From assembly GCF_016595235.1 (NCBI RefSeq), contig NZ_JAENHL010000008.1, positions 2,224,961 through 2,288,960 on the forward strand: DNA of 64,000 nucleotides, written 5' to 3'. The notes beneath the pieces are model-generated. The model worked only from the letters and a program-made list of their open reading frames with translations. It ran no database searches and was not told the origin of the DNA. Shown here one piece after another: positions 1 to 64,000 of the stretch. How positions within the stretch are numbered: position 1 is the first letter of the stretch; each line of letters begins with the position of its first letter. Source of the DNA: Taklimakanibacter albus. Lineage in GTDB: Bacteria; Pseudomonadota; Alphaproteobacteria; Rhizobiales; Aestuariivirgaceae. The translations under genes were made by a program, and so were the position numbers.

Positions 1-1
1 T

Positions 2-274
2 ATTCCGAACGGCCAGCACGAAATGTGCGGCAATGAGCTCGCCAGCAAGATGAACTGGCATTATCTCTCGGTGACCTTCAATCTCGCGACCATGCGCTTC
101 GAGACGGTGCGCTGCAATGACATCGTCATGAACGCCGAATCACTCGCCCCGTTCGAAATCGCGATCATGCCCAATCTGCGTGGCCTCCTGAACACGATCT
201 TCTTCGTCGAGACCGACGTCGACAAGCGGGCCTATCTCTATCTCGACAGCGTTCTTTATTCGACGGAGGGTTGA
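2..274 (+). CDS. Hypothetical protein, C-terminal part (cut by window start)
   Basis: The reading frame is open from the first bases of the window, so the start lies upstream; 90 codons and a TGA stop are visible. The segment holds no motif I can tie to a named enzyme. It alternates short hydrophobic strands with polar turns (for example SVTFNLATMRF and KRAYLYLDSVLY), which suggests a beta-rich fold. The next gene starts 4 bases after the stop, and the Dpp-type permease genes follow, so it is probably in the same sugar-acid operon. It may be a sugar-acid or glycan-related beta-sandwich protein, but this is a guess from context. Confidence 0.6.
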   Translation: MPNGQHEMCGNELASKMNWHYLSVTFNLATMRFETVRCNDIVMNAESLAPFEIAIMPNLRGLLNTIFFVETDVDKRAYLYLDSVLYSTEG

Positions 275-278
275 AAAC

Positions 279-605
279 ATGCGGGAGAGCTACACGGCAG
301 CCGTCGAGCGCAATGTCGTCTGCGGCAGGGACTTCACCAGCGAGCCTTATGAGGCCGCGTGGGCGGATGAAGCGATCTTTTTCATCCGCGTCCTCGATCC
401 GAACCACAAAGGCAAGCTCGCCTTCACGGCCGAGATCTCGCCCGACGGCATGCGCTGGTGCGCCCAGGGCAGCACATGCGAGATCGCCGAAGGCGCCGAT
501 CTCGGCTTCATCCGGGTGAAGCACTTCGGTGGCTGGCTCAGGATCCGCCGCATCGATGCGGTGAAAACGGAGCCGAAAGTGATCGTCTATCTCAATCTCA
601 AATAG
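279..605 (+). CDS. Hypothetical 108-residue protein in the sugar-acid operon
   Basis: A complete 108-residue protein with an ATG start, 4 bases after the previous stop and 9 bases before the first permease gene. It has no signal peptide and no membrane segment. The pattern SPDGMRWC followed by GADLGFIRVKHFGGWLRIRR looks like a small beta-sandwich, but I do not recognise a family with certainty. Spacing on both sides supports translation within the operon. It probably works with the truncated upstream protein, since the two are adjacent and both look beta-rich. Confidence 0.6.
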   Translation: MRESYTAAVERNVVCGRDFTSEPYEAAWADEAIFFIRVLDPNHKGKLAFTAEISPDGMRWCAQGSTCEIAEGADLGFIRVKHFGGWLRIRRIDAVKTEPKVIVYLNLK

Positions 606-614
606 ACCAGACCC

Positions 615-1532
615 ATGTGGAGCTACGTCGCGCGGCGGATATTCCAGGCCCTGATCACCACGGTGGTCACGGCCACCGCCGTGTTCATCATGGTCCGCGT
701 CGCCCCCGGCGATCCGATCGAAGTGCTGCTCGGCGACATGGCGAGCGCCGAAGAGATCGCCCGCGGGCGCGAAGCCTATGGACTGGACCAGCCTCTGCTG
801 GTCCAGCTCGGCATCTATCTCGGCAAGGCCGCGACGCTCGATTTCGGCAAGTCGATCACACAAGGCATTCCGGTGCATGAGCTGGTCCTGTCGCGTGTCG
901 GCCCCTCGGTGCTGCTCGGCCTCGTCACCATTCTGCTCACCATCGTCATCGCCATACCGCTCGGCATTCTCTGCGCCCTCCGGCGCGACCGGACGACCGA
1001 CAAGATCACCAGCGGCGGCGCCTTCGTGGCCTTGTCGCTGCCGGATTTCTGGCTCGGCATCGTGCTGATCCTGATCTTCTCGCGTACGCTTCACCTGCTG
1101 CCGAGCTCGGGCGGCAGCGGGCTCGCTTTTATCATGCCGGCGGTGACGCTGGCTTTGCCCCTCGCCGCCGTCAATTTCCGTCTCATGCGCAACGAGACGA
1201 TCGGCGTGCTCAAGGCACCTTATGTCACGCTGGCGCGCGCCCGCGGTTTGCGCCTCTTCGACATCCTCAAACGCCATGTGCTGCGCAACGCCATCATTCC
1301 CGTGCTGACCATCGGCGGGGTGCAGTTCGGCCATCTGCTCGGCGGCGCGGCGGTCATCGAAAGCGTCTTCGGCTGGCCGGGCATCGGGCAATTGCTGATC
1401 CGCTCGATCGCGACGCGCGACTATCCCGTCGTTCAGGGCTGCATCATCCTGATGACCGTCATGGTCGTCGCCGTCAATCTGCTGGTCGATCTCGCCTATC
1501 GCTTCATCGACCCCCGCTTCCGGTCCGCCTGA
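615..1532 (+). CDS. ABC transporter permease, DppB/OppB type
   Basis: Inner-membrane permease of a peptide/opine/nickel-class ABC importer. The 305-residue length fits DppB. Visible features are an N-terminal membrane segment (about 9-28) followed by the family motif APGDP (30-34), about five further hydrophobic segments, and the cytoplasmic EAA-like loop (about 203-231, containing ARARGLRLFDILKRHVLRN) that contacts the ATPase. The family block ESVFGWPGIG lies at 249-258 and the typical DPRFR end closes the protein. The stop overlaps the ATG of the next permease by one base. The binding protein and ATPases of this importer are not visible and may lie upstream. Neighbouring catabolic genes suggest a sugar acid or related substrate rather than peptides. 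Confidence 0.9.
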   Translation: MWSYVARRIFQALITTVVTATAVFIMVRVAPGDPIEVLLGDMASAEEIARGREAYGLDQPLLVQLGIYLGKAATLDFGKSITQGIPVHELVLSRVGPSVLLGLVTILLTIVIAIPLGILCALRRDRTTDKITSGGAFVALSLPDFWLGIVLILIFSRTLHLLPSSGGSGLAFIMPAVTLALPLAAVNFRLMRNETIGVLKAPYVTLARARGLRLFDILKRHVLRNAIIPVLTIGGVQFGHLLGGAAVIESVFGWPGIGQLLIRSIATRDYPVVQGCIILMTVMVVAVNLLVDLAYRFIDPRFRSA

Positions 1533-2380
1533 TGACAGAGCCCACAAGCCTCAAGATCCGGAAATTTCCCGTCGGCGTGGTCATGCTTATGGCGCTGTGC
1601 CTCGCCGCCGCGATCGGACCATTCTTCATCGACTTCAATCCGGCTTCGGTCGACACCAGCAGCCGGCTCCTGGCGCCGTTCTCACATAATCGCAATGGCG
1701 CGTTCTTCCTCCTCGGCACCGATCAACTCGGCCGCGGCATGCTGGAGCAGATCGTACATGGTGCCCGCACCTCACTCCTGATCGGGGTGTCGGCCGCTCT
1801 CATCGCCGGCCTCGCCGGCACACTGATCGGCGTCATGGCGGGCTGGCTGGGCGGCCGGTCCGAGACGCTCATCATGCGGATCGCCGACATCCAGCTGTCC
1901 TTCCCGTCGATCCTGATCGCGGTCTTCCTCGCCGCCTTCGTGCCACCGAGCATTCTCGCCGTCATCCTGGTGCTGGCCGTGACACGCTGGGCGCAGATCG
2001 CCCGCCTCGCGCGCGCCGTGACCGTCAAGGCCAAACAGCAGAACTATGTCGAGGCAGCGCTGACATTGGGCTTTCCGGTGCCCAGGATCATCTGGTCCTG
2101 CATCCTGCCGAATCTCATCGCTCCCTTGATCATCGTGCTCACCGCCGAGCTCAGCCTGATCATCCTGGCGGAATCAGCACTCGGCTATCTGGGCCTCGGT
2201 ACACCGCCGACCGTGCCGAGCTGGGGACGGATCATCGCCAATGGCAAAAATTATCTCGACAATGCCTGGTGGATTTCCACCCTGCCCGGCCTCGGCATAG
2301 CATTGGTCGTCATCGCCATCGGGCTGAGCGGCGACTGGATGCGCCGGTATTTCGCCCGCGGCGGCTGGGAAATCACCTGA
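1532..2380 (+). CDS. ABC transporter permease, DppC/OppC type
   Basis: Second inner-membrane subunit of the Dpp/Opp-class importer, 282 residues. It starts with ATG overlapping the upstream TGA, which implies coupled translation. The N-terminal cytoplasmic stretch and first helix are followed by the family motif LLGTDQLGRGML (about 59-70). An EAA-type loop occurs around LTLGFPVPRIIWSCILPN, and the YLGLGTPPTVPSWG block is the usual DppC signature. It presumably forms the heteromeric pore with the preceding DppB-type protein. No ATPase is encoded downstream, where the RraA-like gene follows 11 bases later. The ATPases must be elsewhere, most likely upstream of the window. Confidence 0.9.
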   Translation: MTEPTSLKIRKFPVGVVMLMALCLAAAIGPFFIDFNPASVDTSSRLLAPFSHNRNGAFFLLGTDQLGRGMLEQIVHGARTSLLIGVSAALIAGLAGTLIGVMAGWLGGRSETLIMRIADIQLSFPSILIAVFLAAFVPPSILAVILVLAVTRWAQIARLARAVTVKAKQQNYVEAALTLGFPVPRIIWSCILPNLIAPLIIVLTAELSLIILAESALGYLGLGTPPTVPSWGRIIANGKNYLDNAWWISTLPGLGIALVVIAIGLSGDWMRRYFARGGWEIT

Positions 2381-2391
2381 AGGAGAATGAC

Positions 2392-3117
2392 ATGACACAA
2401 CCGGCATTCAACGAGAAGACGCGCGACAGGCTGCTTACGGTTTCGACCGCCACCTTGACGACGGTCATGTTCAAGCGCGGTTTTCGCAATTGTTTCATCG
2501 GCGGCATCCATCCGCTCAATCCGGCCGAGGCGCGGATGGCAGGGCCGGCCTACACATTGCGCTATATTCCGGCGCGCGAGGATCTCGACCATCTCAAGGT
2601 CTTCGAAGACCGGGCGCATCCGCAGCGCAAGGGCGTCGAAGAATGCCCGGCCGGTCATGTCATGATGATCGACAGCCGCAAGGACCGCAGTGCGGCTTCC
2701 GCCGGCGACATATTGGTGACAAGGCTGTGGAAGCGCGGCGCCGCCGGCATCGTGACCGACGGCGGCTTTCGCGATTCCGGCGATATCGCCAAACTGCCTT
2801 TCCCGGCCTACCATAGCGGGCCGTCGGCGCCGACCAATCTCATCCGCCATCATGCTGTCGATCTCAATGTCCCGATCGGCTGCGGCGATGTGGCGGTCTA
2901 TCCGGGCGACATGATCGTCGGCGACACGGATGGCGTCGTGGTGATCCCGCGCGAGATCGCGGATGCGGTCGCCGAGGAAGCGGTGGAGCAGACGATGTTC
3001 GAGGACTTCGTGCAGGAAAGGGTGATGGCCGGCGAGACTATACTGGGTCTCTATCCGCCGGGGCCCGAGGCGCGCGCGGCCTACAGCCAGTGGCGCGGCG
3101 CGCAGATCAGCGCATAG
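2392..3117 (+). CDS. RraA/HMG-aldolase-like family protein
   Basis: A 241-residue protein of the RraA-like fold, which includes class II 4-hydroxy-4-methyl-2-oxoglutarate/oxaloacetate aldolases as well as the RNase E inhibitor RraA. The start at 2392 follows a good AGGAGAATGAC ribosome site; an open frame further upstream is just the overlap with the permease gene. The family core GIVTDGGFRD is present, with Arg127-Asp128 matching the catalytic Arg-Asp pair of the aldolases. The phrase VGDTDGVVVIPRE near the C-terminus is also typical. Given the dehydratase and dehydrogenase downstream, an aldolase or keto-acid lyase in sugar-acid breakdown is more likely than RNA metabolism. Confidence 0.8.
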   Translation: MTQPAFNEKTRDRLLTVSTATLTTVMFKRGFRNCFIGGIHPLNPAEARMAGPAYTLRYIPAREDLDHLKVFEDRAHPQRKGVEECPAGHVMMIDSRKDRSAASAGDILVTRLWKRGAAGIVTDGGFRDSGDIAKLPFPAYHSGPSAPTNLIRHHAVDLNVPIGCGDVAVYPGDMIVGDTDGVVVIPREIADAVAEEAVEQTMFEDFVQERVMAGETILGLYPPGPEARAAYSQWRGAQISA

Positions 3118-3221
3118 CGCGGGATATGAAAAAGGTGGATGCCGGCTTTTCGTGAGAATCCCGCGCTAAGTACTAGAATCGATCACGTTTATGAGATTGG
3201 ATCGTAACGATCCAAACTCAT
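3118..3221 (-). repeat. Dispersed two-palindrome repeat, copy a (reverse orientation)
   Basis: About 104 bases between the aldolase-like and dehydratase genes. Read on the minus strand it has the same order as copies at 7978-8090 and 56823-56933: a GGATCGTTACGATCC palindrome flanked by ATGAG/CTCAT arms, a CGTGATCGATTC spacer, then a second palindrome with GCGGGATTC and GAATCCCGC arms around AAAAGCCGGCATCC. It would fold as two hairpins in the operon transcript. No protein is encoded. Confidence 0.8.
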
Positions 3222-3234
3222 CTGGGAGAGAATA

Positions 3235-4968
3235 ATGGACAAACGCAAAAAGCTTGCCGATCTGCGCAGCCGCCGCTGGTTCGGGGTCGACGACCTGCGC
3301 GCCTTCGGCCATCGCTCGCGGGCGCGCCAGATGGGTTATGACAAGGTCGACTGGGACCGGCCGATCATCGGCATCATCAATACCTGGTCCGACATCAATC
3401 AATGCCATGCGCATTTCCCCGACCGGGTGCAATGGGTCAAGCGCGGCATATTGCAAGCGGGCGGCATGCCGACCGAATTGCCGGCACTCAGCCTGAGCGA
3501 GCCCTTCGTCAAGCCGACGACCATGCTCTACCGCAATCTGCTGGCGATCGAATGCGAAGAATTGATCCGCAGCCATCCGATCGACGGCGTGGTGCTGATG
3601 GGCGGGTGCGACAAGACCACGCCGGGGCTGATCATGGGCGCGACCTCCGCCGGCCTGCCGGCGATCTTCGTGCCGGCCGGGCCGATGCTGCGCGGCCATT
3701 GGCGCGGCCAGGTACTGGGCTCGGGCTCCGACAACTGGAAATACTGGGACGAAAGGCGCGCCGGCAAGATCACCGAGGAGGAATGGTCCGGCATGGAAGG
3801 CGGCATCGCGCGCTCCTACGGACATTGCATGACCATGGGCACGGCGAGCACCATGACCGCCTATGCCGAGGCGTTGGGCATGACGCTGCCGGGCGCGAGC
3901 TCGATTCCCGCCGCCGATTCATCGCATCAGCGCATGGCTGCCGCCTCAGGCCGCCGCGCCGTCGAGATGGTGTGGGAAGATCTCACCCCCAACAAGATCC
4001 TCACCCGCGAAGCCTTCGATCACGCGACGATGGTGCAGATGGCGATCGGCGGATCGACCAATGCCATCATCCATGCCATCGCCATGGCGGGCCGCGCCGG
4101 CATTTCCTACGGCCTCGATGAATTCGACGCTATGTCACGGCGCATACCGGTGATCGCCAATATCCGGCCGTCGGGTTCGACCTATCTGATGGAGGACTTC
4201 TTTTATGCCGGCGGCCTCAGGGCCATCCTGAAGCGCCTCATACCGCATTTCCACGCCAATGCGATCACGGTGACGGGCCGGCCGATCATCGAGAGCTCGG
4301 AGACCGCCGCCATATATAATGAGGACGTCATCCGTCCACTCGACCAGCCGATCTATGCCGAAGGCGCCACCGCAGTGCTGCGCGGCAATCTGGCGCCCAA
4401 TGGCTGCGTGATGAAACCCTCCGCCGCCGAGCCGCGCCTCCTCAAGCACCGCGGACCCGCGATCGTCTTCGAAAGCTATGCCGAGATGAAGGCCCAAATC
4501 GACCGCGACGATCTCGACGTCACGCCCGATCATGTGATGGTCTTGAAGAATGCCGGGCCGCTCGGCGGGCCGGGCATGCCGGAATGGGGCATGCTGCCCA
4601 TCCCCAAGAAGCTGATCAAAGCCGGCATCCGCGACATGCTGCGCATATCGGACGCACGCATGTCGGGCACCAGCTATGGCGCCTGCGTGCTGCATGTCTC
4701 GCCCGAGGCCTATGTCGGCGGCACGCTGGCTTTGGTGCGCAATGGCGACATCATCTCGGTCGATGTGGCGCGCCGGACGATCGCGCTCGAAGTGCCGGAG
4801 GAGACGCTGGCGCAGAGACGATCGGAATGGAAGGCACCGCCGCCTCGTTATGAACGCGGCTTCGGCTGGCTCGCCGGCCGTCACATGACGCAGGCGCACA
4901 GAGGCTGCGATTTCGATTTCCTCGAGACCGGCTTCGGCGCGCCGGTCGGTGAGCCGGCAATCTATTGA
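3235..4968 (+). CDS. IlvD/Edd family dehydratase, pentonate-dehydratase-like
   Basis: A 577-residue Fe-S dehydratase of the IlvD/Edd family, the size of sugar-acid dehydratases such as L-arabinonate and D-xylonate dehydratase. These remove water from an aldonate to give a 2-keto-3-deoxy acid. Three cysteines fit the [2Fe-2S] ligands of that branch: Cys57 (INQCHAHF), Cys125 (GGCDKTTPG) and Cys198 (GHCMTMG). Lys127 follows the second cysteine, at the position known to be carboxylated in relatives. The C-terminal DARMSGTSYGACVLHVSPE block is also typical. ATG follows a GGGAGAG ribosome site. The next gene overlaps the stop codon by 4 bases. The exact substrate cannot be told from sequence; branched-chain amino acid synthesis is unlikely in this setting. 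Confidence 0.88.
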   Translation: MDKRKKLADLRSRRWFGVDDLRAFGHRSRARQMGYDKVDWDRPIIGIINTWSDINQCHAHFPDRVQWVKRGILQAGGMPTELPALSLSEPFVKPTTMLYRNLLAIECEELIRSHPIDGVVLMGGCDKTTPGLIMGATSAGLPAIFVPAGPMLRGHWRGQVLGSGSDNWKYWDERRAGKITEEEWSGMEGGIARSYGHCMTMGTASTMTAYAEALGMTLPGASSIPAADSSHQRMAAASGRRAVEMVWEDLTPNKILTREAFDHATMVQMAIGGSTNAIIHAIAMAGRAGISYGLDEFDAMSRRIPVIANIRPSGSTYLMEDFFYAGGLRAILKRLIPHFHANAITVTGRPIIESSETAAIYNEDVIRPLDQPIYAEGATAVLRGNLAPNGCVMKPSAAEPRLLKHRGPAIVFESYAEMKAQIDRDDLDVTPDHVMVLKNAGPLGGPGMPEWGMLPIPKKLIKAGIRDMLRISDARMSGTSYGACVLHVSPEAYVGGTLALVRNGDIISVDVARRTIALEVPEETLAQRRSEWKAPPPRYERGFGWLAGRHMTQAHRGCDFDFLETGFGAPVGEPAIY

Positions 4969-5996
4969 GCGCGCGCTTGAGCGAAGCACGGGCGGCGGAA
5001 GCTGTCGGCCTGCTCCTCGCCAAGGCCGGAGCGGCGCCCGACATCGCGCGCGATGTCGCGGAGAATCTGGCCGACGCCGAAGCGTCCGGTCATGGCTCGC
5101 ATGGCCTGCGGCTGGTGGCGCGTTATGTGGAGCGGCTTCTCGCCGACAGATCGGTGGGCCAGGCGCGGCCGCAGATCCTCTCACAGGATGGACCGATCCT
5201 GCGGATTGCCGGCAACAACGCCTTCGGGCAGGTCGCCGGCGCCTTCGCCACCCGGCATGGCATCGCGGTGGCGAAAGAACACGGAATCGCGGCGGTCGCG
5301 GTCACCGGTAGCAGTCATTTCGGGCGCAACGGCAAATGGCCGGAACTCGCCGCCGATGCCGGCCTCGCTTCGCTCCATTTCATCAATGCGCCGGGTGCGC
5401 CCTCGAGCGTCGTGCCGCCGCAAGGCCGGCTGGCACGGCTCACCGCCAACCCGGCGGCATTCGGCCTGCCGCGTCGCCGGGGTGATCCCGTCATCGTCGA
5501 TTTCGCCAGTGGCGATTTCTCGGTCAATGCGATCAAGCAGGCACATGAGCGCGGTGAGAAGCTGCCGCGCGCCTCGATCCTCAAGCAGGATGGCACGCTC
5601 AGCGATGATCCTGCCGACTTCCTCCTCTCGGGCCAACGCGCGATGCTGCCCTTTGGCGGTTTCAAGGGCTTCGGCCTCGCCGTCGTCATCGAGCTGCTGG
5701 CCGGGGCGCTTACCGGCGGCGCCACGCATAAAGGCCATGCGCCGGATGACGCCACCAATAATATGCTCTCGATCTATCTCGATGCCGCGCGCTTCACGAC
5801 GGAAGACATCTATGAGCGCGAGACGGCGGCGTTTCTCAACAGGCTCGACGTCGTTCCCGGAGCGCGCAGCCGGCAAAGGCGCGAAGAAAGCCGGCGCTCG
5901 GGCCTCATGCTCCATCCCGCGGTCGAACGTATCCTCAGTGAAACCGCCGCCCGGCTTTCGCTGGAACGGGAGATCGCCGCCCTTCTCGGCAAATGA
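4965..5996 (+). CDS. Malate/L-lactate dehydrogenase (Ldh/YlbC) family oxidoreductase
   Basis: NAD(P)-dependent 2-hydroxyacid dehydrogenase of the Ldh/MDH2 family (relatives: ureidoglycolate and 2,3-diketogulonate dehydrogenases), 343 residues. The motif SGHGSHGLR contains the family catalytic His46, and SSHFGRNG (His118) and LPFGGFKGFGLA match cofactor and fold signatures. The start is probably TTG at 4965, overlapping the dehydratase stop (TTGA). A second in-frame TTG at 4977 is possible. The overlap implies translational coupling. It likely oxidises or reduces a keto/hydroxy acid in the same pathway as the upstream dehydratase. It ends 9 bases before the convergent LysR gene, leaving no room for a terminator. 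Confidence 0.85.
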   Translation: MSARLSEARAAEAVGLLLAKAGAAPDIARDVAENLADAEASGHGSHGLRLVARYVERLLADRSVGQARPQILSQDGPILRIAGNNAFGQVAGAFATRHGIAVAKEHGIAAVAVTGSSHFGRNGKWPELAADAGLASLHFINAPGAPSSVVPPQGRLARLTANPAAFGLPRRRGDPVIVDFASGDFSVNAIKQAHERGEKLPRASILKQDGTLSDDPADFLLSGQRAMLPFGGFKGFGLAVVIELLAGALTGGATHKGHAPDDATNNMLSIYLDAARFTTEDIYERETAAFLNRLDVVPGARSRQRREESRRSGLMLHPAVERILSETAARLSLEREIAALLGK

Positions 5997-6005
5997 CGAA
6001 TTGAG

Positions 6006-6884
6006 CTAACCCGCATCCTTCGCCGCATAAGCGGCAGCAAGCGCGAAAAATTCGCGGATCACGCCGCGGTCGCGGTTCTTGGCCAGGGTCACCAGATATT
6101 CGCCGGCCGACAGATCGGCATCCTTGACGCGCAGGCCACGCAGACGCGGATCATGGCCGATCTCGCGGTTGAGCACGATGCCGAGGCCGAGCCCTGCGCC
6201 CACCGCCTCCTTCACCGCCTCGCGGCTGCCGAGCATAAGCCGCGTCGCGATCTCGATGTCGCGCTTCGCCAATGCGCGCTCGAAGATCTGGCGTGTCATC
6301 GAGCCCGCCTCGCGCAGGATGAAGGGCTCGCCGCGCAACTGCGCCAAGGTGACGTGACCACGCTTCCAGAACGGATGGTTCCGATGGACAAGGATCCGCA
6401 CCTCCTGGTCGAACAGCTTCTCGCAGGCGAAACCCGCCTTGGGCTCGAGCAAGGTGACGACGGCGACATCGACATCATATTGCGCCACGAGATCGAGGAG
6501 GTTGCTTGAATTGTCGAGCCGGACCGAGAAGGTGACACCCGGATAGGCACTCGCGAATTTCTCGAAGATCGGCATGGCGACATAGGGCGCGCACAAGCCC
6601 ACCGACAGATGGCCGCTGCGCAGATCGCGCGTCTTGCCCATCCGGGCATCGAGATCCTCCAGAGCGAGCACGATCTCGCGCACCCTGGGCAAGAGATCAT
6701 AGGCGCTGGCAGTGAGCTCGACGCCAGCCGCGGTGCGCGTGAACAGGTGCGTGCCGACACTTTCCTCGAGCGACTTGATGTTCTGGGTGATGGCCGACTG
6801 GGTGACGCCCAAGGCCTGTGCGGCGGTGGAGAAAGTACGGTGCGTCGCGACGGCGTTGAAGGCCCGCAATTGCGCGAAATTCAT
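6006..6884 (-). CDS. LysR-family transcriptional regulator
   Basis: A 292-residue LysR regulator. Residues 1-60 form the winged helix-turn-helix (FNAVATHRTFSTAAQALGVTQ and the recognition segment SAITQNIKSLEE), followed by a linker helix and the periplasmic-binding-fold effector domain from about residue 90. It is transcribed away from the importer operon that begins at 6983, with 98 bases between start codons. This is the usual layout for a LysR protein controlling its divergent neighbour. The effector is therefore probably the transported aminophosphonate-like compound or its breakdown product. This is inferred from position only. Confidence 0.9.
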   Translation of the reverse strand: MNFAQLRAFNAVATHRTFSTAAQALGVTQSAITQNIKSLEESVGTHLFTRTAAGVELTASAYDLLPRVREIVLALEDLDARMGKTRDLRSGHLSVGLCAPYVAMPIFEKFASAYPGVTFSVRLDNSSNLLDLVAQYDVDVAVVTLLEPKAGFACEKLFDQEVRILVHRNHPFWKRGHVTLAQLRGEPFILREAGSMTRQIFERALAKRDIEIATRLMLGSREAVKEAVGAGLGLGIVLNREIGHDPRLRGLRVKDADLSAGEYLVTLAKNRDRGVIREFFALAAAYAAKDAG

Positions 6885-6982
6885 GCGAATCCTAGCCTCT
6901 ATCCAATTAGGAACACTTCATACGACCGTCACAGATTTAAGCAACACTAATATAACAGGCCTCATAACGGGAGAGAGTCACC

Positions 6983-7945
6983 ATGACGCATTCGAGATCG
7001 ATCCGGCGCCTTGCCGCCGCCGCCTTCACCCTCGCTCTGAGCACGGGCACCACGCTCGCCGGCGAGATCGTCGTCTATAATGCCTCCGACAGCGTCAACA
7101 CGGCGATCGTCGCCGCCTTTGAAAAGAAACATCCCGACATCAAGGTGAAATTCGTCTCGGGCTCGACCGGTCCGATCGCCGAGCGCGCCATCGCGGAGAA
7201 GACCAAACCGCAGGCCGACATCGTCTATCTCGTCAACAATGTCGCGCTGGAACAGCTCAAGCAGGCCGGCGTGTTCGAGCCCTATGAGCCCAAGGAGTCG
7301 AAGATCAACGCCGATTTCCGCGACCCCGACGGCTTCTACAATAAATATTTCGCCACCACGATGTGCATGGTGGTGAACAAGGACCGGCTCGCGCAGAAAA
7401 ATCTGCCGATGCCGGCGACCTGGGAAGACCTGATCAAGCCGGTCTATGCCAAGGAGATCTCGCTCCCCTCGCCGCTCAAATCCGGCACCGGCGGCGCCAT
7501 CCTCACCACCTTCGTCGACGCCTTCGGCTGGCCCTTCGTCGAAAACCTCAACGCGAATGTCTATCAATATTCGGATGGCGGCTCGGGCGGTGCGGCGCTG
7601 GCGGGCTCGGGCGAAGTGGCGATCGGCCTCACCTTCGACACGACCTGCTTCGAGACGAAGTCTTCCGGCAAGCCGGTGGAGATCGTCTATGGCCGTATCA
7701 CACCCAATGTCGCGGAAGGCGGCGGACTCGTCGCCGGCGGGCCCAATCCGGCGGAAGCCAAGATCTTCCTCGACTTCATGGCGAGTGAAGACGCGGCCGC
7801 GGTGCTCGGCAAGGTGGTCGGCGCCACCGCCGTTCCCGGCCATGGCCTCGTCGATCTCAACACGATCACGCTGTGGAAGATGCGCCGGCCCGTCGACATC
7901 GCCGAATTCCGCAAGGAATTCGCCAGCCGCATCCTCAAGCAGTAG
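6983..7945 (+). CDS. ABC transporter substrate-binding protein, Fe(III)/aminophosphonate type
   Basis: Periplasmic binding protein of 320 residues. Residues 1-27 are a Sec signal peptide (RSIRRLAAAAFTLALSTGTT then LAG). The mature part opens with EIVVYNASDS and continues with AAFEKKHPDIKVKFVSGSTG, the pattern of the family that includes iron(III) and 2-aminoethylphosphonate (PhnS-like) binding proteins. The operon order of binding protein, ATPase, two-domain permease and class III PLP enzyme, with a divergent LysR, matches aminoethylphosphonate gene sets better than iron uptake. A GGGAGAG ribosome site precedes ATG. An iron or polyamine ligand cannot be excluded from sequence alone. Confidence 0.8.
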   Translation: MTHSRSIRRLAAAAFTLALSTGTTLAGEIVVYNASDSVNTAIVAAFEKKHPDIKVKFVSGSTGPIAERAIAEKTKPQADIVYLVNNVALEQLKQAGVFEPYEPKESKINADFRDPDGFYNKYFATTMCMVVNKDRLAQKNLPMPATWEDLIKPVYAKEISLPSPLKSGTGGAILTTFVDAFGWPFVENLNANVYQYSDGGSGGAALAGSGEVAIGLTFDTTCFETKSSGKPVEIVYGRITPNVAEGGGLVAGGPNPAEAKIFLDFMASEDAAAVLGKVVGATAVPGHGLVDLNTITLWKMRRPVDIAEFRKEFASRILKQ

Positions 7946-7953
7946 CCGGGCCG

Positions 7954-9159
7954 ATGCACGGCACGTTACCCTCGCTCGATCACGATGAGTTTGGATCGTC
8001 ACGATCCAAACTCATCAACGTGATCGATTCTCATTTGTCGGCGCCGGATTCTCGCGAAAAACCGGCATTCACTTTTTCGCATCCCGCGCCTGACGCCCGC
8101 AGCGCACATCTCGCGATTGCGGGCGTCAGCAAGTCCTATAACGGGCCGGCCGTTGTCAATGACGTCGCGCTCGACCTCAAGCGTGGCGAGTTCGTGACGC
8201 TGCTCGGCGATTCAGGCTGCGGCAAGACCACGCTTCTGCGCATCGTTGCCGGTTTCGTCCATCCCGACAAAGGCCGCGTTCTGGTCGCCGGCCAGGACGT
8301 GACCCACACACCGCCGGCACAGCGCCATATGGGCTTCGTGTTCCAGTCCTATGCGCTGTTCCCGACCAAGACGGCACGTCAGAATATCGCCTTCGCGCTC
8401 ACCATCGCCGCCAAACCCAGAGCCGATATCGCGGCGCGGGTCAGCGAGCTGGCGCGGCTCTTCGAGATCGAGGCGCTGCTCGAGCGTTATCCGCATGAGC
8501 TTTCGGGCGGCCAGCAGCAGCGCGTGGCGCTCGCCCGTGCGCTCGCCGCCGATCCGCAAGTGCTGCTGCTCGACGAGCCGATGTCGGCGCTCGATGCCCG
8601 CATCCGTATCAAGCTCAGAAGCGAAATCCGGGCGCTGGTCGACCGGCTCGGCATCACCACGCTTTATGTGACGCATGATCAGGAGGAAGCTCTCGCTCTG
8701 TCCGATCGTGTCGCCATCATGCGCCAGGGCCGCATCGAGCAGATCGGCACGCCGGCCGAAATCTATCATCGCCCCGCGACACGTTTCGTGGCGCAGTTCA
8801 TCGGCTCGTCCAATCTGATCAAGGGACGCGCTCTGTCCTATGGTCTCGAAACCACGGATGGCGTCTGGCCGCTCGCCGACCGCATGAAGACCAGCGATGC
8901 CGGGCGGCCGATGACCGCGCTTTATCGTCCCGAGCATATCGAAGTGCTTCCGGGCGACACGAAAGGGATCACCGGCCGGATCGAGACGATGACTTTCCTC
9001 GGCGCCCATCTCCGCCTCGGCGTCGCGCTCCCCTCCGGCCAGAGGATCATCGCCGACCGGCCGTCGCTCGAAAATCCGCAAGGCTTCGCCATCGGCATGC
9101 CGGTCTCGGTCCGGCCCGACGCCGGAACCGCGGTGATCGTGCGCGACGACATGCCGTAA
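7954..9159 (+). CDS. ABC transporter ATP-binding protein (PotA/FbpC/PhnT type)
   Basis: Cytoplasmic ATPase of the importer. From ATG 7954 it has 401 residues: Walker A GDSGCGKTT (85-93; Asp replaces the usual Pro), Q-loop FQSYALFP, signature LSGGQQQRVALARAL, Walker B VLLLDEPMSALD and switch His in YVTHDQEEA. A TOBE-like tail follows. The conserved ABC fold begins only at HLAIAGVSKSY (about residue 52). The preceding 45 or so residues are the translation of an intergenic repeat (7978-8090), which happens to stay open. The true start is uncertain: ATG 7954 or an in-frame TTG at 8035. The stop shares one base with the permease start. Confidence 0.85.
   Translation: MHGTLPSLDHDEFGSSRSKLINVIDSHLSAPDSREKPAFTFSHPAPDARSAHLAIAGVSKSYNGPAVVNDVALDLKRGEFVTLLGDSGCGKTTLLRIVAGFVHPDKGRVLVAGQDVTHTPPAQRHMGFVFQSYALFPTKTARQNIAFALTIAAKPRADIAARVSELARLFEIEALLERYPHELSGGQQQRVALARALAADPQVLLLDEPMSALDARIRIKLRSEIRALVDRLGITTLYVTHDQEEALALSDRVAIMRQGRIEQIGTPAEIYHRPATRFVAQFIGSSNLIKGRALSYGLETTDGVWPLADRMKTSDAGRPMTALYRPEHIEVLPGDTKGITGRIETMTFLGAHLRLGVALPSGQRIIADRPSLENPQGFAIGMPVSVRPDAGTAVIVRDDMP
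7978..8090 (+). repeat. Dispersed two-palindrome repeat, copy b (inside the ATPase reading frame)
   Basis: Same element as at 3118-3221 and 56823-56933. The first palindrome is ATGAGTTTGGATCGT with the mirror half ACGATCCAAACTCAT. It is followed by CGTGATCGATTC and the second part GGATTCTCGCGAAAAACCGG to TTTTTCGCATCCCGCGCC. It sits just after the binding-protein stop, and it remains open in the frame of the ATP-binding protein. It therefore either encodes an N-terminal extension or marks an untranslated spacer. Confidence 0.85.
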
Positions 9160-11282
9160 TGCCGAATCTCGTCAGGCATCTGCCCAAGGTGATCGTCACC
9201 TGCATCGTGCTCGTGGCGCTTGGCCTGTTCATTGCCTATCCGATCGGCGCCATCCTCATCGAAAGTTTCGTCATCCGCGGCACGCTGCCGCCGGAGCGGC
9301 TCAAGATCGTGACCGAAGAGGCCCTGGCGGCGCTGCCGCAGGATGAAAGTGCTGAGCTCAAGCGGCGCTGGCTCGACAGCGCGAGCCTCTCCGAACGCGT
9401 CGATGCAACCGCGATGGCCTTCACGCTCACCGGCACGCTGATCGGCTGGGACCGCAAGGCCTCCTATACCGACCAGACGCAGGCCATGGAGCAAGTGCTG
9501 GCCAACCTGCCCACCGAGACGCGGCCGGCCGTCACTCAAGAAATCCCGATCGCCCATGTGATGCTGCATAAGCGCATCGCGCTCGCCTTCAAGGTGCGCG
9601 CCCAGATCGGCGAGGCGCGCTTCGATCAATTGCGCAGCGGCGCCGACAACCGCACCGGGCTCGACAATTACCTGGCGCTCTTCCAGCAGAATTATCTTTT
9701 CACCGCCGCGCTCAACAGCCTGACGCTGGCCGCCGCGACGACATTGTTCGGCGTGCCGCTGGCGCTGCTGCTCGCTTATGCCATCAATCATGGCGGGGTG
9801 CGCCGGCCGGCTATCACGCGGGCACTTCTCCTCACACCCCTGGTGACGCCACCGGTGCTGATCGCCACCGCGATCATCATGCTGTTCGGGAGGCGCGGCC
9901 TCTTCACCCACAGCCTGCTCGACCAGACTTTTGGACTGATCGATGCCGACCAGACGAATGTCTATGGCTTCTTCGGCACCATGCTGGCACAGGCTCTCTC
10001 CTATATGCCCGCGGCGATCATCATCTTCGACAATGGCCTGCGCCGGCAGAGCGGGCGCGTCGACGAGGCGGCGGCGGGGCTCGGCGCCCGTCACGGCACG
10101 ATCTTCGCCCAAGTCACGCTGCCGCTCACCTGGCCGGCACTCAAGCGGGCGATCGCGCTGGTCTTCATCCTGAGCCTCACCGATTTCGGAAATCCAGTGC
10201 TGCTGTGGCGCGACACGCCGGTTCTTGCCGGCGTCATCTATGACCAGATCACTGCCTATCAGAACATGCCGCTCGCCGCCGCTCTGTGCTGCTGGCTCAT
10301 TCTGCCGCCACTCCTTCTCTATCTCGTCCTGGAGCGGATCGGGGCGCGCAAACGGTATTCGACCGGCGAGGCGGGAAGCCTCAGCGAATTGCCCCTGCCC
10401 GCCTCCTGGCGCCTCACGCTCGGCACGCTCACCGGCCTCGTTTCTCTCCTGGTGCTCACCATCTATGCGACCATGGCGCTGGGTGCGGTGACACGCGTCT
10501 GGGGCGTCGACTGGAGCTTCACGCTCGGCTATTTCACCGCGCAAGGCGTCGATGTCGGTCTTGCCGGCTCCGGCTATGGCAGTTCCGAGCGCGGCCTCGA
10601 TACGATCTGGAGCAGTCTTGCCATTGCCGGCATCGCGGCGCCGATCGGCGGATTGCTGGGTGTCGTCATCGCTTACGTCGTCGAGCGCATGAAGCCACCC
10701 GGCGCCAATCTCATCGTGTTCCTGGCCCTGCTACCCGCCATCCTGCCCGGCATCATCTTCGGCATCGGCTATATCGTCGCCTTCAACGCGCCTTTCGGGT
10801 TCACCCAGTTGTCGCTCACCGGCGGCGCCGCCATCCTGGTGCTCAATATCCTGTTCTCGAATCTGTTCGTCGGGGTGCTGGCGGCGCGCGCCGCTTTGCA
10901 GCGGCTCAATGTGGCAGTGGACGAAGCAGCGGAAAGCCTGGGCGCCGGCCTCTTCACACGTTTCGTCCATGTCACGCTGCCGATGCTGCGGCCGGCGCTG
11001 CTGCTCGGCATGCTGTATGTCTTCATCGACGGGCTGACGACACTCTCCTCGGTGATCTTCCTCGTCTCGGGTGACCACAAGCTCGCTTCCGTCACCATCT
11101 TCAACCACGCCACGTCTGGCGATTTCGGCTATGCCGGCGCCAAAAGCGTGATCCTCCTGGCGCTCGCCCTCCTTGCCATGACGCTGGTGTGGCTCATCGA
11201 TCAGCCGCCGGGCAAGAAACGCTTCCGGCAATTTCCCAGTATCGCGCGATGGAAATCCAAAAATGAACAGGCCTTCTCATGA
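9159..11282 (+). CDS. ABC transporter permease with two fused permease domains (aminophosphonate/Fe type)
   Basis: A 707-residue inner-membrane protein that carries both halves of the import channel. EAA loops occur twice: about 303-330 (DEAAAGLGARHGTIFAQVTL) and 589-616 (EAAESLGAGLFTRFVHVTLP). This is the FbpB/PhnU2 architecture. Between the first helix (about 12-35) and the second (about 183-208) lies an unusually long soluble segment of about 145 residues, predicted periplasmic. It is charged, without cysteines, and lengthens the protein beyond the roughly 550 residues common for the family. It overlaps the ATPase stop by one base, and its own stop overlaps the next start by four (ATGA). 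Confidence 0.88.
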   Translation: MPNLVRHLPKVIVTCIVLVALGLFIAYPIGAILIESFVIRGTLPPERLKIVTEEALAALPQDESAELKRRWLDSASLSERVDATAMAFTLTGTLIGWDRKASYTDQTQAMEQVLANLPTETRPAVTQEIPIAHVMLHKRIALAFKVRAQIGEARFDQLRSGADNRTGLDNYLALFQQNYLFTAALNSLTLAAATTLFGVPLALLLAYAINHGGVRRPAITRALLLTPLVTPPVLIATAIIMLFGRRGLFTHSLLDQTFGLIDADQTNVYGFFGTMLAQALSYMPAAIIIFDNGLRRQSGRVDEAAAGLGARHGTIFAQVTLPLTWPALKRAIALVFILSLTDFGNPVLLWRDTPVLAGVIYDQITAYQNMPLAAALCCWLILPPLLLYLVLERIGARKRYSTGEAGSLSELPLPASWRLTLGTLTGLVSLLVLTIYATMALGAVTRVWGVDWSFTLGYFTAQGVDVGLAGSGYGSSERGLDTIWSSLAIAGIAAPIGGLLGVVIAYVVERMKPPGANLIVFLALLPAILPGIIFGIGYIVAFNAPFGFTQLSLTGGAAILVLNILFSNLFVGVLAARAALQRLNVAVDEAAESLGAGLFTRFVHVTLPMLRPALLLGMLYVFIDGLTTLSSVIFLVSGDHKLASVTIFNHATSGDFGYAGAKSVILLALALLAMTLVWLIDQPPGKKRFRQFPSIARWKSKNEQAFS

Positions 11283-12520
11283 CCCATGATCTCATCGCCC
11301 GCGACGCCGCCGCGTTCTTCCATCAGGAGAGCTCATCGCCCTGTCCGTTTGCTCTCAAAAGCGCGCAAGGCGTGTGGCTCGAAGACATCGAAGGCCGACG
11401 CTTCATCGATCTGCACGGCAATACGGCGCATCATCTGGGCTACGGCCATCCGCGCCTCATCGCCGCGCTCAAGGAGCAGCTCCACACATTGCCCTTCTCG
11501 CCGCGCCGCTTCACCAATGAGACAGCGGTGCGCCTCGCCGAGAAGCTGCTCGATCATTGGCCCGGTGCTCCTGCGAAAGTGCTGTTTGCGACCGGCGGAT
11601 CGGACGCCATCGAGATCGCGCTCAAGCTCGCCCGCGTGGCCACCGCACGGCATGAAACCATATCCTTCGAAGGTTCCTATCACGGCCATGGCTTTGGCGC
11701 CTTCGGCCTGTCGAGCGCCGAGCCGGATGCGCGGCTCGGCCCTTTCCTACCTGGCCGCCACCATGTGCCGGGCTATTGGCAAAGCGAAGACGGCCCGATG
11801 ATAACGCTCACCGAGATGAGCAGGATCTTCGACGAGAGCCGGACCGGCATCGCCGCCGTCATTGCGGAGCCGATCCGCTCCAACTGCCATCTGCCGCCGG
11901 AGGGCTTCTGGCCGGCGGTCCGCCGCCTGTGCGATGTCCATGGCGCGAAACTCATCTTCGATGAGATTCCCTCAGGCCTCGGCAAGACCGGACGCTTCTT
12001 CGCCTTCGAGCATGTGGGGGTGGTTCCCGATGCCGTCGTGCTCGGCAAGGCGCTGGGCGGCGGTGTCGCCCCGATCGCCGCGGTCATCGCCGATGCGCGC
12101 CTCGATGTCGCCGCCGATCTCGATCTCGGCCACTACACCCATGAGAAGAACCCGCTCACCACGCGGGCGGCGCTCACCACGATCGAGATCATCGAGGAGG
12201 ACGGGCTGGCCGCCCGGGCGGCGCGGCTCGGTGACCATGTCATTGCCGAGATCGCGAAGCTCGCGACGAAATATCCGGTGATCAAGGGGGCCCGCGGCAA
12301 GGGGCTGCTGCTCGCCATCGATTTCGCGCCGGAGGCCTGCGGCATGGAACCCGGGCCCCGCTTCACCGACCGCCTGGTCGAGACCTTCTGGCAGGAGGGG
12401 CTGTCGGCCACCGAAAAAGGCCAGACGGGCATGGGCTTTTCGCCGCCTTTGACCATCACGGACAGCGAAATCACCGAGGCCCTGGCGCGGATCGAGCGGG
12501 TTGCCGGGCTCCTGGCCTAG
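11279..12520 (+). CDS. Class III PLP-dependent aminotransferase/lyase, possibly aminophosphonate-specific
   Basis: A 413-residue class III (aspartate aminotransferase family) PLP enzyme. Lys257 in VVLGKALGGG is the expected Schiff-base lysine, and Asp228 in LIFDEIPSG binds the pyridine nitrogen. GSYHGHGFGAFG and the EPIRSNCHLPPEG stretch fit the family. The start overlaps the permease stop (ATGA). Enzymes of this class next to aminoethylphosphonate importers include PbfA, the (R)-1-hydroxy-2-aminoethylphosphonate ammonia-lyase, and the DEIP[ST]GLGKTG form seen here is compatible with it. An ordinary omega-aminotransferase is also possible. No phnW, phnX, phnA or phnY gene is seen nearby. Confidence 0.78.
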   Translation: MTHDLIARDAAAFFHQESSSPCPFALKSAQGVWLEDIEGRRFIDLHGNTAHHLGYGHPRLIAALKEQLHTLPFSPRRFTNETAVRLAEKLLDHWPGAPAKVLFATGGSDAIEIALKLARVATARHETISFEGSYHGHGFGAFGLSSAEPDARLGPFLPGRHHVPGYWQSEDGPMITLTEMSRIFDESRTGIAAVIAEPIRSNCHLPPEGFWPAVRRLCDVHGAKLIFDEIPSGLGKTGRFFAFEHVGVVPDAVVLGKALGGGVAPIAAVIADARLDVAADLDLGHYTHEKNPLTTRAALTTIEIIEEDGLAARAARLGDHVIAEIAKLATKYPVIKGARGKGLLLAIDFAPEACGMEPGPRFTDRLVETFWQEGLSATEKGQTGMGFSPPLTITDSEITEALARIERVAGLLA

Positions 12521-12617
12521 CTCCCGACCGGCCGGCGGGCGATCGTCCTGTCTTGGCAAGACTTTACGTTCATGTAGAGTGATGCCTGAGGGGGGTCCAA
12601 ACGGGGTATATTGGGCC

Positions 12618-13310
12618 ATGTCTTTGACTCGCAGGGAACTGCTCACCGGCGCCGCCGCGGCGCTCGGCACTATCGGCTTGGCTGAAAAGGCCGAGGCCTA
12701 TTCCAAGACCTACAGCGCCTCGGCGCTCAAATATTTCAGCGGCACCCAGGAGGATAACGGTCATACCTACCGGATGACCAACTGGAAGAAGATCAAGCCG
12801 CAATGGCGCCGCCAGCTCGTCAAATATGAAAGCATCGAGCCGCTCGGCAGCGTTGTGATCGATACTTCGAATCACTTTCTCTATGTCGTTTTCGAGAACC
12901 AGACGGCGCTGCGGTATGGCGTCGGCGTCGGACGCGACGGCTTCCGCTGGTATGGCCGCGCCCGCATCGACCGCAAGGCGCTGTGGCCGCGCTGGGTACC
13001 GCCGCCCGAGATGCGCAAGCGCCAGCCGGAGCTGCCCGAATCGATGGAAGGTGGCCCTGACAATCCGCTGGGGCCGCGCGCCATGTATCTGTTCCGCAAG
13101 GGCGCCGATCTCGGCTATCGCCTGCATGGCACGCTCGAGCCCTGGTCGATCGGCACGAATGTCTCCTCGGGCTGCGTCCGCATGTTCCCTGAGGATGTGA
13201 TCGACCTCTATCAGCGCTGCCCGGTCGGCACGCGTGTCCTCGTCCTCAAACATCTGGGCGCCGCGATCATCGACGAAAGCGCGCCCGTCGACACCCAACC
13301 GCCGGATTGA
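12618..13310 (+). CDS. L,D-transpeptidase (YkuD domain), copy 1
   Basis: A 230-residue exported L,D-transpeptidase that would crosslink peptidoglycan or anchor outer-membrane proteins to it. ATG 12618 was chosen because it opens the signal sequence SLTRRELLTGAAAALGTIG (paired arginines, Tat-like), ending near AEA at 27. The YkuD core spans about 75-212, with LHGT at 169-172 and the catalytic motif SSGCVRM at 183-189 (Cys186, Arg188). The strand-forming NHFLYVVFENQTALRY leads into the fold. The OmpA-like lipoprotein gene follows 3 bases after the stop, so the two are co-expressed. A close copy with the same partner lies at 14009-15228. Confidence 0.92.
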   Translation: MSLTRRELLTGAAAALGTIGLAEKAEAYSKTYSASALKYFSGTQEDNGHTYRMTNWKKIKPQWRRQLVKYESIEPLGSVVIDTSNHFLYVVFENQTALRYGVGVGRDGFRWYGRARIDRKALWPRWVPPPEMRKRQPELPESMEGGPDNPLGPRAMYLFRKGADLGYRLHGTLEPWSIGTNVSSGCVRMFPEDVIDLYQRCPVGTRVLVLKHLGAAIIDESAPVDTQPPD

Positions 13311-13313
13311 TCC

Positions 13314-13832
13314 ATGACGATCGCTACGAACCTGAAAAACATCGCCGCCCTCGCTTTGACGCTGGCGCTTCTGGGCTGCGCCAGCAGCGGCGGCACCAGC
13401 AACATGGCGTCACCGACCGAAGGCACCAATGCCCCGATCGGTGGCGGCATCAATGTGACTGCCGGCACTGAAGAAGACTTCATGGTCAATGTCGGGCGCC
13501 GAACCTTCTTCAAACAGAGCTCGGCCGAGCTCGACGACACGGCGCGGGTGACGCTCGACAAGCAGGCCGAGTGGCTCAATCAACATCCGCAATGGAAGGT
13601 GAAGCTGCAGGGCTCGGCCGATGATCCGGGCTCGGTGGCGTCACAGAAGGCCTTGTCGCAGAAGCGCGCCGATGCGGTACGAAATTATCTCTCCTCACGC
13701 GGCATCGCGCCCGAGCGCATGCTGGCCAAGGGATATGGCCGTGACAAGATCGGCGAGGATTGCCCGGAGATCGAATGCAAGTCGCAGAATCGGCGGGTCG
13801 TCACCAATCTCCAGGAGAATCCCGAGTTCTGA
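13314..13832 (+). CDS. OmpA-domain lipoprotein (Pal-like), copy 1
   Basis: A 172-residue lipoprotein. The lipobox LALLGC puts the lipidated Cys at residue 22, followed by a Ser/Gly-rich linker. The OmpA/MotB peptidoglycan-binding domain covers about 50-165, with KQAEWLNQHPQWKVKLQGSA, the helix SQKRADAVRNYL and GYGRDKIG, ending in SQNRRVVTNL (the Arg that usually binds diaminopimelate). It is smaller than TolA-partner Pal but has the same plan. It is cotranscribed with the L,D-transpeptidase, which suggests a joint role at the outer membrane-peptidoglycan interface. A paralogue lies at 14698-15228. Confidence 0.9.
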   Translation: MTIATNLKNIAALALTLALLGCASSGGTSNMASPTEGTNAPIGGGINVTAGTEEDFMVNVGRRTFFKQSSAELDDTARVTLDKQAEWLNQHPQWKVKLQGSADDPGSVASQKALSQKRADAVRNYLSSRGIAPERMLAKGYGRDKIGEDCPEIECKSQNRRVVTNLQENPEF

Positions 13833-13837
13833 CGCCT

Positions 13838-13936
13838 AAAGCGTGATGGCTTCAGGAAGAGCCGCCATCACGCTTTATCTTCTTATTTGCGCATCGGATT
13901 CTCCGAAAACCGCTTCGCACTTTTCGGTCCGATGCT
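13838..13936 (+). repeat. Palindromic repeat, diverged copy d, with terminator-like hairpin
   Basis: A 13-bp perfect stem (13838-13850 with 13864-13876, arms AAAGCGTGATGGC and its complement) follows the first OmpA gene closely. The next bases GCATCGGATTCTCCGAAAACCG to TTTTCGGTCCGATGC form a second palindrome with the same architecture as copies a, b and c, though the bases have diverged. It may end transcription of the first transpeptidase/OmpA pair. The rest of this 176-base gap shows no gene. Confidence 0.7.
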
Positions 13937-14008
13937 CTATTTGGCAGGCCATCGCAATGATGTAGACTAAGCCGGCTTGAGTGAGGGCTCGAGTTGAGGT
14001 GTCGGGCC

Positions 14009-14698
14009 ATGTCCTTGACCAAACGTCAATTCCTGTCCGGTTTCGCGGCGGCCTGCACCGCCGGTGGTTTAGTGCGGGCTGACGCCAGCGCGCGGGCCTA
14101 CAGCCCCGCCGCTCTCGCTTATTTCGCCGGCGACCAGGAGGACTATGGGCATGCCTACCGCCTGACCAACTGGAAGAAGATCAAGCCGCGCTGGCGGCGC
14201 CAGCTGGTGCAGTATTTCAGCACCGAGCCGCCGGGTAGTGCCGTGATCGATACCGGCAATCACTTCCTCTATCTTGTTTTCGAGAACCGCACCGCCTTGC
14301 GGTATGGCGTGGGCGTCGGACAGGATGGCTATCGCTGGTATGGCCGCGCCCGCATCGACCACAAGACGCTGTGGCCGCGCTGGGATCCGCCGCCGGGCCT
14401 CAGGCAGCGCCATCCGGAGCTGCCGGTGTCGATGGCGCCCGGGCCCGATAATCCTCTGGGTCCCCGGACACTCTATCTCTATCGTGACGGCGTCGATCTC
14501 GGCTATCGCCTGCATGGGACGCCCGAGCCGTGGACCATCGGCGCGAATGTTTCCTATGGCTGCATCCGCATGTTCCCCGAAGACATCATCGATCTCTATC
14601 TGCGCTGTCCGCTCGGCACACGCGTGCTCGTCCTCAAGCATCTGGGGGCACCGGTGATCGATGAGGCCGCGACGGCCCATACCGAGCCGCCGGGCTGA
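14009..14698 (+). CDS. L,D-transpeptidase (YkuD domain), copy 2
   Basis: Paralogue of the 12618-13310 protein, 229 residues and closely similar along its whole length. Shared blocks include LTNWKKIKP, NHFLY, GRARID and GPDNPLGPR. The signal sequence is SLTKRQFLSGFAAACTAGG. The catalytic block is LHGTPEPWTIG to SYGCIRM (Cys185, Arg187). ATG 14009 was preferred over an in-frame TTG five codons earlier because it matches the start of the paralogue. The following OmpA-type gene overlaps it by one base (TGATG). The repeated gene pair shows a tandem duplication of a two-gene unit. Confidence 0.9.
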   Translation: MSLTKRQFLSGFAAACTAGGLVRADASARAYSPAALAYFAGDQEDYGHAYRLTNWKKIKPRWRRQLVQYFSTEPPGSAVIDTGNHFLYLVFENRTALRYGVGVGQDGYRWYGRARIDHKTLWPRWDPPPGLRQRHPELPVSMAPGPDNPLGPRTLYLYRDGVDLGYRLHGTPEPWTIGANVSYGCIRMFPEDIIDLYLRCPLGTRVLVLKHLGAPVIDEAATAHTEPPG

Positions 14699-15228
14699 TG
14701 CCGGATAACGTGAAGAAATTGCCGAACGGTCTTGCTCCGTGGTTGCTGCTGGCGCTGATCGCCCTGGTGGCGGCCTATGTGATCGTGCAAAAGACCAATC
14801 CGCCCGGCGCGTCCGAGGCCGAGACCACGCCCCTCCAGGGCGGCATCAGCGTCGAGGCCGGCAGCGAAGAGGATTTCATGGTCAATGTCGGACGCCGCAT
14901 CTTCTTCGCGGAAGGTTCGGCTGCGCTCGACGAGACAGCGCTGATGACGCTCGACAAGCAGGTGGAGTGGCTCAACAAATATCCGCAGTGGAAAGTGAAG
15001 CTGCAGGGCTCCGCGGATGATCCGGGCGATGCGCAAGCACAGATCGCCTTGTCGCAGAAACGCGCCGAAGCGGTGCGCGACTATCTGGCCTCGCAAGGCA
15101 TCGCGCCCGAACGCCTGCTCGCCAAGGGCTATGGCCGCGACAAGATCGGCACCGACTGCCCCGAGATCGAATGCCAGTCGCAGAACCGGCGCGTGATTAC
15201 AAATTTGCAGGAGACGCCGGAGTTTTGA
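14698..15228 (+). CDS. OmpA-domain protein, copy 2, membrane-anchored
   Basis: A 176-residue paralogue of the 13314-13832 lipoprotein. The OmpA domain is nearly the same (KQVEWLNKYPQWKVKLQGSA, SQKRAEAVRDYL, GYGRDKIG, SQNRRVITNL), but the N-terminus differs. Instead of a lipobox there is a single hydrophobic segment (about 12-30, APWLLLALIALVAAYVIV), so this copy is probably anchored in the inner membrane or carries an uncleaved signal anchor. After duplication the two partners may therefore tether peptidoglycan to different membranes. It overlaps the upstream transpeptidase gene by one base. Confidence 0.88.
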   Translation: MPDNVKKLPNGLAPWLLLALIALVAAYVIVQKTNPPGASEAETTPLQGGISVEAGSEEDFMVNVGRRIFFAEGSAALDETALMTLDKQVEWLNKYPQWKVKLQGSADDPGDAQAQIALSQKRAEAVRDYLASQGIAPERLLAKGYGRDKIGTDCPEIECQSQNRRVITNLQETPEF

Positions 15229-15251
15229 GTGGACGGCGGTCTGCCTAACTC

Positions 15252-15279
15252 CCCCTTCTCCCGCAGGCGGGAGAAGGGG
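15252..15279. terminator. GC-rich hairpin between convergent genes
   Basis: A perfect 13-bp stem with a 2-base loop: CCCCTTCTCCCGC at 15252-15264 pairs with 15267-15279. It lies in the 73-base gap between the OmpA copy 2 gene and the convergent BTAD regulator. It has no clear T-tract but is symmetric, so it could stop transcription from both sides. It belongs to the CTCCCxxxxGGGAG-style repeats seen in other convergent gaps here. Confidence 0.55.
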
Positions 15280-15301
15280 AAATCTCGGAGAAGGTTGCGC
15301 G

Positions 15302-17272
15302 CTACTCCAATCCAATCCGCCTAGCGCCCTGGCGGAACAGGCTTTCGACATCGGCGGGAAACTGGAAGGTCGTTCGGAAATCCTCGAAGCCATAAGAAGG
15401 CAGCGTGCGGCGGACCGCGGCGGCGAAGACGCGGCCCTCCTCGATGCGGCCGGCGAGCGCCAGGCAATAAGCGGCGATCGCCTGGATGGTGGCATGGGCA
15501 TTGGGCCGTCCCGCCGCCTTGAGCGCCCACTCCGCCGCTTCCTCGAATTCGCCCAATCGGACATGCGCGAGCGCCCGCGTCCCCAGCATGCCGAATAGCA
15601 AGGGATCAAACGGGCTCAGGCTGCGCGAATGATCGGATGAGCCGATCGCCTCGCGCGGATCGCCCGACTGGCAGCCGACGAAAGACAGCGCGTAATGGCC
15701 GAGCGCGAAGCTCGGGCTGAGCGCCACCGCCTGGCGCAATTCGACCATCGCATCGTCGCGTCCGCCTTTGAGCCACAGCGCGCGCCCCATGGCCCAATGC
15801 GCCGCCGGATCATGCTCATCGGCGATGAGCCCCTGGCCCGCCGCTTTGTAAGCGAGCTCGCTTTCACTTTTGCGGTCGGCCCAACGCTGGAAGGCACTTT
15901 GCCAATGGGTGAAAGAGAGACCGGCATAAGCGCGCGAATAGGCAGGATCGAGCGTCACCGCCGTCTCGAAGAAATGGCGCGCCTGGTCGTTCTCGTCCTT
16001 GGTGAAGCGATACATATGCCAGAGGCCACGATGATAGGCCTCCCAGGCATCGAGCGAGGCGGGCGGCTTCAGCACCGCGCGGCCGCGCTCGGCGGCCTCG
16101 ATCTCACCGGCGATCGCCGAAACGATCCGCGCGCCGATTTCCTCGAGCACGAGAAACGTGTCTTCGCGGGCTTCATCGAATACTTCCGTCCAGACGATCC
16201 TGGCATTGCGCGTCTCGGCGAGCTCGATCGTCACGACGAGGCGGTCCGAGCGCCGGCTGAGCGTTCCGCTCGCGACATAGTCGGCTTCGAGACGGCGGCC
16301 CGCTTCCACCGGCTCGACGCCGCGCTCGGCCAGGACCGCCACCGAGCCGCGGGCAATGACGGCGAAACTGCGCAATTTGGCGAGCCTGGTAATGATGTCC
16401 TGGGTGAGGCCGTCACTCTTCGCCTCGCCGATGAAAGGCATGATCGCCAGCGCGCGGCGGCGTTGAGCACTGGGCTCGGGCGGCGGGGTGGTATCCATCC
16501 GCACCGACGGCATGGCGCCTGTCCTGATGCGCCGCCATTCCTCGCGCAATGTGCCGGCATCCATGCCCTCGGTATCGAAACGGCGCACCGTCGCCGCCAG
16601 ATGCTCGTCAGCTTCCTGGAGACGGCCCCGCGCGGCAAGGGCCGCGAGCAAACTCAGATGGGCACGCCGGTCGAAGGGCGCGAGCGCGATCCATTTCTCG
16701 AGGCTGACGAAGATCTTGTCATCCGATCCGTCCGAACATGCCACGAGATGTTCGAGCACCGCCACATGCCAGGCCCGGAAGCGCCGGCGCTGCGCCATCA
16801 GCCAGGCGGCGAAATCCGGACAGCGGTCAACCTCCAGCCCCTCGAGAAAATCGCCGGTGAACAATGCCGAAAGCGCGCCGAGCCGCGAGGCCCCGAGCTT
16901 CTCCAGTCCCGTGGCGATGGCAGTGGAGATCTCTGCGACATCGACGGTACACCCATTGAGATCAAGCGCGACCTTGTCATCCGCCGTCACCACCCGCTCG
17001 CGGCCCGCCGCGTCGAGAAGACCGCGCAGCTTGCTCAGGCACCACCGCAACTCGCCGCGCGGATCATTCGGCACATCCCAGAGCAGCTCGCAGAGAAAGG
17101 CGCGGCCGACGGGTTGCGGCGCCACTGTCAGATAGGCCAGCAGCGCCCTGAGCTTGCGCGAGGCCGGAAGCGCACAAGCCACGTCCTTGCGGCTGACGGC
17201 CAGCGGCCCCAGCAGCCTGAGCCTCAGCGGCTCGTCATGGCCGGGCAGAGCGGATTCCATGAGCGTTTCCAC
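15302..17272 (-). CDS. BTAD/SARP-like transcriptional regulator with TolB-like and TPR regions
   Basis: A 656-residue cytoplasmic regulator. Residues about 15-105 form an OmpR-like winged helix ([34 protein letters not shown]), and about 110-255 a bacterial transcriptional activator domain ([31 protein letters not shown]). After a linker comes a TolB-N-like beta domain ([10 protein letters not shown] and [11 protein letters not shown], about 275-395), then TPR-like helices to the end ([39 protein letters not shown]). This layout resembles adenylate-cyclase-associated and CadC/SARP mixed regulators. It is divergent from the methyltransferase/decarboxylase pair, its likely target. An alternative start is Met5. 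Confidence 0.85.
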
Positions 17273-17350
17273 GCTTCCTCCAACGTCTGCGCCCTCGCTG
17301 ACATCCTATCATCATCGTGGCGAGGGCGCATCTTTCAGCAGGAGCACACA

Positions 17351-18112
17351 ATGGCAGGTTTCATCGCCCTTCTTTATGGCGCCATCGCCTATGCGATTTT
17401 CCTCGGCACATTTCTTTATGCCATATGTTTCGTCGGCAACATCATCGTACCCAAGACGATCGACAGCGGCCTCGCGGGGCCTGTATCCGAGGCGCTCATC
17501 GTCAATGTGCTGCTGCTCGGTCTGTTCGCCGCACAGCACAGCATCATGGCGCGTCCCGCTTTCAAGCGCATCTGGACGAAACTGGTGCCTCACTCGGTCG
17601 AGCGCAGCACCTATGTGCTGTTCGCCAGCCTCGTCCTGGCGCTGCTCCTGTGGCAGTGGCGGCCAATGCCCGACATCGTGTGGCAGGTCGAGAACCCCAT
17701 AGGAATAGCGGCTTTGCACGGCATCTTTTGGCTCGGCTGGGGCATCCTGCTGCTCAGCACCTTCCTCATCAATCACTTCGACCTGTTCGGGCTCGCGCAA
17801 GTCTGGGCGCGGCTGCGCCGCCAGAAACTGCCGGCGCCCGAATTTCACACGCCCCTGTTCTACAAATGGGTTCGTCATCCGCTTTATGTCGGCTTTCTGC
17901 TCGCCTTCTGGGCGGCGCCAACCATGACGGTCGGCCATCTCCTGTTTTCGCTGGCGACCACCGGCTACATCCTTCTCGGCATCTTTCTCGAAGAGCGCGA
18001 TCTCATCGCAGTCTTCGGCGACAGATACCGGACCTATCGCCGCGACGTAGGCATGCTCTTCCCGCGCCCGGCACTCAAGCAAAAACAGGCGCCGGAAAAG
18101 CAGCCCCGGTAA
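17351..18112 (+). CDS. mddA: Methanethiol S-methyltransferase-like membrane protein (MddA/NnrU family)
   Basis: A 253-residue integral membrane protein with about five to six hydrophobic helices. It belongs to the isoprenylcysteine methyltransferase/NnrU superfamily and resembles MddA, which methylates methanethiol with S-adenosylmethionine to make dimethyl sulfide. The cofactor-binding C-terminal half contains [19 protein letters not shown] and [19 protein letters not shown], which follow the family pattern RHPxYxG to EExxL..FG..Y..Y. ATG 17351 follows AGGAGCACACA; the open frame extending far upstream is antisense to the regulator gene. The decarboxylase gene follows 35 bases on. NnrU proper is shorter, so MddA is the better call. 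Confidence 0.78.
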
Positions 18113-18147
18113 ATTTCAAAGAGCGCGTTGCGCGGAAGGAAAAGAAG

Positions 18148-19626
18148 ATGAGACTCATGCGCAACGCAGCTGCGACGGCGCGCCGAGAGGAGACGCTCGA
18201 CCCTGAAGACTGGGCGACGCTCAAGGCTCTGTCGCACCGCATCGTCGATGATTCGGTTGCTTATCTGCGCGACATCCACGAGCGCCCCTCCTGGCGCCCG
18301 ATGCCGGAGGATGTGAAGGCGTTCTTCACCGGTCCGATGCCGCGCAAGCCCCAAGAACTCGATCGCATCTATCGCGATGTGACGGAGAAACTGATGCCCT
18401 ATCCGATGGGCAACAATCATCCGCGCTTCTGGTCCTGGTATATGGGCGCCGGCAATTACACCGGCGCGCTCGGCGATTTTCTCGCCGCGATCCAAGGCTC
18501 CAATCTGGGCGGCGGCAATCACGCCGCCGCCCTTCTCGACCAGCAGGTGGTGAATTGGTGCAAGGAGATCGTGGGCTTTCCGGTCTCGGCCAGCGGCACG
18601 CTGACGAATGGCGGCTCGGAAGCCAATCTCCTGGCGCTCACCGTGGCGCGCAATGTCAAAGCCGGCGTCGATATCCGCGAGCATGGCATCGCGGCTATCG
18701 AAAAGCCGTTGCGCTTCTATGCATCGGACCAGGTGCATAGCTGCCATCGCAAGGCGGTGGAAACTTTGGGGCTCGGCAACCGCGCTCTGCGCCGCATCCC
18801 CACGAACAAGGATTTCACGATCGACATCACGGCGCTGCGCCAGGCAATCGCCAAGGATCGCGCCAAGGGTTTCAAACCCGCCTGTCTCATCGCCACCGCC
18901 GGCACTGTCAATACCGGCGCCATCGATGATCTTCACGCGCTCGCCGACCTCGCCCAGGCGGAAGATCTCTGGTTCCATGTCGATGGCTGCATCGGCGCCT
19001 TGATGGCGATCGCGCCTGAGAATGCCTATCGCGTTTCTGGTCTCGAGCGTGCCCAGTCGCTCGCCTTCGATCCGCATAAGGGCCTGCATGCACCGTTCGA
19101 GGCGGGTTGCGTCCTGTTCAAGAACGCGGCAGCGCATCGCGCCGCCTTTGCGGTGACGCCGGAATATCTCGAAACCATGCCGCGCGGCCTCGCCGCCGGC
19201 GCCTGGCTGCATGAATATGGCCTGCAGACCTCACGCGGTTTCCGGGCGCTCAAGATCTGGCTGGCGCTGCGCGAGCACGGTATCGAGAAATTCGGCCGCC
19301 TGATCGATCAGGCCATTGCACAGGCGCAGTATCTGAGCCGGCGCATCGCCCAGGAGCCACGCCTCGAGCTGCTGTCGCCCGCCACGATCAATATCCTGTG
19401 CTTCCGCTACCGGCCGGCACAGGCGAAGACCGCCGACGCGCTCAAGGGGCTCAATATCGAGATCATGCTCAGGCTGCAGGAACAGGGCATCGCCACCTTG
19501 TCCGACACGACGATCAACGGCCAGCATTGTCTCAGGGTGGCGATCAGCAATCACCGCACCCGCACGAGCGATCTCGACCTTTTGCTCAGCGAGCTTCTGC
19601 GTGTCGGCGCCGAGCTCACCTCATGA
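18148..19626 (+). CDS. PLP-dependent group II decarboxylase
   Basis: A 492-residue enzyme of the aromatic-L-amino-acid/glutamate decarboxylase group. ATG 18148 follows GGAAAAGAAG. Key features are GTLTNGGSEANLLAL (150-164), the ring-stacking His region VHSCHRKAVE (His197/His200), ATAGTVNTGAID (249-260), HVDGCIG with Asp279, and the PLP lysine Lys311 in FDPHKGLHAPFEAG. The lysine context DPHKGL and HVDGCIG differ from the common HKW and HVDAAYGG forms, so the substrate may not be tyrosine, DOPA or tryptophan. It pairs with the upstream methyltransferase. Its last six bases overlap the convergent RND pump gene. Confidence 0.85.
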   Translation: MRLMRNAAATARREETLDPEDWATLKALSHRIVDDSVAYLRDIHERPSWRPMPEDVKAFFTGPMPRKPQELDRIYRDVTEKLMPYPMGNNHPRFWSWYMGAGNYTGALGDFLAAIQGSNLGGGNHAAALLDQQVVNWCKEIVGFPVSASGTLTNGGSEANLLALTVARNVKAGVDIREHGIAAIEKPLRFYASDQVHSCHRKAVETLGLGNRALRRIPTNKDFTIDITALRQAIAKDRAKGFKPACLIATAGTVNTGAIDDLHALADLAQAEDLWFHVDGCIGALMAIAPENAYRVSGLERAQSLAFDPHKGLHAPFEAGCVLFKNAAAHRAAFAVTPEYLETMPRGLAAGAWLHEYGLQTSRGFRALKIWLALREHGIEKFGRLIDQAIAQAQYLSRRIAQEPRLELLSPATINILCFRYRPAQAKTADALKGLNIEIMLRLQEQGIATLSDTTINGQHCLRVAISNHRTRTSDLDLLLSELLRVGAELTS

Positions 19627-22600
19627 GGCCATCAAACGCTGCAAGGCCGGCACTCTCTCAGGCCGGCGCCCTGCGAACAGCCGGTCGAGCGCCACATAGA
19701 CGACGGGCGTCGAGAACAGCGTGAGGAGCTGGCTGACCGCCAGGCCACCGACCACCGCGACACCCAGAGGCTGGCGTAATTCGGCGCCGGTGCCGAAAGC
19801 CAGCATCAGCGGAATGGCCGCCAGCATCGCGGCGATCGTCGTCATGATGATGGGACGGAAACGCGCCAGCGCCGCCTCGTAGATCGCGGTCTCGGCATCG
19901 AGGCCGCGCTCGCGCCTGGCGGCAAGGGCGAAATCGACCATCAGGATGCCGTTCTTCTTGACGATGCCGATGAGCAGAATGACGCCGATCAGCGCCATCA
20001 CCGAGAAATCGAGCTGCCACAGCCAGAGCAGGAGAAGCGCGCCGAGGCCGGCGGAAGGCAGCGTCGACAGGATGGTGAGCGGGGTCGAGAAGCTCTCATA
20101 GAGAATGCCGAGAATGATATAGACCGCGATCAGCGCCGCCAGCACCAGCCAGGGCTGGCTGGCGAGCGACTGCTCGAAGGCCTGCGCCGTGCCCTGGGCG
20201 CGGCCGGTGAGCGAGGCCGGCATGCCGATCTCGGCTTTCAGCCGCTCGATCGCGGTCAAGGCGTCGCCCAACGCGACATCGGCGGGAAGATTGAAGGAGA
20301 TATTGGCGGCCGGCGACTGGGCGCTGCGGATGATGGTGAGCGGGCCGGCGCTTTGCGGCTCGAATTTGGCCACCGCCGACAAGGGCACCATGCCGCCGGT
20401 CTGCGGCGAGCGCAGGAAGATCGAATCCAGGCTCGACACACGGGCGAAATAGGCCGGGTCCACCTCGATCACGATATTATACTGGCTGACCTGCGTCTGA
20501 TATTCACCGATCTGGCGCTGGCCGAAAGCGTCGTACAGCGCCTGGTCGACGGCATCGACGGTGAGGCCGAAGCGCGCCGCAGCGGCGCGGTCGATGGTGA
20601 TCGCCTGCATGCGGGCGCCGAGCTGCATGTCATGGCGCACATCGCGGAAGGTGGGTGATTGGGTCATCGCCTGGGTCAGGCGCTCGGTCCACAAAGCCAG
20701 CTCGCTTTGGTCATAGGAACTCACGACATAATTATACTGCGCGGCGCCGCCGCCGACACCGACATTGATGTCCTGGGCTGAACGGAACTGAACGGCGATG
20801 CCGGTGATGGCGGCGAGCTTCGGGCGCAAGCGGGCGATGAAACCCTCGGCCGAAACATCGCGGTCGGAGCGGTCTTTCAGCACCACCCACAGGCGGCCAT
20901 TGGCGAGCGAGGCGCTGCCGCCGGTGCGGCCGATCGCCATGCTGAAATCCTGGACGGCCGGATCCGCCTTGACGATGTCGGCGATGGCGAGATGCTTCTT
21001 GCGCATCTCGGTGTAGGAGATGTCCTCGGGCGCGATCGTCGTGCCGAAGATGAAGGCCGTGTCCTGAAGCGGGAAGAAACCCTTGGGGATCATAACATAG
21101 CCCGCCCCCGTCACCGCCACCGTGGCGAAGAAGCCCGCCAGCATCAGGCCCTTATGGCGCAGCGAGAAGCGCAGGCCGCCGGCATAGACATCGAGCAGGC
21201 GATCGGCGAGGCCGCGCCGCTTGTGGCCGGTGTTCCCATGTTTCGGGGCGCGCATGAATTTCGCGCACAGCATCGGCGCCAGAGTGAGCGAGACCACCAC
21301 CGAGATCAGCAGCGAGATGGTCACGGTCAGCGAAAATTCGCGGAACAGCCGGCCGATGATGCCGCTCATGAACAACATGGGGATGAAGGCGGCGATGAGA
21401 GAGAAAGTGATCGATACGACCGTGAAGCCGATCTCGCGGACACCTTTCAATGCCGCCGTGACGGCCGTCTCGCCCTTCTCCATATGGCGATGGATGTTCT
21501 CGACCACGACGATCGCGTCGTCGACGACGAAGCCGATGGCGATGATGAGGGCGACGAGCGTGAGATTGTTGAGGCTGAAACCCAATACATACATGGCGGC
21601 GAAGCTCGCCACCACCGAGATGGCGAGAACCACGGCGACGATCGCCGTCGCCGCCACCTGGCGCAGGAAGAAACCCATGACGGCGATGACGAGAAAGAAG
21701 GTGACGATCAGCGTCAGCTCGACTTCCTCCAATGAAGACCTGATGGTGCGCGTCCGGTCGTTCAGGACCTTCACCTCGATATCGGGCGGCAGATCGGCGG
21801 TGAGGCGTGGCAGCGCGGCGCGGATCGCATCGGCGATGGCGACGACATTGGCGCCGGGCTGGCGCATGATGACGAGCCCCAGGCCCGGCTCGCCGCTCGG
21901 AAAGGCGGCGACATAGGCATCTTCCGGCCCCGTCACCACCCGCGCCACATCGCCGACCTTGACCGGGGCGCCATTGCGCCAGGCGACGACGATCTCGCTG
22001 TAGGCCTCGGGTGTGAAGAGCTGGTCATTGGTGGCGAGCGTCGCGACGGTATCGCGTCCATAGACGGCGCCCTTGGCCAGATTGACATTGGCGCCCTGCA
22101 CGGCGGCGCGCAGATCGGCGGTGGTGAGACCATATCCCGCCAGACGGTCTGGCTCGGCCTGGATGCGGATTGCCGGCTTCTGCTGGCCGGCAATGGTGAC
22201 CTGCGCCACGCCGTCGATCAGGCTGATGCGGCGGGCGAGCCGCGTCTCGGCGATATCGCTGAGCTCGGTCAAAGGCAGGCTCGGCGACTTGACGCTCAGG
22301 ATCAGCACCGGTGAATCGGTGGGATTGATCTTGCGCCAGGTCGGCAGGTTCGGCATGTCGCCCGGCAGCCGTCCCGCCACGCTGTTGATCGCCGCCTGGA
22401 CCTCCTGGGCGGCGACATCGATGTCGCGCTCGAGGACGAACTGAATGTTGATCGAGGTCGAGCCCAGTGCGCTGGTCGAGGTCATCTCGGTGATGCCGGC
22501 AATGCCGGTGAAGGCGGTCTCGAGCGGCGTCGCCACCGCCGCCGCCATCGTCTCCGGGCTGGCGCCCGGCAGAGTCGCGCTGACCTGGAGGGTCGGAAAA

Positions 22601-22746
22601 TCCACTTCCGGCAACGGCGAAACGGCCAGATTGGGAAAGGCGGCAATGCCGAGCAGCAAGGTGGCGATAGCCATCAAGGCGGTGGCCACCGGACGCCGGA
22701 TGAACCAGGCCGACAGGCCGCCTGGCGCTTCTTCACGATCACTCAT
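19621..22746 (-). CDS. RND multidrug efflux permease, MdtB/MdtC-like
   Basis: A 1041-residue inner-membrane drug/proton antiporter of the HAE-1 RND family. An N-terminal helix (RPVATALMAIATLLLG) is followed by porter-domain motifs GASPETMA and NPTDSPVLILSV, the latter typical of MdtB/MdtC relatives. The proton-relay helix has the paired aspartates in IGFVVDDAIVVVEN (about residues 405-420). A large central loop and a repeat of the 12-helix plan follow (second half with GVILLIGIVKKNGILMVDFA). It starts 3 bases after the adaptor gene, so the two form a unit. No outer-membrane channel gene is adjacent; a shared TolC-type channel is likely. Confidence 0.93.
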   Translation of the reverse strand: MSDREEAPGGLSAWFIRRPVATALMAIATLLLGIAAFPNLAVSPLPEVDFPTLQVSATLPGASPETMAAAVATPLETAFTGIAGITEMTSTSALGSTSINIQFVLERDIDVAAQEVQAAINSVAGRLPGDMPNLPTWRKINPTDSPVLILSVKSPSLPLTELSDIAETRLARRISLIDGVAQVTIAGQQKPAIRIQAEPDRLAGYGLTTADLRAAVQGANVNLAKGAVYGRDTVATLATNDQLFTPEAYSEIVVAWRNGAPVKVGDVARVVTGPEDAYVAAFPSGEPGLGLVIMRQPGANVVAIADAIRAALPRLTADLPPDIEVKVLNDRTRTIRSSLEEVELTLIVTFFLVIAVMGFFLRQVAATAIVAVVLAISVVASFAAMYVLGFSLNNLTLVALIIAIGFVVDDAIVVVENIHRHMEKGETAVTAALKGVREIGFTVVSITFSLIAAFIPMLFMSGIIGRLFREFSLTVTISLLISVVVSLTLAPMLCAKFMRAPKHGNTGHKRRGLADRLLDVYAGGLRFSLRHKGLMLAGFFATVAVTGAGYVMIPKGFFPLQDTAFIFGTTIAPEDISYTEMRKKHLAIADIVKADPAVQDFSMAIGRTGGSASLANGRLWVVLKDRSDRDVSAEGFIARLRPKLAAITGIAVQFRSAQDINVGVGGGAAQYNYVVSSYDQSELALWTERLTQAMTQSPTFRDVRHDMQLGARMQAITIDRAAAARFGLTVDAVDQALYDAFGQRQIGEYQTQVSQYNIVIEVDPAYFARVSSLDSIFLRSPQTGGMVPLSAVAKFEPQSAGPLTIIRSAQSPAANISFNLPADVALGDALTAIERLKAEIGMPASLTGRAQGTAQAFEQSLASQPWLVLAALIAVYIILGILYESFSTPLTILSTLPSAGLGALLLLWLWQLDFSVMALIGVILLIGIVKKNGILMVDFALAARRERGLDAETAIYEAALARFRPIIMTTIAAMLAAIPLMLAFGTGAELRQPLGVAVVGGLAVSQLLTLFSTPVVYVALDRLFAGRRPERVPALQRLMAS

Positions 22747-22749
22747 TCG

Positions 22750-23982
22750 TCACTGCCGCGAAATGATGGTCTGCTGCGCGGTGCGGGCGGGCTGATCGGG
22801 CTTTGGCGCCTCGGTCGTGGCGACCGTCGCACCGGGCCTCAGGCGCGAATAGCCGTCGATCACGATCGCATCACCCGACGCCACGCCGGTCGCAACGACG
22901 GCAAGGTCGTCATTGCTGTAGCCGATGGTGACCGGAACGCGCTCGGCCTGGCCGTTGGCTACCCGATATACGAAATCGCCCTCGACACCGGGCCGCACCG
23001 CGAGCTTCGGCACCACGACGGCGTCCGCGCTGACGCCGGTCGCGATCCTGACCGACACGAAAGCGCCGGGCGTCATTTTCTCGGCGCCATTGGCGAAGAC
23101 GGCGCGCACGCGCGCGGTACCGGTCGTCGTGTCGATCTGATTGTCGAAAGACGTGATCTCACCCTCGGCGAGCTGCGCCGCCGAGGCACGATCGATGATC
23201 TCCACCGCTTTGCCGCCCGGCTCATCGGCATGATCGCGCATGGCGGCAAAGACCTGCTGCGGCACGGCGAAGACGACCGACAAGGGATCGACCTGGGTGA
23301 TCGACACGATGCCGCTGGCGTCCGCCTGGCGCACGAGATTGCCGGGATCGACCTGGCGCATGCCGATGCGCCCGTCGATCGGCGAGACGATCTCGGTATA
23401 AGAGACATTCACTTGGGCCGCCTCGACATTGGCTTCGTTGAGCGCCACCGCCGCCTTGAGCTGATCGACCGCGGCGGTCTGCTGATCGACCACTTGCTGC
23501 GAGCCGGCATTCTTCTGCAGCAGCGTGCGGGCGCGGGTGAGATCGAGCTCGGCGGCGCGCAATTGCGCCTGATCGCGCGCGAGCTGCGCCTGTGCCGCGG
23601 CAAGTGCCGCGCGCAAAGCACGATCGTCGATCCGCGCCAGGACCTGGCCGCGGCGGACGAAATCACCTTCCTTGAACAGCACGTCCGTCAATATGCCATC
23701 GACCTGGGCACGCAAGATGACGGCCTGCAGCGGCTGCAAGGTACCGACGAACTCGATGACATGCGGCACGTCGCGTGTCTCGGCGAGGCGGGTGACCACC
23801 GGCACCGGCGGCGGTGCGGCCCGAGGCGTCTGAGCCTGACCTTCCGTCCGGTAGACGGCACCGGCGGTGCCGAGAAGCAGGAGCGCGGCAAGACTTACCG
23901 TGATCGTGATCACACGTGCCCGTGAGCGACGCGGCGCCGGGTGCGCTGATGAACTGGACAAACCCATTTCTTCCTCACTCAA
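22750..23982 (-). CDS. RND efflux periplasmic adaptor (membrane fusion) protein, MdtA-like
   Basis: A 410-residue HlyD/MdtA-type adaptor linking the RND pump to an outer-membrane channel. It has an N-terminal signal anchor (about 20-45, ITITVSLAALLLLGTAGAV). Next come a lipoyl-like half motif (VEFVGTLQPLQAVILRAQVDG, ILTDVLFKEGDFVRRGQVLARID), an alanine/glutamine-rich coiled-coil hairpin (about 105-175) and the beta-barrel (SPIDGRIGMRQVDPGNLV). ATG 23982 gives the expected N-terminus; Met6 is an alternative. It is first in the pump operon, 125 bases downstream of the histidine kinase gene on the same strand. Confidence 0.92.
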   Translation of the reverse strand: MSEEEMGLSSSSAHPAPRRSRARVITITVSLAALLLLGTAGAVYRTEGQAQTPRAAPPPVPVVTRLAETRDVPHVIEFVGTLQPLQAVILRAQVDGILTDVLFKEGDFVRRGQVLARIDDRALRAALAAAQAQLARDQAQLRAAELDLTRARTLLQKNAGSQQVVDQQTAAVDQLKAAVALNEANVEAAQVNVSYTEIVSPIDGRIGMRQVDPGNLVRQADASGIVSITQVDPLSVVFAVPQQVFAAMRDHADEPGGKAVEIIDRASAAQLAEGEITSFDNQIDTTTGTARVRAVFANGAEKMTPGAFVSVRIATGVSADAVVVPKLAVRPGVEGDFVYRVANGQAERVPVTIGYSNDDLAVVATGVASGDAIVIDGYSRLRPGATVATTEAPKPDQPARTAQQTIISRQ

Positions 23983-24107
23983 AAATGCGCATTCCCGACA
24001 GGGTGAGCGCGTCTCTCATAGAACAGATCGCGGCTAAGAGAGTGAGCGGAAAAATGTATCAGCCTGTGGCAGAGTCCCTCATCGCGACAGAGCGCGACAA
24101 AGATGAC

Positions 24108-25568
24108 TCACGCGGCGTCGCGCAGATGCGCGCGCATGTCGATCAGCGGCAAGGTGACGATCGCGCGCAGACCGCCTTCGTGATTGACCAGACGGATGTC
24201 GCCGCCGTGATTGCGGATGATGTTGCGCGCGATGGAGAGGCCGAGGCCGACGCCGCCGGTCTCCTGGTTGCGCGAATCCTCGAGGCGGAAGAACGGCATG
24301 AAGACCTGCTCGGCCATGTTGGCGGGGATGCCGGGTCCGTCATCCTCGATGACGATATCGATGCCGTCGCTCTGCGTCGCCACGCTGATGCGGGCCCTTT
24401 TGCCGTAACGCGTGGCGTTCTCGACGAGATTGCGCAAGGCGCGGCGCAGCGAATCGGGGCGGCAGCGATAGCTGATCTTCAGGCCGTTATTGAAGGTGAC
24501 GTCATGGCCCATATCGGCGAGATCGTCGGAGAGGCTCTGGATCAGCGCGGTCAAATCGACGGACCGTGTTTCCTCGGCCGCCGAATCTTCCCGGGCGAAG
24601 GAAAGCGTAGCCTCGGTCATCTTCTGCATCTCGTCGATCGTGGCCAGCATTTTCTCACGCATCTCGTCGTCATTGACGAATTCGGCGCGCAATCTGAGCG
24701 AGGTGATCGGCGTGCGCAGATCATGGCCGATGGCGGCGAGCAAACGGGTGCGGTCGGCAATGAAGCGCTGCAGACGCTCCTGCATGCGGTTGAAGGCCTG
24801 GGCGGTATGACGGACGTCATAGGGACCGGTTTCGGGCAAAAGCGTCACCGTCTCGCCACGGCCCAGCGCCTCGGCGGCGGCGGCCATGCGGCGCATCGGG
24901 CGGGTGATGCCGCGGGTCGCGATCATGAGTAGGATGGCGAGAAGGGCCGCGGTGACGGCGACGCTCCAGACATGGAATGTCCAGAATTGCTCCTTCCACG
25001 GCTTGGCGAAGGCGATATTGAGCCAGCGGCCATCATCATCGAGCTTGAGCGACATGCCGATGGCATTGGCCTTCTCGATCTTATCGGGCTTGGTACTATC
25101 GAGGCAAACAAACTTGACGATGCGGGGAGATTTCCACTCTTCCTTATTGGGCGCGATCCACACGGAATTCGCGGGCGTGATCTTCTTGATATCCTCATGG
25201 AAGGCCGCCTCGAGCGACTTGGCGACGGTCACGGCCGACTCGGTCGAGGAGAAAGGCTGGACCAGCCGGCTCCAGGCATCCCGGCGCCAGGCGGCCGCAT
25301 CGGTGGGCTCCCCTTCCGACACCCAGAAACGGGAATTGAGCGTGTTGTTGGTGTGCAGGATGTCGCCGGCAAGCGACGGCGGGGTCGCCTCGATCAGCCG
25401 GGCGACGGTCTCGGCCTGGCTCAGCAATTCCTCGCGATAGGCGGCGCGGATCGCCTTGTCGCGCTCGTCCCGCGAGAACAGGAGACCGATCGCCTGCGAA
25501 ACAATAAGCGCAACGATCGCCAGGCAGACGAACTGCGTGGCGATGCTCATATCCCAGAAACGCTTCAT
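24108..25568 (-). CDS. Sensor histidine kinase (EnvZ-like)
   Basis: A 486-residue inner-membrane kinase. ATG at 25568 overlaps the response regulator stop (ATGA) and opens the first membrane helix (about 10-30). A periplasmic sensor region (about 31-198) and second helix (about 200-218) follow, then a HAMP segment (ITRPMRRMAAAAEALGRGE, 221-239). The phosphoacceptor His282 is in AAIGHDLRTPITSLRLRAE. Next come the N box (RRALRNLVENATRYGKRA) and G boxes (DDGPGIP, GGVGLGLSIARNI). With its regulator it lies directly upstream of the pump operon in the same direction, so pump control is likely. The sensed signal is unknown. Confidence 0.93.
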   Translation of the reverse strand: MKRFWDMSIATQFVCLAIVALIVSQAIGLLFSRDERDKAIRAAYREELLSQAETVARLIEATPPSLAGDILHTNNTLNSRFWVSEGEPTDAAAWRRDAWSRLVQPFSSTESAVTVAKSLEAAFHEDIKKITPANSVWIAPNKEEWKSPRIVKFVCLDSTKPDKIEKANAIGMSLKLDDDGRWLNIAFAKPWKEQFWTFHVWSVAVTAALLAILLMIATRGITRPMRRMAAAAEALGRGETVTLLPETGPYDVRHTAQAFNRMQERLQRFIADRTRLLAAIGHDLRTPITSLRLRAEFVNDDEMREKMLATIDEMQKMTEATLSFAREDSAAEETRSVDLTALIQSLSDDLADMGHDVTFNNGLKISYRCRPDSLRRALRNLVENATRYGKRARISVATQSDGIDIVIEDDGPGIPANMAEQVFMPFFRLEDSRNQETGGVGLGLSIARNIIRNHGGDIRLVNHEGGLRAIVTLPLIDMRAHLRDAA

Positions 25569-26284
25569 GCCGCTTCCACCACGGCGGAGAAACAATAGCC
25601 GCCGCCCCAATGAGTCTTGATGAGCGCCGGCACCTTGGGATCGAGCTCGATCTTCTTGCGCAGGCGCGACACCTGGTTGTCGATGCTGCGGTCGAACAGC
25701 TCCGCGGTGCGCCCGACGGTGAGATCGAGCAACTGGTCGCGGGTCAGCACCATGCCGGCATGATCGAGAAAGGCGCAGAGCAGCCGGTATTCGGCGGTCG
25801 ACAGCGCCACCGCCACACCATCGGCGCCGATAAGCTCGCGGCGGGCGCCGTCGAGCCGCCAGCGATCGAATTTCAGCTGCTGCGTCTTCACCCGGCCGCG
25901 CTGCGGCGGCAGGCTGTGGACACGGCGCAGCACGGCCTTGATGCGGGCGAGAAGCTCACGCGGATTGAACGGCTTGCCGAGATAATCATCGGCGCCGAGC
26001 TCGAGGCCGATGATGCGGTCGGTCTCCTCGGTCATGGCGGTCAAGAGGATGACGGGAATGTCGGTCGTGTCGCGCAAGTGGCGGCAAAGCGACAGGCCAT
26101 CCTCGCCCGGCATCATGATGTCGAGCACGACGAGATCGAAGGCGCTGCGGTCGAGCAGACGGCGCAAGGCCTGGGCGCTTTCGGCAATGGTGACGCGATA
26201 GCCCTGCCGGGTGAGATATTTTCCCACCAGGTCGCGTATGTCGCGGTGATCGTCGACGACCGCGATATGAGGCGTCGCGTTCAT
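25565..26284 (-). CDS. OmpR-family response regulator
   Basis: A 239-residue two-domain regulator. The receiver domain has the acidic pair Asp11-Asp12, phosphoacceptor Asp55 (VVLDIMMPGEDG), the switch Thr in LLTAMT and Lys in GKPFNPRELLARIK. The C-terminal OmpR winged helix follows (LSTAEYRLLCAFLDHAG, TRDQLLDLTVGR, RSIDNQVSRLRKKIE). It overlaps the kinase gene by four bases. The 178-base gap upstream separates it from the divergent cyclase gene and must hold its promoter. Confidence 0.94.
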   Translation of the reverse strand: MNATPHIAVVDDHRDIRDLVGKYLTRQGYRVTIAESAQALRRLLDRSAFDLVVLDIMMPGEDGLSLCRHLRDTTDIPVILLTAMTEETDRIIGLELGADDYLGKPFNPRELLARIKAVLRRVHSLPPQRGRVKTQQLKFDRWRLDGARRELIGADGVAVALSTAEYRLLCAFLDHAGMVLTRDQLLDLTVGRTAELFDRSIDNQVSRLRKKIELDPKVPALIKTHWGGGYCFSAVVEAA

Positions 26285-26462
26285 GTTGGGTGATCTACAC
26301 TCCCCTCGGGTGAAGTAAAGCTCACACTAGCGTGAAAAGTGTATCAAACTATGGCGGAAGCCGGGACTGTGACAGATGCAGGCAGATCAGGCCCTTTTGC
26401 GCCCAACTTCGGCGACGCGCCACGCCCATATAGCCCCCGACACAACAGATCGGGCCATCACC

Positions 26463-27134
26463 ATGTATCAGCATTCCGCCGCCGAAACCGCCCAGGCAAC
26501 CGCCAATGGCCGCTTCGTGCCGGGCCTCAGGCTGCCGCGCGCCACCGCCGCGGTGGCACTGTTCGCCGATGTCGTGGGTTATACCGAGCATTGCGAGCGG
26601 CTGGATCCGGAAGAGGTCTTCCTGCTGCTCTGCGAGTTCTATCGCCATGCCGGGCGCGCCATCACCGCGGAAGGCGCCGACTTCATCGATCATTTCGGCG
26701 ATGAGGTGCTAGCGGTGTGGAAACACGAGGCGCCGCTCGCCATCCAGGCGCTCAAGGCGCTGCGCTGCGGCTTCGCGCTGCATGCCGAGATCGCGCAGTG
26801 GAACGACTGGCGGCAGCGCAACGGCCTCGAACCGGTCAAGGTCGGCGTCGGCATCCATGCCGGGCCGGTCATGCTCGGCCGGCCGCTCGGTGGTTATGGT
26901 GGCGGCGCCAGCGTGTTCGGCGACACGGTGAATATCGCCAGCCGCCTCGAACGACAGACGCGGCTTATCGGCGCCGATATCGTCATCTCGGACCGGCTCT
27001 ACCGGCTGATCCAGGCGATGGATCCGCGTGAGCGATTGCTCGAGCGCTTTGCCGCCACGCGCGAGGTGACGCTCAATGGCCGCGCCGAGCCGCTCGCAAT
27101 CCGCCACGCGACGGCGAAAGCGGATCTATTCTGA
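26463..27134 (+). CDS. Class III adenylate/guanylate cyclase catalytic-domain protein
   Basis: A 223-residue stand-alone class III nucleotide cyclase domain without sensor or membrane regions. The metal-binding aspartates are Asp36 (LFADVVGYT) and Asp80 (HFGDEVLAVW). VGVGIHAGPVMLG and the block VFGDTVNIASRLE (152-163) with Asn157 and Arg161 cover the transition-state residues. ATG 26463 was chosen; an in-frame start at 26376 would add 29 residues with no family match. It lies divergent from the response regulator and runs into the hydrolase gene tail to tail (8-base overlap). A weak partner for dimerisation or a cAMP role is possible but not shown. Confidence 0.85.
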   Translation: MYQHSAAETAQATANGRFVPGLRLPRATAAVALFADVVGYTEHCERLDPEEVFLLLCEFYRHAGRAITAEGADFIDHFGDEVLAVWKHEAPLAIQALKALRCGFALHAEIAQWNDWRQRNGLEPVKVGVGIHAGPVMLGRPLGGYGGGASVFGDTVNIASRLERQTRLIGADIVISDRLYRLIQAMDPRERLLERFAATREVTLNGRAEPLAIRHATAKADLF

Positions 27135-27908
27135 AGTGTGCCTGCCCAAGAAGGCGCCGACCGGACCCGCGACGCGCTCCGGCGCCTCGAGCAGAATGGC
27201 GTGGCGCAGACCTTCAAGGATGACGAGCTCGGAATTGTCGAGCTCACCGGCGATGAACTCATTGAGACGCGGCGGGCAGCCGCCGTCGAACTCGCCGGTC
27301 AGCACCAGTGACGGGCTTTTCACTTCATGAAGCCAGGGCGCCATCTCGGTCTCGGCATAGATATGGAAGACATTCAAGAAGACTTGGGCGTCGGTCTCGA
27401 TCACCTGCTTGAGGCGGTTGGCGATGACCTCGGGCCGCTTTTGTCCGAATTCCGGCGTGAACCAACGGTCTTTCAGCGTTTCGAGAACCGGCGGAATGCC
27501 CTTCTCTTCCATCGCCGCGACGACGCCTTTGACTTTGGCGCTGTCATCCGCCGTGCGGCCAGCCGCGGTGCTCAGGAGACCCAATGATATTACGTGCTGG
27601 GGATAACGGCGCGCATAGGCCGGGCCTATCATGCCGCCCAGCGAATGACCGATGAAATGCGCCCGCTCGATGCCGAGCTCGGCGCGCAAGGCTTCGAGAT
27701 CGTCGACCAGATCGTCGAGCCCGAACGGCACCGGCACCATCGGCGAGCGGCCATGGCCGCGCAGATCATAGGAGATGCAGCGGAAGCGGTCGCGCAGCAG
27801 CCTGACGAGGCCGTCCCAGGACTGGCGCGACGCGCCGATGCCGTGGATCATGAACAGAGGCGGGCCTTCGCCCTCGACTGAAAATGCCGATCTGACCGGT
27901 TTCGCCAT
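27126..27908 (-). CDS. Alpha/beta hydrolase in flavin monooxygenase operon
   Basis: A 260-residue alpha/beta hydrolase. The oxyanion motif is MIHGIGASRQSW (20-31) and the nucleophile is Ser89 in FIGHSLGGM. Acid Asp is in VLTGEFDGGCPP, and the catalytic His is near the C-terminus in LRHAILLEAPE. It is the last gene of the operon flavin reductase, luciferase-like oxygenase, tautomerase, hydrolase, with 12 bases from the tautomerase. The set resembles a ring- or chain-cleavage path where the hydrolase splits a keto or enol product, as in 3-oxoadipate enol-lactone or meta-cleavage hydrolases. Substrate unknown. Confidence 0.87.
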   Translation of the reverse strand: MAKPVRSAFSVEGEGPPLFMIHGIGASRQSWDGLVRLLRDRFRCISYDLRGHGRSPMVPVPFGLDDLVDDLEALRAELGIERAHFIGHSLGGMIGPAYARRYPQHVISLGLLSTAAGRTADDSAKVKGVVAAMEEKGIPPVLETLKDRWFTPEFGQKRPEVIANRLKQVIETDAQVFLNVFHIYAETEMAPWLHEVKSPSLVLTGEFDGGCPPRLNEFIAGELDNSELVILEGLRHAILLEAPERVAGPVGAFLGRHTSE

Positions 27909-27920
27909 GATGCTTTCGCG

Positions 27921-28121
27921 CTATTTCTTGTCGGGATATTTGTCGGACATCAATATGCCGGCGCCGCCCCAGTCCTCCTTGGCGACATCGGTGATGACGA
28001 TCTGCACGCTTTCCGGCGTGCCGCCGCAGGTGCGGATGAACGCATCGGTCAGCTCCTTCACCAGCTGACGCTTCTGATCGACGGTACGGCCTTTGAACAT
28101 CTCAACTCGAATGACGGGCAT
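27921..28121 (-). CDS. 4-Oxalocrotonate tautomerase family protein
   Basis: A 66-residue tautomerase. After removal of Met the amino-terminal proline (PVIRVEMFKG) is the catalytic base. The rest follows the 4-OT pattern, with VDQKRQLVKELTDAFIRTCG and SVQIVITDVAKEDWGGAG. It likely converts an enol to its keto form in the pathway encoded by the flanking oxygenase and hydrolase. Spacing is 9 bases from the upstream oxygenase stop and 12 to the hydrolase start, so all are co-translated. Confidence 0.9.
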   Translation of the reverse strand: MPVIRVEMFKGRTVDQKRQLVKELTDAFIRTCGGTPESVQIVITDVAKEDWGGAGILMSDKYPDKK

Positions 28122-28130
28122 TTCGGGTCC

Positions 28131-29171
28131 TTAAGCTGCGCGGTTTGATTTCGCTTTAGGTATATGCGGCATGACGAATTCGGCAAAGCGCTGCATGGCA
28201 TCGAGTGCCTCACCCTGCGTATGGCCGATATTCACATTCATGATGAAGTCGTCAATGCCCAGGCCGGCATATTGGGCGACCCGGTCGACCATTTCGGATT
28301 TCGTGCAGATGATCAGGTTCTGCGACAATTGCTCGATCGTCTGCTTCTGCGGCAGGGGCGCGATCTGGCCGTTCTCGACGATGCCGGGACCGGTGAAGAC
28401 ATTGTTGAAGCGGCTGTAATAATCGTAAGCGAGCATGGTCTTGTGCGCGGCATCGGCGTCGTCCTTGGCGAGAACGCAGACGCGCGACAGAGCGAGGCGC
28501 AGATGCTCGCCCTCTTTGCCGAGCTCTGCCTTACCGCGATGGAAGGCGCCGACCTGCGTCTTCATCTTCTCGAAAGTGGCGTCGAGCGGCGTCGTCTGGA
28601 TGTGGAAGCCGCGTTTGGTCGAGGCATAGATGCCCTCCGGCACCAAAGCCGCCACCATCAGCTGCGGCCGCGTCTTCGATACGGGCCGTGGCATCACGGT
28701 GATCGGATCGAACTTGTAATATTTGCCATCCCACGCAACTTCCTCGCGGGCGAACAGCGCCATCAGCAGATCAAGCGACTCGTCGAATTTCTCGCGCGAG
28801 GTTTCGATCGGCACGCCCATGCGCGCCATCTCATACGCGAATGCACCGCGCCCGACACCGAGGATGAGCCGGCCGTCGCATAAGATGTCGGCCTGGATCG
28901 CCTGGCCGGCGAAGATGCGCATGTCGTGCAACGGCAGCACCGACACCGAGGTGACGACTTCGATATGTTTCGTCACCGCGGCGACCTTCACTGCCATCTG
29001 CAAGGGATCGGGCACCAGGAGAATGTTGATCAGATGATGCTCTGGGATGGTGACACCCCGATAGCCGAGGCGCTCGGCGAGCTTCGCCTGCTCGATCATG
29101 TCGGCATAGAGACGGTCGCCGCCATAGGACTTGTCGGGATAATAGGCCGAAAGGAAGTGATTGAATTCCAC
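28131..29171 (-). CDS. LLM-class (luciferase-like) flavin-dependent oxidoreductase
   Basis: A 346-residue bacterial-luciferase-fold oxidoreductase. Typical elements are QAKLAERLGYRGVTIPEHH, the strand VVTSVSVLPLHD, RLILGVGRGAFAYEMARMG and FDESLDLLMALF. It uses reduced flavin and oxygen. The gene for a flavin reductase sits directly upstream with a 16-base gap, so the pair forms a two-component monooxygenase. The downstream tautomerase and hydrolase suggest a degradative route for a small organic molecule. Which compound is oxidised cannot be read from the sequence. Confidence 0.88.
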   Translation of the reverse strand: MEFNHFLSAYYPDKSYGGDRLYADMIEQAKLAERLGYRGVTIPEHHLINILLVPDPLQMAVKVAAVTKHIEVVTSVSVLPLHDMRIFAGQAIQADILCDGRLILGVGRGAFAYEMARMGVPIETSREKFDESLDLLMALFAREEVAWDGKYYKFDPITVMPRPVSKTRPQLMVAALVPEGIYASTKRGFHIQTTPLDATFEKMKTQVGAFHRGKAELGKEGEHLRLALSRVCVLAKDDADAAHKTMLAYDYYSRFNNVFTGPGIVENGQIAPLPQKQTIEQLSQNLIICTKSEMVDRVAQYAGLGIDDFIMNVNIGHTQGEALDAMQRFAEFVMPHIPKAKSNRAA

Positions 29172-29187
29172 GATGGATCCCGTTGCT

Positions 29188-29706
29188 TCAGGAGAGATGA
29201 GGCTGAGTTACGGCGAGGCCGGTCCAGCGGCCGAAGACGCCCGAGCGATAGATCAAGGCGTCCTCGGCAACTTCGCCGGTGATGTGCCTGACCTCGCCGA
29301 TGACGATATTGTGGGTGCTCGCCGGATGCGCCGTGACCAGCGCGCATTCGAAGGTCAGCACCGCGTCTTCGAGAATGGGCGCGCCGGTGACGCCCAAGCG
29401 CCACACGCCCGCGGTAAATTTCTGATCGGCCGAGACGCCCCCTTCGAGGCCGGCAAAGATGCGGGCGAGCGCCAGCTGGCTGGTGGCAAGGAGATTGATC
29501 GAGAAGAAGCGGGCGTCTTCCACCGCGCGGCAGGTGCTGCTCAGGCGGTTGAGGCAAGCCAGGACTTGCGGCGGATCGGCCGAGAGCGAGCAGATCGCCG
29601 TCGCCGTCATGCCGGCGCGGTGCGGCGCCGAGCCTGCCGCGACGATCGCCACGCCGGACGGAAAGCGGCGCATGGCGGCACGAAAATCATCGGGGCTGCA
29701 GGTCAT
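29188..29706 (-). CDS. Flavin reductase family protein
   Basis: A 172-residue FMN-binding split-barrel flavin reductase (HpaC/DszD type). It supplies reduced flavin to the oxygenase encoded 16 bases downstream. The family pattern is present: RRFPSGVAIVAAG, GMTATAICSLSADPPQVLACLN and FSINLLATSQLALARIFAG. It is the first gene of the operon and is divergent from a LysR regulator (105 bases between starts). Confidence 0.9.
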   Translation of the reverse strand: MTCSPDDFRAAMRRFPSGVAIVAAGSAPHRAGMTATAICSLSADPPQVLACLNRLSSTCRAVEDARFFSINLLATSQLALARIFAGLEGGVSADQKFTAGVWRLGVTGAPILEDAVLTFECALVTAHPASTHNIVIGEVRHITGEVAEDALIYRSGVFGRWTGLAVTQPHLS

Positions 29707-29810
29707 GGCGGCGGTCTCACCGGCGGTTCAGGTCACTGGGCCACTATCGACGGCCGAGAATATCCTGTAAAACGAATTAAATTGGCCAGAAAGTTCGGAA
29801 AATACGAATT

Positions 29811-30665
29811 ATGAACCTCACCCATGTTCAGACCTTCGTGGCCGCGGTCGAAACCGGCAATCTCAACCGGACCGCGGTCAAGCTCAATGTCACCCAGTCG
29901 ACGGTGACGGCGCGCATCGATGCGCTCGAGAACCTGATCGGCCAGAAGCTCCTCCACCGCAACAAATCCGGGACCGAGCTGACGCCGGCCGGCGTCAAGT
30001 TCCTGCGCCATGCCGAGGTGCTGATGCAGGTGTGGCGACAGGCGCGCTACGAGACCTCGCTGCCGCGCGGCTTCGAGGATGTCCTGGCGCTCGCCTCAGA
30101 CCCGCAATTATGGACCGGCGTCGCCGAGCTCTGGGTCAGGGATCTGCGCCGGGCGCGCGGCACCATCGCCATCAGCGTGGAGGATCGGCCGGCACGCGCG
30201 ATGGTCGACATCGTCTTCTCCTATACGCCACCCACCGGCGCCTTCTCGGTTGACGTCGTGGGCGAAGACATGTTCGTCGAGGTCGCCACGGTGAAACGCG
30301 GCTTGATGCGCTGGGACCCGCTTTATGTCTATGTCGATCTCGGCGAAGATTTCCGCCGTCAGCATGCGGAGGCGTTTCCGGTCGACGAGACGGCGATCGT
30401 CACTTTCTCGAGCAGCGCCCAGGCGCTCGATCACCTTCTGAGCTGCGGCGGCTCGGCCTATCTGCCCTATCGCGTGGCGCGCCCGCAGATCGAAGCCGGC
30501 AGGCTGTTCGAGGTCGACGGCGCACCGCGCTTCGGCCGTACCATCTATCTCGGCCGCAACAGTGCCCGCACCGATGCGTGGCCGTGGTTCGGGGAGTTCA
30601 TGGAGGGGTTCAAGCGGAAGCTGAGCAATCATATCGTCATCCCGACGAAAGTCGGGATCCAATAA
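29811..30665 (+). CDS. LysR-family transcriptional regulator with repeat-encoded C-terminus
   Basis: A 284-residue LysR regulator with a winged helix at 1-60 (FVAAVETGNLNRTAVKLNVTQ, TVTARIDALENLIG) and an effector domain from about 90. It is divergent from the flavin monooxygenase operon and probably controls it. Two ACGAATTA direct repeats in the gap (about 29770-29810) could be binding half-sites. The last residues VIPTKVGIQ come from an intergenic palindromic repeat (GTCATCCCG type) that starts at 30635. The original gene therefore probably ended slightly earlier or later, and its last dozen residues were replaced. Confidence 0.9.
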   Translation: MNLTHVQTFVAAVETGNLNRTAVKLNVTQSTVTARIDALENLIGQKLLHRNKSGTELTPAGVKFLRHAEVLMQVWRQARYETSLPRGFEDVLALASDPQLWTGVAELWVRDLRRARGTIAISVEDRPARAMVDIVFSYTPPTGAFSVDVVGEDMFVEVATVKRGLMRWDPLYVYVDLGEDFRRQHAEAFPVDETAIVTFSSSAQALDHLLSCGGSAYLPYRVARPQIEAGRLFEVDGAPRFGRTIYLGRNSARTDAWPWFGEFMEGFKRKLSNHIVIPTKVGIQ

Positions 30666-30737
30666 ATTAGTAAAGCGCGGGCAGCGCCGCCCGCTCGAGC
30701 TTATTCAATGGGTCCCGGCTTTCGCCGGGATGACGAA
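30635..30737 (+). repeat. Paired palindromic repeat (GTCATCCCG type), overlapping a gene end
   Basis: The left unit GTCATCCCGACGAAAGTCGG (from 30637) and an inverted unit ending CGCCGGGATGACG (30711-30735) flank a small GC-rich hairpin (arms GCGGGC and GCCCGC). Each unit is itself a stem-loop (for example TCCCGGC-TTTC-GCCGGGA at 30713-30730). The same sequence occurs at 42618-42655 and 53401-53510. The left unit is translated as the last codons of the LysR gene. Confidence 0.8.
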
Positions 30738-30752
30738 ACTGAAAGCGCGTCG

Positions 30753-32141
30753 CTACAACACCACGTAAGATGCGGCGGGGCGGCCGCGGAGCAGGCCGGC
30801 GAGGATGTCGAGGCCTTTCTGCAGCTCGGCGCGCGACGTGGTGGCGCCGCCGAGGCTGACGCGGATGGCGTGGCGCGAGGGGCCGTGGCCGACGACGAAA
30901 GCTTCCGCCGGCGTGACGGCGACGCCTTGTGTCCTGATCTGCGCGACGAAGCTTTCGGCGCGCCAGGTTTCGGGCAAATCGAGCCAGAGATGCAATCCTG
31001 ACGGCAGCGAACGGAAAGACTGGCCGGCGAGCGATTGCGCCGCCAAAAGCTGGCGCTTGCGTAATTCATCGCGCTGCAGATGTGCCAGCTTTTCGGCGGT
31101 GCCGTCCTCGATCCAGCGATAAGCAATTTCGGCCGAGAGCGATGAAGCCATCCAGGTGGTGGCGCCGAGGCCCGGGATCAGATCCTTGGCGCGGCCGGGC
31201 GGCGTCGCGATGTAACCGATGCGCAGGCCCGGACAGACGATCTTCGACAGGCTCGTCACATAATAGCTCTGCTCGGGTGCGAAGCTCGCGATCGAGGGCA
31301 AAGCGTGCTCGAGGAAGCCGCCATAGACATCGTCCTCGATGACGAGCACGTCGTGGCGCACCGCGATGTCTGCGATAGCTTTGCGGCGCTCGACCGGCAT
31401 TACCGCCAAGGTCGGGCTCTGATGATTGGGACAGCAGATCAAGGCGCGCAAAGGTCCGCTGCGGCAGGCGGCTTCGAAAGCTTCAGGAATGAGGCCTTCC
31501 GCATCGATGGGAAGCCCGCGCAAAGTGAGATGCCGGTTGGCAGCGAGAAACTTGATGCCGGGATCGGTGAGTTCCTCGGCGGCGATGGTTTCGCCGGGTT
31601 CGATCAAAGCCGACAAGATGACCGACACACCCTGCTGGCCGCCATTCACGATGACGACATCATCGGCGAAAGTGGTGGTGCCACGCGCGCTCAGCCAGCG
31701 CGCGGCGGCCTCGCGATGCTCCGGCATGCCGACCCAGTCGCGATGATAGGGCAGCAGCAACGGCAAACGCGGACCGTCAGCGATCGCCCGCAGCGCGCTC
31801 GCCATCGCCTGTTCCTGCGCCGGCAACTGCACCGGGCAATTGAAGGTGAGATCGATGAGGTTGCTCTGGGCGCGGTTGGGCTCGAGGCGGGAAATATCGG
31901 AAGCGCGCGACGAGATGAAGGTACCGCGCCCGACCTCGCCCTCGATCAGATGGCGGCGCGCCGCCAGCGCATAGGCCTTGCTGACGGTCGAGACCGATAG
32001 CTGCAGGCGCCAGGCGAGCTCGCGATGGGTCGGCAGCCGGTCGCCCGGGCGCAATTTGCCGGTGGTGACGTCGTCGGCCATCGCATCGGCGATGGCGACA
32101 TAGATACGTCCCGGCTTGGATTTGTAATCAGGAACCCACAC
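30753..32141 (-). CDS. MocR-type GntR/aminotransferase transcriptional regulator
   Basis: A 462-residue MocR regulator. The GntR winged helix spans about 10-77 (GKLRPGDRLPTHRELAWRL, SVSTVSKAYALAARRHLI, GRGTFI) and is fused to a class I aminotransferase-like domain. Lys300 in VTSLSKIVCPGLRIGY is at the PLP position, Asp270-Asp271 in VIEDDVYGGF matches the usual cofactor-binding acidic residue, and CPNHQSPTL fits the fold. Such proteins bind PLP and sense amino compounds. It is divergent from the polyamine-like importer and amine oxidase operon at 32356-38774, its probable target. It is full length with no damage. Confidence 0.92.
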   Translation of the reverse strand: MWVPDYKSKPGRIYVAIADAMADDVTTGKLRPGDRLPTHRELAWRLQLSVSTVSKAYALAARRHLIEGEVGRGTFISSRASDISRLEPNRAQSNLIDLTFNCPVQLPAQEQAMASALRAIADGPRLPLLLPYHRDWVGMPEHREAAARWLSARGTTTFADDVVIVNGGQQGVSVILSALIEPGETIAAEELTDPGIKFLAANRHLTLRGLPIDAEGLIPEAFEAACRSGPLRALICCPNHQSPTLAVMPVERRKAIADIAVRHDVLVIEDDVYGGFLEHALPSIASFAPEQSYYVTSLSKIVCPGLRIGYIATPPGRAKDLIPGLGATTWMASSLSAEIAYRWIEDGTAEKLAHLQRDELRKRQLLAAQSLAGQSFRSLPSGLHLWLDLPETWRAESFVAQIRTQGVAVTPAEAFVVGHGPSRHAIRVSLGGATTSRAELQKGLDILAGLLRGRPAASYVVL

Positions 32142-32250
32142 AATAGGCGCCGCTGGAAGGTGGAAGGGTTCGCCAAGCTAGTCGCTGCGCCACACAATGT
32201 CCAGAACTCCAAGCAAATCAAGGGCTGTATGTCGCAGTACAATATAGCAA

Positions 32251-32278
32251 TTGACCTGATTGTCCTGCTCTCTATTTT
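32251..32278 (+). promoter_or_regulatory. Possible sigma-70-like promoter of the polyamine-type importer operon
   Basis: TTGACC at 32251-32256 and TATTTT at 32273-32278 are separated by 16 bases, about 78 bases before the ATG at 32356. The region lies between the divergent MocR gene and the importer, and it is AT-richer than its surroundings. This is a pattern match only; alphaproteobacterial promoters are often weakly conserved. Confidence 0.35.
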
Positions 32279-32355
32279 CCGATTGCACGTCTTGCCTATA
32301 GGATACGTCCGAAAGGCGGGCCGCAAAAATCCAAGAACCACGGAGGGAGTGGACC

Positions 32356-33414
32356 ATGCCGACCAGCCTAACTCGTCATCGTGCCAGGAAAATCGGGCGC
32401 TTCGCGCTGCCCGTCGCGGTGAGCGCACTTCTCGCCACATCGGCGCTCGCCGCCGATCAGATCACCATCTCGTCCTGGGGCGGCAACTATCAGGAAGCGA
32501 TCTCGAAAGCGATCTGGCAGCCGACCGCCAAGGAGCTCGGCATCACGATCCTCGAGGATTCGACCAACGGCCTCGCCGATGTGCGCGCCCAGGTGACCGC
32601 CAACAGCGTGTTGTGGGACATCACCGAGCTTACCATCGATGGCTGCGCGCAAGGCCAGACCGAAGGCCTGTTCGAAGCGATCGACTATAATGTCGTGAAG
32701 TCCGAGGGCTTCGATCCCGTAGTGGTGCAGCCGACCTATATCGCCTTCAACTACTATTCCAACGTGATCGGCTGGAGCACCGAGAAATTCGGCGATGCCG
32801 GTCCGCAGAGCTGGGCCGATTTCTGGAATGTCGAGAAATTCCCCGGCCGGCGCTCCTTACGCAACGATCCGGCGGAAGTGCTGGAAGCGGCGCTCCTCGC
32901 CGACGGCGTCGATCCCGCCAAGCTTTATCCGCTCGATCTCGACCGTGCCTTCAAGAGCCTCGAGAAGATCAAGCCGAATATCTCGGTATGGTGGTCGTCG
33001 GGCGCACAAGCAGCCCAACTCGTCGCCGATGGCGAAGTCGACATGATCGGCGCCTGGAACGGGCGCATCAGTGCGGCGATCAAGGCCGGCGCCAAATACA
33101 AGTTCACCTTCAATCAGGGCTTGCTCATCGCCGACTGCCTGGCGATCCCCAAGGGCGTCAAGAACAAGGATCTGGCCATGAAGGCGCTGGCCAAGGCGGT
33201 GTCGCCCGAGATCCTCGCCAATATCCCGCAATATATCGATTACGGCCCGGCCAATTCGAAGTCCTACGATACCGGCAAGATCCCGCCGGAACTCGCCAAG
33301 ACGCTGAACACCGCGCCCGAAAACGCCGCCAAGCAGGCGATCGTGCGCGGCGACTGGTGGGGCGAGCACGGCCAGGAAGCCCGCGACCGGTGGGCGAAAT
33401 TCATCAATCAGTAA
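32356..33414 (+). CDS. ABC transporter substrate-binding protein, PotD type
   Basis: A 352-residue periplasmic binding protein of the spermidine/putrescine (PotD) class. A Sec signal covers about 1-34 (ALPVAVSALLATSALAA). The mature protein begins DQITISSWGGNYQEAISKAI, a typical start in this class, and has the WSSGAQAAQLVADGEVDMIGAWNGR region found in PotD-like proteins. GGAGGGAGTGGACC precedes ATG. It is first in the operon with ATPase, two permeases, an M24 protein and a FAD oxidase. The bound ligand is probably an amine or amino-acid derivative. A strong stem-loop (33423-33460) follows the stop. Confidence 0.88.
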   Translation: MPTSLTRHRARKIGRFALPVAVSALLATSALAADQITISSWGGNYQEAISKAIWQPTAKELGITILEDSTNGLADVRAQVTANSVLWDITELTIDGCAQGQTEGLFEAIDYNVVKSEGFDPVVVQPTYIAFNYYSNVIGWSTEKFGDAGPQSWADFWNVEKFPGRRSLRNDPAEVLEAALLADGVDPAKLYPLDLDRAFKSLEKIKPNISVWWSSGAQAAQLVADGEVDMIGAWNGRISAAIKAGAKYKFTFNQGLLIADCLAIPKGVKNKDLAMKALAKAVSPEILANIPQYIDYGPANSKSYDTGKIPPELAKTLNTAPENAAKQAIVRGDWWGEHGQEARDRWAKFINQ

Positions 33415-33422
33415 ACGCGAAA

Positions 33423-33460
33423 CTCCCTCTCCCGCTTGTGCTCGCAAGCGGGAGAGGGAG
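33423..33460 (+). repeat. 16-bp hairpin after the binding-protein gene
   Basis: Perfect inverted repeat: CTCCCTCTCCCGCTTG (33423-33438) pairs with 33445-33460 around a 6-base loop. It sits between the binding-protein and ATPase genes with no T-tract. It probably protects the 3' end of the binding-protein message or lowers read-through, so the binding protein is made in excess. It belongs to the CTCCC repeats of this genome. Confidence 0.7.
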
Positions 33461-33475
33461 AATTTCCGGTGAGAC

Positions 33476-34570
33476 ATGACCAGCGACAAGCAAACGGGCA
33501 AGGCCGGCGTTCCGATCACGATCAGGCAGCTGGTCAAGACCTATGGGAGTTACCGGGCTCTCGATGCGCTCGATCTCGACATTGCCGGCGGTGAGTTCCT
33601 GACATTGCTCGGGCCGTCGGGCTCGGGGAAATCGACGCTGCTGATGGCGATCGCCGGTTTCATCCGGCCCGATTCCGGCCTTCTGCAATTCGGCGCCACC
33701 GACGTCACGCGGCTCGAGCCGCACAAGCGCAATATCGGCGTCGTCTTCCAGAATTACGCGCTCTTCCCGCATATGACGGTGGCGCAGAATGTCGCTTATC
33801 CGCTGAAGCTGCGCAACGCCGACAAGGCCCGGATCGACGAACGCGTCCGATGGGCGCTGGCGCTGGTCAAGCTCGACGGCTTCGGCGATCGCTCCATACA
33901 TCAACTGTCAGGCGGCCAGCGCCAGCGTGTGGCGCTCGCCCGCGCCGTCGTCTTCGAGCCGAGCGTGCTGCTGATGGACGAGCCGCTCTCGGCGCTCGAC
34001 AAGAAATTGCGCGAGCATATGCAGATCGAGATCCGCCGGCTGCATGAGACGCTCGGCGTCACCACCATCTATGTGACACATGACCAGCGCGAGGCGCTGA
34101 CCATGTCGGACCGCATCGCCGTCATCAATCACGGCCGCTTCGCCCAGATCGGCGCCCCCAAGGCGCTTTATGAAAAGCCGGCGAGCCGCTTCGTCGCCGA
34201 ATTCATCGGCGATGCCACACTGCTGCCGCTCGATGCCGGGCAGAAGCGGCCGACCTTCCGCGGCCGCGCCGTGAAGACCAAAGACGCGAGCCAGGACAAC
34301 GGCTCCTATATCGTGCTGCGGCCGGAGAAGATCCGTCTCGTCGGTAAAGACGAGGATGCCGGCTGGAACTGCTTCGCCGGCACGCTCGATGATATCGTCT
34401 ATCAAGGCGAAAGCGTGCTGTTGTCAGTGCGGCTCGAGGGCGGTGAGACCTTGTTCCTGCGCCAGCCGACCGACCAGCAGAGCCTTGCCGCATTGCCTGA
34501 GCGCAACCAGCCGGTGGAAGTAGGTCTCCATGCCAATGACACGCTGATCGTGCCGGAAGAGGCCGCCTGA
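33476..34570 (+). CDS. ABC transporter ATP-binding protein, PotA type
   Basis: A 364-residue ATPase of the polyamine-like importer. Walker A is GPSGSGKST, the Q-loop FQNYALFPHMT, the signature QLSGGQRQRVALARAVVF, Walker B LLMDEPLSALD and switch His YVTHDQREA. A TOBE-like regulatory region forms the C-terminus (YIVLRPEKIRLVG). It follows the binding-protein gene after a hairpin and overlaps the first permease start by one base (TGATG). Its start ATG 33476 is in a weak ribosome context. Confidence 0.93.
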   Translation: MTSDKQTGKAGVPITIRQLVKTYGSYRALDALDLDIAGGEFLTLLGPSGSGKSTLLMAIAGFIRPDSGLLQFGATDVTRLEPHKRNIGVVFQNYALFPHMTVAQNVAYPLKLRNADKARIDERVRWALALVKLDGFGDRSIHQLSGGQRQRVALARAVVFEPSVLLMDEPLSALDKKLREHMQIEIRRLHETLGVTTIYVTHDQREALTMSDRIAVINHGRFAQIGAPKALYEKPASRFVAEFIGDATLLPLDAGQKRPTFRGRAVKTKDASQDNGSYIVLRPEKIRLVGKDEDAGWNCFAGTLDDIVYQGESVLLSVRLEGGETLFLRQPTDQQSLAALPERNQPVEVGLHANDTLIVPEEAA

Positions 34571-35442
34571 TGGCGCCGCATGCGGCAGAGGCGATGGAAG
34601 GCGACGCACGGCGCGAGCGGCTGCGGCTGCTCGCTTTGTCGAGCCCCGCCTTCCTGCTCGTGTTTGTCGTGCTCCTCATTCCGGTGGGCTGGCTGTTTTT
34701 CCTGTCCTTTATCGACAAAGACGGCTTCACGCTCAGCCACTATGCCCGGCTCTGGCAGAACGACGCCTATTTCGAGATCTTCCGCGTCACCTTCCTGTCG
34801 AGCTTCCTGGTCACCGTGCTGACCGTGGTGCTGGGTTATCCGCTCGCTTATCTCCTGTCGCAATTGCCGCGCCGGGCGGCGATCATCGGGCTCACCGTAG
34901 TGCTGCTGCCCTTCTGGACCTCGCTTCTGGTGCGCACCTATGCCTGGCTGGTCCTGCTGCAGCGCAAGGGCCTCGTCAATTCGACGCTGATGTCGCTCGG
35001 CCTCATCGATGAGCCGTTGAACCTCGTCTACAACATGTCGGGCGTGGTGATCGGCATGGTGCATATCATGCTGCCCTTCATGGTGCTGCCGCTCTATGCC
35101 ACCATGCGCTCGATCGACCCAGGGCTGATGCGCGCCGCGATCAGCCTCGGCGCGCCGCGTCGCAAGGCCTTTTTCACCATCTTCGCGCCTTTGTCGCTGC
35201 CCGGCGTCATCGCCGGCAGCCTGCTCGTCTTCATCTATTGCCTCGGCTTCTACATCACGCCGCAAGTGCTGGGCGGCGGGCGCATCAATCTCGTCTCGAT
35301 GAAGATCCTGGAAAACGCCACCATCTATTCCGACTGGGGCGCCGCTTCCGCGCTGGGCGTCGTGCTGCTCGTCGTGACGCTCCTCCTCTTCAAGGCGATC
35401 CAGATGATCGTGCCGGTCGACCGGCTGATGGGCAGGTCGTGA
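34570..35442 (+). CDS. ABC transporter permease, PotB type
   Basis: A 290-residue inner-membrane permease with six predicted helices. The first is about 20-42 (LVFVVLLIPVGWLFFLSF). The EAA-like loop is seen in AAISLGAPRRKAFFTIFAPLSLPG, followed by a typical final helix region. Translation is coupled on both sides by one-base overlaps, with the ATPase gene and with the next permease. It partners the PotC-type protein in the channel. Confidence 0.92.
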   Translation: MAPHAAEAMEGDARRERLRLLALSSPAFLLVFVVLLIPVGWLFFLSFIDKDGFTLSHYARLWQNDAYFEIFRVTFLSSFLVTVLTVVLGYPLAYLLSQLPRRAAIIGLTVVLLPFWTSLLVRTYAWLVLLQRKGLVNSTLMSLGLIDEPLNLVYNMSGVVIGMVHIMLPFMVLPLYATMRSIDPGLMRAAISLGAPRRKAFFTIFAPLSLPGVIAGSLLVFIYCLGFYITPQVLGGGRINLVSMKILENATIYSDWGAASALGVVLLVVTLLLFKAIQMIVPVDRLMGRS

Positions 35443-36260
35443 TGATGGACATGGATTCCGATCCGACCGTCAGCCATCTGCGCCGCCTGTGGCTCTATCT
35501 CTATTGCCTGGCGGTGGCGATCTTCCTCCTGGCGCCGATCCTCGTCGTCATTCCGATGTCGTTCTCGCCGTCGGAGTTTCTCGAATTCCCGCCGAGCTCC
35601 TTGTCGCTGCGCTGGTATCAGAGCCTCTTCAACAGCGCCGAATGGACGGGGGCGGCGATCATCTCGCTCAAAGCGGCGGTGCTGACCGTGCTGGTCGCGA
35701 CACCGCTCGGGATCGCCGCGGCTTACGGCCTGCAATATTCAGAGATGGGCATCGCCAAGCTGGTGCGCTCGCTTCTCATCATCCCGCTTATCGTGCCGGT
35801 GATCATCGTCGCCATCGGCGTGTTCTATCTCTTCGCCAGGCTCAATCTCGTCAATACACTCACGGGCCTGGTGCTGGCGCATAGCGTGCTGGCGCTGCCC
35901 TTCGTCATCGTGGTGGTAAGCGCGGGGCTGCAACGTTTCGACATCAATCAGGAGCTGGTGGCGCGCTCGCTCGGCGCGTCGCGGCTCAAGGCCTTCAGGA
36001 CGGTGACCTTGCCGCAGATCCGCCCCTCGGTGATGTCGGCCGCCCTCTTCGCCTTCATCACCTCCTTCGATGAAGTGGTGGTGGCGCTGTTCGTGTCACG
36101 CGGCCCTTCTTCGACGCTGACCCGCAAGATGTTCACCTCGCTGCGCGATCAGGTGAGCCCGGCGATCGCCGCCATTTCCACCATTCTCATCCTCATCACC
36201 TTCCTTCTCGCTCTCGCAGCGCTGGCTTCGGCGCGCGGCGACAAGGCGCAGAAATCCTGA
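35442..36260 (+). CDS. ABC transporter permease, PotC type
   Basis: A 272-residue permease. ATG 35442 shares its first base with the upstream stop; an ATG directly after it (35445) is equally possible. Features are the N-terminal helix LYCLAVAIFLLAPILVVIP, the phrase SFSPSEFLEFPP that often follows the first helix in PotC, and the EAA loop in VARSLGASRLKAFRTVTLPQIRP. Six helices are predicted. It completes the importer. The M24 gene begins about 22 bases after its stop. Confidence 0.92.
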   Translation: MMDMDSDPTVSHLRRLWLYLYCLAVAIFLLAPILVVIPMSFSPSEFLEFPPSSLSLRWYQSLFNSAEWTGAAIISLKAAVLTVLVATPLGIAAAYGLQYSEMGIAKLVRSLLIIPLIVPVIIVAIGVFYLFARLNLVNTLTGLVLAHSVLALPFVIVVVSAGLQRFDINQELVARSLGASRLKAFRTVTLPQIRPSVMSAALFAFITSFDEVVVALFVSRGPSSTLTRKMFTSLRDQVSPAIAAISTILILITFLLALAALASARGDKAQKS

Positions 36261-36282
36261 TTCTTCATCCATAGGGGCCATG

Positions 36283-37446
36283 ATGCACGCCAAATCCGCC
36301 GTCTTCTCCATCGACGAACATAAAGACCGCTTCGCCCGGGCACGCGCGGCGCTTAAAGCTGCCAAGCTCGATGCCTGCCTGATGGTGGCACCGGAGAATG
36401 TCTATTATGTCGGCGGCTATGAGACCTGGGTCGGCGTCAACAGCCCGCAATTCCTGATCTTCACCGCCAAGGAAGACGCCCCGACGCTGATCCTGCGCAA
36501 TGTCGACCTGGCGCTGGCGCGCGAGACGACCTGGGTTGGCGATATCCGCACCTATCATCTCCATACCGACAGCGTGCCCGACCTCGTGACGAAGGTACTG
36601 AAGGAGAAAGGCCTCATCCGCGGCCGGCTCGGCATCGAATTCCAGTCCTATGCGCTGCCGCATGGCATGGCGCTCACGCTGAAAGAGGCGCTGCCCGGTT
36701 TCGATTTCGCCGATGCAACCGACCTTTTCGGCGATCTGCGCCTGGTCAAATCGGCGGCCGAGATCGACATGCTGCGCGCCGCCGGCAAATTCGCGCAGAT
36801 CGGCCTCACGGCGGCTAAACGCACCCTCAAGGCCGGCATCAGCGAGATCGAGCTTGCTGCCGAGATCGAAGGCGCCATGCGCCGGGCGGGGAGCGACTAT
36901 TGGGCGATCCCGACCGAGCTTGCCAGCGGCTGGCGCTCGGCCGGCGGCCATGCGGCGCCGCGGCCCAAGGCGATCGAGCCGGGCGATCTCGTCCATGTCG
37001 AATTCGCCGGCGTCAGTAACCGCTATCACGCCACTGCCCTGCAGACGCTGGGTGTCGGCACGCCGTCGAAACGCGCGACAGACCTCTATGACGTGGCGCT
37101 TCTGTCGCTCAAGGCCGGCCTCGCCGCGACCAAGGTCGGGGCGCGTGTCGATGCGATCGAGGAAGCCTCGCTCGAACCCTTGCGCAAGGAAGGCCTCGAA
37201 CACGCCGCGATGATGCGTTTCGGTTATGGGCTCGGCATCGCCTATCCGCCGATCTGGCTCGAGACCTTGCAGATCAGTCGCGGCTTCGACCGGGTGCTCG
37301 AACCCGGCATGGTCTTCGTCCTGCATTCCTGCCTGGAGCTTCCCGATGAGGAGCTGGGTGTGGTGCAGGGCGGCACTTATCTTCTGAAGGAAGATGGGCT
37401 CGAAATGCTGGCGGGCGCCGGCGACATCGATCTTATCCGCGTCTGA
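36283..37446 (+). CDS. M24-fold hydrolase lacking metal ligands (creatinase-like)
   Basis: About 387 residues from ATG 36283 (Met1 at 36280 is an alternative). It has the creatinase/prolidase two-domain plan: N-terminal domain about 15-155 and pita-bread domain about 160-385. All five positions that bind metal in M24 peptidases are changed (numbering from 36280): Asp to Glu241 in VHVEFAG, Asp to Thr252 in YHATAL, His lost in FGYGLG, Glu to His349 and Glu to Gln363. It is therefore probably a metal-independent hydrolase, like creatinase or ectoine hydrolase. His224 in GGHAAP aligns with the creatinase catalytic His. It sits between an amine importer and a FAD amine oxidase. Confidence 0.82.
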   Translation: MHAKSAVFSIDEHKDRFARARAALKAAKLDACLMVAPENVYYVGGYETWVGVNSPQFLIFTAKEDAPTLILRNVDLALARETTWVGDIRTYHLHTDSVPDLVTKVLKEKGLIRGRLGIEFQSYALPHGMALTLKEALPGFDFADATDLFGDLRLVKSAAEIDMLRAAGKFAQIGLTAAKRTLKAGISEIELAAEIEGAMRRAGSDYWAIPTELASGWRSAGGHAAPRPKAIEPGDLVHVEFAGVSNRYHATALQTLGVGTPSKRATDLYDVALLSLKAGLAATKVGARVDAIEEASLEPLRKEGLEHAAMMRFGYGLGIAYPPIWLETLQISRGFDRVLEPGMVFVLHSCLELPDEELGVVQGGTYLLKEDGLEMLAGAGDIDLIRV

Positions 37447-37448
37447 CC

Positions 37449-38774
37449 ATGCCCGTCCTGCTCGATCCCGTCGCTTCCGACTCAGACCTGCCGAAACGCG
37501 CCGATGTGGCGATCATCGGCGGCGGCATCATCGGTGTCGCCACCGCTTATTTCCTCGCCGAAAAGGGCGTGTCGGTGCTGCTCTGCGAGAAGGGCGAGAT
37601 CGGCGGTGAGCAATCGAGCCGCAATTGGGGCTGGTGCCGCACCATGGGGCGGGATCTGCGCGAGATGCCGCTGGCCCAGGAGAGCTTGCGCCTGTGGCGC
37701 GGGCTGTCGGCGCGTATCGGGGCGGAGACCGGGTTCAAAGAGACCGGCACTCTTTATTTATGTCCCGATGCGAAGACGCTGGCGAAACGCGAAGCGTGGC
37801 TCGCTGAGGCGCAAGCTTACAATGTGTCGTCGCGCATTTTGCGAGGAGCCCGAGTCAACGAAACACTCGCGGGCGCCGCCGGGCAATGGGCGGGCGCTCT
37901 CTTCACCCCGGATGACGGCGTGGCCGAACCTCATATGGCGGCGCCGGCTTTGGCGCATGCGGCACGCCGGCGTGGCGCCTCGATCGTGACCCATTGCGCG
38001 GTGCGCTCCATCGATGTGAGCGCCGGGCGCATCTCCGGTATCGTCACCGAGAACGGCCGGGTCGCCTGCTCGACCGTCGTGCTGGCCGGCGGTGTATGGT
38101 CATCGCTCTTCTGCAAGAGTCTCAATCTGCGCCTGCCGCAGCTGAAGGTGCTGGCCTCGGTGCTGCGCACCGCCGCCACCGACAAGGGACCGGGCCCTGC
38201 CGCCTGGGGGCCGGGCCTGTCGCTGCGCAGAAGGCTCGATGGCGGCTATACGGTGTCGCATGGCAGCGTGATCGCCGATATCGTGCCCGACAGCTTCCGC
38301 TATTTCCGCGATTTCCTGCCGCTGCTCAAAATGGAATGGAGCGGCATCGCATTGCGCGGGGGAAAAAGCTTCTTCGAGGAAGCGAACTATGCGCGGTATT
38401 GGACGAAGGACGCTCCTTCGCCTTTCGAGCGCCATCGCATGCTCGATCCGCGACCTTCGGCGCATGATCTCAAACGCGCGCGGCAGAATCTCGAGGCCAA
38501 TTTCCCGGCCTTCAAGACCGTGCCGACGCAAGCCACCTGGGGTGGCATGATCGATGCGACACCCGATATCCTGCCGGTGATCTCCGGCGTCACGGGTCTG
38601 CCCGGCTTTTACATCTCGACCGGTTATTCCGGCCACGGCTTCGGCATCGGTCCGGGGGCGGGTCTGCTCACCGCGCAGATCGTCACGAACGAGAAACCGG
38701 TGGTGGATCCTGAGCCTTTCCGCTTTTCGCGTTTCGGCGACGGCAGCGATGTGAGGCCACGGGCGGGTTTGTGA
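37449..38774 (+). CDS. FAD-dependent amine/D-amino acid oxidoreductase (DadA family)
   Basis: A 441-residue flavoenzyme of the DadA/sarcosine-oxidase group. The dinucleotide fold DVAIIGGGIIGVATAYFLAE begins near residue 18, followed by an Arg/Asn-rich contact (EQSSRNWGWCR). The C-terminal GFYISTGYSGHGFGIGPGAG is the usual FAD-binding end. It likely oxidises a C-N bond in the amine released by the preceding hydrolase. The gene starts 2 bases after the M24 stop. The pair of a creatinase-fold hydrolase and such an oxidase resembles creatine-to-sarcosine-to-glycine chemistry, but the actual substrate is not known. Confidence 0.87.
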   Translation: MPVLLDPVASDSDLPKRADVAIIGGGIIGVATAYFLAEKGVSVLLCEKGEIGGEQSSRNWGWCRTMGRDLREMPLAQESLRLWRGLSARIGAETGFKETGTLYLCPDAKTLAKREAWLAEAQAYNVSSRILRGARVNETLAGAAGQWAGALFTPDDGVAEPHMAAPALAHAARRRGASIVTHCAVRSIDVSAGRISGIVTENGRVACSTVVLAGGVWSSLFCKSLNLRLPQLKVLASVLRTAATDKGPGPAAWGPGLSLRRRLDGGYTVSHGSVIADIVPDSFRYFRDFLPLLKMEWSGIALRGGKSFFEEANYARYWTKDAPSPFERHRMLDPRPSAHDLKRARQNLEANFPAFKTVPTQATWGGMIDATPDILPVISGVTGLPGFYISTGYSGHGFGIGPGAGLLTAQIVTNEKPVVDPEPFRFSRFGDGSDVRPRAGL

Positions 38775-38781
38775 GCCATAT

Positions 38782-38893
38782 CCCCTCCCCCTTGTGGGGA
38801 GGGGTCAGGGGTGGGGGTCCGGCAGTCTGTCAGGATAGACTGCCAGACCCCCACCCCGACGCTTCGCGTCAACCCTCCCCGCAAGGGGGAGGG
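38782..38893. terminator. Nested GC-rich inverted repeat between convergent genes
   Basis: A long symmetric element. The inner arms GGGGTGGGGGTCCGGCAGTC and their complement (with one mismatch) surround GTCAGGAT. The outer arms CCTCCCCCTTGTGGGG and CCCCGCAAGGGGGAGG pair as well. It fills the gap between the FAD oxidase gene and the convergent GguC gene, so it can end transcripts from both sides. It resembles the elements at 44521-44663 and 48207-48315. Confidence 0.65.
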
Positions 38894-38898
38894 TAAGA

Positions 38899-39906
38899 TC
38901 ACAACACCCCGATCGTCACCGCTTCTTCCTTCGCGATGCTCAGCGGATTGCGCAGCGGCAGGCCGAAATCCGGACAGTCGATCTCGAAGACATCGCCCGC
39001 TTCCGGCTTGATCCCGTCAGCAAAGGAGAGCGTCGCGGTGCCGAACATATGCACATGCACATCGCCCGGCTGGCGGAACAGGCCGTATTTGAAATGATGG
39101 TGCTCGAGATTGGCGAAGCTGTGCGACATGTTCGCTTCGCCGGAGAGGAACGGCTTCTCCCAGATCACCTTGCCCTCGCGTTTGATGCGCGACATGCCCC
39201 GGATATCGGCAGGCGGCGGACCCAAACGGATTTCCGGACCGAAGCTCGCCGGGCGCAGCTTCGAATGGGCGAGAAAGAGATAGTTGATGCGCTCGGTCAC
39301 ATGGTCGGAAAATTCGTTCGATAACGCGAAGCCGACACGGAAAGGCGCGCCCGTGCTGGAGACGACATAGATGCCGGCGACTTCCGGCTCCTCGCCGCCA
39401 TCGAGCGCGAAGCCCGGCGAGACGAGCGGCTGGCCGGGACCGGCGGCGGTGGCGCCATTGCCCTTGTAGAACCATTCCGGCTGCACGCCGATCTTACCCG
39501 GCGCCGGCTTGCCGCCCTCGAGCCCCATGCGGAACATCTTCATCGAGTCGGTGAGCGTCTCCTTGTCCTTCTCGGCGAGGGTCTTGTGCATGGCATCGCG
39601 CGTCGCCGCCGAGCCCAGATGGGTGAGGCCGGTGCCGGTCAGATGCAGATTGGCCGGATGAAGGTGAATGATCGGCGCCAGGAGATCGCCCGACTCGTAG
39701 ACGCGGGCGAGATCGACAGTATCGCCGAGGCCGTGATCGGTTATCACGTCGGCAAGCCGCCGGCCTTTGTCGGCCGCCTCCAGCGCCAGCTCATAGACAC
39801 CGCCGGCATTCCTGACGATCCGCCCGGCCGCCCCTGGCTCGCGGCAGACCACCGCGACCCCACCTTCATGCTTCATCTGTGACAGCAGCATTGCGCAGAT
39901 CCTCAC
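38899..39906 (-). CDS. gguC: AraD1/GguC family protein (fumarylacetoacetase superfamily)
   Basis: A 335-residue protein of the GguC/AraD1 group, related to fumarylacetoacetate hydrolases. The C-terminal catalytic fold is seen in FALSNEFSDHVTERINYLFLAHSKLRP and DVFEIDCPDFG; HLHPANLHLTGTGLTHLGSA is typical of the group. Relatives occur in pentose and sugar-acid breakdown, acting on 2-keto-3-deoxy acids. This would fit the pentonate-type dehydratase at 3235-4968 and the sugar importer next door. It is divergent from that importer (268 bases between starts). The exact reaction is not established. Confidence 0.8.
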   Translation of the reverse strand: MRICAMLLSQMKHEGGVAVVCREPGAAGRIVRNAGGVYELALEAADKGRRLADVITDHGLGDTVDLARVYESGDLLAPIIHLHPANLHLTGTGLTHLGSAATRDAMHKTLAEKDKETLTDSMKMFRMGLEGGKPAPGKIGVQPEWFYKGNGATAAGPGQPLVSPGFALDGGEEPEVAGIYVVSSTGAPFRVGFALSNEFSDHVTERINYLFLAHSKLRPASFGPEIRLGPPPADIRGMSRIKREGKVIWEKPFLSGEANMSHSFANLEHHHFKYGLFRQPGDVHVHMFGTATLSFADGIKPEAGDVFEIDCPDFGLPLRNPLSIAKEEAVTIGVL

Positions 39907-39924
39907 TCTGTATCTTCCGGATTA

Positions 39925-39935
39925 TTGTCATACAA
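39925..39935. promoter_or_regulatory. Palindromic operator-like site TTGTCATACAA
   Basis: A perfect TTGT-N3-ACAA palindrome lies 18 bases upstream of the GguC start, in the gap shared with the divergent sugar importer. The form matches the kind of site bound by FadR-type GntR regulators of sugar-acid genes. No GntR-FadR gene is seen nearby, so the regulator would be encoded elsewhere. Weak evidence. Confidence 0.3.
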
Positions 39936-40173
39936 ATAGATAGATTGGCAAGCGGCGGCCGGCCGGTCGCAGCGAGGCCTGGGCGGACACAAAGCTTCCG
40001 ACCACCGCCTTTGCCTAAAATTTGACCATCTTCGCATCGCGTAACGGCATTAGTCTTTCGTCGAATGCATCCGTCTTGGCTTGCACGGGCCCTGTCGCAT
40101 TCGTATCGTCCCTGTTTCGCACATAAAGCACAGAACAAGATGCGAGGTGCGGGATGGGAGGATCGCGGAAGAA

Positions 40174-41241
40174 ATGGCCGAGGTCGAGATTCGTGATGCG
40201 CGGAAGGCCTATGGCACGGCGCAAGTTCTCCACGGAGTGAGCGTCGATATCGCGGATGGCGAATTCGTCGTTCTTGTCGGCCCCTCAGGCTGCGGCAAGT
40301 CGACCTTGCTGCGCATGATCGCCGGCCTTGAAAGCATCACCGGCGGCGAGATCGCCATCGATAAGCGCGTCGTCAATGACGTGGCGCCGAAAGAGCGCGA
40401 TATCGCGATGGTGTTCCAGAACTACGCGCTCTATCCGCATATGACGGTCGCAGAGAATATGGGCTTCTCGCTCAAGCTCAAGAATGCGCCGAAGGCCGAG
40501 ACGGTGCAGAAGGTTCGCCAGGCTGCCGACATATTGGGGCTTGTTCCCTATCTCGAACGTTATCCGCGCCAGCTGTCGGGTGGCCAGCGCCAGCGCGTCG
40601 CCATGGGGCGCGCCATCGTGCGTAATCCCAAAGTGTTCCTCTTCGACGAGCCGCTCTCCAATCTCGACGCCAAATTGCGCGTCGCCATGCGGGCGGAAGT
40701 GAAGCAGCTGCATCAGCGCCTCAAGACGACGACGGTCTATGTCACCCATGACCAGATCGAGGCGATGACCATGGCCGACAAGATCGTCGTGATGAATGAT
40801 GGGCGGATCGAGCAGATCGGGGCGCCGCTCGATCTCTACGACAGGCCACAGAATCGTTTCGTCGCCGGATTCATCGGCTCGCCGGCGATGAATTTCATAT
40901 CCGGCCGGTTCGCCGGCACCGATGCGCAAGCGAACTTCGAAGCGGAAGGCGGCGTCAGGATCGCCGTAACGGCGCCAACTGGTCTTGCACCGGGCCATCC
41001 GCTTGTGCTCGGCGTCAGGCCCGAGCATCTGATGCTGGGACCGCACGGCCTCGCCGTCCAAGTGGTCGTCGTCGAGCCGACCGGCTCCGAAGTCCAGGTC
41101 AATGCCCGCGCCGCCAATGGCGAGGAAATCGTCGCGGTCTTCCGCGAAAGACACAGTTTCACGCCCGGCGACACGATCACGCTCACCCCGCAGCCCGGCA
41201 CCATCCATCTCTTCGATGGGGAAAGCGGGCAGCGTATTTAA
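40174..41241 (+). CDS. Sugar ABC transporter ATP-binding protein, UgpC/MalK type
   Basis: A 355-residue ATPase. Walker A is GPSGCGKST, Q-loop FQNYALYPHMT, signature QLSGGQRQRVAMGRAIV, Walker B FLFDEPLSNLD, and YVTHDQIEAMTMAD holds the switch His. The C-terminal regulatory domain follows (VLGVRPEHLMLG). ATG 40174 gives the standard N-terminus (AEVEIRDARKAYG). In this operon the ATPase comes first, before the binding protein. The 5' gap, 39907-40173, contains only the operator-like site and promoter sequence. Confidence 0.92.
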   Translation: MAEVEIRDARKAYGTAQVLHGVSVDIADGEFVVLVGPSGCGKSTLLRMIAGLESITGGEIAIDKRVVNDVAPKERDIAMVFQNYALYPHMTVAENMGFSLKLKNAPKAETVQKVRQAADILGLVPYLERYPRQLSGGQRQRVAMGRAIVRNPKVFLFDEPLSNLDAKLRVAMRAEVKQLHQRLKTTTVYVTHDQIEAMTMADKIVVMNDGRIEQIGAPLDLYDRPQNRFVAGFIGSPAMNFISGRFAGTDAQANFEAEGGVRIAVTAPTGLAPGHPLVLGVRPEHLMLGPHGLAVQVVVVEPTGSEVQVNARAANGEEIVAVFRERHSFTPGDTITLTPQPGTIHLFDGESGQRI

Positions 41242-41271
41242 TAAGCAAATACAATCCAACAGGAGGAGAAA

Positions 41272-42582
41272 ATGGGTTTCACGCGACGCGATTTGCTCAA
41301 GACCACCGCCGGCGCCTCCGCCAGCCTGATGGTGCCTTCCCTGTTAACCCTGAGGGCCCGCGCCCAGGACCTCTCTTTCAAGCCCGAGGAGGGTGCCAGC
41401 CTCAGGCTTCTGCGCTGGTCGCCCTTCGTCAAGGGCGACGAGGAACAGTGGCTCGCCAATACCAAGAAATTCACCGAAGCAACCGGCGTCGAGGTACGCG
41501 TCGACAAGGAGAGCTGGGAAGACATCAGGCCCAAGGCGGCGGTCGCCGCCAATGTCGGATCGGGCCCCGACCTGATGTTCGTGTGGTTCGACGATCCGCA
41601 TCAATATCCCGACAAGCTGCTCGAGGTCAGCGATCTCGCCAATTATCTCGGCGGAAAATATGGCGGCTGGTATGATGGGCCGAAGAGCTACGCGACGCGC
41701 GACGGCCAGTTCGTCGGCCTGCCGCTCGCCACCATCGGCAATGCCATCGTCTATCGCGACAGCTGGGTGAAGGAAGCGGGCTTCAGCGAGTTCCCCAAGA
41801 CCACCGACAAATTCCTCGAACTGTGCCAGGCGCTGCAGAAGTCCGGCCATCCGGTCGGCTTCACCCACGGCCATGGCGTCGGCGACGGCAACAACTACGC
41901 GCATTGGTTGTTATGGAGCCATGGCGGCAAGATGGTCGACGAGAAGGGCACGGTGACGATCAACAGCCCGGAGACGCAGAAGGCCATCGAATATGCGATG
42001 GAGCTCTACAAGACCTTCATTCCCGGCACCGAAGGCTGGCTCGACGTCAATAACAACCGCGCGTTCCTCGCCGGTGAATTGTCGGTCATCGCCAACGGCA
42101 TCTCGGCCTATTATTCGGCCAAGAACGATCCGAAGCTCGCCGAGATCGCCAAGGACATCCGCACCACCAATCTTCCGGTGGGGCCGGTGGGCAAGCCCGT
42201 CGAACTGTACCAGGTGACCAGCGCCGTCATCTTCAAATACACCAAATATCCCAACGCAGCGAAAGCCTATCTGCAATTCATGTTCGAGGAAGCGCAGATG
42301 AGCGAATGGATCACCAAATCGAGCGGCTATTGCTGCCAGACGCTGAAAGCCTTCGCCAGCAATCCGGTGTGGACGGCGGATCCCGCGAATGCGCCCTATG
42401 CCAAGGCGTCGGAAACACTCAGGCCCAACGGTTATGCCGGGCCGCTCGGCTATGCATCCGCGGCAGTGATGGCGGATTATGTGCTGGTCGACATGTTCGC
42501 CGAAGCCGTCACCGGCCAGCAGACGCCGCAGGCCGCGATGGAACGCGCCGAGAAACGCGCCAACCGGTATTACCGGGTGTGA
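41272..42582 (+). CDS. Sugar ABC transporter substrate-binding protein (family 1, Tat signal)
   Basis: A 436-residue extracellular solute-binding protein of the UgpB/MalE class. A twin-arginine leader (MGFTRRDLLKTTAG to RARA, about 1-31) suggests export by Tat in folded form. The mature core has SLRLLRWSPFVKGDEEQWL and AVAANVGSGPDLMFVWFDDPHQYPD. An AGGAGGAG ribosome site precedes ATG. The gene is followed by a strong GC hairpin (42590-42609) and a palindromic repeat before the permease genes. The sugar is unknown. Confidence 0.9.
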   Translation: MGFTRRDLLKTTAGASASLMVPSLLTLRARAQDLSFKPEEGASLRLLRWSPFVKGDEEQWLANTKKFTEATGVEVRVDKESWEDIRPKAAVAANVGSGPDLMFVWFDDPHQYPDKLLEVSDLANYLGGKYGGWYDGPKSYATRDGQFVGLPLATIGNAIVYRDSWVKEAGFSEFPKTTDKFLELCQALQKSGHPVGFTHGHGVGDGNNYAHWLLWSHGGKMVDEKGTVTINSPETQKAIEYAMELYKTFIPGTEGWLDVNNNRAFLAGELSVIANGISAYYSAKNDPKLAEIAKDIRTTNLPVGPVGKPVELYQVTSAVIFKYTKYPNAAKAYLQFMFEEAQMSEWITKSSGYCCQTLKAFASNPVWTADPANAPYAKASETLRPNGYAGPLGYASAAVMADYVLVDMFAEAVTGQQTPQAAMERAEKRANRYYRV

Positions 42583-42589
42583 TCGAAGG

Positions 42590-42609
42590 GCCGGCGGGCA
42601 ACCGCCGGC
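42590..42609 (+). repeat. GC stem-loop after the sugar-binding-protein gene
   Basis: GCCGGCGG (42590-42597) pairs with CCGCCGGC (42602-42609) across a GCAA tetraloop, a stable GNRA loop. It lies 7 bases after the binding-protein stop, with no T-tract. It may protect the binding-protein transcript from 3' decay. Confidence 0.6.
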
Positions 42610-42617
42610 TCCAAAGT

Positions 42618-42655
42618 CCGTCATCCCGGGATCCCGGCTTTCGCCGGGATGACGG
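42618..42655 (+). repeat. Palindromic repeat unit (GTCATCCCG type)
   Basis: The unit contains CCGTCATCCC, a GGATCC core and TTTCGCCGGGATGACGG, so it forms an inverted repeat with a small inner stem (TCCCGGC-TTTC-GCCGGGA). It is the same family as 30635-30737 and 53401-53510. It lies just before the permease start at 42671. Confidence 0.75.
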
Positions 42656-42670
42656 AAATTTGGAAATGCA

Positions 42671-43615
42671 ATGACCCAGGCAACAACCATAGGAACAACA
42701 CGGCGCGCCGTGTCCCTGCTCGAGCGGCTGGAGAACAGCCGGCTCGGGCTCGGGCTGCTGTTCCTGCTGCCGGCGGCGGCTCTTCTCCTCGTCTTCCTCA
42801 CCTATCCTCTGGGCCTCGGCGTCTGGCTCGGCTTCACCGACGAAAAGATCGGCCGGCCCGGCATCTATGTCGGCCTCGAAAATTACGGCTTCCTCTGGCA
42901 TGACAGCGTATTCTGGCTGTCGGTCTTCAACACAGTGCTCTACACGACCGTCGCCTCGGTGCTGAAATTCGGCCTCGGGCTGTGGCTTGCCTTGCTGCTC
43001 AATGAACGCCTGCCCTTCAAGGCCTTCTTTCGCGCCATCGTGCTGTTGCCCTGGGTGGTTCCGACGGTCCTGTCGGCGATCGCCTTCTGGTGGATCTATG
43101 ACGCGCAGTTCTCGATCCTCTCCTACGTGCTTCAGAAGATCGGCCTCATCACCGGGCCCATCAATTTCCTGGGCGACCCGACCAACGCCCGCGCGTCGGT
43201 GATCGCCGCCAATGTCTGGCGTGGCATTCCCTTCGTCGCCATCACGCTTTTGGCCGGCCTGCAGACCATCTCGCCGTCGCTCTATGAAGCGGCGACGCTC
43301 GACGGCGCCACCTCCTGGCAACGCTTCCGCTATGTGACCTTTCCGCTGCTCACGCCCATCATCGCCATCGTGATGACATTCTCGGTCTTGTTCACCTTCA
43401 CCGACTTCCAGCTCATTTATGTGCTGACGCGCGGCGGCCCGGTGAACGCCACCCATCTGATGGCCACATTGAGCTTCCAGCGCGGCATATCGGGCGGCAA
43501 TCTCGGCGAGGGCGCGGCGATCGCCGTCGCCATGATCCCATTTCTGCTCGCCGCCATCCTGTTCAGCTATTTCGGATTGCAGCGGCGACGCTGGCAACAA
43601 GGCGGGCGCGACTGA
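42671..43615 (+). CDS. Sugar ABC transporter permease, MalF/UgpA type
   Basis: A 314-residue permease with six predicted helices, the first at about 30-52. The EAA loop is LYEAATLDGATSWQRFRYVTFPLLTP. The TRGGPVNATHLMATL block before the last helix is typical of this subunit. Its stop overlaps the next ATG by one base, so the two permeases are co-translated. Confidence 0.92.
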   Translation: MTQATTIGTTRRAVSLLERLENSRLGLGLLFLLPAAALLLVFLTYPLGLGVWLGFTDEKIGRPGIYVGLENYGFLWHDSVFWLSVFNTVLYTTVASVLKFGLGLWLALLLNERLPFKAFFRAIVLLPWVVPTVLSAIAFWWIYDAQFSILSYVLQKIGLITGPINFLGDPTNARASVIAANVWRGIPFVAITLLAGLQTISPSLYEAATLDGATSWQRFRYVTFPLLTPIIAIVMTFSVLFTFTDFQLIYVLTRGGPVNATHLMATLSFQRGISGGNLGEGAAIAVAMIPFLLAAILFSYFGLQRRRWQQGGRD

Positions 43616-44508
43616 TGGCCGACGTCACCACCACGACCGCACGCGCCGGCGATGAAGGCGGCATGAACTACCTGGAGCGCCTGCCGCGCCGTGTCGTCAC
43701 TGTCTATCTGCCACTGGCGATCTTCGTCTTCGTGCTGCTGTTCCCCTTCTATTGGATGGCGATCACCACCTTCAAACCGAATGAGGAGCTGACCGACTAC
43801 AAGAACTACAGCCCATTCTGGGTGGTCAATCCGACACTCGCCCATATCCGCTATCTGCTGTTCGAGACATCCTATCCGGGCTGGCTCCTCAACACGGTGA
43901 TCATCTCGGTGGCGGCGACCTTCCTGTCGCTCCTGGCTTCCGTCTTCGCGGCCTATGCGATCGAGCGCCTGCGCTTCAAGGGATCGCGCGGCGTCGGGCT
44001 CGCCATTTTCCTCGCTTATCTGGTGCCGCCGTCGATCCTGTTCATCCCGCTCGCGGTGATGGTGTTCAAGCTCGGCCTCTATGATACGCGTTTCGCCCTC
44101 ATCCTCACCTATCCGACTTTCCTCATTCCCTTCTGCACCTGGCTGCTGATGGGCTATTTCCGCTCCATCCCGTATGAGCTCGAGGAATGCGCGCTGATCG
44201 ACGGCGCCACACGCTGGCAGATCCTGACCCGCATCGTCCTGCCGCTCGCCGTGCCAGGACTGATCTCGGCCGGCATCTTCGCCTTCACGCTGTCGTGGAA
44301 CGAATTCATCTATGCGCTCACCTTCATCCAGTCATCGGAGAACAAGACGGTGCCGGTCGGCGTGCTCACCGAGCTGGTGCGCAGCGACGTCTATGAATGG
44401 GGCGCGCTGATGGCCGGCGCGTTGCTAGGCTCCCTGCCGGTCGTCATTCTCTATTCCTTCTTCGTCGAGCATTATGTCTCGTCGATGACCGGCGCGGTGA
44501 AGGAGTGA
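43615..44508 (+). CDS. Sugar ABC transporter permease, MalG/UgpE type
   Basis: A 297-residue permease. The first helix (about 26-46) is followed by ITTFKPNEELTDYKN, a family pattern, and an ASVFAAYAIERLRFKG helix. The EAA loop is ELEECALIDGATRWQILTRIVLPLAVPG. SWNEFIYALTFIQSSE near the C-terminus is also typical. It completes the importer begun at 40174. Confidence 0.92.
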   Translation: MADVTTTTARAGDEGGMNYLERLPRRVVTVYLPLAIFVFVLLFPFYWMAITTFKPNEELTDYKNYSPFWVVNPTLAHIRYLLFETSYPGWLLNTVIISVAATFLSLLASVFAAYAIERLRFKGSRGVGLAIFLAYLVPPSILFIPLAVMVFKLGLYDTRFALILTYPTFLIPFCTWLLMGYFRSIPYELEECALIDGATRWQILTRIVLPLAVPGLISAGIFAFTLSWNEFIYALTFIQSSENKTVPVGVLTELVRSDVYEWGALMAGALLGSLPVVILYSFFVEHYVSSMTGAVKE

Positions 44509-44520
44509 ACGCAACCTTTC

Positions 44521-44663
44521 CCTCCCCCTTGCGGGGAAGGTGGCGAGCGCCAGCGAGCCGGATGGGGGTCGGGTGGTCTGTCAGGTGATCGAAGCGAAAT
44601 CCTGAAATACCGCCCGACCCCCACCCCCGCCCTTCGGGCGTACCCTCCCCGCAAGGGGGAGGG
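44521..44663. terminator. Nested GC-rich inverted repeat between convergent genes
   Basis: Outer arms CCTCCCCCTTGCGGGG and CCCCGCAAGGGGGAGGG pair, and inside, GGGGGTCGGGTGG pairs partly with CCGCCCGACCCCC. It occupies the gap between the sugar permease and the convergent AraC gene. The layout mirrors 38782-38893, so it is probably a two-way terminator as well as a member of a dispersed repeat. Confidence 0.6.
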
Positions 44664-44668
44664 AGAAA

Positions 44669-45622
44669 TCACTGCAGATCGCGCCACTTCGCCGGCGGCA
44701 ATCCGAACTCGCGCTTGAAGGCACGGTTGAAGGCCTCTTCCGCTTCGTAGCCGACGCTTGCCGCTACTTGCGCCACGCCCTGGCGGCCGTCGCGCAGCAA
44801 TTGCTTGGCGAGCTGCAGGCGCGACTGGGTGAGATATTTCATCGGCGGCAGGCCGACACAGTTGGAGAAACGCTCGACGAACGCCGAACGCGACAGGCCG
44901 GCGACGTCGGCCAGTGCCTCGACCGTCCAGTCCTCGGTGAGGCGGTCATGCAGCGCGGCGAGGGCGCGCCCGACATATTGGTCGTTGAGGCCCTTGAGCC
45001 AGCTGCGCTCTTGCTCCGGGAGGCCGTTCACATAGGCGCGCACGGCTTCGGCGAAGAGCAGTTCCGACAAACGGCCCATGATCGGCGATGATGCGACTTC
45101 GCCCTTGCACATCGACTCCGCGGCGAAGCGCACGGAGGATTCGATCCAATCGCGCGACACGCCTTCCCTGATATTCACCTTGAGGATGCGCGGCAGGGCC
45201 GCGATCAGCGGATTGAAACGGTCCTCTGTGGCGAGAAAGCCACAGACGATATGTGTGGGCTCACCGTCACCGCCATGAACGATGCGTGCCAGGCCGCCAT
45301 CGGGCGACATCTCGATGAGGTGATGCGAATTGATCGGCTCACCGTCGAGGCCGCTCGACATGATGTGCTCGTCACTGCGCGGCAGGAGCACGAGCTCGCC
45401 TTCATTGATCTCCAGACGCTCGCCATCGCCGATACCGACATAAGTGCGGCCGGTAACGACATAATGGAGCGTCACGATATTTTTCGGCGAGGTGATGAAT
45501 GGACGAACGTCATCAGGCGTGACATGTGAAATCACGCACCAGGGTGCCGTGAAGCGGGCATCGAGGAAAATGCCGCCCGTCAGTCTAAGCGTGCGAAATA
45601 TCTCGGAAAGCGTGTCCTTCAC
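44669..45622 (-). CDS. AraC-family transcriptional regulator with cupin-like sensor
   Basis: A 317-residue AraC regulator. The N-terminal cupin-like sensor is at about 10-180 (WCVISHVTPDD, YVGIGDGERLEINEGELVLLPRSDEH). The C-terminal pair of helix-turn-helix motifs (about 215-315) includes VEALADVAGLSRSAFVERFSN, MKYLTQSRLQLAKQLL and VAASVGYEAEEAFNRAFKRE. It is paralogous to the 49577-50575 protein. It faces the sugar importer tail to tail, so its target is not clear from position; the DUF1127/hydrolase genes lie divergent upstream. Confidence 0.9.
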   Translation of the reverse strand: MKDTLSEIFRTLRLTGGIFLDARFTAPWCVISHVTPDDVRPFITSPKNIVTLHYVVTGRTYVGIGDGERLEINEGELVLLPRSDEHIMSSGLDGEPINSHHLIEMSPDGGLARIVHGGDGEPTHIVCGFLATEDRFNPLIAALPRILKVNIREGVSRDWIESSVRFAAESMCKGEVASSPIMGRLSELLFAEAVRAYVNGLPEQERSWLKGLNDQYVGRALAALHDRLTEDWTVEALADVAGLSRSAFVERFSNCVGLPPMKYLTQSRLQLAKQLLRDGRQGVAQVAASVGYEAEEAFNRAFKREFGLPPAKWRDLQ

Positions 45623-45806
45623 ACCCGCGATACCTTTTCTGCCCCGGCTGATCAGTCAATTCTTCCGGCGTCGCGGTCATTCAAAAGCGACGCCCAATTC
45701 CCTAGAAACCACCCTGCGAGATGAGCCGCGTGGCAGCGGCGCAAAGGCGGGTTGTTCCCTGTTCGGGAAAGAACGGCCTCATACACTACACTTTATGGAG
45801 ATTGCA

Positions 45807-46034
45807 ATGAGCAAAGCTTCCTTCGGAAGCGGTGCAGCCCCTGCGTCCTGCGCAGCGGGCAAAGTGCGTTCCGGCTTCACCACCACGGTCTTCAGCGTAC
45901 TGAGAGTGCGCCTGGGGCGCAATCACGGCGCGCGCCCGGCCCACACGCTCAATGATTTCATGCTGAAGGATATCGGCGTCTCCCGCGCCGACATCATGGC
46001 GGCATCGCATGGCCGGGGTAAACGCCATGGCTAA
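45807..46034 (+). CDS. DUF1127 domain protein
   Basis: A small 75-residue basic protein. The C-terminal half, HTLNDFMLKDIGVSRADI, is the DUF1127 signature. Such proteins in alphaproteobacteria are linked to carbon and phosphate metabolism and RNA regulation. Start 45807 follows GGAG with good spacing; an upstream ATG at 45795 is part of that ribosome site. It overlaps the hydrolase start by eight bases, so the two are probably coupled. Confidence 0.8.
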   Translation: MSKASFGSGAAPASCAAGKVRSGFTTTVFSVLRVRLGRNHGARPAHTLNDFMLKDIGVSRADIMAASHGRGKRHG

Positions 46035-46845
46035 TGTCCTCACCAGTAGCCGCCGCGCGCCGGTCGTCTTCCTGCATGGCACGGCGGGCAGCCGCCGGCA
46101 GTGGCAAGATCTGATCGACCGGCTGCCGGGCGGTTTCGAGAACCTGGCGCTCGACCTGCCGGGTTACACCGCCCATGAAGTGCCGCAGGCCGAACGCAGC
46201 CTCAGCGCCGAGGCGGATATGATCCTGCAGAAATTACGGGCACTTGGACGGCCGGTCCATCTTATCGGCCATTCCTACGGGGCGGCGCTGGCGCTGCGCA
46301 TCGCGGTCAAGTGGCCCGACATGGTGCAGAGCCTGACGCTGTTCGAGCCGGCGATCTTCCATCTCCTGCGCGACGGCCATCCGGTCGAGCGCCAGATGTT
46401 CGCCCATATCGCCCGCCTCGCCCAGGAGATCGGCATCGCGGCCGCCGCCGGCCGGCCCGACTGGGGCGCGGCCCGCTTCGTCGACTTCTGGAATGGGCCG
46501 GGCAGCTTCGCCGTATATGCGCCGGAAACCCGTGAGCGGGTGACCGCGCGGATGCCCCTCATCCGTGCCAATTTCTCAGCCCTCCACCAGGAGACCTGGC
46601 CGCTCGAGGAATGCGCCCGCGTGACCTGTCCGATGCTCGGCCTCTATGGCGAGAACTCACCGCTGCTCAGCCAGCATCTGATCCGGCTCGTCGCCGGCCA
46701 GATGCCTCAAGCGAAGGTGCTGCCCATCGCCGGCGCCGGCCACATGCTGCCCGTCACCCATGCGGCGATGGCGGCACGGCTCATCGGCACGCATCTCAAT
46801 GCGGTCGAGGCGAGGATGCCCGACGCCACGCCGCGCGTCGCCTGA
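46027..46845 (+). CDS. Alpha/beta hydrolase
   Basis: A 272-residue hydrolase. It has FLHGTAGSRRQW near the N-terminus, the nucleophile elbow GHSYGAALA (Ser about 80) and the catalytic His in GAGHMLPVTHAAM. ATG 46027 is preferred; a start at 46009 would add six residues that also lie in the DUF1127 frame. It precedes the O-acetylhomoserine sulfhydrylase by 34 bases. Homoserine O-acetyltransferases share this fold, but the size and motifs here fit a simple esterase or lactonase better. Substrate unknown. Confidence 0.82.
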   Translation: MANVLTSSRRAPVVFLHGTAGSRRQWQDLIDRLPGGFENLALDLPGYTAHEVPQAERSLSAEADMILQKLRALGRPVHLIGHSYGAALALRIAVKWPDMVQSLTLFEPAIFHLLRDGHPVERQMFAHIARLAQEIGIAAAAGRPDWGAARFVDFWNGPGSFAVYAPETRERVTARMPLIRANFSALHQETWPLEECARVTCPMLGLYGENSPLLSQHLIRLVAGQMPQAKVLPIAGAGHMLPVTHAAMAARLIGTHLNAVEARMPDATPRVA

Positions 46846-46879
46846 CACTTTCGTTTTCCTTCATCCAACGGAGACCAAC

Positions 46880-48196
46880 ATGACTGCCAGCAGACATGCC
46901 GAAACCCTTGTGCTTCACGCCGGCCCCCGCGCCGAGCCGCAAACGGGCGCGGTGGCGGTGCCGATCTATCAGACGACATCCTTCCAGTTCCGCGACACGG
47001 CACATGCGGCCGACCTCTTCGCGCTGAAAGAGATCGCCCATATCTACAGCCGCATCACCAACCCGACCAATGAAGCGCTCGAGCTCAAGCTCGCGGCCCT
47101 TGAAGGCGGCGTGGCGGCGATGACGATGAGCTCCGGCCAGGCGGCCTCGGCCATCGCGGTGCAGAATATCTGCCAGGCCGGCGACAATATCGTGAGCTCG
47201 ACCGATCTCTATGGCGGCTCGTGGAATCTCTTCGCCCACACCTTCAAGACGATGGGCATCGAGGTGCGTTTCGTCGACCCCGCCGATCCGGACGCCTTCC
47301 GCCGCGCCAGCGATGATCGCACGCGTGCCTATTATGCCGAGACCTTGCCCAATCCGAAGCTCGCCGTCTTCCCGATCGCGGAAGTGGCGCGTATCGGCAA
47401 GAGCCTCGGCATTCCGCTGATCATGGACAATACGGCAGCACCCGTCATCTGCCGGCCGATCGAGCATGGCGCGGCGATCGTCGTGCATTCGACGACGAAA
47501 TATATCGGCGGCCATGGCACGTCGATCGGCGGCGCCATCATCGACAGCGGCAATTTCGACTGGGAAGCGAATGCCAAACGTTTCCCGATGCTGAACCAGC
47601 CCGATCCCAGCTATCACGGCGCCATCTGGACGGAAGCAGTGAAGCCCCTGGGACCGATCGCCTATATCGTCAAGGCGCGCACGACCTTGCAGCGCGATCT
47701 CGGCGCCTGCATGAGCCCGTTCAACGCCTTCCAGTTCATCCAGGGCCTCGAGACGCTGCCGCTGCGCATGCGCGAGCATTGCCGCAATGCGCAAAGCGTG
47801 GCGGAACATCTGAGCCGGCATGATGCGGTGATACGCGTCATCTATCCGGGCATGCACAAGGCCAAAGAGACCGACCGGCGCGCCGGTGCCTATCTCAAAG
47901 GCGGCCGCGGCGGGCTCGTCGGCTTCGAGTTGGCGGGCGGCATGGAAGCCGGCAAAGGTTTCATCGACGCGCTCAAGATGTTCTATCATGTCGCCAATAT
48001 CGGCGATGCGCGCTCGCTCGCCATTCATCCGGCTTCGACGACGCATTCGCAATTGAGCGAAGAAGACCAGCACGCCACCGGCGTCACGCCCGGCTATGTG
48101 CGGCTGTCGGTGGGCCTGGAGCATATCGACGACATCATCGCCGATCTCGACCAGGCGCTGGAACAGGCGAGCGGGCGCAGAGACCGCGCGGCGTAG
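46880..48196 (+). CDS. metY: O-acetylhomoserine sulfhydrylase/Cys-Met PLP enzyme (MetY-like)
   Basis: A 438-residue Cys/Met-metabolism PLP enzyme. Lys207 in VVHSTTKYIGGHG binds PLP. YSRITNPTNEALELKLAALEGG, MSSGQAASA and AETLPNPKL are typical of O-acetylhomoserine aminocarboxypropyltransferase, which makes homocysteine or methionine from O-acetylhomoserine and sulfide or methanethiol. The length (about 430) favours MetY over cystathionine gamma-synthase (about 390). ATG 46880 follows GGAGACCAAC. It could use the same methanethiol pool as the MddA-like protein at 17351. Confidence 0.88.
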   Translation: MTASRHAETLVLHAGPRAEPQTGAVAVPIYQTTSFQFRDTAHAADLFALKEIAHIYSRITNPTNEALELKLAALEGGVAAMTMSSGQAASAIAVQNICQAGDNIVSSTDLYGGSWNLFAHTFKTMGIEVRFVDPADPDAFRRASDDRTRAYYAETLPNPKLAVFPIAEVARIGKSLGIPLIMDNTAAPVICRPIEHGAAIVVHSTTKYIGGHGTSIGGAIIDSGNFDWEANAKRFPMLNQPDPSYHGAIWTEAVKPLGPIAYIVKARTTLQRDLGACMSPFNAFQFIQGLETLPLRMREHCRNAQSVAEHLSRHDAVIRVIYPGMHKAKETDRRAGAYLKGGRGGLVGFELAGGMEAGKGFIDALKMFYHVANIGDARSLAIHPASTTHSQLSEEDQHATGVTPGYVRLSVGLEHIDDIIADLDQALEQASGRRDRAA

Positions 48197-48206
48197 CGAC
48201 TATAGT

Positions 48207-48315
48207 CACCCCACCCGGCGCTTCGCGCCACCCTCCCCGTGCCGGGGAGGGAGGAGACTGCTCCCTCCCCGCTTCTTGCGGGGAGGGTGGCGAGCAAAGC
48301 GAGCCGGGTGGGGTG
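48207..48315. terminator. GC-rich inverted repeat between convergent genes
   Basis: CACCCCACCCGGC at the left pairs with GCCGGGTGGGGTG at the right, with nested CCTCCCCG/CGGGGAGG hairpins in between. It fills the gap between the sulfhydrylase and the convergent MFS gene. Same class as the other GC-rich elements in convergent gaps. Confidence 0.6.
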
Positions 48316-48321
48316 TTTCTA

Positions 48322-49548
48322 TCAACTATTCGGCACCCCGCCATTGCGGCCGCGGGTGAACACCAGCGCCGCGCCGAGCAGTGCGGCGATGGCGGCATAG
48401 GTCGTGGCGCCGAGCGCGCCGAAGCCGTCGACGAAGACGCCGCCCAGCAAAGCACCGGAGGCGATCGCGATCTGGAAGGTGGCGACGAGAAGACCGCCCG
48501 CCCCTTCGGCTTCATCGGGCGCCGCCCGCACCATCCAGGTGGAGAGGCCCACGGGGAGCATGCTGAAGGCGAAGCCCCAGATGGTGACGGCGATAGCGGC
48601 GAGCCAAGGTGAGGCACCGAACAAGATCAGCAGCACCGCCATGAGGCCGATGGCGAAGGCGCCGAGCGCCACTTCCACCCTGAGGCTGCGCTCGAGCAGG
48701 AAGGCGCCGGCGAAATTGCCGAAGAAGCCGCCGATGCCAAAGCCCAGCAGCACCAGCGAGATCGAGGTGACCGACAGCATCGGCACTTCTTCGAGGAGCG
48801 GGCGGATATAGGTGAAGCCGGCGAAGTGGCCCGACACGGCGAGCAGCACGGTGAAGAGCGCGAGCCTGAGGCTCGGCCGCTTGAGCAGCGCCAAGAGTGT
48901 CGCGATGCTGGGCGAGCCGATCGGCGGCAGGCTCGGCAAGGTGGCGAGCTGGGCGATGAGCGCCAGAAGGCCGACGCCGGCGGCGCTGAAGAAGGCGGTG
49001 CGCCAGCCCCAGACGTCACCGATATAAGCGCCGATGGGTGCGGCGCTCACCGTGGCGAAGGAGACGCCGGTGAGGATGATCGACATGGCGCGCGGCACCA
49101 GCCGCATCGGCACCAGGCGCATGGCCATGGCGGCCGCCATCGACCAGAAACCGCCGAGCGCCACGCCTAAGATGATGCGCGCGGTGAGCAGCATGGCGAA
49201 GTTGGTGGCGAAGGCGGCGATGAGGTTCGAGACCAGCAAACCAAGGCTGAAGGCCCACATCACGTAACGCCGGTCGACGCCGCGGGTCATGATGGCCATG
49301 GTCGGCGCGACGACGGCGCCGACGACCGCGGTGGCGGTCACCGCCTGGCCGGCGGCGCCGACGCTGATGCCGAGATCGCCGGCGAGCGGCGTCAGCAGGC
49401 TGACCGGCAGGAATTCCGCCGTCACGAGACCGAAAACCCCTAAGGATAAAGAGACGACGGCAGCCCAGGCGGGGGAAGCCTCATCGGTTGATGTCTCGGC
49501 CTTGCCGGCGCCAAGACTTGCCGTTGCGGTAGCTGCTGCACTGTCCAT
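48322..49548 (-). CDS. MFS transporter, DHA1-type exporter
   Basis: A 408-residue major facilitator with twelve predicted helices. The pattern FGLVTAEFLPVSLLTPLAGDLGIS is typical of DHA1 sugar-efflux/arabinose-type exporters, with the family RRYVMWAFSLGLLVSNLI segment and a repeat in the second half. It is divergent from an AraC gene (28 bases between starts), which probably regulates it. Substrate unknown: drug, sugar or amino acid export are all possible. Confidence 0.9.
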   Translation of the reverse strand: MDSAAATATASLGAGKAETSTDEASPAWAAVVSLSLGVFGLVTAEFLPVSLLTPLAGDLGISVGAAGQAVTATAVVGAVVAPTMAIMTRGVDRRYVMWAFSLGLLVSNLIAAFATNFAMLLTARIILGVALGGFWSMAAAMAMRLVPMRLVPRAMSIILTGVSFATVSAAPIGAYIGDVWGWRTAFFSAAGVGLLALIAQLATLPSLPPIGSPSIATLLALLKRPSLRLALFTVLLAVSGHFAGFTYIRPLLEEVPMLSVTSISLVLLGFGIGGFFGNFAGAFLLERSLRVEVALGAFAIGLMAVLLILFGASPWLAAIAVTIWGFAFSMLPVGLSTWMVRAAPDEAEGAGGLLVATFQIAIASGALLGGVFVDGFGALGATTYAAIAALLGAALVFTRGRNGGVPNS

Positions 49549-49576
49549 TTCGATCTCCCGAAGATGAAGGTGGGAA

Positions 49577-50575
49577 ATGGAGATGCGTTTCTGGAGTTTC
49601 CATGATAGATACCCCAGAATGCATGATCATTCGTCCAAACCGCCGTCGGAAATCGTCTGTGACCCGTTGAGCGAAATGCTGCGCGGCCTGCGCCTCGACG
49701 GCGTCGAATATGGCCGCTGCGTGCTGCGCGAGCCGTGGTGCGTGACGATGCCGGCGCAGGAGGCGGCGCGCTTCCATTTCATCGGCGGGCGCGCCTGCTG
49801 GCTCTATACGCCGTCCAAGGAATGGGTGGAACTGCAGCCCGGCGATGCGATCCTGTTGCCGCGTGGCGCCGAGCACCGTCTCGCCAGCGCACCCGGGGCG
49901 CAGACGCTGCAGACGCAGTGCCTCAATGTCACGAAGGTGTGCAACAATGTCTATGACATGCAGGGCGGCGGTGAGGGCGAGAGCACGCTGCTCTTCCGCG
50001 GCAGCCTGCATTTCAATATCGACGGCGCCCATCCGCTGCTCCGCATGATGCCGGAGCTGATGCGCGCCTCCAATCTCGAAACCCATGAGCCGGCGCTGCC
50101 GCATCTCCTCGAAGCGATGGCGCGCGAGGTGACGCTCGACCGGCCGGGATCGGGCGGCATTCTCGCCAGGCTCGCCGATGTGGTGGCGGCGGCGATCATC
50201 CGCGCCTGGGTGGAGCGCGGCTGCGGCGACGCGACGGGCTGGATCGCGGCGGCGCGCCATCCCGATATCGGCAAGGTGCTGGCCGCCATTCACCGCAACC
50301 CGGCCGAGGACTGGAGCGTCGAAACGCTGGCGAAGATCATGGGCGCGTCGCGCTCGGGCTTCGCCGAGCGTTTCGCGGCGATCGTCGGCGAAACGCCGGC
50401 GCGTTATGTGGCCGAGGTGCGCATGCACCAGGCGCGGCTGTGGCTGATGCGCGACCGCCTGCGCATCTCGGTGGTGGCACGCAATCTCGGCTATGAATCG
50501 GAAGCCGCCTTCAGCCGCGCCTTCAAGCGCATCATCGGCCAGGCGCCGAGCCAGTTCCGCGCCGAAAAGCCGTGA
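49577..50575 (+). CDS. AraC-family transcriptional regulator with cupin-like sensor
   Basis: A 332-residue paralogue of the 44669-45622 regulator. The cupin-like sensor is at about 25-190 (EPWCVTMP, WVELQPGDAILLPRGAEH). The DNA-binding domain is at about 225-330 (VETLAKIMGASRSGFAERFA, VARNLGYESEAAFSRAFKR, GQAPSQF). ATG 49577 is preceded by AAGGTGGGAA; Met15 (49619) is an alternative. It is divergent from the MFS exporter and overlaps the small kinase-like gene by 4 bases (GTGA). Confidence 0.9.
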   Translation: MEMRFWSFHDRYPRMHDHSSKPPSEIVCDPLSEMLRGLRLDGVEYGRCVLREPWCVTMPAQEAARFHFIGGRACWLYTPSKEWVELQPGDAILLPRGAEHRLASAPGAQTLQTQCLNVTKVCNNVYDMQGGGEGESTLLFRGSLHFNIDGAHPLLRMMPELMRASNLETHEPALPHLLEAMAREVTLDRPGSGGILARLADVVAAAIIRAWVERGCGDATGWIAAARHPDIGKVLAAIHRNPAEDWSVETLAKIMGASRSGFAERFAAIVGETPARYVAEVRMHQARLWLMRDRLRISVVARNLGYESEAAFSRAFKRIIGQAPSQFRAEKP

Positions 50576-51060
50576 AGGTCCTGATCACCGGCATGTCCGG
50601 CACCGGCAAGACAGCGGTGATCAGCGAGCTGAAGACACGTGGCTTCGCGGCGATCGATCTCGACACGCCGGAATGGTCGCATTGGGTGGCCGCCGCTCCC
50701 GCCGACGGTCTGACGCCGGCCGACGGCAAGGACTGGATCTGGCAGGAAGACCGCGTGCGGGCGCTGCTGTCGGCCCCGCAGGACGGACTGCTGTTCATCA
50801 GCGGTTGCGCCGAGAACATGCACAGGCTTTATCCACTGATCGACCGGATTTTCCTGCTGTCGGCGCCGATTGATGCGATCATGGCGCGATTGGAGAAGCG
50901 TTCCCCTGACGGCTGCGGCCATACGACTGAAGAGCGAGCCAGGATCGCCGCGCTCATCGCGACCATCGAACCGCTCCTACGCGAGGCTGCGCATCATGAG
51001 ATCAGCACGAGCGGCCCAACCAACGAGACGGTCGACCGCATTCTGAGCCTCCTCGAATAA
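50572..51060 (+). CDS. Small P-loop nucleotide kinase-like protein
   Basis: A 162-residue AAA/adenylate-kinase-like protein. Walker A is GMSGTGKT (7-14). It is followed by the shikimate- or adenylate-kinase-like pattern LKTRGFAAIDLDTPEW and a LFISGCAENMHRL hydrophobic strand. The GTG start overlaps the AraC stop. It has the length of small nucleoside/shikimate-type kinases, but the substrate-binding residues do not point to one of them. A role as a nucleotide or small-molecule kinase is likely. Confidence 0.75.
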   Translation: MKVLITGMSGTGKTAVISELKTRGFAAIDLDTPEWSHWVAAAPADGLTPADGKDWIWQEDRVRALLSAPQDGLLFISGCAENMHRLYPLIDRIFLLSAPIDAIMARLEKRSPDGCGHTTEERARIAALIATIEPLLREAAHHEISTSGPTNETVDRILSLLE

Positions 51061-51151
51061 CTCTTGATGTCCCGTTCACGACGGCCATAAACAGCCTGCC
51101 GCTCCCAACGCGCCGCCCAAATACGCGGCCTTGCTCTCAAGGAGAAGTGGC

Positions 51152-51577
51152 ATGCCCCCCATCCGCTATGTCAGCCTCGCCGATCTCAAACCCTGGCCCG
51201 GCGCCGCGCGAACGCATTCCAAGAAACAGATCCGCCAGATCGCCGAAAGCATCCGGCGCTTCGGCTTCATCAATCCGATCGTGATCGATGAGGACTACCA
51301 GATCCTGGCCGGCCATGGTCGTGTCGAAGCGGCGCGCACGATGAGTCTTGAGGACGTACCCGCGCTACGTATCGACACAATGAGCGAGGCGGAGAAGCGC
51401 GCCTATGTGATCGCCGATAACAAGCTGGCGCTGTGTGCGGGATGGGAACGGAAGGTGTTAGGTGACGAATTGGAGAAGCTGCTCGCCGAAGATCTACATC
51501 TCGATATCGGAATCACGGGCTTCTCGACTGGCGAGGCAATGAAGACGGTCAACAAAGTTGACGCTGGAAGCAACTGA
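51152..51577 (+). CDS. ParB/Srx-like nuclease domain protein, possibly truncated
   Basis: A 141-residue protein. ATG 51152 follows AAGGAGAAGTGGC. The ParB-N-like motif is full: SLADLKPWPGAARTHSKKQI, FGFINPIVIDEDYQILAGHGRVEAA and RAYVIADNKLA. In many genomes this domain is fused to a C-terminal DNA adenine/cytosine methyltransferase of plasmids, phages or islands. Here the frame stops shortly after FGFI..TGFSTGEA, so the methyltransferase is missing. It may be a short stand-alone form or a decayed remnant. The 241 bases after it hold no gene. Confidence 0.7.
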   Translation: MPPIRYVSLADLKPWPGAARTHSKKQIRQIAESIRRFGFINPIVIDEDYQILAGHGRVEAARTMSLEDVPALRIDTMSEAEKRAYVIADNKLALCAGWERKVLGDELEKLLAEDLHLDIGITGFSTGEAMKTVNKVDAGSN

Positions 51578-51818
51578 TATTCGGGCGGCGTAAGTAATCG
51601 GATCAATTAATGCCCTACCAAGTGTGATGGTGAAATAATGGGCAGCGATCTTCCCGATAGCAACATCTCGCCCACAACCCCCTGGACTCCCCTCCCATTT
51701 CCCATATTGTATGACAAACTTCCGGGCCGGGCCCATTGGCGGGGTTTCTCGGCGGGGTGCTTTGTCGCCCGGAGATAAGAAGTCGACCTTTTAGAACTTC
51801 GCTCAATGGGAGGATTGC
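51578..51818. other. Intergenic region without recognised gene
   Basis: The 241 bases between the ParB-like gene and the binding-protein gene show no conserved reading frame. The importer promoter probably lies here. It contains GGGAGGATTGC just before the ATG at 51819 (a good ribosome site). No remnant of a methyltransferase coding sequence was recognised, though I could not compare against a database. Confidence 0.5.
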
Positions 51819-53303
51819 ATGAAGCTTGGATCGTTGCTGGCCGGGTTTTCGGCCATTTGCGCTGCCGCTGTAGCGCTGGTGCCTTTGGGCGCCTCGGCGC
51901 AGGACAAGCCGTTCGAAGGGGTGACCGTCAATGTCATCACCCAGACCGGCGCCATTCAGGAGCCGCTGCAGCGCCGCGCGCCTGATTTCGAGAAGCTCAC
52001 CGGCGCCAAGATCAATGTCATCGCGGTGCCCTTCTCCGACCTCTATCAAAAAGTATTGACCGACTGGGCGAGCGGCACCAACTCCGTCGACGCCGCGGTC
52101 TTCGCGCCGCAATGGATGGTCGATTATATCGCCGGCGGCTATCTCGAGGACCTGACGCCACGCGTCGATGCCGACAAGGACATACAACAGGACGATGTCG
52201 GCGCCTTCTTCCGCGACTTCTCGGAGAAGTACAACGGCAAGACCTATATGATCACCCTCGATGGCGACTTCCACATGATGTACTACCGCAAGGATGTGCT
52301 GGAAGCCGCCGGCCTCAAGGTGCCGACCACCTGGGACGAATATCTGGCGGTCGCCAAGGCCACCCACGGCAAGGACATGAATGGCGACGGCACACCGGAC
52401 TTCGGCTCGTGCATCGCCAAGAAGCGCAATGCCCAGAGCTACTGGTTCGTGATGGACGTCGTCGGCGCCATGACGCAGTCCAAGGGCACCAATCAAGGCA
52501 CCTTCTTCAACACCAAGGACATGACGCCGCTGGTCGACAACGAGGCGTTCCGCAAGGCACTCGACTTCCTGAAGGAGTCGACCCAATACGGGCCGCCGGA
52601 TGAGCTCAATCTCGACGTGTCCGACACCCGCCCGCTCTTCGCTTCCGGCCGCTGCGCCCTCAATCTCGACTGGGGTGATGTCGGCACCATCGCCATCGAC
52701 GCCAAGCAGTCGAAAGTGATGGGCAAATGGGGCGCGGCCATCATGCCGGGCTCGAAGGAAGTGCTGAACTGGGATACGGGCAAGCTCGAAGCCTGCTCGG
52801 CCGAGGCCTGTCCGCATGCGGTCGACGGCGTCAACCACGCGCCCTTCGCGGCCTTCGGCGGCTGGGGCGGCGGTATCAACGCCAAGGCGCAGGACAAAGT
52901 CAAGGACGCGGCCTATGCCTATTTCTCCTTTATGACGCAGCCGGCGCAGTCGAACTCCGACGTGACCATCGGCGGCACCGGCTTCAACCCCTATCGCACG
53001 TCGCAGCTCTCCTATAGCGACCTGTGGAAGGGCGCCGGCATGAGCGAGGACGAAGCGAAGATCTATCTCGGCGCCATCAATCAGAGCATGAGCAGCCCGA
53101 ACATGATCCTCGATCTGCGCATCCCGCAGAACCAGAAATATCAGCAGGTGGTGCTGGACGAGGCGGTGTCGCGCTTCCTCGCCGGTGAGATCGACAAGGA
53201 GGCGACGGTGAAAGCGGTCGCCGACGGCTGGAACGAGCTCAATGACGAGATCGGCAAGGACCAGCAGCTGGAGTTCTACAAGGCCACGATCGGCGCGAAG
53301 TAG
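51819..53303 (+). CDS. ABC transporter substrate-binding protein, family 1 (sugar/polyol type)
   Basis: A 494-residue binding protein, longer than common sugar-binding proteins (about 420). Sec signal at about 1-27 (AAVALVPLGASAQ). The core has VITQTGAIQEPLQRRAPDFEK, VFAPQWMVDYIAGGYLEDL and WGDVGTIAIDA. The loop DMNGDGTPDFGSC resembles a calcium-binding DxNxDG turn. The gene is followed by a Rho-independent terminator-like hairpin (53320-53350), which would favour high binding-protein levels. The ligand is unknown. Confidence 0.88.
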   Translation: MKLGSLLAGFSAICAAAVALVPLGASAQDKPFEGVTVNVITQTGAIQEPLQRRAPDFEKLTGAKINVIAVPFSDLYQKVLTDWASGTNSVDAAVFAPQWMVDYIAGGYLEDLTPRVDADKDIQQDDVGAFFRDFSEKYNGKTYMITLDGDFHMMYYRKDVLEAAGLKVPTTWDEYLAVAKATHGKDMNGDGTPDFGSCIAKKRNAQSYWFVMDVVGAMTQSKGTNQGTFFNTKDMTPLVDNEAFRKALDFLKESTQYGPPDELNLDVSDTRPLFASGRCALNLDWGDVGTIAIDAKQSKVMGKWGAAIMPGSKEVLNWDTGKLEACSAEACPHAVDGVNHAPFAAFGGWGGGINAKAQDKVKDAAYAYFSFMTQPAQSNSDVTIGGTGFNPYRTSQLSYSDLWKGAGMSEDEAKIYLGAINQSMSSPNMILDLRIPQNQKYQQVVLDEAVSRFLAGEIDKEATVKAVADGWNELNDEIGKDQQLEFYKATIGAK

Positions 53304-53319
53304 GACGATCTGAAACCGA

Positions 53320-53350
53320 CCCGGCGCGGCGAGAGCGGCGCCGGGTTTTT
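53320..53350 (+). terminator. Rho-independent terminator/attenuator after binding-protein gene
   Basis: CCCGGCGC (53320-53327) pairs with GCGCCGGG (53338-53345) over a 10-base loop and is followed by TTTTT (53346-53350). It lies 17 bases after the binding-protein stop, inside the importer operon. It would cause partial termination and give more binding protein than permease. Confidence 0.8.
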
Positions 53351-53400
53351 CGTCACTTCATCGTCGGTCATCTGCTCTTATCCGCGATCCCACTCTCATC

Positions 53401-53510
53401 CGTCATCCCGGCGAAAGCCGGGATCCATTCAGGTGGGAGTTGTTCCGGCAACTCTGCCCGCAACTCGAGAATTTAATGGGTCCCGGCTTTCGCCGGGATG
53501 ACGGAACTGA
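53401..53510 (+). repeat. Paired palindromic repeat (GTCATCCCG type)
   Basis: Two inverted units, CGTCATCCCGGCGAAAGCCG at 53401-53420 and TTTCGCCGGGATGACGG at 53488-53504, flank a 70-base spacer. The arrangement matches 30635-30737. It lies between the terminator and the permease gene. The 5' untranslated stretch to 53572 holds no other feature. Confidence 0.8.
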
Positions 53511-53571
53511 GAGGGGGAAGCAGCGTGACGAAACGGGGAAAGCATGAGACAGTGGCCGGAGGGGAGGACCA

Positions 53572-54711
53572 TTGACCGCTTCCGCTGACAGCGCACAGGC
53601 CGCACCGCAGGCGACCGGCTGGGCCGAATGGCTCGACCGGCATTGCGGGCCGGTGATGGTGCTGCCGGCGGTGATCGTGATCCTGTGCTTCGCGCTCTTC
53701 CCGCTCATCATCTCGGCCTATCTGGCGCTGTCGCGTTTCGCGCTGGCACAAGGCGGCTTCACCTTGCGTTTCGTCGGGCTCGCCAATTTCAGGAAGCTCA
53801 TCACCGGGTCGCAGCAATATCATCTGCTCGGCACGTTCGGTTCCTTGAGCGTCTTTCAATGGTTGCTGCTGGCGCTCGTCGCGGGCCTCCTCGTCCATGG
53901 TTTCTGGCGTCATTTCACCCGCGGCAGGCCGACGATCCTGGGTGTCGTCGGCAGGCTCATCACCGCTTCCATGGTGATGGGGCTGGCGACGCTCGCCATC
54001 GCCACCAGCGCCACCGGCGGCGTGCCCGGCACCGTCGTCAACACGCTGCTCTATGTGGTGGTCGGCGTCGCGGTTCAGTTCGCGCTGGGCTTAAGCCTGG
54101 CGCTGCTCTGCGGCCAGCCGATCCGCGGGCGCAATTTCTTCCGCGTCCTGTTCTTCATTCCGCTGATGGTGACGCCGGTCGGCATCGCCTACACCTTCCG
54201 CATGCTGGCCGACATGCAGAAAGGCCCCTTCGCGCCCATCACCCAGTTCCTCGGCATCACCGAATGGTCGTGGGCGACGGAAGCCTGGTCGGCGCGCCTC
54301 ATGGTGCTGGTGGGCGACACCTGGCAATGGACGCCTTTCATGTTCATCGTGCTGCTGGCGGCGATCGAGAACCAGCCGCGCGACCAGGTCGAGGCGGCGC
54401 GGCTCGACGGCGCCAATGGCCTGCAGGTCTTCCGCGACATCACCTGGCCGGCCATCGCGCCCGTCGCCGCCACCATCGTGCTGATCCGGCTCATCGAGGC
54501 CTTCAAGATCATCGATCTTCCCAATGTGCTGACCGGTGGCGGCCCCGGCCTCGCCACCGAGTCGCTGACGCTCCATTCCTTCATCGCCTGGCGTACCCAG
54601 GATCTCGGCGGGTCGGCGGCGGTCGGCTACACTCTGCTGTTCATCTCGACCGTCATCTGCGTGTCCTTCTTCAATTTCGTGGTGCGGCCGGCGCGAGGGT
54701 CCGAAACATGA
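53572..54711 (+). CDS. Sugar-type ABC transporter permease with extra membrane hairpin (A)
   Basis: A 379-residue MalF/UgpA-type permease. The TTG start at 53572 follows GGAGGGGAGGACCA. The EAA loop is QVEAARLDGANGLQVFRDITWPA. Compared with the usual 290-320 residues, an insertion of roughly 70 residues with two hydrophobic stretches (LSVFQWLLLALVAGLLVHGF and MVMGLATLAIATSATGG) lies between the first periplasmic loop (NFRKLI) and helix two (VNTLLYVVVGVAVQF). It overlaps the next gene by 4 bases (ATGA). Confidence 0.88.
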   Translation: MTASADSAQAAPQATGWAEWLDRHCGPVMVLPAVIVILCFALFPLIISAYLALSRFALAQGGFTLRFVGLANFRKLITGSQQYHLLGTFGSLSVFQWLLLALVAGLLVHGFWRHFTRGRPTILGVVGRLITASMVMGLATLAIATSATGGVPGTVVNTLLYVVVGVAVQFALGLSLALLCGQPIRGRNFFRVLFFIPLMVTPVGIAYTFRMLADMQKGPFAPITQFLGITEWSWATEAWSARLMVLVGDTWQWTPFMFIVLLAAIENQPRDQVEAARLDGANGLQVFRDITWPAIAPVAATIVLIRLIEAFKIIDLPNVLTGGGPGLATESLTLHSFIAWRTQDLGGSAAVGYTLLFISTVICVSFFNFVVRPARGSET

Positions 54712-55757
54712 GCAGCGCTCCCGAAAGGTCCCTGCTGCGCCGCCTCATCGAGCCGCCCGCGATCGACGAGCAGTCGCCGGTTGGGCGCGTCGTCACCTAT
54801 GCGATGCTGTTCGTCTGGTCGCTCGTCGTGCTGGTGCCGCTTTATTGGGTGCTGATCACCTCCTTCAAGGGGCCGGGCGAGGTCGATAACGGGCCGTTCT
54901 ATATTCCCTTCGTCGACTTCCAGCCCTCGCTCGCCGCCTGGGACTTCATGCTGCTGCGGAACAATACGCTCGGGCCCTATCTCAATTCCGTGGTGGTGGC
55001 GCTGGCGAGCACGGTGCTGGCGGTGACGATCGGCGCGCTCGCGGCCTATTCCCTGGTGCGCATCCGCTTCGAGGTGAAGCTCGCCGCGGTCGCGCTGTTC
55101 ATTCTGTTGCTCGTCGCCCTCATCATCGCGGTGACGAGCTTCGGCGTCGGCTGGCTGGTGGCCCTGACCGTGGCCCTGGCGCTGTTCGTCATCGGACTCT
55201 TCACCTTGCGCGGGCGCATGAAAGCGGCGGTCGGCAACAACGACATCGAATTCTGGATCATATCCAACCGCATCATGCCGCCCATCGTGGCGGTGCTGCC
55301 GATCTATGTGATGTTCCAGCAATTGCGCCTCCTCGACACGCAGGCCGCGCTGATCGCCACCTATACGGCGGTCAACCTGCCGATCGTGGTGTGGCTGACG
55401 CGGGATTTCTTCGCCGCCATCCCGATCGATCTCGAGGAAAGTGCCGAGATCGACGGCGCCTCGAAGCTGCGCGTCTTCTTGACGATTGCCTTGCCGCTGG
55501 TGCGCTCCGGCCTCGTCGCGACCTTCCTGCTGGTGTTGATCCTCGCCTGGAACGAATATCTGCTGGCCCTCTTCCTCTCCAACGCCAAGGCGCAGACCAT
55601 GCCAGTGCTGGTCTCGGCACAGAATACAACGCGGGGCCCGCAATGGTGGAACATGTCGGTGCTGATCGTGGTGATGATCGCACCGGTCATCGTCATTGCG
55701 AGCGTGCTGCAGAAGCATATTGCGCGCGGGCTGCTGGTCGGCGCGGTGAAGGGATAG
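54708..55757 (+). CDS. Sugar-type ABC transporter permease with extra membrane hairpin (B)
   Basis: A 349-residue MalG/UgpE-type permease. The first helix is at about 30-52 (VTYAMLFVWSLVVLVPLYWV). The EAA loop is DLEESAEIDGASKLRVFLTIALPLVRSG, with AWNEYLLALFLSNA near the end. An insertion of about 55 residues with two hydrophobic stretches (LAAVALFILLLVALIIAV and GWLVALTVALALFVIGLF) follows the YSLVRIRFEVK segment, where standard family members go directly to the next periplasmic part. The start overlaps the previous stop. Both permeases therefore carry matching extra hairpins. Confidence 0.88.
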   Translation: MSSAPERSLLRRLIEPPAIDEQSPVGRVVTYAMLFVWSLVVLVPLYWVLITSFKGPGEVDNGPFYIPFVDFQPSLAAWDFMLLRNNTLGPYLNSVVVALASTVLAVTIGALAAYSLVRIRFEVKLAAVALFILLLVALIIAVTSFGVGWLVALTVALALFVIGLFTLRGRMKAAVGNNDIEFWIISNRIMPPIVAVLPIYVMFQQLRLLDTQAALIATYTAVNLPIVVWLTRDFFAAIPIDLEESAEIDGASKLRVFLTIALPLVRSGLVATFLLVLILAWNEYLLALFLSNAKAQTMPVLVSAQNTTRGPQWWNMSVLIVVMIAPVIVIASVLQKHIARGLLVGAVKG

Positions 55758-55773
55758 GGAGAAAGTCCACCCC

Positions 55774-56823
55774 ATGAAAGTCACCCTCTCCCAGATCCAC
55801 AAATCCTTCGGGCCGGTCCAGGTCGTCAAAGGCCTCGATCTCGAAATCACCGATGGCGAGTTCCTGGTGCTCTTGGGACCTTCCGGCTGCGGCAAGACCA
55901 CGGCGCTGCGCATGGTGGCGGGGCTCGAGACGGTGACCTCGGGGCGCATATTGATCGGCGAGACCGACGTGACCCAGGTGCTGCCGAAATATCGCGACAT
56001 CGCCATGGTGTTTCAATCCTATGCGCTCTATCCGCATATGACGGTCGCCGACAATATCGGCTATCCGCTCAAGATGCGCAAAGTGCCCGACGCCGACCGC
56101 CAGGCGGCGATCCGCGGCGCGGCGCAGAAGGTGCATCTCGAGGAGTATCTCGACCGCTTTCCGCGCCAGCTGTCGGGCGGCCAGCGTCAGCGCGTGGCGC
56201 TCGCCCGCGCCATGGTGCGGCGCCCTTCCGTCTTCCTGATGGACGAGCCGCTCTCCAATCTCGATGCCAAGCTCAGGGGCGCCATGCGCTCGGAGCTGAA
56301 AAGGCTGCAGGCCGAGCTCGGCGTCACCACCATCTATGTCACCCATGACCAGATCGAGGCGATGACGCTCGCTCATCGCGTGGCCATCATGAACAAGGGC
56401 GTGGTGCAGCAGATCGCCGAGCCGCGGCGCATCTATGACGACCCGGCCAATCTCTTCGTCGCGGGCTTCATCGGCTCGCCGCCGATGAATTTTCTCGAAG
56501 GCGATCTCGAACAAGGCGATTTCGTCTGGCCGGAAGGGCGCTTCAAGACCGGAACGCGCCGCGATCACTCGAAAGTGACCGTGGGCCTGCGCCCGGAGGA
56601 CTGCCAGGTGACGACGGCCGACAAAGGCCGCATCAGCGCGCGCGTCTATGGGCTGGAGCTCATCGGCGACCACACGCTGATCATGTGCCAGGTGGGCGAC
56701 AAGACCGTCACCGTGAAGGCCGATAAATCGGCCCATTATGAGATGGACGAGCCCATCAATATCGGCTTCGCCGACAAAGCCGTCTTCCTGTTCGACACGG
56801 CGACGGGCGCCCGCATCCGCTAG
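55774..56823 (+). CDS. Sugar ABC transporter ATP-binding protein, UgpC/MalK type
   Basis: A 349-residue ATPase. Walker A is GPSGCGKTT, Q-loop FQSYALYPHMT, signature QLSGGQRQRVALARAM, Walker B FLMDEPLSNLD and YVTHDQIEAMTLAH. The C-terminal TOBE/OB region follows (VGLRPEDCQV). It closes the operon of 51819-56823. The ATPase starts 16 bases after the second permease stop. Confidence 0.93.
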   Translation: MKVTLSQIHKSFGPVQVVKGLDLEITDGEFLVLLGPSGCGKTTALRMVAGLETVTSGRILIGETDVTQVLPKYRDIAMVFQSYALYPHMTVADNIGYPLKMRKVPDADRQAAIRGAAQKVHLEEYLDRFPRQLSGGQRQRVALARAMVRRPSVFLMDEPLSNLDAKLRGAMRSELKRLQAELGVTTIYVTHDQIEAMTLAHRVAIMNKGVVQQIAEPRRIYDDPANLFVAGFIGSPPMNFLEGDLEQGDFVWPEGRFKTGTRRDHSKVTVGLRPEDCQVTTADKGRISARVYGLELIGDHTLIMCQVGDKTVTVKADKSAHYEMDEPINIGFADKAVFLFDTATGARIR

Positions 56824-56933
56824 ATCACGATGAATTTTGGATCTAATCGACCCAAAGTCATCGGCGTGATCGATTCATATGTCAGCGCGGGATTCGCGAA
56901 AAAGCCGGCATCCGCTTTTTCGCATCCCGCGCC
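56823..56933 (+). repeat. Dispersed two-palindrome repeat, copy c
   Basis: GATCACGATGAATTTTGGAT with partial mirror CCCAAAGTCATC, then CGTGATCGATTC and the second palindrome (GCGGGATTCGCGAAAAAGCC, with GCTTTTTCGCATCCCGC). It is the same family as copies a and b. It directly follows the ATPase stop and may end the operon transcript. Confidence 0.85.
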
Positions 56934-57229
56934 AGCGCCGGGACTACCCTGCCGTCGCACATAAGATTCAGACATCCTTGAGTTGACCACCCGTTGCCGG
57001 CTCCGTCCTGAGTTGGTTGACAGAGTTGCCTATATGCAACACTGAGGATTCACGTGCGCTCACCATCGAATTCGAGTTGCGACGAATAACCGACACTCGC
57101 AGAGAGGGAGAATAATGTTATGTACGCAGATGCCAGCAAATTCCTCTGCGTAATTACAAACAAGAAGATTGAGACGGCGACTCGGCGGGCAGCGCCGTGA
57201 ATTTGCAACAAACTCAAGGAAACAGAGGC
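56934..57229. other. Intergenic leader of the porin gene
   Basis: With the repeat above, this is a gap of about 400 bases without a gene. A 16-base palindrome, GTTGC-CTATAT-GCAAC at 57025-57040, could be an operator for the porin. A sigma-70 box TTGACA is seen at 57017-57022, but no convincing partner box is at the right distance. AGAGGC precedes the ATG at 57230. I saw nothing else. Confidence 0.4.
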
Positions 57230-57952
57230 ATGAAATCATTCTACTTGGCTTGCGCCGGCGCATTGCTGCTGGGCTCATCGCTCACGGCGCCGGCGGCGGC
57301 CGCCGATCTCACCGACGATTACGCTTTCGCATGGGACGGCATCTATGCCGGCGTCCATGGCGGCTATCTCTGGGGCGATGCCGATGCCGAGCACGACACG
57401 CTCTCGGCCGATTTCGGCAAGAACTACGATCCTGCCGGCGGCTTCCTCGGCGCGCATGCGGGCTATCTGCATCAATTCGACAGCAATCTCGTTCTCGGCC
57501 TTGAAGCCGATTTCGACAAGGTCTGGGCCGATGGCGGGCTGGATCAGACCGACACGCCGGAATTCAATCCGTTCCCCGATGCCGATGGCGAGGCCAAGCT
57601 CAAATGGCAATCGTCGCTCAGAGCACGCTTCGGTTATGCCTTCGACCGCACGATGCCTTATGTCACCGGCGGCATTTCCTTCGCCCGGCTGCATTATTCG
57701 GAAGAGATCCTGCCCGAGACACCGATGTTCGACCAGGACGACAAGCGGACCATGTTCGGCTGGACGGTGGGCGGCGGCATCGCCCATGCCTTCAGCGACA
57801 ATTGGATCGGCCATGTCGAATATCGCTATACCGATTATGGCTCGGAGAAATTCCTGCCGACGCCCGTCGCCAATCAGCCGGGTGATTCGAGCAAGATCGA
57901 TCTCGAGACCCATGCGGTCAGGGTCGGCATCAGCTATCTGCTCGGCAACTGA
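57230..57952 (+). CDS. Outer-membrane beta-barrel protein (Omp25/31-like)
   Basis: A 240-residue outer-membrane protein. The signal peptide is at about 1-25 (FYLACAGALLLGSSLTAPAAAA). The mature part has alternating strands, with the family opening WDGIYAGVHGGYLWGDADA, the phrase GGFLGAHAGYLHQF and LVLGLEADFD. It ends with VRVGISYLLGN, an aromatic-poor but typical barrel end. ATG 57230 was chosen over an earlier GTG because it begins the signal peptide. It could be a porin or an adhesion/immunity-type barrel. Confidence 0.87.
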   Translation: MKSFYLACAGALLLGSSLTAPAAAADLTDDYAFAWDGIYAGVHGGYLWGDADAEHDTLSADFGKNYDPAGGFLGAHAGYLHQFDSNLVLGLEADFDKVWADGGLDQTDTPEFNPFPDADGEAKLKWQSSLRARFGYAFDRTMPYVTGGISFARLHYSEEILPETPMFDQDDKRTMFGWTVGGGIAHAFSDNWIGHVEYRYTDYGSEKFLPTPVANQPGDSSKIDLETHAVRVGISYLLGN

Positions 57953-57969
57953 TCAATCCCAGCCTTCAG

Positions 57970-58005
57970 GCGCCCATTCCGAGAACCGGAATGGGCGCTT
58001 TATTT
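57970..58005 (+). terminator. Rho-independent terminator after the porin gene
   Basis: A perfect 12-bp stem (GCGCCCATTCCG at 57970-57981 with 57987-57998) and a 5-base loop, followed by TTTATTT. It overlaps the end of the convergent GNAT gene and could act in both directions. Confidence 0.82.
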
Positions 58006-58620
58006 ATGGGCGGCGAAGACCAGCAGGTCGAGGCGGGCGCCGTCCGGGCGCAGGACCTCGCGGCGCAAACGCGCCTCGAAGCGCATCTCGCGCGGTCCGT
58101 CGATGCGGGTGGCGCGCATCATGTGGAACAGCATCCGGCGATTGGTCGCCAGCACACCGACCGAGACCTTGTCGATGTCGCGCTCATCGAAAAGATGGAA
58201 GTTCAAAGCCCGCGTGGTCTCGAAGATGAGATCGCTGCCGCGGCTCGCTTTGTCGATGATGATGGCGGTCAGCATGGCGCGTTTGTGCTGCAGATTGACG
58301 TCGACGGTATAGAAGCCGATCAGCGCCGAAGTGTCTTTCCGGGAGATGCCGATCGCATAACGCGCGCGATTGTCATAGGCGGCAAGGAAAGCGCGCAAAC
58401 GCTCGATCGTCCAGTTAACCTTGGGCAGATTGATGCCCTCCAGCACGTCGCGGTCGGCGAGCCAGCCCTGCATGACGGCGCTCGCGGCCTCGGCGCCGAT
58501 GCTGCGCAGCCGGAAATTCTCCGTCTCGATGGCGAGCGGCCTGCCGCCGGGCGGAGTTCGCCGGCCACCTCCCGTCGCCTGGATGCTGCCCGGTACTAAA
58601 CGGCGGCCTGGATGGGTCAT
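58000..58620 (-). CDS. GNAT-family N-acetyltransferase-like protein
   Basis: A 206-residue GNAT-fold acyltransferase. The core has FRLRSIGAEAASAVMQGWLAD at the N-terminal start of the fold, IGFYTVDVNLQHKRAMLTAII and SRGSDLIFETTRALNFHLFDE. These follow the RimJ/RimL-type pattern (strand four and the acyl-CoA loop). It is last in the ACP/P450 operon, 26 bases after the P450 stop. It would transfer an acyl group (from CoA or from the adjacent carrier protein) to an amine or hydroxyl group. Acceptor unknown. Confidence 0.75.
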   Translation of the reverse strand: MTHPGRRLVPGSIQATGGGRRTPPGGRPLAIETENFRLRSIGAEAASAVMQGWLADRDVLEGINLPKVNWTIERLRAFLAAYDNRARYAIGISRKDTSALIGFYTVDVNLQHKRAMLTAIIIDKASRGSDLIFETTRALNFHLFDERDIDKVSVGVLATNRRMLFHMMRATRIDGPREMRFEARLRREVLRPDGARLDLLVFAAHK

Positions 58621-58645
58621 GTCTTTCGTCTCATTCGTAAAGGGA

Positions 58646-59920
58646 TCACAGACGCACCGCCCGAACCGGATGACCGTGCCGCGGATTGAGGCTCAGGCAC
58701 CAGCGGAAGGACGGGGCTTCCGGCGACGTCAATTCCAGGCGAACCTCGTTCAGGATGGCGGCCAGAACGGTCATGACCTCGGCGGTGGCGAAATGCCGGC
58801 CGCCACAGACGCGCGGGCCTGTCGAGAAGGTCAACTTCGGCGCGCGGCCTTGTGCGGGGTCCGCCTGCAGATGCATACGCCAGGGATCGGGCCACCGATC
58901 GCGCGCATGATTGATGCCAATGATAGAGATCAGGACGAGATCGCCGGGCGCCACGACGCGGTCGCTCAACGGGTCCTCGGCCAGTGCTCTGAAGATGAGC
59001 ACCGGCGTCGGTGGGAATATGCGCATCGTCTCCGTCACGAAGCGGCTGAACTCTTCATCGCGCTGCAGCCCGGCGAGCGTGGCGCCGTCCGAGCGCCAGA
59101 CGTCACGCAGGCGCGCGCGCAGGGCCTCCTGAAGCTCCGGCTCGCGCGCCAGCAGGTAGATGCCCCAGCCGATGGCGGCGGCCGATGTCTCGGAGCCCGC
59201 GGCGAGGAACATCAGAAGCTCATGCTCGAGCTTGAATGTCTTGTCGGTCTCCTCGTGGCGCAGGAAGTCCGACAGCATAGGGTCGGCCGGCGTCATGGTC
59301 CGGCGGATCGAGCTCAGCCGTTGCAAGGCCTGATGGCGGAGCGCCAGAAAGGCTCTTGTGCGGCCGGGATCGATCGGCACGCGCGCTGCCGCATCGAGGC
59401 GATGGCGCGCCGAGAAGAAGGAATAGTCGACCGCATAATCCAGCATCGCGGCGATTTCGGAGAAATCCGAGAAGCCGAGGCTCGCCCATGAGCGGTCGAA
59501 CAGGGCCTCCATCAGGATACCGCTGGTGATGATGCGGAACAGGCCGTCATCGAGACGCGGACTTTTCCGCGCAGCCTCGGCCAGCAGCAAATCGGCACCC
59601 AGCCGGCCATGATGGCGGCTCAACGCAAAGATGCGGGCCGGGTCGCATTTGCTCAAATGATGCTGACTGAGCCTCTGGCGCGACTGCCAGGCCTCGCCAT
59701 TCTCGGTGAGGCGCGACGGCCCGATGACCTGGCTCAGCCAGCCGAGCGCCTTTTCGTAACGCTCCGTCCTGAGGCGCAGGATGCGCTCGGCGTCGGCGGG
59801 ATCCTGGACGACCAGGAAGGAACGGCCGCCGAAATCGATCTCGACATTGCGGCCGTTAGACTCATCCGCCAGCCGGAAGAGCCGCTCCGCCAGATCGTCC
59901 TCAGCGCGGCCGCTATGCAC
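58646..59920 (-). CDS. Cytochrome P450
   Basis: A 424-residue soluble bacterial P450. The heme cysteine is Cys372 in FSTGPRVCGGRHFATAEV. The I-helix oxygen-binding motif is AAGSETSAAA (about 240-249), and the ExxR pair is Glu297/Arg300 (ETMR). Residues after about 300 match the usual meander. There is no membrane anchor, so it is a class I type needing ferredoxin or a similar donor. It overlaps the acyl carrier protein gene by 8 bases, so translation is coupled. An ACP-bound substrate, as for BioI-type or carrier-protein-dependent hydroxylases, is plausible. Confidence 0.92.
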   Translation of the reverse strand: MHSGRAEDDLAERLFRLADESNGRNVEIDFGGRSFLVVQDPADAERILRLRTERYEKALGWLSQVIGPSRLTENGEAWQSRQRLSQHHLSKCDPARIFALSRHHGRLGADLLLAEAARKSPRLDDGLFRIITSGILMEALFDRSWASLGFSDFSEIAAMLDYAVDYSFFSARHRLDAAARVPIDPGRTRAFLALRHQALQRLSSIRRTMTPADPMLSDFLRHEETDKTFKLEHELLMFLAAGSETSAAAIGWGIYLLAREPELQEALRARLRDVWRSDGATLAGLQRDEEFSRFVTETMRIFPPTPVLIFRALAEDPLSDRVVAPGDLVLISIIGINHARDRWPDPWRMHLQADPAQGRAPKLTFSTGPRVCGGRHFATAEVMTVLAAILNEVRLELTSPEAPSFRWCLSLNPRHGHPVRAVRL

Positions 59921-60161
59921 GTTGCGCAGCAGCCTTCATCTCTTCGATCATCCGGGCGAGATCGGCGACGGTGCGGACATCCATCAGCGCCACCGGATCA
60001 GGCTCCTGACCGGTGGCCTCCTCGATCTCCAGCATCAATGCTTCGAAAGTAAGACTGTCCATGCCTTTGATCTCGGCGATATCGGCGTCATCCGCTATCG
60101 CGTCGGCCGGAATAAAAAAGGCGCGCGCGATAATCGTCTTGATCGTTGCCAATTCGCTCAA
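59913..60161 (-). CDS. Acyl carrier protein (P450-associated)
   Basis: An 82-residue acyl carrier protein. The phosphopantetheine serine is Ser36 in IKGMDSLTFEALML, followed by the helix-III pattern VRTVADLARMI. TTG at 60161 is preferred as start: it follows GGGAGAAAATT, and the longer open frame upstream (into a repeat with 5' hairpins) shows no family match. It overlaps the P450 gene by 8 bases. It is distinct from fatty-acid AcpP (no DSLD motif) and is probably a dedicated carrier for the P450 pathway. Confidence 0.85.
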   Translation of the reverse strand: MSELATIKTIIARAFFIPADAIADDADIAEIKGMDSLTFEALMLEIEEATGQEPDPVALMDVRTVADLARMIEEMKAAAQRA

Positions 60162-60196
60162 AATTTTCTCCCGCTTCCGGCATGACGACGAGCGCA

Positions 60197-60271
60197 CTAG
60201 TGTCCCGAATCCGAAGTTCGCCACTGCCAGCGGCACCTTCCGAGCGAACTTCGGATTCGGAAGGACACTAG
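60197..60271. repeat. Long hairpin element 1 (CTAGTGT arms)
   Basis: CTAGTGTCC-CGAATCCGAAGTTCGC (60197-60221) pairs with the mirror arm at 60244-60271, with a 3-base bulge. It lies 35 bases upstream of the ACP start, so it would be in its 5' untranslated region or promoter. Element 2 downstream shares the CTAGTGT ends and the GAAGTTC core. Confidence 0.8.
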
Positions 60272-60285
60272 AAAACTTAATGATT

Positions 60286-60361
60286 CTAGTGTGCTTTTGA
60301 ACGCGAAGTTCCTGTCGGTGCAAGCCGCCTGATATCAGGAACTTCGCGTTCAGCACACTAG
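60286..60361. repeat. Long hairpin element 2 (CTAGTGT arms)
   Basis: CTAGTGTGCTTTTGAACGCG plus AAGTTCCTG (60286-60314) pairs with the arm CAGGAACTTCGCGTTCAGCA to CACTAG (60336-60361), with a 3-base bulge. It has the same ends and core as element 1 but different flanking bases, so the two are related members of one family rather than a recent copy. Confidence 0.8.
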
Positions 60362-60657
60362 ACAGAATTGATCGGGCAGTGTCAAAGCGCAACCCGTTGC
60401 CGCAGCGGCATAAGCGTCCGGCACGACCACGCCGTTAAACCTAGCCGCTTCACACCCTTAAATTGATCATCGCTTCATCTTGTGGTAAATCTGAACCAGA
60501 CCTGAAGAACTGATTCAGCAAACCGACAGGCAGGATCGCCTAGCGTGCCCGTCATTGCAGCGATCCCTCTAGGTTTGAAGCATTCCTTTCCAAAATGCTC
60601 CGCAACCGCTGGGTAGCGGTGGTCCTGCAGGAAATAGACATTGGAAAGGAATGAACT
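60362..60657. other. Divergent intergenic region of the P450 operon and unknown gene
   Basis: With the two hairpins above, this is about 500 bases without a gene. From 60581 it holds the stem described in the next entry. Promoters of both the ACP operon (minus) and the 60658 gene (plus) must lie here, but no clear sigma-70 pair was seen. Confidence 0.5.
60581..60653 (+). promoter_or_regulatory. Leader RNA structure masking the ribosome site of the 60658 gene
   Basis: A perfect 13-bp inverted repeat, CATTCCTTTCCAA (60581-60593) with TTGGAAAGGAATG (60641-60653), encloses a 47-base loop that holds an inner stem (ACCGCT-GGGT-AGCGGT, 60605-60620) and the palindrome CCTGCAGG. The right arm contains the AAGGA (60646-60650) ribosome site, 7 bases before the ATG at 60658, so pairing would block initiation. 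This suggests control by temperature, ligand or antisense RNA. Seen in sequence; regulation is inferred. Confidence 0.6.
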
Positions 60658-61059
60658 ATGGCCGCACAGGCTAAAATGCTGAGCTCGTGGATTCACGTCG
60701 CCAATCCCAGCCGCTCGACCCGGGACGTGCTCAACCTCACGGTCGGCGGAACGATCATGTTGAATCAGGAGGCGGTCAATGCCGTCGCCGGCCGGCTGAT
60801 GGGCGTCACCGTCAGGGTGATGGACAGCGACACCGCCGATGACGATCTGCTCCTCACCGATACGAGCTTTCAGATCGGCGTGCACGACACCTCGCCGCGG
60901 CCATTCATCCTGAGCGTGATCGTGCCGGCGTCCAAGCTCAACAACTGCGAGCCCTTCTATGAAAGCCGGGCCGAGATCTACTGCAAGGTGTCGGCGCGCT
61001 CCGGCACGGTGCAGACCAATGCGGCGAATACATCGACGGTGAGCGTCGCGATCGATTGA
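60658..61059 (+). CDS. Hypothetical 133-residue protein
   Basis: A 133-residue protein with no recognised family, no signal peptide and no membrane segment. It has alternating hydrophobic strands (VLNLTVGGTIML, LMGVTVRVMDS, FILSVIVPASKL) and two cysteines (NNCEPF, IYCKVSA), suggesting a small beta-barrel or sandwich. It is followed at 61074 by a GC-rich repeat. It faces the ACP/P450 operon divergently and may be functionally linked to it. The ribosome site is enclosed in a stem. Confidence 0.65.
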   Translation: MAAQAKMLSSWIHVANPSRSTRDVLNLTVGGTIMLNQEAVNAVAGRLMGVTVRVMDSDTADDDLLLTDTSFQIGVHDTSPRPFILSVIVPASKLNNCEPFYESRAEIYCKVSARSGTVQTNAANTSTVSVAID

Positions 61060-61073
61060 AGTCCTCAGGGCTT

Positions 61074-61214
61074 CCCCCTCTCCCGTCCGCAGGATGGGAG
61101 AGGGTGCCCGACAGGGCGGGTGAGGGCTCTTCCGATTGCGCAAGCTAGATCAAGAAAAGAGCCCTCATCCGGCCTTCGGCCACCTTCTCCCATTGCTTCG
61201 CAACGGGCGAAGGG
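61074..61214. terminator. GC-rich inverted repeats between convergent genes
   Basis: A hairpin of CCCTCTCCC with GGGAGAGGG (61076-61103) and a second pair GAGGGCTCTT with AAGAGCCCTC flank the centre, followed by CGGCCTTCGGCC. It sits between the unknown gene and the convergent TPP enzyme gene. Same class as the other convergent-gap elements. Confidence 0.55.
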
Positions 61215-61239
61215 AAAAACTCGACGTAGCTCGCCTTAC

Positions 61240-62796
61240 TCAAGCCGCGAGGTCGGCCTCGATCAGGAACGGTCCGCGCTGCGCCATCGCTTTGGCGAGC
61301 AGCGCGTCGAATTCCTCGGCCGTCTTCGCCGCGCCGCCCGGCACGCCCATGCCTTTCGCCAGAGACGGCCAGTCGATGTCGGGATCGCCGAGCGATGTCA
61401 TGGCGAGCGCCTTGGGGCCCGGATTGACGACGCCGACATTGCTCAGCTCATGACGCAGGATCGCATAAGAGCGGTTCGACAGCACGATGGTCACGATATC
61501 GAGCTTCTCCCGCGCATGCGTCCACAAAGCCTGGTTCGTATACATGCCGGAGCCGTCGGCCTGCAGCACGACGACCTTGCGCTCCGGACAGGCGACGGCG
61601 GCGCCGATGGCGAGCGGCAGGCCGATGCCGATGGCACCGCCAGTCAGGCGCAATTGGGTGAAGGCCGGGGCGGTGCGCAAGGCCGCATGGATCGGGCCGC
61701 CGGTCGTCAAAGCCTCATCGCAGATGATCGCATCGGCGGGGAGACGGTTGGCCAAAGACGCGCCGATCGCGGCGCTGGTCAGCTTGCCCTTGGGCAGCGG
61801 CCGCGCCTTCTCCGCCGTCACATGGCGCGGTGTCTTGCCTTCGACGCCCAAAGCGGCGGCGAGAGTCGCCACCGCCGCGCGGCCGTCCTCATCGGGATGC
61901 GCCAGGACATGGACCTGGCAATCATCAGGCAGGAGCTTGCCGGGCTTGCCGGGGTAAGCGAAGAAACCGACCGGCGGGCGCGAACCAATCAGGATGCAGC
62001 GCTTGAAGTGCTTCAGCCGCCTCACCGCGTCATCGACCGGATAAGGCACGGGGTCCAGGCCGACACGGCCGGCGCCGCGCTCGACCCGCGCATTGCTGGT
62101 CTCGGTGAGCAGTTCGGCGCCGGTGCCTTGCGCGATGCGGTCGATATTGTCGAGCGCCGAGGGATCGCTCAGCACATCACCATGGAGGAGGAGAAGTGTC
62201 GGTTCGCCTCTACGCAACACGGCGGCGATAGTATCGATGCGCTCGGGCCCCGGCACCGGCCGTCTGGCGACGGCTTGCGGTGGTGCTGGCTCCTGCGCCG
62301 GGTTCCAGGCCGTGTCGGCCGGGAGAATGAGCGTGGCGATGCCGCCGGCACCTTCCTGCGCCCGGCGCACCGCTTCGGCCGCATCGCCGGCAACCGATGC
62401 GGCATCACGCGCCGATTTGACCCAGACCGACCAGGTACGGGCCAAGCCTTCGATGTCACTGGTCAGCGGCGCGTCGAGATGGCGATGATAGGTGGCGTGA
62501 TCGCCGACGATATTCACCATCGGCGTCGCGGCGCGCATCGCATTGTGGAGATTGGCGCCGGCATTGGCGAGACCCGGCCCCAGATGCAGCAGCGTCGCCG
62601 CCGGCGTCCCCGCCATGCGGGCATAACCATCGGCCGCCGCCGAGACGACACCTTCGAACAGGCAGAGAATGCAGCGAATGTCGGGATTGGAATCGAGCGC
62701 GCCCAGGAAATGCATCTCCGACGTGCCCGGATTGGCGAAGCAGACCTTGACGCCCGAATCGACAAGCGTCTGCACGAGTGTTTCCGCACCGTTCAT
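61240..62796 (-). CDS. TPP-dependent decarboxylase/acetolactate-synthase-like enzyme
   Basis: A 518-residue thiamine-diphosphate enzyme with the three-domain plan of acetolactate synthase and benzoylformate decarboxylase. The N-terminal domain has the catalytic Glu48 in CLFEGVVSAAADGYA and the motif GDHATYHRH. The C-terminal TPP-binding motif is VVVLQADGSGMYTNQALWTHA, ending VLSNRSYAILRHE. It is 12 bases upstream of, and coupled to, an ADP-forming acyl-CoA synthetase. It would make an aldehyde or 2-hydroxy-keto product from a 2-oxo acid. No small regulatory subunit is seen, so it is not a typical AHAS. Confidence 0.85.
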   Translation of the reverse strand: MNGAETLVQTLVDSGVKVCFANPGTSEMHFLGALDSNPDIRCILCLFEGVVSAAADGYARMAGTPAATLLHLGPGLANAGANLHNAMRAATPMVNIVGDHATYHRHLDAPLTSDIEGLARTWSVWVKSARDAASVAGDAAEAVRRAQEGAGGIATLILPADTAWNPAQEPAPPQAVARRPVPGPERIDTIAAVLRRGEPTLLLLHGDVLSDPSALDNIDRIAQGTGAELLTETSNARVERGAGRVGLDPVPYPVDDAVRRLKHFKRCILIGSRPPVGFFAYPGKPGKLLPDDCQVHVLAHPDEDGRAAVATLAAALGVEGKTPRHVTAEKARPLPKGKLTSAAIGASLANRLPADAIICDEALTTGGPIHAALRTAPAFTQLRLTGGAIGIGLPLAIGAAVACPERKVVVLQADGSGMYTNQALWTHAREKLDIVTIVLSNRSYAILRHELSNVGVVNPGPKALAMTSLGDPDIDWPSLAKGMGVPGGAAKTAEEFDALLAKAMAQRGPFLIEADLAA

Positions 62797-62808
62797 CCTA
62801 TGTGCCCC

Positions 62809-64000
62809 CTAACGTAGTGTTTGCTTGACGATCAGCGCATCGACGGCGACCGCGCGGTCGGCATAGACCATCAGAGGATTGACGTCGAGTTCCATCAGGT
62901 CATCGAGATGATCGGCGGCGTAGGTGGCAATCGCACAGATCGCGTCGACGACCTTGGCGATATCGGCCTTGGGCTTGCCGCGGAAGCCGTCGAGCAGTTT
63001 GAAGCTGCGCAGCTGCCGCAGCTCCGTTTCGATGTCGGCGCGGCTCACGGGCAAGAGAAGCTGGCGGGCATCCTCCATCAACTCGACGAGAATGCCGCCG
63101 GCGCCGATCACCAGCACCATGCCGAAGAGCGGATCGCGCTTCACGCCGACGATCAGCTCGGCCAAGGGCGCCGGCTGCATCGGCTCCATCAGGAAGGTAT
63201 CAAGCGCGATGCCGGGCGCGTGCTTCAGCACATTGGTGGCCATCCGTTGCGCTGCGGCGCAAAGCTCGTCGGCGGTCGTGAGATTGAGTGATACGCCACC
63301 GACCTCGGTCTTGTGCGGCAAGCGGTCGTCGAGCACCTTGAGCGCGACAGGGCCGTCCAGGGACGGCGGATTGTTTCGCAGATCATCCAAGGTGACGACG
63401 TGGCCCGGCGGCACCGACAATCCGTAGGCCGCCAGCTCCTGCTTGCTTATTCTTTCATTCAGCGTCTCCGCCGATCCGGTGAGCGGAGCCAGCGCATAGG
63501 GCAAGTCGGGAAGGCCGCGCGCGGAATCCGCACGCCGCATCGCCGAATAATCGGCCCAATGCGCCATGACCTTGCCGGCGTCATGCAGACCCTGCAAGGG
63601 CACGACGCCCATGCCGAGCGCCGCCGCGCGCATCGGGCCCGAGATCGATTCCGGATTGACCGAGGCCAGGATGACGGGCTTGGCGGTGGCCTCGCCCGCC
63701 TTGGCCAAAGCGCGGACCATGGCGGTGAGCGGCTCGGCTATTTCGGTCCCCAACTGCAGCGGCGGCGGATCGAGCACGATCATGCCGTGGTCGTAGCCGT
63801 CGGACAGCAGCGCCGTGAAGATCGGCGTCAGGAGATCCTCGGCGCCCCAATAGCCGGCGGTGAAATCGAGCGGGTTGGAGACATGGCCGTAACTCGGCAG
63901 TTGCGGCGCGATGGCGGCCTTCTGCGCCTCAGTGGGCTGCGGCAGAGCGAGGCCGGCGGCGCTGAGAAAATCGGCGGCCAGGCCGTTGTCGCCGCCGGAG
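62809..64000 (-). CDS. ADP-forming acetate/acyl-CoA ligase family protein (start beyond window)
   Basis: The visible 397 codons are the middle and C-terminal part of an ADP-forming acyl-CoA synthetase (acetyl-CoA synthetase ACD-like). The frame is open to the window end. The upstream part reads SGGDNGLAADFLSAAGLALP and GHVSNPLDFTAGYWGAEDLL, which is the family linker before the flavodoxin-like domain. The C-terminal ATP-grasp-like region follows (VALKVLDDRLPHKTEVGGV and GVKRDPLFGMVLVIGAGG). It is probably a single-chain ligase of about 700 residues. The acid it activates is unknown; the TPP enzyme downstream could make or use its product. Confidence 0.82.
   Translation of the reverse strand, partial: SGGDNGLAADFLSAAGLALPQPTEAQKAAIAPQLPSYGHVSNPLDFTAGYWGAEDLLTPIFTALLSDGYDHGMIVLDPPPLQLGTEIAEPLTAMVRALAKAGEATAKPVILASVNPESISGPMRAAALGMGVVPLQGLHDAGKVMAHWADYSAMRRADSARGLPDLPYALAPLTGSAETLNERISKQELAAYGLSVPPGHVVTLDDLRNNPPSLDGPVALKVLDDRLPHKTEVGGVSLNLTTADELCAAAQRMATNVLKHAPGIALDTFLMEPMQPAPLAELIVGVKRDPLFGMVLVIGAGGILVELMEDARQLLLPVSRADIETELRQLRSFKLLDGFRGKPKADIAKVVDAICAIATYAADHLDDLMELDVNPLMVYADRAVAVDALIVKQTLR

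Follow-up and report, generated by a model that had tools for sequence, protein, structure and literature searches.

BioI and the peptidyl-carrier hydroxylases are P450s that act on carrier-bound acyl groups, and certain P450s act on carrier-bound amino acids. Gene sets of the MbtM/MbtL/MbtK type consist of a fatty acyl-AMP ligase, a carrier protein and a GNAT-family enzyme. The usual donor of enzymes with the GNAT fold is acyl-CoA; RimL, RimJ and the lasso-peptide acetyltransferase use acetyl-CoA. As for the acylation of exported proteins, HlyC-type enzymes attach fatty acids to lysines of such proteins, according to excerpts of two papers (PMC10450907, PMC8510554). In the excerpt of PMC8510554, CdiC is described as putting 3-hydroxydecanoate on a lysine of a surface protein encoded next door. 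The locus analyzed here combines a carrier protein, a P450, a GNAT and an outer-membrane beta-barrel protein (OMP). The set is real and conserved, and it is associated with outer-membrane proteins; among the open-access papers listed in literature searches, none seemed to describe loci of this kind.

The window, i.e., the whole 64,000-nucleotide stretch of the Taklimakanibacter albus genome that was analyzed, contains the carrier, P450 and GNAT genes in a single minus-strand run at positions 58000-60161. The acyl carrier protein (ACP) gene (59913..60161, minus strand; PF00550, 44.1 bits, cut-off 20.8) encodes 82 aa with the phosphopantetheine serine Ser36 in the motif GMDSL, and this serine is invariant in all five aligned cassette carriers. 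Its start codon is TTG with a GGAGAA site ahead, likewise in the related genome G055. The P450 gene (58646..59920, minus strand; PF00067, 108.7 bits, cut-off 22.8) starts with GTG, overlaps the ACP gene by 8 bp and encodes 424 aa with the motifs AGSET, ETMR and FSTGPRVCGG (I-helix, ExxR and haem cysteine, respectively). In the P450s of genomes G042 and G038, the ExxR arginine is replaced by cysteine. The GNAT gene (58000..58620, minus strand; PF13302, 27.8 bits, cut-off 25.4) encodes 206 aa. The sequence-only reading had named the same carrier with its overlapping P450 and a GNAT next to it; all three genes were confirmed, with 25 bases between the P450 stop and the GNAT gene.

In agreement with that reading, no fatty acid synthase, ketosynthase or thioesterase gene was recognised at 50-64 kb of the window (ORFs inspected by eye, seven proteins scanned for families). 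The cassette itself has no recognisable gene for an acyl-AMP ligase, for a phosphopantetheinyl transferase or for a redox partner of the P450, and BioI was not named among the five NCBIfam matches or the best 60 of the 285 PDB matches of the P450. A palindromic interspersed repeat of approximately 150 bp (60201..60351, no strand assigned) is inserted upstream of the carrier gene. It is missing from the corresponding site in G055, has eight strong copies genome-wide including that of the window, and lies outside the mechanism proposed below.

The predicted structure of the GNAT (model pLDDT 71) has a RimL-type enzyme as its top structural match (Z 13.5, rmsd 2.2, 137 residues aligned). An AAC(6') enzyme ties for first place (Z 13.5, rmsd 3.5, 146 aligned), and the model also resembles RimJ (Z 12.2), the lasso-peptide acetyltransferase (Z 12.1) and FdhC 5ktc (Z 12.0, rmsd 3.2, 147 aligned). 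Since RimL, RimJ and the lasso-peptide enzyme are resembled equally with AAC(6'), and enzymes of sugars and polyamines only slightly less, the predicted fold does not discriminate between acceptors. A Pfam scan of this protein (E up to 0.001) found PF13302 alone, with no match to PF02794.

On the other side of the GNAT gene lies an OMP gene (57197..57952, plus strand, with a likely ATG start at 57230; PF13505, 64.5 bits, cut-off 28.7). The two genes are convergent, with 47 bp between their stops, and co-transcription of the OMP gene with the cassette is therefore hardly to be expected; this was counted against the OMP as the acceptor. Genes with PF13505 are abundant, numbering 24 in the window's genome (7.17 Mb).

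The distribution of the cassette was assessed from the P450. The close relative G055 (Rhizobiales bacterium Y(2018)), the one match in a scan of genome contigs with the P450 alone, contains the cassette in the same order and 97% identical. The cassette is accessory: three further genomes of its genus (G054, G056 and G057) lack a close match to the P450. Close relatives of the P450 were rare in the 69 family, 397 order, 385 class and 398 phylum genomes, which are overlapping draws. With the P450 profile A3, G390 and the window, which are both part of the profile, scored 573 and 550 bits, and G893, which is not part of it, scored 350 bits versus 213 bits for the best other P450; this gap makes a distinct P450 subfamily visible. 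Ten loci form its core: the window, G055, G041:C14, G042:C2, G038, G390, G245, G107, G020 and G893.

The sequence-only reading proposed a search for conserved ACP-P450-GNAT neighbourhoods in related genomes, and these were found in G055, G041 and G042, with the three families occurring together in G893 as well. G041 and G042 belong to another genus and keep the gene order, with the three proteins 28-51% identical to those of the window; the same order in all three relatives indicates that the gene set is more than chance. In G038, an OMP gene and an ACP gene are followed by a P450 gene in which the contig ends. The refuting case named in that reading, homologous P450s that are never beside carrier proteins, did not arise: an ACP gene adjoins the P450 in six of the nine core loci with readable flanks (window included); no ACP gene is next to the P450 in G390, G245 and G107. 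In G390 and G245, the P450 has an extra domain fused at its N-terminus, with a divergent PF05150-type OMP gene, and G107 contains an OMP gene, the P450 gene and a separate copy of the same domain.

Genome G893 belongs to a different class of the phylum. A single run there encodes two GNATs with an autotransporter of 1679 aa between them, followed by a fatty acyl-AMP ligase, an ACP and the P450. The ligase gene precedes the carrier gene and is assigned by NF006624 (600.4 bits, cut-off 600). The window's genome encodes one ligase of this type (E up to 1e-30) on a different contig, about 1 kb from an ACP gene. By eye, that ligase gene sits in a sphingolipid-like gene cluster.

An OMP gene lies within 1.5 kb of the P450 in 8/9 core loci versus 1/74 other P450 loci (Fisher p 2e-9, or 1.5e-7 with the pairs window/G055 and G042/G038 merged or with the window and G055 omitted). 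The OMP profile behind this comparison was built from the paired OMPs and recovers 27 of the 30 loci found by Pfam PF13505. The 74 comparison loci (51 + 22 + 1) include L027 (G041:C1), the sole one with an OMP neighbour, although its OMP had been seen first; a flank shorter than 800 bases on one side occurs in 18 of the 73 comparison loci remaining when L027 is left out versus two of the nine core loci. G020 stands outside the nine-locus count, with a contig that begins about 230 bp before the P450 and no OMP in the rest. The only one of the nine without an OMP at this distance is G893, where the end of the autotransporter gene and the P450 downstream of it are about 3 kb apart. Two more distant P450s, which enter none of the counts, were found on named plasmids: in Loktanella salsilacus an autotransporter gene is directly upstream, and in Gemmobacter aquarius an Lpg1974-type OMP is within the same gene run, together with alpha/beta hydrolases and a sulfotransferase. 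The carrier/P450/acyltransferase set of the sequence-only reading proved conserved, but that reading had overlooked the adjacent OMP gene and left the acceptor open, and the neighbourhood evidence now points to the adjacent OMP.

The GNAT family was also searched by itself. Its profile A5 matched in 15 of 297 genomes of the order, and at 75 bits or more, 11/14 loci (window included) have an OMP gene adjacent or in the same run (10/13 once the window, the seed of the profile, is left out); this threshold was set after the results were seen, and counting the three weaker matches as misses gives 11/17. The OMP-associated loci are those of the window, G117, G105, G191, G179, G024, G135, G102, G216, G000:C6 and G054:C2, and they span several bacterial families and orientations. 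The gene order in G117 is OMP-GNAT-ACP, and G191 combines four OMPs, an AMP ligase, a GNAT and an ACP. In the stretches read at the other three loci no OMP was found: G124 has AMP ligase-GNAT-ACP, G054:C1 has GNATs and an ACP, and the third is G200. Among the weaker matches, G242 and G104 also have no OMP and lie, by eye, in sugar-type gene clusters; the remaining one is G113 (51.5 bits). In the class to which G893 belongs (258 genomes), the profile picks up only G893 itself and, weakly, G1183 (64.8 bits), where no OMP was found.

Counting only Pfam PF13505 matches within 300 bp, 7/14 GNAT loci have an OMP neighbour (binomial 1.6e-12), or 6/13 without the window (1.2e-10), against an expectation for random places of at most 0.65% per locus. 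The OMPs of G000:C6 and G054:C2 were called by homology to the OMP of G041, itself a weak Pfam porin match only (E 0.0074), and by eye; one of them was scanned and had no Pfam family. In Mesorhizobium AR02, a GNAT gene is convergent with one annotated as 'outer membrane beta-barrel protein', and no P450 is among the annotated genes of that stretch. Viewed from the OMP side, 3 of 30 listed PF13505 loci have a GNAT of the family adjacent, two already known and one new. The new locus, G042:C1, contains a radical SAM/B12-type enzyme, a GNAT, an ACP and a convergent OMP. The paired OMPs belong to several families, and no common special lysine or motif was seen by eye in the 13 that were aligned.

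The second locus of the window's genome, G000:C6, has the order GNAT, OMP, OMP, GNAT, cryptic P450, ACP, OMP. The protein called a cryptic P450 has approximately 342 aa and is encoded before the ACP once in G000:C6 and twice in G054:C2. Two of these proteins were scanned and gave no Pfam match; the haem-type motif FGAGxHSCxGKQ is present. Twelve weak PDB matches were obtained (best E 0.01), of which nine are P450s by their listed names, and the other three, NascB, NzeB and AspB, we take to be P450s too. Comparison with the window's P450 subfamily in hhalign gave 94.9% probability (E 4.8e-8). Together, the haem motif, the PDB matches and the hhalign result indicate a second, divergent P450 family in OMP/GNAT/ACP loci, with one representative in the window's genome.

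As for the domain carried by the sister P450s of G390 and G245, two assignments were tried and rejected. A direct HlyC assignment found no Pfam or NCBIfam match and no credible PDB match (E 0.4 and 1.7); scans for PF02794 with G390, G245 and G107 (E up to 0.1) and with Gemmobacter (E up to 0.01) gave no direct match. An assignment as a GNAT received no support from hhalign, and the structural model of the domain is poor (pLDDT 54). The link to HlyC comes only through homologues of the domain. Two of six further matches, L192 and L197 (genomes G182 and G083), are beside RTX-repeat proteins, and the G182 homologue passes the Pfam HlyC family PF02794 (25.9 bits, cut-off 25; the G083 homologue, the other one scanned, reached 13.1). 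A third, L193 (G130), is beside an OMP gene, L195 adjoins a carrier and a ketosynthase-like gene, and L194 and L196 have no OMP, RTX or carrier gene within about 1.5 kb. In Methylobacterium bullatum (L198), a protein with 13 RTX-type motifs is encoded about 2.2 kb off. Such an HlyC-related partner domain would place the P450 subfamily in acyl-carrier-dependent protein acylation.

With a probability of roughly 0.5, the cassette may oxidise a carrier-bound acyl group, which the GNAT would then attach to the neighbouring OMP. What was observed are the genes with their motifs and the recurrence of their association; from these we infer the chemical steps, all of them, as well as which protein is the acceptor and what the acyl group is. 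The carrier would become holo and then receive an acyl group, supplied by fatty acid synthesis or by an acyl-AMP ligase whose gene lies elsewhere. The P450 would oxidise the acyl chain while it is held on the carrier, and the GNAT would take the oxidised chain off the carrier and attach it to an amino group of the OMP (a lysine or the N-terminus), presumably on the OMP precursor in the cytoplasm, ahead of Sec export. OMP acylation is favoured by the proximity of OMP genes to the P450, the recurrent GNAT/OMP pairs, the second locus, the G893 gene run, the possibly HlyC-related domain and the CdiC precedent. Counted against it are the restriction of the evidence to gene neighbourhoods, the usual preference of the GNAT fold for acyl-CoA, the missing ligase, phosphopantetheinyl transferase and redox partner in the cassette, the training of the OMP profile on paired OMPs and the short flanks of some comparison loci, the GNAT loci free of OMPs, the convergent orientation of the window's OMP gene, the want of a common lysine, the abundance of PF13505 genes, and the small-molecule and sugar enzymes among the structural matches of the GNAT. 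A broader proposal is put forward tentatively, as a possibility in which we place less than even confidence: the loci could be modular, with a carrier, an exchangeable tailoring enzyme (radical SAM/B12-type, P450 or cryptic P450) and a transferase, either a GNAT or HlyC-related, that together place oxidised acyl groups on outer-membrane barrels and on autotransporters.

The strongest rival to OMP acylation is the acylation of sugars or small molecules. Here the product of the cassette would be a surface glycan or small molecule bearing an acyl group: the GNAT would N-acylate an amino sugar, an amino acid or an amine with the carrier-bound acyl group tailored by the P450, and the OMP would be unrelated or an envelope helper. 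In agreement with this, the enzymes that the GNAT matches by structure or by profile include the sugar, polyamine and small-amine N-acyltransferases FdhC, SpeG, AAC(6') and MccE. The polysaccharide-type genes bordering G000:C6 and G054:C2 (named by eye) and the sugar-like surroundings of G242 and G104 also agree, and in G042:C1 a PF04577 glycosyltransferase gene is only two genes away from the OMP. However, in most of the paired loci no sugar genes were recognised (read by eye, some of them scanned), the adjacency covers several OMP types and autotransporters too, and the domain fused to the sister P450s may be HlyC-related. Overall, this explanation seems rather unlikely.

It is quite improbable that a hydrophobic compound enters via the OMP and is oxidised by the P450, with the carrier and the GNAT handling the product. 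A carrier protein and a GNAT would be unexpected parts of such a pathway, GNAT/OMP pairs without a recognised P450 exist, and, to our knowledge, autotransporters do not serve as uptake porins; the recurrent P450/OMP adjacency and the hydrolases and sulfotransferase of the Gemmobacter locus speak for it. Aminoacyl-carrier chemistry, i.e., a small nonribosomal pathway in which a carrier-bound amino acid is hydroxylated by the P450 and N-acylated by the GNAT, has the precedent of P450s acting on such substrates, and the ligases of the GNAT loci G191 and G124 match the amino-acid adenylation model TIGR01733, albeit below its cut-off (183 and 205 versus 317 bits). The one ligase seen in an ACP/P450 locus, that of G893, is nevertheless assigned by NF006624 to the fatty acyl-AMP ligases, the cassette of the window has no recognisable adenylation gene, and this chemistry is very improbable. 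The least probable explanation is that the OMP neighbours merely reflect hot spots of insertion beside the many Omp25-like genes: the 24 PF13505 genes in 7.17 Mb and the accessory nature of the cassette would fit, but the adjacency far exceeds the 0.65% ceiling for random places, and other OMP families and operon-like arrangements (OMP-GNAT-ACP, GNAT-autotransporter-GNAT) are associated as well.

If OMP acylation is true, OMP barrels are acylated by dedicated enzymes with P450-tailored chemistry, and the HlyC/CdiC principle widens to porin-like proteins. In addition, the proposal supplies a function hypothesis for one GNAT family, for the cryptic P450 family and for orphan carrier proteins.

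Compared with known systems, the window shares with BioI-type systems a P450 gene beside a discrete carrier gene; unlike them, it has no recognised biotin or synthetase genes nearby, its neighbours being the GNAT and OMP genes. The G893 locus resembles the MbtM/MbtL/MbtK sets in that its ligase, ACP and GNATs share one run, and differs from them in having an autotransporter partner and an added P450, with no recognised siderophore genes. The predicted fold of the window's GNAT is like those of RimL, RimJ and the lasso-peptide acetyltransferase, and, unlike these enzymes, it shares a run with a carrier gene. According to the excerpts cited above, CdiC and HlyC (PF02794) lipidate an exported or surface protein in an acyl-carrier-dependent manner, with the enzyme gene adjacent, which is what the cassette of the window would do, and the domain carried by the sister P450s has one homologue above the PF02794 cut-off. 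In contrast to CdiC and HlyC, the enzyme of the window is a GNAT (PF13302) with its own carrier and P450, and where CdiC and HlyC have a CdiA or RTX protein as partner, the window presumably has a PF13505-type barrel. The locus is most likely a variant of the carrier-dependent acylation of exported proteins.

The P450s of two genomes with relatives of the cassette, G042 (L038:8710-9963) and G038 (L041:6094-7199), have the arginine of the ExxR motif replaced by cysteine, and the haem cysteine motif is kept in both proteins. Genes of a cryptic P450 family were located in the genome of the window (L128:10848-11873) and, twice, in G054 (L129:5052-6074 and L129:6334-7365), adjoining genes for an acyl carrier protein (ACP), a GNAT acyltransferase and an outer-membrane protein (OMP). 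In a Pfam scan of two proteins of this family, neither was recognised.

An interspersed repeat of approximately 150 bp is present at window positions 60201-60351. It is built of two inverted repeats, both with perfect arms of 17 bp, and its insertion site lies upstream of the carrier gene, some 40 bp from the start codon. The genome contains eight strong copies, the window copy included; the close relative G055 lacks the repeat at the corresponding site. The 133-aa protein encoded on the plus strand at window 60658-61059 is conserved in G055 and has no family match in Pfam or NCBIfam.

At L195 (G083), a carrier protein gene and a ketosynthase-like gene were noted near a gene of the HlyC-related domain family. 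The G042 locus L184 contains a radical SAM/B12-type enzyme (DUF4070) with GNAT and ACP genes, convergent with an OMP gene (L184:5108-8258). Beyond this set lie a sulfotransferase gene and then a GT61 glycosyltransferase gene; a sulfotransferase is common to this locus and the Gemmobacter P450 locus L105.
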